This document shows, in pieces, positions 1-33,899 of a stretch of 33,899 nucleotides of DNA. The DNA is from a virus: IMG/VR virus record IMGVR_UViG_3300047462_000043, positions 1-33,899 of that record; one strand, given 5' to 3'. The notes beneath the pieces are model-generated. The model saw only the letters and a program-made list of their open reading frames with translations, made no database searches and had not been told where the DNA came from. Numbering within the stretch: the first letter of the stretch is position 1; each line of letters starts with the position of its first letter. Both the position numbers and the translations under genes were made by a program.

Positions 1-127
1 GCGCGGTCACGTCGCCGCCCACGGACGTGCAGACAGGCAGGGTCACATTGGCGTTCTCCCACGCGGTCACGTCGCCGCCCACGGACGTGCAGACAGGCAG
101 GGTCACATTGGCGTTCTCCCACGCGGT
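1..127. repeat. Left copy of a 127-bp terminal duplication
   Basis: These bases are identical to 33773-33899; the next bases differ on the inner side of each copy. A 127-bp end overlap is the classic signature of a circular contig closed by an assembler using k=127. Removing one copy gives 33,772 bp and joins the repeat-protein gene in frame. Because both copies lie in a 60-bp tandem array, the join could also hide collapsed repeat units. Confidence 0.9.
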
Positions 128-366
128 CACGTCGCCGCCCACGGACGTGCAGACAGTCAGGGTCACCTTCGCGTTCTCCAGCGCGGTCACGTCGCCGCCC
201 ACGGACGTGCAGACAGGCAGGGTCACCTTCGCGTTCTCCCACGCGGTCACGTCGCCGCCCACGGACGTGCAGACAGGCAGGGTCACCTTCGATTTCGCCC
301 ACGCGGTCACGTCGCCGCCCACGGACGTGCAGACAGGCAGGGTCACATTGGCGTTCTCCCGCGCGT
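1..366. repeat. 60-bp tandem repeat array, left part
   Basis: Six copies of a 60-bp unit in perfect register. Each encodes on the minus strand a 20-residue repeat of the form [20 protein letters not shown]. Units differ only at a few fixed places: the Trp/Leu/Arg codon, the Glu-Asn or Ala-Lys pair, the Asn/Lys codon and the Pro/Thr codon. Near identity at the DNA level implies recent expansion or gene conversion. The array continues at 33390-33899. Confidence 0.95.
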
Positions 367-454
367 ACACGTAGCCGGTTATTTTCGTGTACTGGAAAAC
401 CTTGTCCTCTCCCTCGTTTACGATCAGGTCGCCTTTGTGGATGTTTTCTTTCAT
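1..454 (-). CDS. TSVGG-repeat protein, N-terminal part (gene spans the contig ends)
   Basis: The ATG at 454-452 is preceded by a GAGGGAG Shine-Dalgarno about 9 bases upstream. The first ~35 residues (MKENIHKGDLIVNEGEDKVF...) form a unique head; 20-residue TSVGGDVT repeats follow to the contig edge. Joined to 33772-32877 after removing the 127-bp duplicate, the gene is 1350 bp (449 residues) and stays in frame, with a Leu codon split across the join. The repeats resemble the leucine-rich-like 'LTSVGG' ladders of other phage proteins and are probably a beta-solenoid. The gene is the first after a promoter and structured leader (612-480). Function unknown; host recognition, DNA mimicry or defence evasion cannot be told apart here. 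Confidence 0.85.
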   Translation of the reverse strand, partial: MKENIHKGDLIVNEGEDKVFQYTKITGYVYARENANVTLPVCTSVGGDVTAWAKSKVTLPVCTSVGGDVTAWENAKVTLPVCTSVGGDVTALENAKVTLTVCTSVGGDVTAWENANVTLPVCTSVGGDVTAWENANVTLPVCTSVGGDVTA

Positions 455-463
455 GGTTTTTTT

Positions 464-474
464 CTCCCTCGACA
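464..474 (-). promoter_or_regulatory. Shine-Dalgarno region able to pair with leader segment A'
   Basis: The minus strand reads TGTCGAGGGAG and contains the ribosome site of the repeat-protein gene. It is perfectly complementary over 11 bases to leader segment 528-518 (CTCCCTCGACA). It is also a partial duplicate of leader segment A (578-570). A' can therefore pair with A or with the ribosome site but not both, the arrangement expected of a translational switch. The pairing is seen in the sequence; the regulation is inferred. Confidence 0.65.
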
Positions 475-483
475 TTTTTTCCG

Positions 484-578
484 TATAAAACAGAGCCGGA
501 CCGGACTTTTGCACTCTTGTCGAGGGAGGGCGGTTTGTCCGATCCGGCTGAAAACAAAACACCGCCTCGCCCTCGACA
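484..578 (-). ncRNA. Pseudoknotted leader RNA-3 (upstream of the repeat-protein gene)
   Basis: Four segments alternate on the minus strand. A (578-562) pairs with A' (533-518) by 9 plus 5 bp. B (549-537, AGCCGGATCGGAC) pairs with B' (506-494, GTCCGGTCCGGCT) over 13 bp with one G-U. The order A-B-A'-B' makes a pseudoknot. B' is followed by CTG and TTTT, a weak terminator-like tail. A starts where transcription from the 612-584 promoter should begin. A' can alternatively mask the Shine-Dalgarno of the next gene. It has the architecture of RNA-1 and RNA-2 but little shared sequence. I do not recognise a known riboswitch class. Confidence 0.65.
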
Positions 579-583
579 TAAAT

Positions 584-612
584 ACTGTAGCAGAGTTTCG
601 TGATGTTATCAA
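584..612 (-). promoter_or_regulatory. Sigma70-like promoter for the repeat-protein operon
   Basis: Minus-strand TTGATA (612-607), a 17-bp spacer, then TACAGT (589-584). The expected start, about 577-578, coincides with the first base of pseudoknot segment A. It is weaker than the two promoters at 2034 and 4901 but has the same spacing and the same relation to a structured leader. Confidence 0.6.
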
Positions 613-629
613 GGCCTCGTAACATTCCT

Positions 630-1019
630 TCAAAATTCATTCTCCTCGATTTCCGGCGCTTCCGGCTGCTCGGTCCGCTCGCGTTCTCTTTCCTGCACTA
701 CTCCCGGGGCCATGACTGACGTTTGCTCGGGGACCAGGACGCCGGACTTATGCATGTGAAAAATAAACGGCGGCTTTGGATGTGTGTCGATCATCATGCG
801 CCAGCTTTCTGACGTGAACGATGATGGTTTTCGTTTGCCTTCGCCCGTCACCAAAGAGGCAACGGGGCCGGTCACGCGGCGGCACTCGCTATAGACGCAC
901 ACCGGCACGCGCGCGAAACGGATCAGTTGCGGCTTATCCGGGCCGTTCTCGGTTTGGTACAGATATTCAACGTAGCTGGACTCGTGACAGTTTTTCACTT
1001 CCAATGCTCCATTGCTCAT
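630..1019 (-). CDS. Hypothetical protein, 129 aa
   Basis: ATG at 1019 overlaps the stop of the upstream replication-like gene in an ATGA, so translation is probably coupled. The protein has a mixed alpha/beta-looking body with Cys at positions 11, 41 and 46 and a charged tail rich in Glu and Arg (ERERERTEQPEAPE). No family recognised. It is the last gene before the intergenic region holding the repeat-protein promoter and leader RNA. Confidence 0.75.
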   Translation of the reverse strand: MSNGALEVKNCHESSYVEYLYQTENGPDKPQLIRFARVPVCVYSECRRVTGPVASLVTGEGKRKPSSFTSESWRMMIDTHPKPPFIFHMHKSGVLVPEQTSVMAPGVVQERERERTEQPEAPEIEENEF

Positions 1020-1720
1020 TTCGCGCAGTCCTCCTGTTTCATCCTCAGCACGATTTCACAGCCGCGCCGTTCGTCGGCTTGTAGCTTCGTCATGTTTTTT
1101 AATGCCCACTCGCAGTAGTCCGCGGGAAGCTCACCGATTCGCACGCCTTGAAACTGGCCTTTAAAGTGCCACGGCTTCGAGAGTATCGCGGTGTCCTCAA
1201 TCAAAGCCGCCGTTTCTTTTTCCGTGGCCGTCGCCGTACCGTGGGGCTGAAAGCCCATCTCCGAACGAGCGGTAAGGTCCGGTACGGATGGTAAGGTTAG
1301 GTTAGGTACGGTCGGTACGGTAGGGGCATTGCTTGACTTCGGCTTTAGCATTGCTTGACGAATGCTTGGAGCATACCTATCCCAACGGGCCTTCGCGGCG
1401 GTCTTCGCTCGACGAGAAAATGCGTCTAAGTGGCCTTGATGTTGGAGCCAATCTACGCACTGAAACCCGTTTTTGCTGGCGGAAATGAAGCATGTCCGTC
1501 CCATAGACTCAACCGCTTTTCCGGGCTTTCCGTGCCATCCGATTATGGACTCAATCTCCTTTTTCGTGTACCCCTTCATCCTTCCATCAGTCGGATGATG
1601 TTTGGAACAATAGGCCCACAAACGAATCGGGTAGATGTCCGCTTCCGGTCCGAGGATCGCGACAAGCCTGCGCGTCTTTGGATGGTCGAAGTAGTTAGGA
1701 TCTAGGTTTAGATACGGCAT
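1016..1720 (-). CDS. Replisome-organiser-like protein with DUF3820-like C-terminus
   Basis: 234 residues. The N-terminal ~110 residues (MPYLNLDPNYFDHPKTRRL... GKPGKAVESMGR... FQCVDWLQHQG) match the winged-helix head typical of phage replication initiators of the DnaD/replisome-organiser kind. A Thr/Pro/Val-rich linker (about 130-150) follows. The C-terminal part, around GVRIGELPADYCEWALKN, resembles DUF3820 ('PfGkykG..l.dlP.dYl.W'). Likely role: recruiting host helicase and polymerase, as no phage polymerase is encoded. An AGGA ribosome site lies 6 bases before the ATG. Family assignment is from motif memory, not a search. Confidence 0.75.
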   Translation of the reverse strand: MPYLNLDPNYFDHPKTRRLVAILGPEADIYPIRLWAYCSKHHPTDGRMKGYTKKEIESIIGWHGKPGKAVESMGRTCFISASKNGFQCVDWLQHQGHLDAFSRRAKTAAKARWDRYAPSIRQAMLKPKSSNAPTVPTVPNLTLPSVPDLTARSEMGFQPHGTATATEKETAALIEDTAILSKPWHFKGQFQGVRIGELPADYCEWALKNMTKLQADERRGCEIVLRMKQEDCAK

Positions 1721-1866
1721 CCGATATCCTGTTTAAAACGGCCAGTCCCATCCCCCGACGGGTTCCCGCTGGACTGGGTAGCGGCGCACACGATTAATGC
1801 GGCCGTCTGTTCTGCCCGCTGGTCTTTTTGGGACTGCTGGCGAGAGTCATAATTCGTTCCTGACAT
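1708..1866 (-). CDS. Small hypothetical protein, 52 aa
   Basis: ATG at 1866, downstream of the RNA-1 terminator-like element; ends in TAA overlapping the next gene by 13 bases. The product is hydrophilic with Gln/Ser-rich stretches and one Cys-containing hydrophobic patch (AALIVCAATQSS). The same frame extends upstream to an ATG at 1983, but that part would be translated through the strong hairpin and T8 tract, so I reject it. The ribosome site is weak. Moderate to low confidence that it is a real gene. Confidence 0.45.
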   Translation of the reverse strand: MSGTNYDSRQQSQKDQRAEQTAALIVCAATQSSGNPSGDGTGRFKQDIGCRI

Positions 1867-1893
1867 ATTGACAAAACCGCAATGTCCAGGATT

Positions 1894-1964
1894 AAAAAAA
1901 AGGCCCGACGCGCCGCGCTTAGGCGGGTGCCCTGACAAGCTCTCGCAAGAGGCGGCGCGTCGGG
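1894..1964 (-). terminator. Intrinsic terminator formed by the B/B' stem of RNA-1
   Basis: A 13-bp GC-rich perfect stem (1964-1952 with 1916-1904) is followed two bases later by eight Ts on the transcribed strand. The ~35-nt loop carries A', which pairs with the RNA 5' end. The long loop is unusual for a plain terminator and suggests conditional termination. Confidence 0.8.
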
Positions 1965-1999
1965 GTAAATTATTTTCTTGCATTGGCTTGTCAGGGCCT
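1894..1999 (-). ncRNA. Pseudoknotted leader RNA-1 ending in a T8 tract
   Basis: A (1998-1985, core GCCCTGACAAGC) pairs perfectly over 12 bp with A' (1940-1929, GCTTGTCAGGGC). B (1964-1952, CCCGACGCGCCGC) pairs perfectly over 13 bp with B' (1916-1904). The order is A-B-A'-B', so A' lies in the loop of the B stem. B' is followed by CC and eight Ts (1901-1894). A begins one base after the expected start of the 2034-2006 promoter. The result is a ~106-nt transcript: a free small RNA, or an attenuator before the replication genes. It shares GGCCC...CAAG and ACGCGCCG/CGGCGCGT with RNA-2. Confidence 0.8.
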
Positions 2000-2005
2000 T
2001 GGTTA

Positions 2006-2034
2006 ATAATACAGATGTTGCGGATTTATGTCAA
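2006..2034 (-). promoter_or_regulatory. Consensus-like sigma70 promoter for RNA-1
   Basis: Minus-strand TTGACA (2034-2029), exact 17-bp spacer, TATTAT (2011-2006); -35 perfect, -10 five of six. The expected start is near 1999, directly before leader segment A. It overlaps the last codons of the winged-helix gene. Confidence 0.85.
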
Positions 2035-2259
2035 GGGGAACAATTGCTCGATGGGCAAGCGCTCGCGCAAGCAGAACTCTTTGTAGTTGGCATTCTTTCG
2101 GTATCGGCCGACCACTTCCCCAGCCTTAGCCATTTCGCTCAGACGTGTAGCGGCTGAGTTTTTGGACGCGCCGATTAATCCAAGTTCATGCACGGCGAGA
2201 AACGGCTGCGGCGAGGTCTTGAGACGTTCGCGGATTTTGTCTTTCTGCGTGGGCTTCAA
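2026..2259 (-). CDS. Winged-helix DNA-binding protein, 77 aa
   Basis: Starts with TTG at 2259 in a TTGA overlap with the stop of the HNH gene. KIRERLKTSPQPF, then ASKNSAATRLSEMAKAGEVV and a GRY strand-turn form a recognisable helix-turn-helix plus wing, as in small phage regulators and replication accessory proteins. Its stop overlaps the -35 box of the promoter at 2034, so it could regulate that promoter; this is inferred from position only. Confidence 0.75.
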   Translation of the reverse strand: MKPTQKDKIRERLKTSPQPFLAVHELGLIGASKNSAATRLSEMAKAGEVVGRYRKNANYKEFCLRERLPIEQLFPLT

Positions 2260-2771
2260 TGTGAACCTCCGTTCATTAGGTGATCCGCCAACTCCTTAAA
2301 GTCGGGAATGCTGGGCTTGAAGATGCCAAGTGATTTCTGCGCGAGGTCCGCCATAAAATCCGCGCCGAAAATCTTCTTGTGATGTTCGGCGTACAGGTGG
2401 CGGTTACGCATTTCTCCGAGATTGCACGGTCCACAGGCGGCTACGCCTGCTTCCAAGTCCCAGCGCGTCGCCAGGCGGTTACGCTCGATCAGGTGGTACC
2501 CGCACTCGTTGCGGACAGTGCAGCCCTTCGCCTTCCGGATGCGGCAAACATCCCCGTATCGCTTCATGTCGCGCGCGCGGACGGCGCGGGCCCAAAGGGC
2601 GTCACAGCGATCGCGCCACCACTTCCATAGAGATCCCGACCGCTTCACCTTCACGCGGTCGGCCCAATGCAACGTCGCGCGCTTGGCGATGGCCTTTTCC
2701 TTGCGGGACGCGGCCTTAGCCTTGATCGCGTTGAATTCGGAGCGGGAGAGGCGCATGGGGTATGGGGTCAT
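2256..2771 (-). CDS. NinG-like / HNH-type recombination nuclease, 171 aa
   Basis: I chose the ATG at 2771 because it overlaps the upstream stop as ATGA; an in-frame ATG at 2798 is an alternative. A basic Lys/Arg/Ala-rich N-terminus is followed by a zinc/HNH-like region: C..RKAKGC, ECGYHLIERNRLATRWD, then CGPCNLGEMRNRHLYAEH. This resembles the NinG/Rap layout (paired Cys, conserved His, CxxCN with a downstream His). Such proteins act on recombination intermediates. The neighbouring PD-(D/E)XK nuclease supports a recombination or replication block. Confidence 0.7.
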   Translation of the reverse strand: MTPYPMRLSRSEFNAIKAKAASRKEKAIAKRATLHWADRVKVKRSGSLWKWWRDRCDALWARAVRARDMKRYGDVCRIRKAKGCTVRNECGYHLIERNRLATRWDLEAGVAACGPCNLGEMRNRHLYAEHHKKIFGADFMADLAQKSLGIFKPSIPDFKELADHLMNGGSH

Positions 2772-3112
2772 TTGTGGGTAAAATAGCGGGATTTGCATCC
2801 CTGGAATGTAGTCTCGCAATCGTTCAACACAGTCTGATACGGGAGCATGAGCGACTTTTCTACTAGCTCCCGCTCCCGGCTGTTTAGGTCCGGGTGCTTA
2901 TCTCGGACGTAAAACATAATCTTTACCCGTTGCTCGATGACGTGCGCCTCGGCCGCGTCCCTAATCCTCGCGGCCTTGTCCGTTGCTTCGAGAGCCGTCA
3001 AAACGTCGAGAGCCTGCGCGGCTTCTTCGGCAGGCTTCCCGGTTTGCGAGTATATACGTAACTGTTCGCGACTTTTCGACGTAACGCCTAGCCATTTATC
3101 GAATTCATTCAT
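2768..3112 (-). CDS. Hypothetical alpha-helical protein, 114 aa
   Basis: ATG at 3112 has no good Shine-Dalgarno; the A/T-rich leader carries a compact pseudoknot at 3124-3154. The protein is predicted mostly helical (EEAAQALDVLTALEATDKAAR, and a conserved-looking C-terminal region with paired Cys). No family recognised. Its place between the putative DNA-binding protein and the NinG-like protein suggests a replication or recombination role. Confidence 0.75.
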   Translation of the reverse strand: MNEFDKWLGVTSKSREQLRIYSQTGKPAEEAAQALDVLTALEATDKAARIRDAAEAHVIEQRVKIMFYVRDKHPDLNSRERELVEKSLMLPYQTVLNDCETTFQGCKSRYFTHK

Positions 3113-3123
3113 ATATAAAATTG

Positions 3124-3168
3124 TGAGCGGATTTGAGAGGGACGCTCAGCCCTCGCCGGATTCCCGGC
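3124..3168 (-). promoter_or_regulatory. Compact H-type pseudoknot with adjacent hairpin in a gene leader
   Basis: On the minus strand, GAGGG (3154-3150) pairs with CCCTC (3141-3137) and TGAGCG (3148-3143) pairs with CGCTCA (3129-3124). They interleave with loops of 1, 1 and 7 nt, which fits classical H-type geometry. A GCCGG/CCGGC hairpin (3168-3155) precedes it. An A/U-rich stretch and the start codon of the 114-aa gene follow. The layout recalls the T4 gene 32 autoregulatory leader. Pairing is observed; function is inferred. Confidence 0.55.
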
Positions 3169-3177
3169 AGAACTTAA

Positions 3178-3528
3178 TTAATCCTCTTTCGCCGATCCCG
3201 CCTCCGCGTCGGAGTAGGGCTTAGCGATGATCATGTCGTGACCGTTCGGCGCGGGCAAGATAGCGATTCGCGCCTTCTTCCCCACCCATTTCTCCGTATT
3301 AGTTCCCCAGGACTTAACGAGGATTTTTCGAGTCGTTGCGTTGGGGCTGTAGGTTTTCGACTCTCCGTTGAGAGACACAGTGACCTCGAAAACCTCCTTT
3401 TCTTCCTTCTCCACCCCTTGACCGAATTCCCGCGTGAGAATTTTCCCGGCGTCAACAAACGTGATGACGTCTCCGTCTTTGCATCCGTCAGGCTTTAGAA
3501 ACTTCGACAGCTTGCTTATGTCTGGCAT
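3178..3528 (-). CDS. Putative DNA-binding/recombination accessory protein, 116 aa
   Basis: ATG at 3528 overlaps the nuclease gene by 41 bases; AAGGAG lies about 10 bases upstream. The layout 'LKPDGCKDGDVITFVDAGKI ... VTVSLNGESKTYSPN...TTRKILVKSWG.NTEKWVGKKARI' is typical of a small all-beta family found beside phage exonucleases and replication genes. It could be an OB-like single-strand binding or recombination accessory protein, but no domain is certain. The acidic tail (SDAEAGSAKED) resembles the tails of single-strand binding proteins. Confidence 0.7.
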   Translation of the reverse strand: MPDISKLSKFLKPDGCKDGDVITFVDAGKILTREFGQGVEKEEKEVFEVTVSLNGESKTYSPNATTRKILVKSWGTNTEKWVGKKARIAILPAPNGHDMIIAKPYSDAEAGSAKED

Positions 3529-4306
3529 TGGCTTTAGTCTCCTTTTCTTTTTCGAGTTTTATCCGCAATGGGTAGTCACGCTGTTTAGGCTCGACCCCCT
3601 TCTGCTCTTTGGCCCAGATAGTCTTGGCGGCCAAAAATTCGGCGTAGTTGTCGTCTACTTCCGTAAACTTGTACCGCCTCTTATTAAGGCGGTATCCGAC
3701 TTGCAGTATAGCCAGCTTGACCGGCTCGCCGCCCGCCGCTTCGTAGGCGTGTTTGTAGGCCGATACCTGTAATTCATGGCTCGGCCAAATGTGCTGGGAT
3801 GTTTTGAAGTCAACGAGGTACAATTCCCCGTTAATCTTGCAGAGTAGGTCAACGGTTCCGGCATAGCCGTCTCCCCATATCGCGAACTCACAGGCTAGGA
3901 GCTCCGGTTTTGCTTCCGAGTACCACGCCGCGAACGCCATAAGGCAATCGTACTCTTCAAGCGTCAATTCCTGTTCTTTCTCGTCGTCCGAAGTCTTGTA
4001 CTTCGCGTCAATGTTGATCGTTTTGCCCTCGATCAAATCCCGAATCGCGTAGTGGACGCGCGATCCTTTATCCCCCGCCGCGTTCTTGATAGACTCGGCC
4101 TCGTCCCATCCGTGAGAGGCAAGCCACTTGTAAAACGCTACGCCTTTGGGGTAATGGTCGCAAATCCACGTCACCGACGGCACGAATTCATTTTCAGGCA
4201 GTCCAGTTTCAGCGTTTTTGCGCTCCCGAACGTACCATCTTTCATCTGTCGTCGTGACGCGGAGAATCCCTTTCTCCTTGTCGACTACCATGATTTCTTT
4301 TTTCAA
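3488..4306 (-). CDS. PD-(D/E)XK exonuclease, RecB/Cas4-like, 272 aa
   Basis: TTG start at 4306 with a strong AAGGAG 5 bases upstream. Motifs in order: GSRVHYAIRD (His85), ACEFAIW (Glu140), GTVDLL (Asp153), LVDFKTS (Asp166-Lys168), then ELQVSAY (Gln180, Tyr184). This is the RecB/Cas4-type active site binding divalent metal. No 4Fe-4S cysteine cluster is evident, so it is closer to phage RecB-like exonucleases than to true Cas4. A basic C-terminal tail (KLEKEKETKANARHKQ) follows. Likely role: end processing in phage recombination or replication. Confidence 0.85.
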   Translation of the reverse strand: MKKEIMVVDKEKGILRVTTTDERWYVRERKNAETGLPENEFVPSVTWICDHYPKGVAFYKWLASHGWDEAESIKNAAGDKGSRVHYAIRDLIEGKTINIDAKYKTSDDEKEQELTLEEYDCLMAFAAWYSEAKPELLACEFAIWGDGYAGTVDLLCKINGELYLVDFKTSQHIWPSHELQVSAYKHAYEAAGGEPVKLAILQVGYRLNKRRYKFTEVDDNYAEFLAAKTIWAKEQKGVEPKQRDYPLRIKLEKEKETKANARHKQAVEVSKA

Positions 4307-4316
4307 TTTATCTCCT

Positions 4317-4469
4317 TTACCGCAAAATCCACGCTATGACGTGAGCGCCGAAGTAGAAAGCAGACATGAAAACTACCGCCCACCCCGCGCACTCCCCAAC
4401 GGACAGCGCCCGCTCCTTTAGTATCATCCTCTCGGCGGCGCGCTCGATTCGGCTCTCAATGTCGATCAT
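4317..4469 (-). CDS. Small single-pass membrane protein, 50 aa
   Basis: ATG at 4469 overlaps the upstream stop as ATGA. An amphipathic charged N-terminal half (SRIERAAERMILKER) is followed by one hydrophobic segment (about residues 29-49, ending VIAWILR). A superinfection-exclusion or membrane-anchoring role is possible; no family recognised. Confidence 0.65.
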   Translation of the reverse strand: MIDIESRIERAAERMILKERALSVGECAGWAVVFMSAFYFGAHVIAWILR

Positions 4470-4654
4470 GCCTTCAACTCCCGCGCGTCTTCGATTGCTT
4501 CCTCTGCCGCTATCTCGTCGGCCTCGTCCTGTAAGTCCTTCTTGCGCCGTGCGCACCGCGTCCACTCAACGTGGCCGTTATGGTATTCCTCGCAAAAGTC
4601 GCACCACGACGGCGGGTCCTCGTACTCTCCGGGGCGGTAGTCTAGTATGCTCAA
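4466..4654 (-). CDS. Small CxxC protein, 62 aa
   Basis: TTG start at 4654 in a TTGA overlap with the upstream gene. WCDFCEEYHNGHVEWTRCARR gives CxxC plus a His and a later Cys, a likely zinc site; the C-terminal half is an acidic helix. Member of a run of tiny coupled genes downstream of RNA-2. Confidence 0.65.
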   Translation of the reverse strand: MSILDYRPGEYEDPPSWCDFCEEYHNGHVEWTRCARRKKDLQDEADEIAAEEAIEDARELKA

Positions 4655-4866
4655 GCGGCCTCCATTTTTTTAACGCAGTCCGGGCAGATGGTATGAGTTA
4701 CCGGGAGCGCCGCTTCCCAATCCGCGCGGCCCGTGATGGTATTGCACCACGCGCAGACTTTTAGGGGATGGCAAAGGGACGCGCCGTCCATAGACCTGGC
4801 CCCGCAAGAGCTAGGAGGGATGAACGGCGCGTGAATCGGTTTCCGTCTTTTGCCTTGCGGGGCCAT
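4651..4866 (-). CDS. Small zinc-ribbon protein downstream of RNA-2
   Basis: The C-terminal half holds a clear ribbon: VCAWCNTITGR ... HTICPDCVKKM. The start is uncertain. ATG 4884 lies upstream of the expected transcription start. ATG 4866 would give an essentially leaderless mRNA of 71 residues whose first 25 codons are the pseudoknot RNA. ATG 4791 gives a 46-residue protein whose start lies inside stem B', with a weak AGG site. I give the middle form; if the RNA is real, 4791 is the more natural start and would be controlled by folding. Confidence 0.55.
   Translation of the reverse strand: MAPQGKRRKPIHAPFIPPSSCGARSMDGASLCHPLKVCAWCNTITGRADWEAALPVTHTICPDCVKKMEAA
4770..4866 (-). ncRNA. Pseudoknotted leader RNA-2
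   Basis: A (4864-4854, GGCCCCGCAAG) pairs perfectly over 11 bp with A' (4808-4798, CTTGCGGGGCC). B (4832-4820, ACGCGCCGTTCAT) pairs over 13 bp with B' (4791-4779, ATGGACGGCGCGT), one pair being G-U. The order is A-B-A'-B'. A begins two or three bases after the expected start of the 4901-4873 promoter. Spacings resemble RNA-1 (A-B linker 21 versus 20 nt; B-A' gap 11 nt in both). A:A' bases differ from RNA-1 on both sides so pairing is kept. CCCTTTGCC follows B', a weak tail. Confidence 0.75.
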
Positions 4867-4884
4867 GTGTGAAATATAACACAT
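4865..4884. promoter_or_regulatory. Candidate operator dyad over the -10 box
   Basis: Inverted arms ATGTGT (4865-4870) and ACACAT (4879-4884), separated by 8 bp, straddle the TATATT box of the promoter at 4873-4901. This is a plausible repressor site; no second copy was seen at the other two promoters. Confidence 0.4.
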
Positions 4885-4901
4885 GCCCGCGCGGCTGTCA
4901 A
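4873..4901 (-). promoter_or_regulatory. Consensus-like sigma70 promoter for RNA-2 and the early block
   Basis: Minus-strand TTGACA (4901-4896), exact 17-bp spacer, TATATT (4878-4873). The expected start is around 4866. It lies in the gap after the lysis cassette and is the only strong promoter candidate for the 4.9-2.0 kb gene block. Confidence 0.85.
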
Positions 4902-4905
4902 GTAT

Positions 4906-5103
4906 TTATTTTGCGTCGGCGTCGATTCGCGCTTTTGACGCCGCGTCCACGGCGTCGAGCGCCTTGTCCAAATCGGCAGGCGTGAAGTAGCGCAAGAGGA
5001 AGCGAATCACGGCGTCGACGCGCGACAAGAAAATGACGATGACCGCTTGAACGCAATGCGCCGCGAAAAGATGGTTGAAGATGAGTTGGTCGAGCTTGTC
5101 CAT
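4906..5103 (-). CDS. Small amphipathic membrane protein, holin candidate, 65 aa
   Basis: ATG at 5103 with AAGGAG 6 bases upstream. A hydrophobic segment (VQAVIVIFLSRVDAVIRFLLRYF, about residues 17-39, interrupted by Arg and Asp) is followed by an acidic/basic helix. It sits directly after the endolysin gene, so a holin or lysis accessory role is possible. Charged residues inside the segment make a standard holin call uncertain. Confidence 0.6.
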   Translation of the reverse strand: MDKLDQLIFNHLFAAHCVQAVIVIFLSRVDAVIRFLLRYFTPADLDKALDAVDAASKARIDADAK

Positions 5104-5120
5104 GGGAGTCTCCTTTTGGT

Positions 5121-5534
5121 TTAAGTTCCTGGCGGCGCGTAGAAGCCGATAAATCCGGGCTGGGCGAGCCACGCGCTAACCGGACGCAAAATGACGCAAT
5201 CATACGGCTCGCCGCGCGCCTCGACGACGACTCCGGTCCCGGTGCTGATCACGACGTGGTCGACGTTCTGGCCGTCTGAGGCGTAGAATCCGAGGGAGAG
5301 GGCCGGCGGGTTCTCCTGCGCGGCCGCGGCCAGCTTCGTACAAACTTTGATTTGATTGTACGATCCGTCCGGTAGCGCGATCCCGGCCTGATCCAAAACC
5401 CATCGGGCGAAGCCCGAGCAATCGACGGGGCCGCGCAACTGAGACGCCGGAGTACCGAGCGCCCACTTTGCGCCCAGCAGATACGGAGCCCCCAACGTCT
5501 CGACCGCGGTTATGATCGCCTGAGGGTATATCAT
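5121..5534 (-). CDS. NlpC/P60 endolysin, 137 aa
   Basis: ATG at 5534 overlaps the upstream stop as ATGA. The papain-like core is clear: GAPYLLGAKW, GPVDCSGFARWVL (catalytic Cys39), NVDHVVISTG (His93) and VVVEARG (third residue probably Glu105). Such enzymes cut peptide bonds in peptidoglycan stems. It is the bare catalytic domain with no cell-wall binding module and no signal peptide, so release needs a holin. Neighbours are single-pass membrane proteins, consistent with a lysis cassette. Confidence 0.85.
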   Translation of the reverse strand: MIYPQAIITAVETLGAPYLLGAKWALGTPASQLRGPVDCSGFARWVLDQAGIALPDGSYNQIKVCTKLAAAAQENPPALSLGFYASDGQNVDHVVISTGTGVVVEARGEPYDCVILRPVSAWLAQPGFIGFYAPPGT

Positions 5535-5731
5535 CGGCGGTTCTGGCCTATCAGCGTGTCGAGCTTTGAATCGATGTTGGTAAGCCGGGCGTCTAGGTCG
5601 GTTTGCCTCGACTCAATGACAGAAACCCTCGTCGGCAAGTCCGAGAATTTCAAGAGCGCCGCCCCCAGAACGAGGATAGCCACCCCCAGGATAATTTCTC
5701 GCGTCGGCGTCTGGCGTCGACCTCTTTCCAT
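5531..5731 (-). CDS. Single-pass membrane protein with coiled coil, lysis accessory candidate, 66 aa
   Basis: ATG at 5731 has AAGGA 6-7 bases upstream; an ATG at 5755 in an ATGA overlap is the alternative. One membrane helix (EIILGVAILVLGAALLKF, about 13-30) precedes a heptad-like tail (IESRQTDLDARLTNIDSKLDTLI). The layout is like small phage holin or spanin-type accessory proteins encoded beside an endolysin. No specific family recognised. Confidence 0.7.
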   Translation of the reverse strand: MERGRRQTPTREIILGVAILVLGAALLKFSDLPTRVSVIESRQTDLDARLTNIDSKLDTLIGQNRR

Positions 5732-5751
5732 TTCGGTTCCTTTTGTGAGTA

Positions 5752-6345
5752 TCATTCGTCTACCAAAACCGGGGCTTTCCATTTCGCCACGGTGAAAAGG
5801 TATTCGTCTATTAAAAGGTTTTCCGGCGAGACTTCTTCAGGGCGGTATCCGGTTAGGACATTTGCCCCGACGTGACGCATCCCCGCCACCCACGCCGCCG
5901 AGCAGTCCGGCATTTCTCCAGGCAATAGCGCGCGCGCCGCGTCCACCAGTAAGTTCGCCAATCGTGGAAAGTGCGGACGAATGAAACGCCTGATGGGGAT
6001 GGTGACAGCGGTCCGCTTGATCGATTCCCAGCCGTAGCCTTTCCCGACAAGGTTAAGCCAATACTCGCGCGCGGATCGCTTCTGAATCCCGTCAAGTCCA
6101 CCACGCACGCGGACCACCTTTAGGTCGCAGGTCCCGCGTAGATAGGTGTAGAGGTTCGTCCGCATCCCGCCGCCGATTGTTTCCTCGAACGTGTCGAGTC
6201 CACCTAGGCACTCGACGAAATGAGACGCGCGCCCGCGCTCAGCCCAGCGCAAAAGGCGCGCTACCCCGTTCGAGTTTCGATAGGTGACGGCAATCCCGTC
6301 TCCGCATTGGATCGTGTGTTCGATTTCGGCGCGGGTGATCTTCAT
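5752..6345 (-). CDS. Permuted NlpC/P60-like (YiiX/YebB-type) hydrolase, 197 aa
   Basis: ATG at 6345 overlaps the upstream stop. The order fits the circularly permuted papain fold: CGDGIAVTY at 14-22, ASHFVECLGG with His42, TFEETIGGG, a strand 'LKVVRVRGG', GKGYGWESI, then MPDCSAAWVAGM with Cys148 and YRPEEVSPENL near the end. This family includes amidases and peptidases acting on lipids or peptidoglycan. Placed between the ejection proteins and the lysis genes, it may be a virion-associated wall enzyme or a second lysin. Confidence 0.7.
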   Translation of the reverse strand: MKITRAEIEHTIQCGDGIAVTYRNSNGVARLLRWAERGRASHFVECLGGLDTFEETIGGGMRTNLYTYLRGTCDLKVVRVRGGLDGIQKRSAREYWLNLVGKGYGWESIKRTAVTIPIRRFIRPHFPRLANLLVDAARALLPGEMPDCSAAWVAGMRHVGANVLTGYRPEEVSPENLLIDEYLFTVAKWKAPVLVDE

Positions 6346-7706
6346 GGCTTCTTCTTCCCGAATTTGGACTCCAGGACGTTTCCAAGTTCGAGTTGCGCGG
6401 CTTTGGATAGGCCACGCACTCCCGATGCCGCCCCAGAGAGGACTTGCGAGTGAAGGGCTGGATTCATGATTTCAGGGAGCGCCGCCATCGCGCCGATATA
6501 CGGATGCCCCGCCATCGTTGCGCCGATGCCAGCGGCGGCGCGCACAGGGCCGGGAAGCTGGCGCACCACTCTCCCGATGCTTCCCATACCAATTCCCTGA
6601 GATCCGGCCCTTTCCGTCCCGAGCTTCTTGCTAAGCCCGTTTAGCACTTCGTTCGAGTACGAGTACCCCTTTAACGCCCCCGCATAATCTCCGGGGGCGT
6701 CGGACACGATCTTATTCATCGCTTCTTTGAGCGTGAAATACACGTCGGCGGCGGCTTTGTTAGCGACGGAATGATCCGCATTGAAAGCGTGATCGCCGTA
6801 GATGGACTTTAGCTCCTGAAGTTGGGCGAACGTGGGATTCTTACCTAGCCCCTTGAGTTCCTTGGCCGCGTTGTCGTAGGTGCTTGCCATGCGGCCGAAT
6901 TCAGGATCAAAACGCCCCTCGTATTTCTCGGCTTTTTCGGCCAGTTGCTTTATGTAGTCTTTGGGGTTCGCCAGGGTTTGCGCGTCGGCCCCCATCTGTC
7001 CGATTGCGTTGCCGTAGGCGTCCTTAATGATCTTGGCCTGCTCCAATGCCTCTTGAGTGTTGGAATTAACAAGGCCGTGTTCCTTCATGAAAGCGCCCAA
7101 ATCGCTCACTTCCTCGGGTTCTAGGTGTCCGAGATAGTTGCGGTTGAGCATGGCCGACTTCACGGCAGATTTGCTCGAAGCATTGTCGAGCTTGTCAGCG
7201 ACTCCGGGCAGAATCTTCCCAAGACCGTAAGCCGTAGCGCCTCCAATAACAGCGCCTTTCCCAGCGTCCTCAAGGTTTTGAAGCGGGTTTTTTGTGAGGT
7301 TGCTATCTGATAGCGAGTTTGCGGCTCCGAGCGCCCCATTCGTGATGATGGGGGAAGCATCCATGGCGGCCGCCGCCGCTTCTCCGGCTTCTCCCGCAAA
7401 AGGGACGGCAAGAGGCGCAAGATTCCCAGTCGCCGCGCCAGTGTAGTAGGACATCTTGTTCTGTTCTTTTGCTTGCTCTGCTTTCTGGGTCAGGTGCGCC
7501 ATCTCGTCGGTGTAATTCGACTTGTCGGACAGCGGATTGATTGGAGCGACAGCCGAAGCAATCTGTTGACCGAAAGGGAAGTTTCTCAGGGCTCCGCGCG
7601 CGAATGATTCCCCTTCGCTTTGAGCCTGCGGCGCAGGATCCTCAGAAAATAACGAATCGTCCTGCTTCTGCGGTGCGGCCTGGTCCGAGAAAAGTTGATC
7701 TTCCAT
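6342..7706 (-). CDS. Candidate ejection (internal virion) protein 3, 454 aa
   Basis: ATG at 7706 overlaps the stop of the previous gene. A Gln/Asp/Ser-rich head, a Gly/Ala-rich hydrophobic zone (about residues 90-165, glycine-zipper-like: GKGAVIGGATAYGLGKILPG), a helical middle with many Ala/Lys/Glu, and another Gly/Ala hydrophobic zone near 390-440 (AAAGIGATMAGHPYIGAMAALPEI). Hydrophobic zipper zones fit a protein that enters the host envelope during DNA injection. It ends in a basic tail (KFGKKKP). Assigned by position and composition only. Confidence 0.6.
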   Translation of the reverse strand: MEDQLFSDQAAPQKQDDSLFSEDPAPQAQSEGESFARGALRNFPFGQQIASAVAPINPLSDKSNYTDEMAHLTQKAEQAKEQNKMSYYTGAATGNLAPLAVPFAGEAGEAAAAAMDASPIITNGALGAANSLSDSNLTKNPLQNLEDAGKGAVIGGATAYGLGKILPGVADKLDNASSKSAVKSAMLNRNYLGHLEPEEVSDLGAFMKEHGLVNSNTQEALEQAKIIKDAYGNAIGQMGADAQTLANPKDYIKQLAEKAEKYEGRFDPEFGRMASTYDNAAKELKGLGKNPTFAQLQELKSIYGDHAFNADHSVANKAAADVYFTLKEAMNKIVSDAPGDYAGALKGYSYSNEVLNGLSKKLGTERAGSQGIGMGSIGRVVRQLPGPVRAAAGIGATMAGHPYIGAMAALPEIMNPALHSQVLSGAASGVRGLSKAAQLELGNVLESKFGKKKP

Positions 7707-9070
7707 TATTGAGCCGTCCCGACGGGATGGTACTTCCCGCTAATCGGGCTCCATTCGTAGTTTTTCCCGTTTCGAGTCGTCGTCTGACCATACGGACCCT
7801 GCGCGCCACGAGACGCGCTCCTGACCGCAGAGTTTGCCCCAGCCAGTTTCGATATTGCCGCTTGTGCTTGGTCCGACGTGGGGGCATTGCCGAATCCAAG
7901 ATTTGCCAAGAAAGTTCTAATGGTTCCTGCCTTCTGCGACGCATCGGTGATGTCTTTTGCGGCGCTTTGCTGTGCGTTCTGTGCGGCCTGCGCGCGTTCC
8001 AGAGCCGCATTTTGAGTCTCGTAAGCGATGCGGCCCCTGTTAGCGGCCGCTTCAAGGTCTTGTCCGCGCTCTTGTGTTTTACGCTCGCCAGCGGATCGTG
8101 CATTCTCGGCCGCGATGGCCGCCGCCGCGCGGGTGTTCTCGTCGTTGGCGCGTTGCTGGTTAATGTCGAGTTCCTGGCTCCTAAACTGCTTGTCGAACTT
8201 GGCCCGCAGGGCCTCTAGCATCTGCTGGCGCTGGGAGTTTTCGTTTTCGGAGATGTTCTTTGCGAAGCCGGGATTCCCGGCGCGGGCGACTCCCTGCATG
8301 ATTCCGTCTCCGAGAGCTCCAAGAGCCCGTGCGGCACGCTGTCCCGCGCTCGGACCCTTTGAAAGAGCGGCGAGGTACTGGCTAAGCTCATCGCGTTGAT
8401 CCGGCGAGAGTTTAGACGCTCCGGCCTGGGCCGCCGGAGTCGACGCGGCTGGACCTGCCGTGGGATCAATCCCGGACAAACCCCAAGCGTCTAATGCGGG
8501 AGTTTTCGGCATTGGAGCGGCGGGAGCCGACGCAATTTGCGGGGCCGCTGACTGCGGGGGCACGTTGAGACCGCCTGATCGGTCGGTGTCCGTGCTGCTG
8601 GACACGGAAAACGGGTCCGGGGGAGCGGCCATCTGAGCGCCCTGCGTTTCCTTGGGCGGCAACGTGGCGGGGCTCGGCGGGACGCCGCCGAACATCTTTG
8701 GAGCGAGCGCACCCCTGATATCGCTGGCGCTATCGGGAGCGTGGTTATTCGCCGCCGCCACAAGTTGCTGGAGCGGGGATTCTTCGCTGAAAGTGCTGGC
8801 GTCGGCTTGCGGAACCCCGCCCTCGTAGAGATGAATTACTCCGTCGGCCATGCCCTTGTGCGTCGGGGACTTTTTCATGAGCCCGGAAATGGAGTCAAAG
8901 TCGGTGTCGGCCACCATTCCCCCTTTGGACATCGCAAGCGATCCACCGTCACGCAAAGCCTTCGGCGTGAAGGTAGAAACCTCCTGCTCGGGCGCGGTAG
9001 AGGGATCGTAGGCATCCTTTCCACGGAAAAATTCGGACAGTGCGTCTTTCTGCTCTTTGGTCATCGCCAT
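7706..9070 (-). CDS. Candidate ejection protein 2, 454 aa
   Basis: ATG at 9070, one base after the previous stop. A disordered Pro/Ala/Ser-rich N-terminal half is followed by a long helical coiled-coil region (residues about 265-380, rich in Gln, Arg, Ala and Glu; RSQELDINQQRANDENTRA) and a Gly/Thr tail ending YEWSPISGKYHPVG. The composition and position after the hub match internal virion proteins of short-tailed phages. No enzymatic motif seen. Confidence 0.6.
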   Translation of the reverse strand: MAMTKEQKDALSEFFRGKDAYDPSTAPEQEVSTFTPKALRDGGSLAMSKGGMVADTDFDSISGLMKKSPTHKGMADGVIHLYEGGVPQADASTFSEESPLQQLVAAANNHAPDSASDIRGALAPKMFGGVPPSPATLPPKETQGAQMAAPPDPFSVSSSTDTDRSGGLNVPPQSAAPQIASAPAAPMPKTPALDAWGLSGIDPTAGPAASTPAAQAGASKLSPDQRDELSQYLAALSKGPSAGQRAARALGALGDGIMQGVARAGNPGFAKNISENENSQRQQMLEALRAKFDKQFRSQELDINQQRANDENTRAAAAIAAENARSAGERKTQERGQDLEAAANRGRIAYETQNAALERAQAAQNAQQSAAKDITDASQKAGTIRTFLANLGFGNAPTSDQAQAAISKLAGANSAVRSASRGAQGPYGQTTTRNGKNYEWSPISGKYHPVGTAQ

Positions 9071-9071
9071 T

Positions 9072-10328
9072 TTATGCCCCCTGCCCGGCGCGAAGCATTG
9101 AAAGCGCGCGCATTACGCTCGCCACGTCTGACGGGTGAGGATCCGAAGGAGGACGAGGCGTCGGAACGTGCTTGGCTAGGAAATCCCGCACCGCAGGATT
9201 TGCCATAGCCGTGCGCGGCACGACAAACTCCCCGGGCGAGAGCTTGGCGGGCACAGTGTCATTCTGCAAAGAGTCTCCCGCGACTCTAGCTTGACCGGGA
9301 ACGGGGCCGCCGACCTTGAAATTTATCGCCGGGAGTGTTTGCGGGGGGATTTCCCCGCCGTCTGCGTGCGATATCGCTGTAGCCAGGTTGTTAGTCGCCC
9401 CGGCATTCATGGCTCCAGCGCCCAAAGTAGCCCCCGCTCCAAGCACGGACCCAACGAGACCCGCCGCCTGCTGACCGGCGGCGGTCGCTTGATTGGCCTG
9501 CGCCTCGCCGACCCCGGCTTCCTCTTGACCCTTTTGGAGAGCAAGGGACGCGGCCTCTTGCGGAGCCTCGACCTGATTCTGCTCCTGCACGGTCTGCTCG
9601 CCCTGCACGTTTTGATTCGCCAGCGTTTGAGCGTTGGTCGTGTTGTAGGTGTTCGCCGCCTGTTGGGTAGCCTGGTTGGCGAGGTTGGTTTGCTGGGTAT
9701 TTTGGGCGTTGAACTGATTCAAGGCGTTCTGAGCCGCCGCGACGGTGTTGGCCTGCGTCGTTTGGTCGCCGTACATGGTATTTGCTAACGCGCCCTCGTT
9801 CGAGAGAGCCGTGAGTCCCTGAGTTGCGGCCTGACCCTGCGCCTGCAAAGCATCGAGATTGGCGGTCTGCGCCGCGTTGTCGGCGTTCTGCGTCTGTAGC
9901 GCGGCAGAAATGAGGGACTGCGGCACGCCCTCGGCCGCGAACTGCTGGGCAATCGCTCCGTTTTGTCCGGCGGTGTTCGCGTTGACGGTGTTTTCAGCTT
10001 CCGCGATCTGCGCCTGTTCCTGCGGCGTCATGCCGTTGGCGCTGGCGATCTCCTGCTCCTGAGAGAGTGCCTGTTGCATCGTGGACATCGGCACGGAGGA
10101 CAAATCCTCGGAGCCGTAAGCCGAAGGTCCAGCCGCCGCCGCCTGGGCCTGAGCGGCGCTTAAATCTCCGGTGTTTGTGTATTGGGCTAGGGGCGAGAGT
10201 TGGAGCTGTGCCGCGTCCGGCGTCGATATCCCCTCAATCGTCGAAAGGATTTGCGCCAGATCGCTCTGGCCGACTTCGTTCTCGCCACCTGTGATCGCGT
10301 TGGTGATACTGCTGATTGGATTTGCCAT
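9072..10328 (-). CDS. Candidate ejection protein 1, 418 aa
   Basis: Very rich in Ala, Gln and Asn (long helical Gln/Ala stretches at about 55-290), then a Gly/Ala hydrophobic zone (GLVGSVLGAGATLGAGAM, about 295). A C-terminal module ARVAGDSLQNDTVPAKLSPG followed by EFVVPRTAM is a recurrent motif near the C-terminus of phage injection or tail-associated proteins. ATG at 10328 lies 3 bases after the upstream stop. Assigned as an ejection protein by composition, motif and order. Confidence 0.65.
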   Translation of the reverse strand: MANPISSITNAITGGENEVGQSDLAQILSTIEGISTPDAAQLQLSPLAQYTNTGDLSAAQAQAAAAGPSAYGSEDLSSVPMSTMQQALSQEQEIASANGMTPQEQAQIAEAENTVNANTAGQNGAIAQQFAAEGVPQSLISAALQTQNADNAAQTANLDALQAQGQAATQGLTALSNEGALANTMYGDQTTQANTVAAAQNALNQFNAQNTQQTNLANQATQQAANTYNTTNAQTLANQNVQGEQTVQEQNQVEAPQEAASLALQKGQEEAGVGEAQANQATAAGQQAAGLVGSVLGAGATLGAGAMNAGATNNLATAISHADGGEIPPQTLPAINFKVGGPVPGQARVAGDSLQNDTVPAKLSPGEFVVPRTAMANPAVRDFLAKHVPTPRPPSDPHPSDVASVMRALSMLRAGQGA

Positions 10329-10331
10329 GGG

Positions 10332-11918
10332 TTATATTCCTAGCCATCTTCCGATGTCGTTAGCCACTGACTCTACGGGGTTGATTAGATATTCATTCAC
10401 GGGTGCGGCGATGGGGAAAACCACGTCTGCAACATTGCCCGCGTTTACGCCGCTTCCAGACGGATCATTTACTCCGTTTAGGCCGCTTTGAGTTTGGGCC
10501 GAAGACTGTATCTTTTGTATTTGAGAATTGAGATTCGACAATTCCCCATTTAAGTCCTGTATAAACGTATTGAATTGAGAAGCGGTTTGTCCTCCGAAAT
10601 GGTTGACGCCGTACTGTTGGTTTGCGTAATTCCCGTAATTCTCGACGGCTTGCGCCTCCGCTTCCAGTGGTGCAAGTTGGGCCGCCGTTTCTGCCCCAGC
10701 CAAATTGAACGAATTGTCGCTTGACAGTGTGGGCGCAGTCCCGGCCTCCGAAACGGTCGACGAATTAATCGGCTCAACGGGGGCATTTGCGCCAAGCAAG
10801 GACTGCAAGGCCGCGACGTTTGCGTAATCCTGCGCCGTCGCCAGGTTTGCAGCATTCACCGCTGGCGCTGTCTGAGTGAGATACGAAGACAAATTGACCG
10901 GCGTCGGCGTTGCCGTGGTGTTCTGCGTTCCGAGGTTAGTGCCGTATGTAGCCGTGGCCGGTTTATTGTCTACGGCCAGTTGACCGGACAGCGTGGCCCA
11001 TTGTGCCGGAGTGATGCCAAGGGCGGTCAAGTCTGCCTGCGTAGGCGTGTTGTTGGTGAGGTCGGAGAGCAACTGAGTATTGCCGGAGGCGTTCGCGGAC
11101 TGCGCCGCGTTCACGGCGTTGTCCAGATAGCTTGTCAGGTTGGTCGCGAACGTTTGCGGCGCGGCCTGAGCCGCCGCCGTGGTCGCGTTGTCGGTCGCGA
11201 TGGCATTCTGTAAAGCGGTATCGGCCGCCGTGGTCCCGGCCGTTAATTGGCTCTGGAGATTGGCCGCGGGGGCTACCGCGCTTTCGATCTGGCCGTATGC
11301 TCCCGGCGTCTGGGAAATCAGGAGAGAATCGAGGGTAGTGTCGCCCGTCGTTGCGCCGGGTGCTTCAAAAGGGGAAAGCGCCGTTGAAATGTCGGCGGGG
11401 TTGTTTCCAGCGTTCCAGAGATTCGCCTGCTGGACGGCGTTTTGAATGTTTGTCGTGAGCGAGGAATAGGGCGCGCTGGCCTCGAACGTGTTAGCGGAGT
11501 TCGGAGCCGCGGCCGATGCGCCCAGCTCGGTGTTGTAGGATGCCTGCTGGGTCGGCGTGAGCGTGGAAGGGGCCGTCGCAACGGCGGTGTTCGTGGCGGT
11601 GTCGGTCGGGACGACGTTTAATTGACCCGTATAGGTGTTTACGGCCGGGGTGATTGCCGATCCCGCGGCGTTGATCTGGCCGCCCACTTGTCCCGCCACT
11701 TGACCCGCTAATCCGTTAGCTTGCTGAGCGTTGGAGTTTAGGTAAGATGAAAGCTGGGCCGACGGCTGGGCCGGGACATTGACCCCCTGGGCCGATGCGC
11801 TCGGTTTCGTCGCCGCGCCAGCGGTGCCAGCTCCACCGGCCGCAACGGGAGCGGCCACGGGTTGATTTGCAGTCGTCGCCGCCTGCGCGGAGGGGTCGGA
11901 AGGATCAACAAACGCCAC
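10332..11918 (-). CDS. Ala/Thr/Asn/Gln-rich virion protein, 528 aa
   Basis: ATG at 11918 abuts the stop of the small tail protein. The whole chain is low-complexity (Ala, Thr, Asn, Gln, Ser) with few charges, probably long helices, and a more ordered C-terminus (VADVVFPIAAPVNEYLINP). It lies between the tail-hub pair and the ejection proteins, so it is likely an internal virion or needle-associated protein. Function not recognised from motifs. Confidence 0.6.
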   Translation of the reverse strand: MAFVDPSDPSAQAATTANQPVAAPVAAGGAGTAGAATKPSASAQGVNVPAQPSAQLSSYLNSNAQQANGLAGQVAGQVGGQINAAGSAITPAVNTYTGQLNVVPTDTATNTAVATAPSTLTPTQQASYNTELGASAAAPNSANTFEASAPYSSLTTNIQNAVQQANLWNAGNNPADISTALSPFEAPGATTGDTTLDSLLISQTPGAYGQIESAVAPAANLQSQLTAGTTAADTALQNAIATDNATTAAAQAAPQTFATNLTSYLDNAVNAAQSANASGNTQLLSDLTNNTPTQADLTALGITPAQWATLSGQLAVDNKPATATYGTNLGTQNTTATPTPVNLSSYLTQTAPAVNAANLATAQDYANVAALQSLLGANAPVEPINSSTVSEAGTAPTLSSDNSFNLAGAETAAQLAPLEAEAQAVENYGNYANQQYGVNHFGGQTASQFNTFIQDLNGELSNLNSQIQKIQSSAQTQSGLNGVNDPSGSGVNAGNVADVVFPIAAPVNEYLINPVESVANDIGRWLGI

Positions 11919-12326
11919 TTAGAACACCTCCAAAGAGACGCTGTAGACGCTTCCCGCCGTGAGTCCAACAATGTTCAGAATCGAAATGGTCTTTCCGTTG
12001 TACGTCCAATTCGCGGCAGATACCGCCGTCGTCATGGCGACATTCGTATTCCCGACGAGTTGGACATTGCAAACGGTGACGCCGGAAGGCGGGACCGGCA
12101 AAGGGTTGGTGAAAGAAAGCGGCGTCGTCGATCCCGCGGTGACTTTTTGCGTGTAGACGGCGCGCTGAAGGTTGGCGAAGCCAACCCCACCGTTCAGGAT
12201 GTTGTAAACGTTCAGAGTGAACAGGTTCATGTTCGCTAGGAATTTCTGGAAAGTAGACCCGAGCGAAGCGTAGTCGCCGAAATCGAATCTGTAAAGCGGG
12301 GGTAGCGGGTTTGAATTCTGACTCAT
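11919..12326 (-). CDS. Small tail-associated structural protein, 135 aa
   Basis: ATG at 12326 overlaps the hub stop as ATGA. The start MSQNSNPLPPLYRFDFGDYA and NLFTLNVYNILNGGVGFANL are typical of a small podovirus structural family encoded directly after the hub. The second half is a beta-sandwich-like domain with NPLPVPPSGVTV and a hydrophobic C-terminal strand. Probably a tail appendage or adaptor; family name unknown to me. Confidence 0.7.
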   Translation of the reverse strand: MSQNSNPLPPLYRFDFGDYASLGSTFQKFLANMNLFTLNVYNILNGGVGFANLQRAVYTQKVTAGSTTPLSFTNPLPVPPSGVTVCNVQLVGNTNVAMTTAVSAANWTYNGKTISILNIVGLTAGSVYSVSLEVF

Positions 12327-14860
12327 CGGCTCCGGCTCCCAAGGAAATCAAAGAACACAACGTAGCCAGACAGCGTAAACCCGGCGAACGCCTGCGCCAC
12401 GTTTATGGAAACGTTGGCCCAATGACCTATGCTGGTGTTCTTGGTCGAGTAGGTCGATATCGGCTTCGGCGATGAAAGCGTCACTCCCCATGCAGTCGAG
12501 CCCCAAGCAAACGTTCCCCATGTAAGCGCGTTCTGCGGTGTGAGGGTGTTCGTCTCGCCGTATGGGTAAAAATCCGTCGAGAACGTGACCATGGCGTCAA
12601 GAAAGGAAATCTGCGAAAATTCAAAATTCCAGGTCGTGAATTTCTTTATGAACGCCGGATATCCGCAAGTGGTCGGCATGAATGTAACCGTGGAATTGAT
12701 CGCCGCGGTATCGGTCGCCGTTCCTACCAAGAATCCCACCACGGAAGTTACGGTGACGACTCCGGTGTTCGCGTTGTTGGCCGTGACAGTTGCGGTCGAC
12801 GTCGCGCGGCTGTTCGTCTGCGAAATCTGATCGCCGATGTTCACATTTAAGGAGTTGGAAAGCGTCAGCGTGGAAGTGCCGACGGCGGTGATAATAACCG
12901 TTGACGCAGGGTCCGCGTAGTCGGTAGATGTAAAAGTCTTGCGCTCCTGCAAAATATAGCCCTGCGGGGTTGCGAGGTACATACGATCATTCGCCGGATT
13001 TACAATAGCGGCAGTAACCCCACCTGGAATCTGCCACGTCGTCCACGCCTGGGTGATCCAGTTATAGCGGTACTGCAAAGTCGAGTAGGTGTCCGTTGCG
13101 TTCTGCTGAAGGAAAAGGATGTAGGCATTGTCCGACTGATACCCTAGGCCGAACGCGAGCGAAGGGAAATTCGGGTACTGTGACGAGGCCAGTGCGAGAA
13201 TGTCACCCTGGATATTTCGGGACATGATCTCACAACCCGATTCGTTGACAAGCATGACTCCCTGGGTCGTGAAGAAGTAGCCCGCGTTGTTGAGCGCGGC
13301 CATCGTCTCCGAGCCGTTTATGAACGAGGTCGTGTCCAAAGTGGTTACGGTCAATGCCGTTGGTGAAGTGCCGGTGACAAGGAAAACTCCCTCTTTTGGC
13401 TTGACGACAATCAGGCCAGTCCTTACCGGAATAATGCGGCCGATAGGGTAATTGAGCGAGCCGACGGGCTGGGTATTGGCTGGCGGCACGCTCTCAGGCT
13501 GTGAGACATTGGAGACGGCTAAATAATTCTGAACGGTCGTATTGGCCGAGGCGTAGGAGGTGCCGGAAGAAGGCACTTTCGGAGACCAGCACGTCGTCCG
13601 CGAGGAAGTGACCGAGAAAAACGCCTGCGAAAGATTCTGCGCGGTCACTTGCATTTGACCGGGTAAGCCCGCGTAGCCAGAGGTATATTGAGCGATGAAC
13701 AGCAAGTTATTCGGATCTTGATTGATGACCGAGACAAGATTCTGCGCGGTCGTCTGGATATTGACGGACGGCGTACCACCCGTGTAGACCGCAAACGTCC
13801 TAGACGCGGGAATGTTGCTTGCGCCGCCCGTATAGGTGTACGACGTGCCCGACGTGCTGTCCTTCAGCGTTACCGTGTCGCCGGACTGGATGCCGAGAGA
13901 AGCCCCTACCGCGTCCAGGGTCAGGAGAACGTCTTGCAAGGTCGAATAGTTGGCGTAGAAAGCCATATTCGAGAAATAGCCGATGTCCTGCGCGAGCGGA
14001 GGTTGATTGTACGGCTGCCCGACCGTGGTCTGCCCCGAGTCGGTGTACAGGTCCGCGCCCAGAAGCGAATCAAGAGTCGTGTCCGCGTAGGAAACGCTAC
14101 TTCCGCTTGAGTAATTGGCCTGGGCCACTAACTGATAATTATTGCCTGGAGGAACGGTCAGGCTACCGGTGTTTGGCGTCCGGTAGATTTGATAGAACCA
14201 ATTCAGCGTTGCCGCAGTTGAAATAACCATCGGGGGAACGCTGAAAACGAGATTCACGTTTACCGGATTGTTCGCGTTTGCCGGGTTTGAAATATAAGCA
14301 GGCTGTGACGGCGCGCCGAGGATCAAGAGGTTCGAGTTATCGGTGTAACCCCAGACGATAGAATAGGCGCATTGTGACCCGACGTTGAGGAAGCCCGAGG
14401 AAATAGTGGCCGTGACCGTTGGCACGGTGTCCAGGGCCTGCGGAGCTCCCGCGGGAACGGGGGCGTTCGAGTTGACGCCCGATAGCTTATAGATTCCGTT
14501 CGAGGTCGTGAAATAGGAATTCCCGCCAGCCAGCATTTGATGAATAAAACCGCCCGTCGGCTGGTTCATGCTTAAACCGGAATAAATCGACCACGTTCCC
14601 GCGCCGTTATCTTGGGCGAACTGGCCGCCGTTGAACGAAGCGTAAAGCGTGTTTTCGTAGACAAATAATTTTGTGATGTAGCCGTTCGTCGTCGTGAATT
14701 TCTGGGTGCTGTAGTAGTTGAATCCTCGCCGCGTCGAAGTGTTCCCTATTTGGTCGCAATTGACGTTATTGGCGACGAGCATTGCGCCGACCGGCGCCTG
14801 GGTGCCTACGTTGTTCGCGTAGGTGTACAGGCCCTTTGAATCAAGGCAAGCGAAATTCAA
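12323..14860 (-). CDS. Tail hub / stabilisation protein (P22 gp10-like), 845 aa
   Basis: Largest gene. The N-terminal region (VGAMLVANNVNCDQIGNTST, then RRGFNYYS) lists boundary strands seen in hub proteins of P22-like short-tailed phages. Later blades include EGVFLVTGTSPTALTVTTL and NAGYFFTTQGVMLVNESG, consistent with a beta-propeller. A ~200-residue beta-rich insertion (around 300-480, TTVGQPYNQPP ... YTYTGG) interrupts it. The C-terminus is a beta domain with FTTWNFEFSQISFL. Position after the connector and before ejection genes supports the hub call. Confidence 0.7.
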   Translation of the reverse strand: MNFACLDSKGLYTYANNVGTQAPVGAMLVANNVNCDQIGNTSTRRGFNYYSTQKFTTTNGYITKLFVYENTLYASFNGGQFAQDNGAGTWSIYSGLSMNQPTGGFIHQMLAGGNSYFTTSNGIYKLSGVNSNAPVPAGAPQALDTVPTVTATISSGFLNVGSQCAYSIVWGYTDNSNLLILGAPSQPAYISNPANANNPVNVNLVFSVPPMVISTAATLNWFYQIYRTPNTGSLTVPPGNNYQLVAQANYSSGSSVSYADTTLDSLLGADLYTDSGQTTVGQPYNQPPLAQDIGYFSNMAFYANYSTLQDVLLTLDAVGASLGIQSGDTVTLKDSTSGTSYTYTGGASNIPASRTFAVYTGGTPSVNIQTTAQNLVSVINQDPNNLLFIAQYTSGYAGLPGQMQVTAQNLSQAFFSVTSSRTTCWSPKVPSSGTSYASANTTVQNYLAVSNVSQPESVPPANTQPVGSLNYPIGRIIPVRTGLIVVKPKEGVFLVTGTSPTALTVTTLDTTSFINGSETMAALNNAGYFFTTQGVMLVNESGCEIMSRNIQGDILALASSQYPNFPSLAFGLGYQSDNAYILFLQQNATDTYSTLQYRYNWITQAWTTWQIPGGVTAAIVNPANDRMYLATPQGYILQERKTFTSTDYADPASTVIITAVGTSTLTLSNSLNVNIGDQISQTNSRATSTATVTANNANTGVVTVTSVVGFLVGTATDTAAINSTVTFMPTTCGYPAFIKKFTTWNFEFSQISFLDAMVTFSTDFYPYGETNTLTPQNALTWGTFAWGSTAWGVTLSSPKPISTYSTKNTSIGHWANVSINVAQAFAGFTLSGYVVFFDFLGSRSR

Positions 14861-15817
14861 TCAGCGCCACCCGCCGCCCATCCCGCCGATGCCGCCGCGG
14901 GAAAAAGCGTCTTTGTTTATGATGACCTTTGGTGAACCGGGGACGCGCGGCTTGATAAGCGCGAGCGCGTTTGACTCGTAGCGTTCGATCTTGGCTTTCG
15001 ACGCCGCAAGCAACTGGCTCATGTCGAGGGCTTCCGCGACAGTCGCAACGGTGTATTCCGTGATCAACGGGAAAAAGTCATACGGAATTTGCGGGATGCA
15101 AGACAGCATGGCCGGACAAAACCACATGCCAGTAGTGACGCCCGATGGGGCCGCGGCCGTCGATAGCGTCAACTGGAATCCATTTATGGCCGTGATCGCG
15201 ACATTGTCGGCAAGGCTCTGGAACGGCGGCGCCTGATTGATGATGTCGAACGTCGTTGAAGTGGTCCAGGTCGGGTCGACGTAGGACAGGGTTATCACGT
15301 TCCCGGTGATGGCCGTGATGTAGCCGCAATTCGACGAGATCGTCAGGGCTCCGGGCCTGCGTTCCGTGATAAAGCGGAGCGTGTAGGACTGATAGCTCTG
15401 AATCAACGTGTTGTATAGGTTGATTTCGTTTGCGGTTCCGTACTGCCCGAAGGACCAGATGCTCGGGACGTAGTTAAACGGGAATTGAACCTTGATGTAT
15501 TCACGCTCAAGGTTATTGAGCGCCACTTCATTTCCCGCGGAGTCGAGCAACACGACGTCCCTAACAGCATTCCCGACGGCGCGAGGCGGGAAGGTGTAGG
15601 CAGAATTCCCAGCCACAATCGCCTGATCAACGTTGTAGACGAAGAAGTTCTGCCCCGTTTTCTTCATGAGCGGGACGCATTGCAGGAACATCTCGTCGCT
15701 CATGATCTGCGCGAGGTCAGACAACTGGAACGTGCTTTGACTCGTCGGGTTAAGGCAACGAGTGTTCACTAGGCCGCATAAGTAATCGACCAGGCACAGA
15801 GACGAAAACGTCGCCAT
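14861..15817 (-). CDS. Head-tail connector/adaptor candidate, 318 aa
   Basis: ATG at 15817 has GGAGG upstream. The N-terminal half reads like phage connector proteins (FQLSDLAQIMSDEMFLQCVP, EIN LYNTLIQSYQSYTLRF); a beta insert (ITAITGNVITLSYVDPTW) follows. The C-terminal half is helical (TVATVAEALDMSQLLAASKAK) and ends in a Gly-rich tail GGIGGMGGGWR. It lies between capsid and hub genes. Assigned by gene order and fold-like features, not by a search. Confidence 0.6.
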   Translation of the reverse strand: MATFSSLCLVDYLCGLVNTRCLNPTSQSTFQLSDLAQIMSDEMFLQCVPLMKKTGQNFFVYNVDQAIVAGNSAYTFPPRAVGNAVRDVVLLDSAGNEVALNNLEREYIKVQFPFNYVPSIWSFGQYGTANEINLYNTLIQSYQSYTLRFITERRPGALTISSNCGYITAITGNVITLSYVDPTWTTSTTFDIINQAPPFQSLADNVAITAINGFQLTLSTAAAPSGVTTGMWFCPAMLSCIPQIPYDFFPLITEYTVATVAEALDMSQLLAASKAKIERYESNALALIKPRVPGSPKVIINKDAFSRGGIGGMGGGWR

Positions 15818-15826
15818 GACGGCCTC

Positions 15827-16135
15827 CTACCGGAGCAGCTTCTTCAGCATTTCCGATTCCTCGGGGCTCAATCCCTCCGCGGATTCGGAGCCTTCAGCGT
15901 CGGACTCTTTCAAACCTTGCAGAGAGGGTCCAGCCGACTTGGAAATCTCGATCTTGACCGCAGGTCCGGCGCCTTCCGGAGCAAGCCCCTTGCCGAATTC
16001 CGCATCATGCTGTCCGCACCCCAAAGGGTCCGGGCACTCGTCGGCAGAATGGGCCGTCGCGGCCGAACCTTCCATTTCGTCCATTTCGCCCATTAGAGAA
16101 TCTAGGGCCGCGTCGAACATCGCGCTTTTATCCAT
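15827..16135 (-). CDS. Small acidic virion-associated protein, 102 aa
   Basis: Strongly acidic (Asp/Glu/Ser-rich) with one Cys pair (DECPDPLGCGQHDAEFG) and a C-terminal helix (SPEESEMLKKLLR). Such short acidic proteins often sit beside capsid genes in podoviruses. Role unknown. Confidence 0.65.
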   Translation of the reverse strand: MDKSAMFDAALDSLMGEMDEMEGSAATAHSADECPDPLGCGQHDAEFGKGLAPEGAGPAVKIEISKSAGPSLQGLKESDAEGSESAEGLSPEESEMLKKLLR

Positions 16136-16144
16136 AAATCCCCC

Positions 16145-16678
16145 TTACAGTCCGCTAGAGAAGACGGCCGCCGTCCCCTCGGTTCCGGCGACGGAAGTCC
16201 CCCAGAGATGAGTGAGAGTCAGCGCCGTCGAGGACTTCGCCAGGGCCAGGCCGTTTCCGATGGTGCCGGGGAGAGCCGCGGTGAGCGTGATGACGCCGGA
16301 CGCTGAAGTCGCGGTGCAGATTCCGGTGAATGACGCGCTCGAATTGACCAGGGCGGCGATTGCCGTTCCCAGGCCCGTCGCGGAAGCCGCTATATTGACC
16401 TGGTTTCCAGTCGCCCCGGACGTAACGATGGTGATGACCACGTTGCCGATAGTCAGCGTGTCATTGTTCGTGCCGTCGCCCGTGCAGGTGACGGTAGCCT
16501 GGGCGTAGACCGGATTAAAGGCCAGCGCCAGGTTTGACGAGCAAGCGCCCTGCGAAGCTCTCCCGAATTCATCGGAGACCTTGCGGAGAATAAGCGGCGA
16601 GTCGAAGCTACTCGAAAATCCCGTTGGATTGACGCCGTTCGTGTCCGTCTTTAGGATGAACCGCTGGACGTTGCTCAT
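16145..16678 (-). CDS. Virion structural (decoration-like) protein, 177 aa
   Basis: ATG at 16678 with GAGAGG upstream. An N-terminal ~55 residues precede a repeated beta-domain pattern (GTNNDTLTIGNVVITIV, then NIAASATGLGTAIAALVN, then GVITLTAALPGTIGNGLALA). That pattern, 'short strand, helix AL..aIN, strand, pGaiGN', is common in phage head-decoration and neck proteins. Directly downstream of the major capsid gene, it could decorate the head. Confidence 0.7.
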   Translation of the reverse strand: MSNVQRFILKTDTNGVNPTGFSSSFDSPLILRKVSDEFGRASQGACSSNLALAFNPVYAQATVTCTGDGTNNDTLTIGNVVITIVTSGATGNQVNIAASATGLGTAIAALVNSSASFTGICTATSASGVITLTAALPGTIGNGLALAKSSTALTLTHLWGTSVAGTEGTAAVFSSGL

Positions 16679-16746
16679 TTTGTGCCTCTCGTTTGCAAAA
16701 TAGTGCCCGTTGAGAACGCGGGGAGATTACGCGCGAGACTCCCGGG

Positions 16747-16770
16747 CTCCGGTCGTTTTACCGACCGGAG
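16747..16770 (-). terminator. Stem-loop after the capsid gene
   Basis: A perfect 9-bp inverted repeat (CTCCGGTCG / CGACCGGAG, 6-nt loop) lies 15 bases past the capsid stop. It can be extended by AGA/TCT with a bulge. No T-tract follows, so it may be a pause, RNA-processing or attenuation site rather than a true terminator; it could raise capsid mRNA over downstream genes. Confidence 0.55.
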
Positions 16771-16784
16771 TCTACGATTGCGAT

Positions 16785-18095
16785 TTACGCGCTCTGGCTG
16801 TTGGTGATGTTAGTCACCACCGTGCATTTCGCCGGAGCGTTGATCAGAAGGCCGAAGTCCGAGAACAACCGGACCTCGTACGACGCCTGCGTCGGGGACT
16901 GGAAGAAGATGTCCCCGTCGATGCCCGGAAGCGTCGGGCTGATGTGGTCGAGCGGACCCACCTTGATCGCTTCCTCAGGCGGCAGGATGTACGCCTCGCC
17001 CTGGTGACAGAACATATGCGGAATCACCTCGATCTTGCCGGACGGCCCCCAGTACGTCAGCGCCTCGGTGCCCTGCTCGTTCTTCTTCGGCGAGTAGGAC
17101 GAGTCATACCGACGCGCGCCCGCCTGCTCGTTGACCAGGTCGGCGAACGTCACCGGGGAGACCAGCGACATGACCGTCTCGTCCAAGCCGCGGGAGACCG
17201 CAAGGGCCACCGCCTGCTGGAGCTTCGAGAAAGTCAACTGGGTCGAGCCGCACGCGAACGTGTTGCTCTGCCAGAGGTCGTAGGACGCCGCGCTGATTCC
17301 GAACAGCGTGCCGGTGTTCTTGAGGATGCCCGCGATGCCGACCATGTTGTTGCCGTAGGCGTTGTACCAGTAGTAATCGACGTTAGTGCCGTTGGTCGCC
17401 ACCAGCGCGGAAATGTCCGTGCTGTTGCCGGAAACGGTCACGACGCCGCCGACGCTGGACGAAACCGGAGTGACGGAAACGGACACGATTGCAAGCGCCG
17501 CGTTCGTGTTGATCTTGCCCACCCCGGTCTCGTAGGCGTCCAGAAGCGCGTTCTGGAAGCCGGACAGCATCGCCGGAGCCCACGTTCCGTAGGACACGGT
17601 GATTGCGGCGTTCGCACTCGACGAGACGACAGCCGAGGACGAGAACATCGCGACGCCGTTGCCGTAGGTGATGCTCCCGTTGCCGTAGAGCAAGTCCATT
17701 TCCGCTAACTTGGCGTGAGCCTTGAACAGCGTCCGCAGGACGAGGCCCACGGTACCCTCGAAAGCCGCGTCGGACGTCGCCGCGCGAGCCGCCGAGTCGT
17801 AAGACAGGACGTCCCGCATGGTGATCGCGGAGCCGGTGACGGTCGCGTTCGCCAACTGCATCGCGATAGGGCTGTTCAGCGTCGGGCCGTTCAGTCCCCA
17901 CGTCGCCGAGGACGGAAGGGCGACCATAACGGGCTGGTTGAACTGCAAACCTTCCCGGCCTTTCTTGCTGACGAACTTGATGCGGTCGTTGCGGTACAGA
18001 ATGTCCGTCTCAGGCACAAGGTCCTGGATCTTGTCGCCGTAGACGTTCTTAAAGTTTCCGTTGAGGCTAGTCGTCACCGTTTCGATTGCGGACAT
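16785..18095 (-). CDS. Major capsid protein, 436 aa
   Basis: I chose ATG at 18095 (CAGGTG eight bases upstream) over a GTG at 18104. The order portal, scaffold, this gene, decoration, connector is the classic head cassette. The chain has an N-arm (MSAIETVTTSLNGNFKNVYG), an E-loop-like region with KKGREGLQFNQPVMVALP, helices with EMDLLYGNG, a beta-rich insertion (about 200-235) and a C-terminal beta region (GPSGKIEVIPHMFCHQGEAY). Consistent with an HK97 fold carrying a domain insertion; that is inference from layout. Confidence 0.8.
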   Translation of the reverse strand: MSAIETVTTSLNGNFKNVYGDKIQDLVPETDILYRNDRIKFVSKKGREGLQFNQPVMVALPSSATWGLNGPTLNSPIAMQLANATVTGSAITMRDVLSYDSAARAATSDAAFEGTVGLVLRTLFKAHAKLAEMDLLYGNGSITYGNGVAMFSSSAVVSSSANAAITVSYGTWAPAMLSGFQNALLDAYETGVGKINTNAALAIVSVSVTPVSSSVGGVVTVSGNSTDISALVATNGTNVDYYWYNAYGNNMVGIAGILKNTGTLFGISAASYDLWQSNTFACGSTQLTFSKLQQAVALAVSRGLDETVMSLVSPVTFADLVNEQAGARRYDSSYSPKKNEQGTEALTYWGPSGKIEVIPHMFCHQGEAYILPPEEAIKVGPLDHISPTLPGIDGDIFFQSPTQASYEVRLFSDFGLLINAPAKCTVVTNITNSQSA

Positions 18096-18240
18096 TTTTA
18101 GCACCTGCCTTGCAAAGAATTTTCCGCCGTAGCGGATGAGTCATTCCCGGCAAGCGCGTTGGTACTCGTAAGATCGCCGCACTCGTTACCGTCTCCTTCG
18201 GTGGCCGTAGCGTCTAGGGAGATGGCCTTCTACAAATCGG
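18096..18240 (-). promoter_or_regulatory. Untranslated leader of the capsid gene with a UACG hairpin
   Basis: A 145-bp gap in an otherwise tightly packed late block. It holds a CCGC-UACG-GCGG hairpin (18135-18124), an unusually stable tetraloop, about 30 bases before the capsid start. One frame is open and protein-like through the gap but has no usable start codon, so I call no gene. Possible roles: mRNA stabilisation or processing. Confidence 0.45.
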
Positions 18241-19194
18241 TCAGAACTTCATCACCTGGTAGCCGTGCCGCGTGCGTCCGGCTTCGCGGTCGAGCTTGTC
18301 CGTTATTTTCTCGCGCGGGGCGTCCGTTTCCGTAGCCGCGGCTTCCTTCTGCGTCACTTTGCCTTTTGCCTTGAGACGTGCGACGAGGGCGCGGCTGATC
18401 TTGAGCGCGCGGGCCTCTCCGAAATAAGAGATAAGCGCCTCGGGGTCTTCGATGGCGTCGAAAAGGGTTTGCTGGTGAAGAAGATGGTCCTTTTTCACGA
18501 GGTCCAGCGCCTTAGTCACGGCCCCAGAGTCGATTGGAACGCCTTTCTTGTTCATGACGCGCAGTTTTTCAAAGACGGCGCGCACCGAGCCCTCGGTCTG
18601 CGGGAAAGTCTTGTCGGCGACGATCTGCTTCGATACTTCGGTCTTGATCGCGCCGCGAATCTGCGCGGTCTGCGCGTCTAGCTTGGCCTTGGCCTCATCG
18701 TTCCTGCGCTTTTCCTCTTGGGCCTTTAGACGTTCGTAATCGGAGAGCTTCTTCTTTTCCTCGATCTGCTCGGGAGTGAGCTTGGATGTCTGCACCACGT
18801 TGTCGTAGACCCACTTCGACATGAATTCCTTCATCTCGTCGTCGACCAGGTCGGAGGACATAAACTTCTTGAACGCTTCTTTCGGATTCGCGCCCAAGGA
18901 CTTGTCCGTCAGAACGGAAAGCGGGTCGGACTTTAGCTGATTCAGCAGCGCCGCGGAGGATTTCTTGAGGACGTCAACGGATTTAAGAGTCTGATCGGCG
19001 AAAAGCCCCTTCTGCACGGCGGCCTTGACCTGGGCGGCGGTGAGCTTGACGGGTTTTCCGTTGACGATGAATTCCTGGGTAGCCTCAGCGGCGACGGGGG
19101 CGGCCTTTTCACCGGGTTTCGCGGTAACAGCGGGGGCCGCTCCCTTCGCGGGCGCGGACGTTTCGGACGGTGCCGCCGTAGTAGCTTCTGCCAT
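18241..19194 (-). CDS. Scaffolding protein, 317 aa
   Basis: ATG at 19194 preceded by GGGAG. The N-terminus is Ala/Pro/Thr-rich and disordered (residues 1-38). The middle and C-terminus are highly charged helices with Lys/Glu-rich coiled coil (EEKKKLSDYERLKAQEEKRR). Very low aromatic content and no Cys, immediately upstream of the major capsid gene. All are hallmarks of podovirus scaffolds that leave or are cleaved during head maturation. Confidence 0.75.
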   Translation of the reverse strand: MAEATTAAPSETSAPAKGAAPAVTAKPGEKAAPVAAEATQEFIVNGKPVKLTAAQVKAAVQKGLFADQTLKSVDVLKKSSAALLNQLKSDPLSVLTDKSLGANPKEAFKKFMSSDLVDDEMKEFMSKWVYDNVVQTSKLTPEQIEEKKKLSDYERLKAQEEKRRNDEAKAKLDAQTAQIRGAIKTEVSKQIVADKTFPQTEGSVRAVFEKLRVMNKKGVPIDSGAVTKALDLVKKDHLLHQQTLFDAIEDPEALISYFGEARALKISRALVARLKAKGKVTQKEAAATETDAPREKITDKLDREAGRTRHGYQVMKF

Positions 19195-19236
19195 GTTTTA
19201 TCTCCCTGTGCTATTGTAGTCTGTATTGCGTAATTT

Positions 19237-19265
19237 CGACTTTATGGTATTTTTTCGTATTTTAC
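19237..19265 (-). promoter_or_regulatory. A/T-rich two-copy motif before the scaffold/capsid block
   Basis: The 25 bases 19241-19265 match 28281-28305 at 23 positions, and CGAC adjoins both on the plus-strand left side. The minus strand reads GTAAAATACGAAAAAATACC followed by ATAAA. A TACAAT box lies downstream at about 19217-19212. Since both copies precede major late blocks (terminase; scaffold/capsid), this may be a late promoter or activator site. Function unproven. Confidence 0.45.
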
Positions 19266-19789
19266 TTGAACAGGATGGTCGGACCCAGGAAATACGCGAC
19301 CGGATGCGCTCCGAATTGATGCCACGTTCGCACCAGTTGCCCGCCCTGCTCGAAAGTCCCGTTAGCCATTACGCCCGCAGAAAGCGCGCCGCAGGCAGTA
19401 GAGGACGGCGCGCAGTTGAAGAACGATTTCGTGCCAGCACCAAAAGACGCGGACGCCGCGCTCGCCAGCCACTCTACGCCGTAGGTGATCTGCGGCCCGA
19501 TGTCTAGGATTGGCCCGATGTTCGCAAACGCCTGACCGCTCCCGGCGCTATAGCCGACAGCGAGCGGGGAATAGGACGGCTGATACCACGGCGAGGACGC
19601 CGACACGTTGCGGTAGAACAACGGGAGTGCCGTCTCTTGGGATATACCCGCGTTGGTTTTGACGACTCCCGTAAATAGTTCGCCCTGGATTGCGGAAGGC
19701 GTCAGGACGGCGTGTTGGTAGTATGCATCGGCATGAGCCGCGAGACTGCACAAGCAGACGAGGGCGACGACGTTGATCCAGTGTTTCAT
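19262..19789 (-). CDS. Exported protein with Sec signal peptide, 175 aa
   Basis: ATG at 19789 with AAGGAG 5 bases upstream and an ATGA overlap with the preceding gene. Residues 1-22 (MKHWINVVALVCLCSLAAHA) form a signal peptide. The mature chain alternates Gly/aromatic strands (GPILDIGPQITYGVEWL, FGAHPVAYFLGPTILF), suggesting a small outer-membrane-like beta barrel or periplasmic protein. Two Cys near 145-152 (FNCAPSSTACG) could form a disulphide. Embedded in the structural block; perhaps superinfection exclusion or envelope modification. Confidence 0.65.
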   Translation of the reverse strand: MKHWINVVALVCLCSLAAHADAYYQHAVLTPSAIQGELFTGVVKTNAGISQETALPLFYRNVSASSPWYQPSYSPLAVGYSAGSGQAFANIGPILDIGPQITYGVEWLASAASASFGAGTKSFFNCAPSSTACGALSAGVMANGTFEQGGQLVRTWHQFGAHPVAYFLGPTILFK

Positions 19790-19902
19790 AGTGGCTCCTT
19801 GTGGTCGCGAGACGGCGTCAGCCATCCGGCCGCGTACATGGCGCAAAAGACGACGAAACTAAGTCCGTAAAGGACGGCGACGGCTAGGGCGAGCGTTTTC
19901 AT
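19786..19902 (-). CDS. Single-pass small membrane protein, 38 aa
   Basis: ATG at 19902 with AGGAG 5 bases upstream. One hydrophobic helix (LALAVAVLYGLSFVVFCAMY) and a short polar tail (WLTPSRDHKEPL). Coupled by ATGA to the next exported protein. Could be a holin-like or envelope peptide; unassigned. Confidence 0.7.
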   Translation of the reverse strand: MKTLALAVAVLYGLSFVVFCAMYAAGWLTPSRDHKEPL

Positions 19903-19910
19903 GGGGTCTC

Positions 19911-21029
19911 CTATGGGTGCGTGACTCGTTGCCATATCTCGAAATGTCCGCTGAATGCCGTGTTCGCAACTGCTGATGACAGATAGTCCGATCGGGCTTG
20001 GATTGTTATCGAAGTAAGCCCCGCAAAACCAGAGTTCGTATGCACGGAGATTCGGCAAGGCTCGCACAACGCGTCTCCACTACGACAACCGAAGACGCCT
20101 CCACTTACCAATGAGACTTGGCCGCCGTAATAGCCGAAAAGATAATCTGACCTAAGCGGGCTTCCTGCCGTGGCTTTGGTGGGGCCGCTATCGCAGTAAA
20201 GGGGGGCACCATATGTGCCCGTTCCGTTTGCTTGCGTTATTCCAGGGGCGTCGCTCGAAAAGTTATAGACGCCGTTGTAGGTGTTGTTGAAGGCGACGGC
20301 CCAATAAGACGCGGTCGCCCCCATATACCCGTCGGCCGTAATCTTGTAAGTCGTGCTTGATTGAAGTCCGGTGAACGTCAGCGTGGAGACGTTCACCACG
20401 TCTGCCGACGCCACCATGATCTCCCAATTGTTGACGAGGCCGGTAGACGGCGGGATAACGCTTGCTTTTCCCGTTAGCGTCCCCGTGCTTCCCGCCTGCA
20501 AGGTGAACGCCGAGCCCGAGCCCACGTTGATAGCGGAGCCGGACAGCCATGACCACGCATTAGTTATGGTCCCGGTCCCGCTGTAAGTGCTGGAAGAATT
20601 GATCGTCGGGGCTCCGAAATTGCCCTGCACCGTGACCGACGACTGGAACGTGGACGTGTTGGAGACCGTGCCGCCGTTCCAGATCTGCGCGATTATCCCA
20701 GTAAGAAGCGAGCCGTTTCCGATGTGATACGGCGCGTTGATGCTTCCGGCGTTGATGAGGATTCCGGAAGACGTCTGGATCGAGTATTGAGTCCCGCCTG
20801 TTGCCGTGAACGTCCCGCTTGATGCGGTCACGCTCCCAGAAAATGCACCGGAAAGCGCCGACAAGGCCCCGGTGAATGTCCCGGTCGATCCGGTGACGCC
20901 GTAGGTCGCGGCCAGGTTCCAAATGCTGATGTTTGAAGCCGGGTTGATCTGATTTCCGTTGATCAACACGCCAGCCGCCATGAGCGCCAAGGCCCCGACA
21001 ATAAACAGGGCGATCCGTAGATTCTTCAT
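19911..21029 (-). CDS. Exported or membrane-anchored fibre-like protein, 372 aa
   Basis: ATG at 21029 abuts the upstream stop. Residues 1-24 (MKNLRIALFIVGALALMAAG) form a signal or anchor helix, unusual for a tail fibre. The chain is Ser/Thr/Gly-rich with short beta repeats (TGTFTGALSALSGAFSGSVT; STFQSSVTVQGNFGAP) and a C-terminal globular domain (about 205-372) with several Cys. The layout fits a trimeric fibre or surface adhesin. Whether it joins the virion or stays in the host envelope is unknown. Confidence 0.6.
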   Translation of the reverse strand: MKNLRIALFIVGALALMAAGVLINGNQINPASNISIWNLAATYGVTGSTGTFTGALSALSGAFSGSVTASSGTFTATGGTQYSIQTSSGILINAGSINAPYHIGNGSLLTGIIAQIWNGGTVSNTSTFQSSVTVQGNFGAPTINSSSTYSGTGTITNAWSWLSGSAINVGSGSAFTLQAGSTGTLTGKASVIPPSTGLVNNWEIMVASADVVNVSTLTFTGLQSSTTYKITADGYMGATASYWAVAFNNTYNGVYNFSSDAPGITQANGTGTYGAPLYCDSGPTKATAGSPLRSDYLFGYYGGQVSLVSGGVFGCRSGDALCEPCRISVHTNSGFAGLTSITIQARSDYLSSAVANTAFSGHFEIWQRVTHP

Positions 21030-21635
21030 TTAGAAAATCTCCCAGCGCAGGGAAATTCTATCCCCCACGTTTAAGGCGCTGTTGAAAGTGATGCTCGTCG
21101 TCGAGGTTTCCTGGTAGTCCAGGGAAGCTCCCACGTCCTGAATAAGGCCGTTTACGGATACCGTGAGATTGACGCCGTTTGCGACGTAGGCATTAACCAT
21201 ATTGACCAGCGTCAGGCTTCCGGTGTAGTTGCTTTTCGCGGTTCCGGCGACATAGACTTCGCGGTACTGCGTGATATCGCCGGGAAGGTCGGATGCGATA
21301 GCCAGCTCTGTCCCGTTGAAATATAGCCTTGATCCGCTGACAGACAAGGCTAGATTTGAAGTGCCCCAGCACACCTCATCCGTAAGCGCCAAGCGAAGCA
21401 CTCCCACGGTCGCGGGATTGGCCGCCGTGGACGTGAAATAAGGGCCGAGCAATCCGTAACTCGTCCCTAAATTGACCGCGGCCGAGAGCGTGAAGCTGCC
21501 GCCCGTGGTCTGAAGCGTCCCAGCGGCGATGGCGACGAGGTAGGATGACAGGTTGCCTGAGCCTTGCGCCCAGCCTGAATCTCCGTAAAGCGGTACCGAG
21601 TAGTTTGATCCGTTGAACGTTACGTTTGTTGGCAT
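21030..21635 (-). CDS. Tail appendage/fibre module protein, 201 aa
   Basis: The start MPTNVTFNGSNYSVPLYGDS, then LSSYLVAIAAGTLQTTGGSF and GLLGPYFTSTAANPATVGV, matches a recurrent phage tail-appendage N-terminal module. The C-terminal part (QDVGASLDYQETSTTSITFN ... GDRISLRW) is typical of beta-sandwich tail domains. No signal peptide, unlike its two neighbours. Probably a receptor-binding or baseplate-like appendage. Confidence 0.7.
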   Translation of the reverse strand: MPTNVTFNGSNYSVPLYGDSGWAQGSGNLSSYLVAIAAGTLQTTGGSFTLSAAVNLGTSYGLLGPYFTSTAANPATVGVLRLALTDEVCWGTSNLALSVSGSRLYFNGTELAIASDLPGDITQYREVYVAGTAKSNYTGSLTLVNMVNAYVANGVNLTVSVNGLIQDVGASLDYQETSTTSITFNSALNVGDRISLRWEIF

Positions 21636-21636
21636 C

Positions 21637-22092
21637 TTAGTTGCTCGTATAGGTCAGGCTCTTGAGGAATTGAATCACGGTCGCCGTGCAGGACGCGGCC
21701 ACTCCCGCGGCCGGGGCCGATGAGTTAGTAACTACGAACTGCGCGTAACGATAGACCGGCGGCTGAATTGCGAACAGTTGATTCGACGTGGTCGTGAGGC
21801 TTGCGCCGGAGACCGTAATCGAGCTTCCCGCGACGTTGACCGGAACCCAGGACGCGCCGTCATTCGATTCGGTGATCGTCATTGATCCGTTCGCGCACTG
21901 GAACGTCATTTCCCAGGACGCCGAGTCGGCCAGCGCAAGATCAATCGTCAGGCTGTAGGGGCTTTTCTGAGCGCCGGACGTGACGCCGGTCGAGACCAGG
22001 ACCGCGTTTAGGATCTTGCTATTGTCCAGCGGGGTCGCGGCGCGCGCGTGACCGGCCAGGAGAATCACGGCGACGGTGATAAGGGTTTTCAT
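21637..22092 (-). CDS. Exported hypothetical protein with signal peptide, 151 aa
   Basis: ATG at 22092 overlaps the portal stop as ATGA. A clear Sec signal peptide (MKTLITVAVILLAGHARA) precedes a beta-rich domain with two Cys (FQCANGSMTI; ASCTATVIQF) that could bond after export. Encoded directly after the portal. Virion proteins are not normally exported, so it may act in the host periplasm. No family recognised. Confidence 0.65.
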   Translation of the reverse strand: MKTLITVAVILLAGHARAATPLDNSKILNAVLVSTGVTSGAQKSPYSLTIDLALADSASWEMTFQCANGSMTITESNDGASWVPVNVAGSSITVSGASLTTTSNQLFAIQPPVYRYAQFVVTNSSAPAAGVAASCTATVIQFLKSLTYTSN

Positions 22093-24197
22093 GGGGTTCC
22101 TCGGGTTGACGGCATAGCGACGGGAGGCTTCGGCAAAGCGACGTGCGGAGCAACGCCAGGCGCGGCCGTAGGCGTAGGGACTGCGGGGCGTGGCGCAGGT
22201 TTAGGCATTGGCTTAGGCGGCATCGCAGGCATACCAGGCTTAGGCGCAATCCCCGGCGCGGCCTGCGGCGGCGGCGCAATCTTCGGCAACACAATTTGAT
22301 CCGGCGTTCCAGGCGGTAGCGTCGGCTGATTCCCGATGGTCGCCAGAATCGGATTCATGGGGCCGTGTTGCATGTTCCCGGCCAGGAAGTCCAAATGGCT
22401 CTGGATATGCTTCGTGACCGCGCCGATAAGGACGGGATTTTTTCTCGCTTCGACCGACGCCAGCAGGACTTTATGCTCCGCGATGTGCATGACGTGGTCG
22501 TCAAAGACGATAGCGTCGTGGATTGGGCCGTCTCCCATCGCGTCGTTCTCGTCTTTCACCAAAGACATTTCCCGGTCCGAGGATTCCAGCATCGGCTCAA
22601 GCGATCCTGTCTCTAGAACGTTCAAGTAGTCCTGGTGATTCTTGATGTAGCCGCCGGCCTGCAACGACTCCGCAATCTGCAACCGGCCGGAAGTGGTCTG
22701 GGCGAGCGGGTTTCCAGTCTTGACCACAACCTTGTCGATTAGCGACAAGTCCCCACCCTTGAAAGACTCCGCGTAGGGCTTGCCGGACATGCCGAGCTTA
22801 CGTCCCGCACGGGGGACTACCGCACGTTTGCAAAGCATCTTGATGATGGCTGTGCCAACGCGCTCAGCAAGGTTCTGATACGCCTTGCCGAGATCCGAGT
22901 TGAACTGGACGGACTGCGTGGACATGAGCGCCAGCGCGGCGCCGGATTGCTGGCCCTTGAGAACTAGGTCCGGGTTTCCGCGCGTGACTTCATTGATGCC
23001 CATGAGCGTTCCGGCCGTCTGGGTCAGAGTGTTGATGAATTCGTAAGTCTCCGGCGCGGTCTTCGTCAGGTTCAACGCCTCGATTTTGTAGTTGGGGCCC
23101 TTGGCCGCGTCGTAGCCGATATAGGTCAAACCCTGGCCAAGCTGGGCTTCGGTGACGTTCGCGTCGTTTGGCCCCATGATGTGCTGAAGGCCGAAGGTGA
23201 TATTGTTCGTCAGCGCGACGGAGAACAGTCTAGTGATAGCGTTGCAGATCGGCAGGACGTCCATCGTGTCGGCGTAACCCCACGGAGACCCCGCCAAGTC
23301 CTCGGCCGCCATCCGATAGACCGGAGCCTTTTCGTATTCTTCAGGCAAGGGGCCGTCCTCAAGGATGATGTCGGAGTCGAGGAAGACAAGCATCCGGCCA
23401 GCCGGGACCGCAACCGTCCGCTCGTGGTAAAGCGTCCATTTCCAGATGATGTCAGACAGAGGTGAGTAGCACGGATAAATCTGGCGATCCTTGTAAATCG
23501 CGTCCAAGGAATGACCCATGATCTGCTTCTCGAATTGCGGGTACTGAACTGCCAAGTCGACTTTATTCACTTCCTCTTTCACGATGTACCACTGATCCGT
23601 AGGCGATGAGCGGTACACGTCCCGCACGACGTCGAGCGGGTCTTTGACCATAAGAGTGATGTCGCCTTCAGGGACCAGTGATCCCGAGTCCGTATCCATC
23701 GCAACCGGCTTTCCCTTGGCCTCGTCCCACAAAGCGACCACGAAAGACTCCATGAACATTTGCGACCACTGGGTCGCCTTGCGTAAAACCCCGTCCAGGT
23801 CGATGTCCGGTCGGTCGGTGTAGAGATTTAGAAGTCCCTTTGCGAGCCTGATCTGCTCCATGGCCTTGTGCGAGCCGTCCACGGCCTGCGGGTCGTAGGA
23901 GAGACGTTGCTCGCACGTCATCGTTACGCGGTGCTTTATGAAGTTGTGGTAGTTGTTGACCGTGATTCCGGTCTGCTCGCCCTGCGCGCCCTTTCGGTAG
24001 AGTTGGCCCTTGACCAGGAAGCCCTCGTAGTAGTCATAAAATGACGTTCGGTACAGTGCGACACGCCCCGAGCGCGTGGCCTCGGTGTAGTATCCCTCGA
24101 TCAATTGATTGCAAACGTCAACACACTCACGCGAGGGAAGACGCGCGAAGTATTCGTCGACCGTTTGGGCTTTATACTTCTGATCGGATAAGGGCAT
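22089..24197 (-). CDS. Portal protein, 702 aa
   Basis: ATG at 24197 abuts the upstream stop with GGAGAATAA before it. Long helical portal-like chain: an early YYEGFLVKGQLYRKG region, stem and crown helices around AITRLFSVALTNNITFGLQH and GLTYIGYDAAKGPNYKIEAL, and GINEVTRGNPDL. A Pro/Ala/Lys-rich tail (last ~75 residues, MPPKPMPKPAPRPAVP) is probably disordered. Size and place between terminase and scaffold fit the dodecameric head vertex that receives DNA. Called by architecture. Confidence 0.8.
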   Translation of the reverse strand: MPLSDQKYKAQTVDEYFARLPSRECVDVCNQLIEGYYTEATRSGRVALYRTSFYDYYEGFLVKGQLYRKGAQGEQTGITVNNYHNFIKHRVTMTCEQRLSYDPQAVDGSHKAMEQIRLAKGLLNLYTDRPDIDLDGVLRKATQWSQMFMESFVVALWDEAKGKPVAMDTDSGSLVPEGDITLMVKDPLDVVRDVYRSSPTDQWYIVKEEVNKVDLAVQYPQFEKQIMGHSLDAIYKDRQIYPCYSPLSDIIWKWTLYHERTVAVPAGRMLVFLDSDIILEDGPLPEEYEKAPVYRMAAEDLAGSPWGYADTMDVLPICNAITRLFSVALTNNITFGLQHIMGPNDANVTEAQLGQGLTYIGYDAAKGPNYKIEALNLTKTAPETYEFINTLTQTAGTLMGINEVTRGNPDLVLKGQQSGAALALMSTQSVQFNSDLGKAYQNLAERVGTAIIKMLCKRAVVPRAGRKLGMSGKPYAESFKGGDLSLIDKVVVKTGNPLAQTTSGRLQIAESLQAGGYIKNHQDYLNVLETGSLEPMLESSDREMSLVKDENDAMGDGPIHDAIVFDDHVMHIAEHKVLLASVEARKNPVLIGAVTKHIQSHLDFLAGNMQHGPMNPILATIGNQPTLPPGTPDQIVLPKIAPPPQAAPGIAPKPGMPAMPPKPMPKPAPRPAVPTPTAAPGVAPHVALPKPPVAMPSTRGTP

Positions 24198-24587
24198 TTA
24201 TTCTCCGAGCCGTCCCGTCTTGACGAATTCATCGCGCCTAGCCTGCGAGACGGCGAGCGCGGTCCCGGTCTTGGACAGGAAGTCCTTAATCCCGGCCAGC
24301 GCATCCTCTGCGGCCTTGAGCCTTGCGGCGAGGCGCTCCTGTTCTGAGATGGTCTTGAGAGTAGATGACAGCACGTCGTCCTCGCGCTCCACTGACGCCG
24401 CCGCGGCCTGCTCAATCGCCGTCAAGCGTTCGGAGAGGATCATGAAATCATCATGGAAACTGCCTGCGTCTTTAGCAGCACGGCTCAGGCGCTTTTCTAG
24501 CTCGTCGAACTTATCCTGCGTGACCGTCACCAGCGGCGGGAAGCGGCGGTCAAGCCAATCGACCAGGGCTTTCATGGCGCGGATCAT
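24198..24587 (-). CDS. Coiled-coil hypothetical protein, 129 aa
   Basis: ATG at 24587 overlaps the previous stop. Long heptad-rich helices (KFDELEKRLSRAAKD, then ISEQERLAARLKAAEDALAG) without Cys or obvious catalytic motif. Directly before the portal; could be a head-assembly helper. Confidence 0.65.
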   Translation of the reverse strand: MIRAMKALVDWLDRRFPPLVTVTQDKFDELEKRLSRAAKDAGSFHDDFMILSERLTAIEQAAAASVEREDDVLSSTLKTISEQERLAARLKAAEDALAGIKDFLSKTGTALAVSQARRDEFVKTGRLGE

Positions 24588-24907
24588 GCCACGGCCTCAG
24601 CGTTCTCCGGCTCGGCCACAATCTCATAGGTCTGCTTGAAGATGTCCGGCTTCACCGGGTAGAACTCGCCTTTAACGCCCTTGACGATCCAGTCACCGCG
24701 CATCGCATTCATGACGCCCTCAAGCGTCGGGATGCGTAGTATCGATTCCGTGACGGACAGGGACACTCCGCTCTTGCCGTCCTTTGATCGCGGCGGCAAA
24801 TGGGAGTAGTCCTCTTTCCCGTCAAGGATGAATTTCAGGACCTCGGGCGCGTTGCTTCCAACCCACTGTATCGCCTCGACGACGACTGGTCTTTTCCTGA
24901 ACTTCAT
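24584..24907 (-). CDS. Conserved phage protein ('RKRPVVVEAIQW' family), 107 aa
   Basis: ATGA overlap with the co-chaperonin gene. MKFRKRPVVVEAIQWVG, TLEGVMNAMRGDWIVKGVKG and EFYPVKPDIFKQTYE are the hallmarks of a widespread small phage protein often annotated hypothetical or PGDYG-like. Function unknown. Confidence 0.8.
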   Translation of the reverse strand: MKFRKRPVVVEAIQWVGSNAPEVLKFILDGKEDYSHLPPRSKDGKSGVSLSVTESILRIPTLEGVMNAMRGDWIVKGVKGEFYPVKPDIFKQTYEIVAEPENAEAVA

Positions 24908-25257
24908 GCGGCCACCTGGACGGTGTTGTTTTCCGGGACGCAGCCGCCGTTAGAAAATCCGCGTTCCGGCTCGACCACGCCCAGGACGTCATCCTCGTGC
25001 ATGATCAAGTGCGTGACATCGCCCACCTTGACCTCCATTCCGGCATACTTGCCGTAGAAGACAACCTCGCCCACGCTGATCGTCGTATGAACAAATACGC
25101 CGTTCTCGCGATGGCCTGGACCGGCCGCGATGACAGTCCCTTCCTGCGGGCGCTCCTGGGCCATTTTGGGGATGACGATCCCGCCCTTGCTTCGGACCTC
25201 TCCCTCGGGCTCGTGCGGCTTTACAAGTAGACGACTACCAAGCGGTCTAATTCTCAT
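24904..25257 (-). CDS. GroES-like co-chaperonin, 117 aa
   Basis: IRPLGSRLLVKPHE at the start, a mobile-loop-like SKGGIVIPKMAQERPQEG, VIAAGPGHRENG, VGEVVFYGKYAGMEVKVG and LIMHEDDVLGVVEP follow the Cpn10 fold in order. GGIVIP matches the GroEL-binding hydrophobic tripeptide of the family loop. A ~20-residue C-terminal extension (RGFSNGGCVPENNTV) is extra. By analogy with T4 gp31, it may pair with host GroEL to fold the capsid protein. It lies between terminase and portal. Confidence 0.85.
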   Translation of the reverse strand: MRIRPLGSRLLVKPHEPEGEVRSKGGIVIPKMAQERPQEGTVIAAGPGHRENGVFVHTTISVGEVVFYGKYAGMEVKVGDVTHLIMHEDDVLGVVEPERGFSNGGCVPENNTVQVAA

Positions 25258-25604
25258 CGGAAATACCTCTTGCGGGCCGCCGTCTCCATGGACGACATGG
25301 CCACCACCATATCCACGCCCTCGGCAATGCGCTTGCGTAGCGGCTTTTTTAGCGGCTTGCGCTGCGCGTCCTCGAAGACCACTTGATCAACCGAGAACAG
25401 TCCGACCCAGCCCTGCGGCCCACGGACGCACCGAGAAACGATGAAGGATATGCCATCCGCGTATTCTATGGACTCTGGGACAGCCGCCTTGGCCTGCTCC
25501 TGCCTCAGTTTGGCGTCAGCGGTCCTCTTGGCCTCCATGCCCGGCGGCGGGCCGTGGCGGTCAAGCCAGCGCGTTTCTTCGATAGGCGGGACTTTGATGC
25601 TCAA
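25254..25604 (-). CDS. Hypothetical protein, 116 aa
   Basis: I place the start at TTG 25604, in a TTGA overlap with the upstream stop and with GAGG before it. A longer GTG form from 25637 would overlap the upstream gene by 37 bases. Basic, mixed fold: SIEYADGISFIVSRCVRGPQ and VDQVVFEDAQRKPL. Couples by ATGA to the co-chaperonin gene. No family recognised. Confidence 0.65.
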   Translation of the reverse strand: MSIKVPPIEETRWLDRHGPPPGMEAKRTADAKLRQEQAKAAVPESIEYADGISFIVSRCVRGPQGWVGLFSVDQVVFEDAQRKPLKKPLRKRIAEGVDMVVAMSSMETAARKRYFR

Positions 25605-25858
25605 GCGCGTGCCTCGGCCTTGGCGGGCTCTTTCCACTCGTGATGCTTCAAAGACGCGGCCTCGTATGCGGCGACGGCGCTTTTCCGATCCGACTTGATG
25701 ACCTCAAGCAGGACTGTAATATGCTCCACGGAATGCCCAGGGAACGTCCCGGCCCGCAAAGCGGTCAGGAAGTTGTCCATCATCTTGATGTGTTTCTCGT
25801 GATCCTCGCGCGTCAGTTGCGCCGGTTCCTGAGTCGTCGGTTCGCCTTTTGCGTTCAT
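25601..25858 (-). CDS. Small helical protein, 85 aa
   Basis: ATG at 25858 with GGGAG eight bases upstream; a longer open frame to 25996 lacks a site and overlaps the KTSC gene. Helical: DHEKHIKMMDNFLTALRAG and HITVLLEVIKSDRKSAVAA. No motif recognised. Confidence 0.7.
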   Translation of the reverse strand: MNAKGEPTTQEPAQLTREDHEKHIKMMDNFLTALRAGTFPGHSVEHITVLLEVIKSDRKSAVAAYEAASLKHHEWKEPAKAEARA

Positions 25859-25862
25859 GTCG

Positions 25863-26159
25863 TTATCTCCCTTTTTTGCGGATGTCAGAGCGCGGGGCTT
25901 TTGCCACCTTGACGCGGACGGATGCTTTCTTGCCCCGAATGTTATCCGACCAGTGCTTGCTATGATTCTGCGACGTTTGCAGAGCAAGCCAGTCAAGCGG
26001 GACCACGAATTTATGTTGATATATTGCGCCGTTCTTCAGGTGCGTCGTCAAAGTGAGATTGGCCTGGTCGTATTCAAACGCCGCGATGAAGGACGAATTT
26101 GCGGGCATCGTCTGGATTTGCGGAGCCGCGACGGTTGCAGGGGCGTTGATCGAGGCCAT
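25863..26159 (-). CDS. KTSC-domain protein, 98 aa
   Basis: ATG overlaps the terminase stop by one base (TAATG). NSSFIAAFEYDQANLTLTT, LKNGAIYQHKFVVPLDWLAL and HSKHWSDNIRGK match the KTSC fold ('SS.i....Yd....L.v.f..G..Y.y..VP....l'). KTSC modules are found at lysyl-tRNA synthetase C-termini and as stand-alone phage proteins, possibly binding RNA. Exact role unknown. Confidence 0.8.
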   Translation of the reverse strand: MASINAPATVAAPQIQTMPANSSFIAAFEYDQANLTLTTHLKNGAIYQHKFVVPLDWLALQTSQNHSKHWSDNIRGKKASVRVKVAKAPRSDIRKKGR

Positions 26160-27661
26160 TACCGCCCGCCTCCCTTGGCGAAGTCCTCGCGGGCTCTATC
26201 GCGTTCGGTGTGGACTCGAAAGACGCCTGCCAGGCGATTAGCAGTCGTGTTCGGGTCGCTCGCATTCATCGGCACGCCCGCATGGGTCTCCCAAGTCTTG
26301 CCGTAGAACTTGGGGATGGGATTGGTTTGCGTGTCCACGTTTCGCACCAGGTAGACCAGCGCCATGAGCGCGTCGAAGTGGCCGAACGTCTTGGACTTTG
26401 CGAGCTTCTTTCGGTCCTTGTCCCAAACGGCGTTACGCAGGCATCCGAGAAGCTCTTTGCAAGCCGGGTTGACCTCGATGCGGCCATCCTTGGCCCACTC
26501 GCGCACAAGGTTGATCATGGCCGGGAGCTCGTCCTTGCGGGTCGGGAAGAAGTCCAACTCATGCAAGGCGTTCAGGTCGTTGACTAGGATTAGGTTGTTG
26601 TTGTCGGCCACGCGGCGGTAGACCTTCTCGTGGACTTGCAGGGATCGGTATCGCTCATTCTTGCGGTCGTGGATCTCTTGGTAGCCTAGGGCCTTCTCGG
26701 CGTGCTTAAACAACTCGGCGATCTTGTCAGTGCGGACTTCCTCGTTTTGCAGGGCGAACTCGGCTTCAATCACCAGCTTTGCGCGCTTGAAGTCGTAGTA
26801 GCCCAGGAGCCCGGCCGTCTTATCCGTAACGCCAGAATCAAGCGCCGCATATTTCTGGTAGTACGGGAAGAACTCGTCATGCTGGACGGCCACGGCCTGC
26901 GAGTCGGACCATTCGGGGATAACAGTCTTGGTCGGGTCCTTGACCCATTGAGCCAGGTACTCGCGCGCCCATGCCACTTTGTCCGTCGTCTCTTTATGCC
27001 ACTGGTCTATCCGGGCTTGCGGGAAAGCGTCTGGGTCGTATAGGTTTGCGTCGTGGATAGTCGCATGGAAATACCAGCCCTCGCGCTCGGCCGCTTGCTT
27101 GATCGCATGGAGCGGATGGTCCTCGGTGTCGGCGGGGGTGCTGGAAATAAGGACCCGGCCGTCAACCGAGAACAGGGAAGGCACTACGACAGAATCGATT
27201 AGGGTATCCAGGTCGTCAACGTCCCGCGCCTCATCGATGAACACCCGCCGGAAAGCGTTGCCGCGCCTGACCCGGTGCTGCTGGTTATTCGACCCGCGGA
27301 ATACGATCTTCGAACCGTTGGGGAACGTGAGCGTTAGGCTTGCGTCCAGAGTGGGCCGCAAATCGTCCGGGCAGTCTAAGAACGTCTGGGTTATGATCGG
27401 CTGGATATAATCCTTCAATCCTTCCTTGACCGGAGCGAAGAACGCATTGACGGAGCCTGGGTTTTTAATGCTGTCCTCGCAAAGCCAGCTAAGCCCGAAG
27501 CTCGATTTCCCAGCGCGGCGCGTGCATTCGATGTAGAACTTCAGCGATGTCTTGAATGAATTAAAAGCCACTTCGCGAATCTTCTTTTGCAGGTTGCGTA
27601 GGCGGTAGCCTAGCGCACCCTTCTCCCACGCTTGCCGGGCCAAGTTAGGAGGCAGGGTCAT
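26159..27661 (-). CDS. terL: Terminase large subunit (ATPase-nuclease), 500 aa
   Basis: I chose ATG 27661; a longer open frame to 27790 is a shadow of the overlapping gene. The motor has a Walker A-like CTRRAGKSS (46-54), Walker B VFIDEA (140-145) and coupling motif LISSTP (171-176). The nuclease has likely metal ligands Asp275 (ALDSG), Asp362 (NDLN) and Asp430 (HFDAL). It packages DNA through the portal. The small-subunit candidate lies directly upstream with 17-base overlap. The order and motifs make this a secure call. Confidence 0.95.
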   Translation of the reverse strand: MTLPPNLARQAWEKGALGYRLRNLQKKIREVAFNSFKTSLKFYIECTRRAGKSSFGLSWLCEDSIKNPGSVNAFFAPVKEGLKDYIQPIITQTFLDCPDDLRPTLDASLTLTFPNGSKIVFRGSNNQQHRVRRGNAFRRVFIDEARDVDDLDTLIDSVVVPSLFSVDGRVLISSTPADTEDHPLHAIKQAAEREGWYFHATIHDANLYDPDAFPQARIDQWHKETTDKVAWAREYLAQWVKDPTKTVIPEWSDSQAVAVQHDEFFPYYQKYAALDSGVTDKTAGLLGYYDFKRAKLVIEAEFALQNEEVRTDKIAELFKHAEKALGYQEIHDRKNERYRSLQVHEKVYRRVADNNNLILVNDLNALHELDFFPTRKDELPAMINLVREWAKDGRIEVNPACKELLGCLRNAVWDKDRKKLAKSKTFGHFDALMALVYLVRNVDTQTNPIPKFYGKTWETHAGVPMNASDPNTTANRLAGVFRVHTERDRAREDFAKGGGR

Positions 27662-27971
27662 TCTTTGGCTCGACTGGTTTTGCCAGGGCTTCAAGATATT
27701 CCAAAGTCTTGGCCGCGTTCTCCACGGATTCCTTCGGCGTCTCGGCCGTGTGCTTGGGCGGCTCGATCTGCGCCGCTTCGCAGAATCCAAGCAAGTGAAT
27801 CCAGATATCGCGCTTGAATGCCGGGGTAGATTTGGGAGAGTCCGCCAGCTCGATCAACTCGTTTACCGGATGCCGACCGGCCAGGATCAACGCGGACTTT
27901 ACACTCGTGATATGCGTCTCTTTGTTTACCGATCCGCTTTTCCTGCCGCCCTGACCTTTTTCAAATGGCAT
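27645..27971 (-). CDS. Candidate terminase small subunit, 108 aa
   Basis: The N-terminus EKGQGGRKSGSVNKET is a basic, Gly-rich DNA-contact-like segment of the DUF5681 style. A helical core (SVKSALILAGRHPVNELIEL, RDIWIHLLGFCEAAQ) and an acidic tail follow. It overlaps the start of the large terminase, the usual place of the small subunit. No certain HTH, so moderate confidence. Confidence 0.6.
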   Translation of the reverse strand: MPFEKGQGGRKSGSVNKETHITSVKSALILAGRHPVNELIELADSPKSTPAFKRDIWIHLLGFCEAAQIEPPKHTAETPKESVENAAKTLEYLEALAKPVEPKNDPAS

Positions 27972-27981
27972 CTAGATGCAC

Positions 27982-28239
27982 TTAGACTCTATGCTCTGAG
28001 GAATAGCCGTCGACCATCGTGCGGCGTAAATCACGCTGATGGTAAGCGCCAGCGTAGGAGGATTGATCCTCGTGGCAGTAGAGCCGACCGTCTGCTTTTC
28101 GGCTGTCAACGCCGCCGACAACATCGGCCAGCTTGTCGGGACGGAACTGGAAATGAGCGCCGAGCGCCTTATTGCACCCGTCGCAAATGAAGGCGTGGAA
28201 AGGGCTCTCTCGAATGCCGAGGTCTCCCGCCCGGATCAT
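27982..28239 (-). CDS. CxxC hypothetical protein, ~85 aa
   Basis: ATG at 28239; a GTG two codons earlier (28245) is also possible. No clear Shine-Dalgarno. FICDGCNKALGAHFQ and GRLYCHED give CxxC plus a later Cys-His, a likely zinc site. Precedes the terminase pair. Confidence 0.6.
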   Translation of the reverse strand: MIRAGDLGIRESPFHAFICDGCNKALGAHFQFRPDKLADVVGGVDSRKADGRLYCHEDQSSYAGAYHQRDLRRTMVDGYSSEHRV

Positions 28240-28280
28240 GCTCACGGGGGAATTTTAACATGAGCTTGCGACTTTACGAT

Positions 28281-28305
28281 TTTATGGTATTTTTTTGTTT
28301 TTTAC
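28281..28305 (-). promoter_or_regulatory. Second copy of the A/T-rich motif, before the terminase block
   Basis: Matches 19241-19265 at 23 of 25 bases; eight extra bases (TTTACGAT) separate it from CGAC. It overlaps the last codons of the 66-aa gene and lies 40-65 bases upstream of the 87-aa/terminase operon. Interpreted as a possible late-gene control site. Confidence 0.45.
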
Positions 28306-28482
28306 TGGACGCCCGCGCCCACTGAAAACCGGGATGCCGCGGCGGCGGCGTTCCCGGTAGAGAGACTGATAGACGGCATACACTGAAGTCATATTCAGCG
28401 ACTCGCGAATCAGCTTGGGGATTATCCCGTACTTCCAGAGCTTCCAGACTTTCAGGTCATTTTTAATTGTCGCAGGTCGCAT
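28282..28482 (-). CDS. Small basic DNA-binding-like protein, 66 aa
   Basis: ATG at 28482 with GAGGTG seven bases upstream. Basic helices (KLIRESLNMTSVYAVYQSLY) look like a helix-turn-helix, followed by RRRRG and an AT-hook-like GRGRP near the C-terminus. Lies just before the terminase block and could regulate it or act in DNA recognition. Inference only. Confidence 0.6.
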   Translation of the reverse strand: MRPATIKNDLKVWKLWKYGIIPKLIRESLNMTSVYAVYQSLYRERRRRGIPVFSGRGRPVKNKKIP

Positions 28483-28559
28483 TCATTGGCACCTCGTATT
28501 AGTTTTGACGGCGTCGTACTGAGTTGCGTGGCTAACGGTTTTTGTTCTGTGATTTTCAT
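28452..28559 (-). CDS. Small possible peptide gene, 35 aa
   Basis: ATG at 28559 has AAGGA 9 bases upstream, formed by the end of the previous gene. Sequence starts MKITEQKPLATQLSTTPSKL and ends in a Cys-containing basic tail. It overlaps the next gene by 31 bases, so only moderate belief. Confidence 0.4.
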   Translation of the reverse strand: MKITEQKPLATQLSTTPSKLIRGANECDLRQLKMT

Positions 28560-28561
28560 TG

Positions 28562-29259
<698 letters not shown>

Positions 29260-29278
<19 letters not shown>

Positions 29279-29598
29279 GTCGGATTGCCGAGAGTCAGGA
29301 TCATCGTCGCGGGATTCAGCATGTTGGCCGTGGGAGCGATGTTGATCGGATACTGCAAGCACCGGCTGATACGATTATTCTCTTCGGCCACGCGCGACAG
29401 GTCGGGGAGAGCGGAGGCCAGAGAGGCGGTAAGGGCGGCGAGTTTGTTCATGGCATCGATAGGGTTCTCGTAGAGGCACCGCGCGTATACTTCAACGTCT
29501 CCGCCATCGGAGTAATTCGGATCAATCGCAAGAGCTATGGCTCGAATCTTCCTCCGCAATTCATCGCGTTCGACGCAAGCCAAATGAAGCGCGTCCAC
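29260..29598 (-). CDS. Hypothetical protein, C-terminal part of a probably frameshifted gene
   Basis: The frame opens with GTG 29598 but has no good ribosome site there. It begins DALHLACVERDELRRKI, where HLAC supplies His and Cys ligands that complete the CRKC of the frame upstream (29663-29535). A long helix rich in Ala and Leu and a C-terminal tail with NPATMILTLGNP follow. With one extra G in the GGGG run near 29610 the two frames fuse into one zinc-binding protein. Either a real disruption, a frameshift or an assembly error. Confidence 0.6.
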
Positions 29599-29663
29599 CG
29601 GAACCGCCCCGCAACGTGCGTGTACTCCGCGCCTTCAGGTATGCCACATTTTCTACAGTCCAT
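29535..29663 (-). CDS. N-terminal part of the frameshifted zinc protein, 42 aa
   Basis: ATG 29663 has AAGGAG seven bases upstream, much better than the downstream GTG. It encodes MDCRKCGIPEGAEYTHVAG, a CxxC zinc half-site, then drifts into unlikely sequence and stops at 29535. A -1 shift (or one missing G) restores a natural continuation into the downstream frame. Confidence 0.55.
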   Translation of the reverse strand: MDCRKCGIPEGAEYTHVAGRFRWTRFIWLASNAMNCGGRFEP

Positions 29664-30015
29664 GTGATTTCTCCTTCTTCTCCGCCTCTTCGAGCCGCAC
29701 CATCGCGGCGGTCAAGGCCCGTACAAGCTCGGGGACCGGGTAGCCCTTCATCCATTCGACTGACGCCAACAAAGCCTTCGTCCCAGGGTCAGAGGGTCGC
29801 CAGGAGGTGTAGAGGGAGAGATTGGCTATCGCTTCGCCAAGGCACTCAACGTCATGTGCCATCGCTTCTTTCAACGCCTCGTTCTCCGCTATGAGGGCGT
29901 TCCGTTCGCGCAGAAGGTCGTTGACCTGTTGCATCAAAGCCCATTGCGATCCGTCGCCGTGGGCAAAGCATTTCGGATTATCGCCCGTCTCATCACACTG
30001 GCATGTTGCGCTCAT
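29653..30015 (-). CDS. Coiled-coil protein with N-terminal Cys, 120 aa
   Basis: ATGA overlap with the preceding gene. The N-terminus ATCQCDETGDNPKCFAHG has three Cys and a His. A coiled coil (VNDLLRERNALIAENEALKE) and a helical C-terminus (VRALTAAMVRLEEAEKKEK) follow. No family recognised. Confidence 0.7.
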   Translation of the reverse strand: MSATCQCDETGDNPKCFAHGDGSQWALMQQVNDLLRERNALIAENEALKEAMAHDVECLGEAIANLSLYTSWRPSDPGTKALLASVEWMKGYPVPELVRALTAAMVRLEEAEKKEKSHGL

Positions 30016-30305
30016 ATTTTATTCCTCTCGCCCGCTGCGCGGGGTGGGGCGGCGGCTCGGAGCATCGCGGCCTTGACTTCCAGTTCGTTCGGGAGTTCTT
30101 CGACGGATTCCGATCCATCGCTGATAGACCGGGCCGCTCTTTTCGCCGCCTCCTCGAACGCCTCTGCGGCAGACTCCCGAAGGGCGGCGGCAATGGTGGC
30201 GCAGACAGGACAAGGGTCCTCGGGTTCGATATGCTCAATCCGAGAAACATTCTTCGGCGTGGCCGCGCGACATAGCGTCCTGGCCTTCTCGTCGTATTTA
30301 TCCAC
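30012..30305 (-). CDS. Small helical CPVC protein, 97 aa
   Basis: GTG start at 30305 with AGGGAG eight bases upstream and an 8-base overlap with the previous gene. DPCPVCATIAAALRESAAEA and a long Ala/Glu helix ending in ELEVKAAMLRAAA. Resembles small phage helical proteins with one CxxC. Confidence 0.65.
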   Translation of the reverse strand: MDKYDEKARTLCRAATPKNVSRIEHIEPEDPCPVCATIAAALRESAAEAFEEAAKRAARSISDGSESVEELPNELEVKAAMLRAAAPPRAAGERNKI

Positions 30306-30489
30306 GGTCTTCTCCCTGCTTCTGTGCGGGTTGAGCGGCGGGGAGAATCTTCCCGCAACCGGGGCATATCTTCTCTGTCTCCGTATTCGCCGTCTGTTTT
30401 AATTGCGGTAGATGCGCGTACCTGTTCTCGCATAAGAACTGCGGGCACGACGGGTCATCACACGGCGTCTTGTGGGCTTTGTCAGTCAT
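30298..30489 (-). CDS. Small Cys-rich protein, 63 aa
   Basis: ATG 30489 with AGGAG seven bases upstream; overlaps the previous gene by 8 bases. TPCDDPSCPQFLCENRY and ICPGCGKIL give a likely zinc-ribbon. Member of the microprotein chain. Confidence 0.65.
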   Translation of the reverse strand: MTDKAHKTPCDDPSCPQFLCENRYAHLPQLKQTANTETEKICPGCGKILPAAQPAQKQGEDRG

Positions 30490-30661
30490 GGGGTTTCTCC
30501 TGAGAGCGGAGGCGGGCGGTAGCGTCTTCCACTTGGCGAATCTCAGGATGATCAGACGCCAATTCGCCACGAAGCCTAGGCAACGTCGATTCCAGCGCCT
30601 TCACCGCCTCCGCGAGCGCGAGGCCGCCGCAGAACGGACACGACTTCAGGGCTTCACTCAT
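30482..30661 (-). CDS. CPFCGG zinc-ribbon microprotein, 59 aa
   Basis: ATGA overlap with the preceding gene. LKSCPFCGG near the start is the Lar/Com-like knuckle; a single acidic-basic helix follows (EAVKALESTLPRLRGEL). Only one CxxC is present, so it may dimerise around a metal. Overlaps the next start by 8 bases. Confidence 0.65.
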   Translation of the reverse strand: MSEALKSCPFCGGLALAEAVKALESTLPRLRGELASDHPEIRQVEDATARLRSQEKPHD

Positions 30662-30960
30662 CGCTTGTCCTCCTTCGTGGCGGCAACTCGTCGAAGATCA
30701 ATCAAATCCTCGGCCGTTTCGACATCACAAGCTCGGCAACTCATCTTTTCGTAATAATCGGGAATGACCCCGGACCCGTCGCAAATTGAACACTCGTCGC
30801 GCAAGACTTCCGAAAGACACTCGGCGCAATTTGACATCACACGGGCGCTTTCAAACGTGGTCCACGCCATACCTGGACCAGGAATATCAGGATGCGCGTA
30901 ACCGCACAGCGCATTATTGCTCAGCGCAGATTTTTTTACGTGGACGATATTTCCTCCCAT
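30658..30960 (-). CDS. Zinc-binding protein with DnaJ-like CxxCxGxG, 100 aa
   Basis: I chose ATG 30960 (AAGGAGG nine bases upstream). Early region VHVKKSALSNNALCGYAH, then NCAECLS, ECSICDGSGV and SCRACDV. The CxxCxGxG and CxxC form a zinc site like the DnaJ central domain. It probably acts as a small adaptor. ATGA overlap with the next gene. Confidence 0.7.
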   Translation of the reverse strand: MGGNIVHVKKSALSNNALCGYAHPDIPGPGMAWTTFESARVMSNCAECLSEVLRDECSICDGSGVIPDYYEKMSCRACDVETAEDLIDLRRVAATKEDKR

Positions 30961-31016
30961 GCTACTTGTCCTCCTTCGGTGTCCGTGATCTTCTTGCCGC
31001 GCTTGCTCTTGGTCAT
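30936..31016 (-). CDS. Possible 26-aa leader peptide
   Basis: ATG 31016 overlaps the stop of the 86-aa gene as ATGA. The basic peptide (MTKSKRGKKITDTEGG...) ends inside the start of the 100-aa gene, 24 bases past it. May couple translation of the two genes. Weak support. Confidence 0.3.
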   Translation of the reverse strand: MTKSKRGKKITDTEGGQVAWEEISST

Positions 31017-31273
31017 CGGGGCTTCCCATCATTAGCGGCGGCAGTATTGGATCGGAAATGCTCTTTCCAGCAAGACACCCGCGCTCGCATCTGCCAATCT
31101 TCCAACTCCATTACCTGCGCGCGCAACCTGTCGATAATACGCCCCTGCTCAAAGATGGTATTCTGAATTTCAAACTTTTGATCGTAGACGCACTTGGCGC
31201 AAGTCGGTGAGACATTTTCGGTCGAGTGGCGTTCTCGGCAACGGAAGCACTCGTACATGGTTTGTTTTTTCAT
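31013..31273 (-). CDS. Zinc-ribbon plus coiled-coil protein, 86 aa
   Basis: ATG 31273 has AGGG seven bases upstream. MYECFRCRERHSTEN ... PTCAKCVYDQ is a two-CxxC ribbon, followed by a helix (FEIQNTIFEQGRIIDRLRA). First gene after the 12-bp array. The longer frame starting at a TTG in the array is rejected. Confidence 0.7.
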   Translation of the reverse strand: MKKQTMYECFRCRERHSTENVSPTCAKCVYDQKFEIQNTIFEQGRIIDRLRAQVMELEDWQMRARVSCWKEHFRSNTAAANDGKPR

Positions 31274-31583
31274 GCAGTCGCCCTGACGCGGTCCCCGATG
31301 CGGTCCCTGATGCGGGCCCCGATGCGGTACCAGATGCGGTCCCAGATGCGGTTCCCAACGCGGTCCCTGATGCGGTCCCTGACGCGGTCCCTGACGCGGT
31401 CCCTGATGCGGGCCCCGACGCGGCCCTCGGTGCGGTACCTGATGCGGTTCCCAACGCGGTCCCTGATGCGGTCCCTGATGCGGTCCCTGACGCTGGCCCT
31501 GACGCGGTCCCTGACGCAATTACTGATACGATTGCCAACGCGGTCACCGACGCGGTACCCCGGCACGGCGTTCTCGGTTCTGT
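31170..31583 (-). other. Open frame after the DUF6745 stop, encoding a Thr-Ala-Ser-Gly repeat
   Basis: Directly after the TGA of the DUF6745 gene (31586-31584) the same frame stays open for 137 codons. It runs through the 12-bp array as GTASGPASGTASGTAS and overlaps the zinc-ribbon gene. There is no ATG; a GTG lies at 31547. Silent-looking variation in the array favours this frame or the opposing plus-strand AVPD frame. Could be a readthrough extension or a dead remnant. Confidence 0.35.
31288..31563. repeat. 12-bp tandem array, 23 units in strict register
   Basis: The unit GCGGTCCCTGAT (plus strand) is repeated 23 times with no indels; the last is degenerate. It fills the 310-bp gap between the DUF6745 and zinc-ribbon genes. 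Most differences fall at every third base (Ala GCG/GCT/GCA, Val GTC/GTA/GTT, Pro CCT/CCC/CCA, Asp GAT/GAC). All three minus frames and two plus frames are open through it. Confidence 0.9.
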
Positions 31584-32450
31584 TCAAGTGAGCACCGCCG
31601 GAGCCGTGTCTATGCCGTTGCGCCACGCAAGCGCTTGACGTACAGTTTTAATCCCCGGCTTGACACCCTCCACGTGCGTCACGCCGATGCTCGGGTTCTT
31701 CATCCTCAAGTACTCACGCTTGCGTCCATCTTTTAGGTCAAGTAGAACCAGCTCGTAGTCGCCGTCTTTGTCGATGACCTCCGCTCCCAACTTCTGCATC
31801 ACGCGCTCGATCCCGATCTTGCGCACGATCTCACGCCGAACCTCCGCGTTCTGCTCCTTCAGCACCATGCCCGCGTCCAGCTTCTCAGCCGGGGTCAGTA
31901 CCAGCTTCTCGTCTACCCAGACGCCGTTTAGCGCGAACTCGCCGTAGCCGTCGGCCCACTCGATAGCCAATCCCTTCTCGTTGTGTAGGTCTCCGGCGGC
32001 GTTCCGGTGAACGGCTCGCGGACGGATGCAGACGAACGCCGTATTTTCGCACAAGACGCAGGCGAACACGCCGGACTTAAGGACAAAGTCGCGCCAGGTG
32101 TTGAAGTCCCACTCTTTGTCGAACTCGACGCCGATGCGCTGCATGTAGTCGTAGAACGCGGTCCATCCTCCGTCGTAGCCACAGCCGAGCCAGTCGATGG
32201 TCTCGCCTTTCTTTACCGTATCGGGTTGCGCCTCGTTCGCGGCCTCGATCATGTCCACTGGGCTCGCGCAGATCACGATCTGCGGCGGCTTCAGCTCGGC
32301 CAAGGTGTAGATGAAGTCGATCCCACGCTGTATCTCCTCCGGGTCATACGAGTCGTCGCCGGACAAAGCCATAGTTTCGTACTCGGCGGCGATCACGTCC
32401 ATGAGCTTCTCCTGCTCGTCCGTCAGGTTCTCGATAAGTTTCTTTTTCAT
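31584..32450 (-). CDS. DUF6745-like protein, 288 aa
   Basis: ATG at 32450 lies one base past the upstream stop, so coupled; a longer frame to 32699 is a shadow. The C-terminal half is diagnostic: GYGEFALNGVWVDEKLVLTP, NAEVRREIVRKIGIERVMQK, MKNPSIGVTHVEGVKPG and VRQALAWRNG. N-terminal helices (EEIQRGIDFIYTLAELKPPQ) precede it. The family is of unknown function and is often near repeat proteins; here it follows the TSVGG repeat protein. Confidence 0.85.
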   Translation of the reverse strand: MKKKLIENLTDEQEKLMDVIAAEYETMALSGDDSYDPEEIQRGIDFIYTLAELKPPQIVICASPVDMIEAANEAQPDTVKKGETIDWLGCGYDGGWTAFYDYMQRIGVEFDKEWDFNTWRDFVLKSGVFACVLCENTAFVCIRPRAVHRNAAGDLHNEKGLAIEWADGYGEFALNGVWVDEKLVLTPAEKLDAGMVLKEQNAEVRREIVRKIGIERVMQKLGAEVIDKDGDYELVLLDLKDGRKREYLRMKNPSIGVTHVEGVKPGIKTVRQALAWRNGIDTAPAVLT

Positions 32451-32451
32451 A

Positions 32452-32841
32452 TCAGTCGATGACGCGCCGCGCCTCTTCCGCGAAATGGTCGTACTCGCGC
32501 ACGCCGCGCACGACGTAGTCGCCGGGCGGTAGCGTCTGTGTTGCGTGCTCCTCGTGTCGTAGCGTCCCGCCTTTCTTGTTCGTGATGCGGATGAAGTACC
32601 GGACCTCTTCTTCTTCCTCGCGGCCGTCGCGCAGCACCAGGATTTTCTGCGTAGCCTCCACGACTTCGACGCCATCCATCTCGGACAAGGCATGTGCATG
32701 CCCCGTCACTTCACCGAGCGCGAGCAAGTAACCTCGCCCGTCCTTCTGCGTCATCGGCTTGCCCTGAGCCGGGAACTCCATGCCGCGAGCCGACAGCGGC
32801 TCGATGATCACGTCTCCCTGCTGATACCAGTCTTTTTTCAC
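32452..32841 (-). CDS. Small conserved phage protein (QGDV...GEVTGHAH...HEEH), 129 aa
   Basis: GTG 32841 with GAGG four or five bases upstream. WYQQGDVIIEPL, LALGEVTGHAHAL, LRHEEHATQTLPPGDYVV and REYDHFAEEARRVID are conserved hallmarks of a small phage/bacterial family with many His/Glu that may bind metal. Role unknown. A 10-codon ATG frame (32880-32848) lies in the gap after the repeat gene and may help coupling. Confidence 0.8.
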   Translation of the reverse strand: MKKDWYQQGDVIIEPLSARGMEFPAQGKPMTQKDGRGYLLALGEVTGHAHALSEMDGVEVVEATQKILVLRDGREEEEEVRYFIRITNKKGGTLRHEEHATQTLPPGDYVVRGVREYDHFAEEARRVID

Positions 32842-32876
32842 AATTCCTCATTCTTTTTTATTGCGGAAATTCTCTT

Positions 32877-33899
32877 TCATTTTAGCGGGCCTCCGCTTTG
32901 GCTATGGCGGCGCGCAACCCCCGCGAAAAACTGCGCGAATATATCCGAACCGTAAGCGCCCTTCGTCCGATCAATGATGCCTTGCACCGTGATCTTGTCC
33001 GGCGTCTCCCGCTGTCCCATCCACACCCGGACCCCGCCTTCACACGCGCCAGTAATCACGCGGTAAGCCTTGATAGCTTCGGCCTTCGTCACTTCGCGGT
33101 CCAAGGTCCACGACTTGAATTCCGTCGTGTCTCGGTTGCCGATCTTGTAGAGAAATCCGTCCCGCGCTTCTGCCAGCGTCTTTCCGTGCGAAAACGCATC
33201 GCCGTTAGTGACGATGTAAGAGATTTCCTTTTTGCCGCAAATAATTACTTTTGCAACTGGGCCGCGACGTGAGACGACTTTTGCCAGGATTCCGTCGTCA
33301 AACGAAAACCCTGCGGCGGCGAAAGACTCCAGGAGCATTTTGCGGCATAGTCTAGCGGCGCTTGGGTCATTCTTTTTCACGTTGACCGGCAGGGTCACCT
33401 TCGCGTTCTCCCGCGCGGTCACGTCGCCGCCCACGGACGTGCAGACAGGCAGGGTCACATTGGCGTTCTCCCACGCGGTCACGTCGCCGCCCACGGACGT
33501 GCAGACAGTCAGGGTCACCTTCGCGTTCTCCCGCGCGGTCACGTCGCCGCCCACGGACGTGCAGACAGTCAGGGTCACCTTCGATTTCTCCCGCGCGGTC
33601 ACGTCGCCGCCCACGGACGTGCAGACAGGCAGGGTCACATTGGCGTTCTCCCACGCGGTCACGTCGCCGCCCACGGACGTGCAGACAGTCAGGGTCACAT
33701 TGGCGTTCTCCCGCGCGGTCACGTCGCCGCCCACGGACGTGCAGACAGTCAGGGTCACCTTCGCGTTCTCCAGCGCGGTCACGTCGCCGCCCACGGACGT
33801 GCAGACAGGCAGGGTCACATTGGCGTTCTCCCACGCGGTCACGTCGCCGCCCACGGACGTGCAGACAGGCAGGGTCACATTGGCGTTCTCCCACGCGGT
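32877..33899 (-). CDS. TSVGG-repeat protein, C-terminal part (gene spans the contig ends)
   Basis: Continues the gene that starts at 454. The repeats (eight TSVGGDVT copies on this side, two lying in the duplicated end) give way at about 33388 to a ~165-residue C-terminal domain. Its hallmarks are [56 protein letters not shown] and [20 protein letters not shown]. That domain is familiar from phage and Firmicute repeat proteins of unknown function. An M at 33878 is inside the repeats and is not a true start. Confidence 0.85.
33390..33899. repeat. 60-bp tandem repeat array, right part
   Basis: Eight full copies of the same 60-bp unit as at 1-366 plus a partial. After removing the duplicated 127 bases, twelve TSVGGDV copies remain in the whole gene. 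Variant positions (Trp/Leu/Arg; Asn/Lys; Pro/Thr) are combined in mosaic fashion along the array. Confidence 0.95.
33773..33899. repeat. Right copy of the 127-bp terminal duplication
   Basis: Identical to 1-127. See the left copy: this is most likely the k-mer overlap of a circular assembly. Confidence 0.9.

Follow-up and report, generated by a model that had tools for sequence, protein, structure and literature searches.

Interleaved RNA helices behind promoters in a small group of related phages: candidate 5′-leader attenuators at predicted leaderless start codons

The stretch of DNA analyzed here, referred to as the window, is the 33.9-kb IMG/VR virus record IMGVR_UViG_3300047462_000043 (33,899 nucleotides), in which nearly all genes lie on the minus strand. 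Its terminase and major head proteins were identified via PHROGs, and it also encodes an exonuclease and a replication-initiation protein. Both ends of the window fall within the 60-bp repeats of one repeat-protein gene, and the window looks like a circularly permuted genome broken within that gene. IMG/VR was scanned with terminase, portal, capsid, and exonuclease, both as single proteins and as alignments, and the only close relatives obtained were two contigs, G002 (34,256 bp; terminase 71% and capsid 83% identical to the window) and G003 (25,144 bp; terminase 62% identical); a distant phage, G001, was added via its exonuclease. Like the window, the G002 contig is interrupted within the repeat-protein gene, so the two appear to be complete genomes in permuted form. 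No prophage emerged from two scans of bacterial genomes, and among isolated phages only a Silvanigrella aquatica phage is related, distantly (24–33% identity). Other repeats in the window are a 12-bp tandem array of ~19.5 copies in a short frame of Arg-Asp-type repeats (31281–31514) and a CGGCGG-type run (28714–28793) in an Ala-rich frame (28562–29362), with a similar run in G002 at ~4950–5000.

Three sites in the window, and three in its close relatives, carry a promoter directly followed by two interleaved helices, A and B, in the order A-B-A′-B′. The features are as follows.

584..612, minus: element 1 promoter, TTGATA-17-TACAGT (9/12 in a consensus scan, TG before the −10 box)
494..578, minus: element 1 interleaved helices (0/1500 shuffles)
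482..493, minus: element 1 U-rich tract after B′, CTGTTTTATACG
451..579, minus: element 1 leader ORF, 42 codons, ATG at the predicted transcript start
464..474, minus: third copy of the element 1 A arm, TGTCGAGGGAG, covering the Shine-Dalgarno site of the repeat-protein gene
start at 454, minus: repeat-protein gene, 60-bp tandem repeats at 2–377 and 33384–33899 of the window
2006..2034, minus: element 2 promoter, TTGACA-17-TATTAT (11/12)
1904..1997, minus: element 2 interleaved helices (0/1500 shuffles)
1894..1903, minus: element 2 U tract, CCTTTTTTTT, immediately 3′ of B′
1708..1983, minus: element 2 open frame, 91 codons, ATG ~16 nt past the predicted start
1016..1720, minus: replication-initiation protein-like gene behind element 2 (PHROG 9474, E = 1.7e-9)
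4873..4901, minus: element 3 promoter, TTGACA-17-TATATT (11/12)
4779..4865, minus: element 3 interleaved helices (0/1500 shuffles)
4651..4866, minus: element 3 open frame, 71 codons, ATG at the predicted transcript start
promoters at 4298 and 33528 of G002, plus: the two G002 elements (both promoters 11/12)
promoter at 15924 of G003, minus: the G003 element (11/12)

The three sigma70-like promoters with 17-bp spacing named in a preliminary description of this DNA are confirmed at 612–584, 2034–2006, and 4901–4873, as is the presence of A-B-A′-B′ pairs at each of the three start sites, which are themselves predictions. The promoters of elements 2 and 3 outscore all others within the first 6 kb of the window, and that of element 1 is weaker. 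As pairing potential, helix A comprises 9 bp in element 1 (578–570/526–518, plus six inner pairs, 566–561/534–529), 12 bp in element 2 (1997–1986/1940–1929, plus six inner pairs, 1981–1976/1950–1945), and 13 bp in element 3 (4865–4853/4809–4797). Helix B comprises 13 bp in each (549–537/506–494 with one G-U pair, 1964–1952/1916–1904, and 4832–4820/4791–4779 with one G-U pair, respectively). The linkers of elements 1, 2, and 3 measure 20, 21, and 20 nt from A to B, 10, 11, and 10 nt from B to A′, and 11, 12, and 5 nt from A′ to B′.

The elements differ in what follows them. The TGA of the element 1 leader ORF overlaps the ATG (454–452) of the repeat-protein gene, and the third A-arm copy just upstream of that gene could form 11 bp with A′ (528–518). 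The element 2 frame overlaps the start (1720) of the replication-initiation gene. The preliminary description had assigned the elements to three early operons; this stands for element 3, which opens the early region, while elements 2 and 1 precede the replication-initiation and repeat-protein genes. The frame of element 3, whose first 30–40 codons are the element itself, carries a zinc-ribbon-like CxxC...CxxC pattern in its C-terminal part and has no match in Pfam or PHROG.

A scan for promoters followed by interleaved helices identified the three further elements, two in G002 and one in G003. Their stem sequences differ from those in the window. The G003 element occupies the same position as element 2, with an HNH/NinG-like gene on one side and, on the other, a relative of the replication-initiation gene behind element 2, and the G002 element at 33528 (G002-33528) comes after a holin-like gene, as does element 3. 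In these two syntenic pairs the gene order matches and the stems differ, with identities, promoter included, of 55% (element 3 vs. G002-33528) and 48% (element 2 vs. G003). Across all six elements the stem sequences are unlike one another and the layout is common to all; outside the pair of element 3 and G002-33528, the stems show no sequence relationship. Alignment with MAFFT gave six pair positions in common between element 3 and G002-33528, with one two-sided change, and none between element 2 and G003; the alignment is too divergent for a covariance model or for a claim of covariation of the kind scored by R-scape. Several strong promoters in the relatives lack an element (G002-8051, G002-11103, G003-19541, and G003-13783), and the Silvanigrella aquatica phage carries none. 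No Rfam family, including EAR and C4, matched the window at the gathering threshold, and between 430 and 5000 there was only a chance miRNA match (E = 2.3). These results support the view of the elements as one family, made up of structured RNAs in leaders immediately downstream of promoters, outside Rfam and so far known from three related genomes. Since the layout is kept while the letters of the stems are replaced wholesale, such RNAs escape detection by sequence similarity and by covariance models built on alignments, but they can be found by looking for interleaved helices close to promoters.

The coincidence of promoter and interleaved pairs had been called very unlikely to arise by chance, and the shuffling controls bear this out. 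In 60 dinucleotide shuffles of the complete window, no helix pair in a similar geometry reached a total of 22 bp for A and B, and none of 1,500 shuffled downstream regions per element reached the observed stack energy. In approximate stacking energies, the six elements sum to −50 to −63 kcal/mol, both stems being ~−20 or better, vs. −39 kcal/mol for the best shuffle. The shuffles fall far short, and chance was rejected as the source of the pairs. With strong hits defined by a sum of −45 or better and −18 or better for each stem, and both strands scanned, all strong hits in the window are the three element sites, and across the window, G002, and G003 strong interleaved pairs occur only at these promoters. 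A pattern scan for a promoter plus U tract yielded 80 unrelated viral loci, none with a strong promoter-proximal interleaved pair; the best pair at any of 2,613 promoter-like sites, taken from 694 kb of such loci, reached −43 kcal/mol, with a weak A stem. Because these loci are mostly AT-rich, five unrelated GC-rich phages, BPP-1, phiKMV, D3, F116, and HK022, were added as controls. Each of their genomes contains 0–4 chance pairs that pass the same cutoff, none at a promoter. An effect of GC content was rejected. DNA inverted repeats serving a repressor were likewise rejected, since the helices interleave and their G-U pairs are strand-biased: the nine G-U pairs fit the transcribed strand. When the opposite strand is read instead, element 1, G002-4298, and G002-33528 lose much of their pairing strength and element 3 loses some, and element 2 and the G003 element pair equally well.

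Several features not contained in the preliminary description concern translation. An AUG lies 4–7 nt past the −10 box in five of the six elements, compared with 5–7% of comparable sites (P ~6e-6), placing it at the predicted transcript start; element 2 is the sole exception. The U and G of this AUG, or the codons right after it, lie in stem A. A reading frame is open through the structure in all six (joint P = 0.006 in shuffles), single frames of such length not being rare at 58% GC (0.3–0.55 each). The leader peptides show no conservation among the elements. In both G002 elements the leader frame and the next likely start are in the same phase. For G002-33528 (33563 frame) a PHROG 1273 match covers the protein from residue 37 onward, where an internal Met has a Shine-Dalgarno site of its own; the first 36 codons are thus leader. 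The 12 bases after B′ are rich in U (41 T of 72 over the six elements, P = 3e-13), the tract being strong in element 2 (T8), G002-4298, and G003, and weak in elements 1, 3, and G002-33528. A third copy of the A arm lies over the next Shine-Dalgarno site in element 1 and, in a shorter form, in G002-33528; its pairing amounts to 11 bp and 8 bp in these two and to at most 7 bp in the others.

Predicted leaderless starts were also surveyed more widely. Among 759 promoters scoring at least 10/12, seven have a leaderless AUG under a stem at least as stable as −12 kcal/mol; by strength, elements described here take the first four ranks, and the fifth belongs to the distant phage G001. This AT-rich phage (IMGVR_UViG_3300033149_002467; 3654–3820, plus) has a 16-bp 5′ stem over a leaderless AUG and, directly after it, an intrinsic terminator of the ordinary kind; a frame of 48 codons runs through both, making this a nested analogue of the arrangement. 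An AUG exactly 6 nt past the −10 box and free of structure is present at G002 8051 and 11103 (plus) and at G003 19541 (minus). The use of leaderless mRNAs seems to be widespread in this phage group.

The order A-B-A′-B′ is found in six of six elements, and the term pseudoknot is used for them as a prediction, as is the coexistence of both helices. The linker between A′ and B′ measures 11, 12, 5, and 3 nt in four elements and 0 nt in both G002 elements, where a full H-type pseudoknot would therefore be strained. In nested folding alone, the stability of B roughly matches or exceeds that of A, and the AUG would thus be reopened if the helices excluded each other. Such a bistable switch between mutually exclusive hairpins would be consistent with the zero-length linkers and with the small difference between A-only and B-only folds (1–6 kcal/mol). 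However, A and B share no bases in any element, and their summed stacks, charged with a fixed pseudoknot penalty of 9.6 kcal/mol, are more favorable than the best nested fold by 3–17 kcal/mol in every element; we consider the switch unlikely. When truncated RNAs were folded, four of the five leaderless cases kept the first AUG largely open up to the synthesis of A′; with A′ present, at least the last base of the AUG was closed, again in four of five.

The U tract, the open frame, and the closing of the AUG upon appearance of A′ suggest a leader attenuator based on competition between ribosome and folding, and as the interlocked RNA sits on the start of a short reading frame, the downstream genes are probably gated. 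We tentatively propose that the elements are cis-acting 5′-leader attenuators of leaderless early mRNAs in this phage group, a reading that we hold to be quite possible, if somewhat short of probable. It draws on the recurrence of one layout with unlike stems in three phages, the conserved gene order of two pairs, the position of the AUG, the open frames, the U bias, the fit of the G-U pairs to the transcribed strand, the G001 analogue, and the mycobacterial precedent described below. It is weakened by the absence of an AUG at the start of element 2, the weak U tract of three elements, the nonconserved leader peptides, the commonness of open frames of this length, the abutting A′ and B′ of both G002 elements, and the stability of B, which in the absence of a pseudoknot would turn the leader into a two-state switch. 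The leader would fold during transcription into two interleaved helices, with helix A sequestering the first codons and helix B, together with the U-rich tract, resembling an intrinsic terminator. Before A′ exists the AUG would be largely open, and a 70S ribosome starting there would prevent A and B from forming, so that transcription and translation would continue into the operon. Without a timely ribosome start, A′ and then B′ would emerge and the start codon would be shut; the folded leader would then either release RNA polymerase or keep the downstream start shut. In element 1, a freed A′ could also cover the next Shine-Dalgarno site. That the elements form a new class of phage attenuator, in which a leaderless start codon is shut by a pseudoknot with a U tract at its end, and the operon opens only if a 70S ribosome starts before folding, is possible but on the doubtful side.

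Other functions can be envisaged for RNAs of this kind. On T4 gene 32 mRNA, gp32 shuts the start codon by way of the leader pseudoknot, and the elements could be translational operators at which a phage or ribosomal protein similarly binds the folded 5′ end and shuts the start codon, the U tract being incidental. The placement of stem A against the start codon would suit this mode of action, as would the ability of element 1 and G002-33528 to cover the downstream Shine-Dalgarno site too, but there is no common loop sequence for a protein to read, and the strong U bias after B′ speaks against it; we regard such an operator as improbable. A shield at the 5′ end, whose structure at +1 keeps off pyrophosphohydrolase and 5′ exonuclease and thereby stabilizes the mRNA, would work with any sequence, in keeping with free sequence and a kept structure, and helix A does begin at or a few nucleotides from the predicted start. 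Yet a simple hairpin would be enough for this purpose, leaving the interleaving, the AUG, and the U tract unexplained, which makes a shield very improbable.

The uniform distance from predicted start to the end of B′ (73–96 nt) would also fit stand-alone phage small RNAs or immunity RNAs of the P4 CI/P1 C4 type, made from a promoter, a structured RNA, and a terminator and acting in trans; the A-arm repeat of element 1, ordered like seqA-seqB-seqC of P4 CI (PMC4825925), points the same way. Against this, the window genes behind the elements have no other promoter of at least 10/12, the U tract is weak in three elements, Rfam gives no C4 match, and the third A-arm copy is confined to element 1 and, shorter, G002-33528, so that stand-alone RNAs appear fairly improbable. 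The preliminary description had pointed to RNAs of the put/EAR type, in which nascent RNA binds RNA polymerase and terminators are ignored, here along a genome with nearly all genes on one strand. A site just behind promoters is what this would predict, but it is not supported: the helices interleave, no stem sequence is common to the six elements or even to copies within one genome, no Rfam match was found, put consists of two stem-loops with conserved residues (PMC9378689), and the U tract after B′ resembles a terminator rather than an antiterminator. We consider action of this type quite improbable.

If the attenuator reading is true, the phage could sense the readiness of its host to translate leaderless mRNA. 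The mechanism would couple transcription attenuation in early operons of phages with the translation of leaderless mRNAs, a process that few known regulators use, and would offer a simple reporter system for 70S initiation vs. co-transcriptional folding.

Text searches, which covered few subscription journals, returned no report of such a pseudoknot on leaderless phage mRNAs, and the elements were compared with four known systems. T4 gene 32 likewise has a pseudoknot in a phage 5′ leader; in the present elements the predicted helices are much longer, lie at the start codon itself, serve several operons, and share no conserved loop. The HK022 putL and putR sites resemble the elements as structured RNAs just behind early phage promoters, in more than one copy per genome. 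However, putL and putR, each coding for ~70 nt of RNA, have sequence in common and form two stem-loops each (PMC9378689), whereas the elements share their layout only and show neither the two-stem-loop form nor sequence similarity between copies. P4 CI RNA, which pairs with the flanking seqA and seqC (PMC4825925), and P1 C4 provide another case of a phage operon leader with repeated complementary segments. This likeness is clear only in element 1, and the elements differ in that their helices interleave inside a single unit of 90 nt, an open frame runs along the leader, and Rfam gives no match. In mycobacteria, small leaderless ORFs are reported to control downstream genes by attenuation, as cited in a review (PMC9031893). 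The mycobacterial attenuators, the ribosome-mediated pyrBI and trp attenuators, and the elements have in common a short frame in the leader, read from the operon's 5′ end, a helix like that of a terminator inside this frame, and a downstream gene starting at or near the end of the leader; the U tract after the helix is strong in three of the elements and weak in the other three. In contrast to those attenuators, the helices of the elements interleave rather than forming overlapping alternatives, runs of a single codon are absent, and termination is predicted. The leader frame running into a terminator-like helix, a feature of ribosome-mediated attenuators, is found in all six elements.
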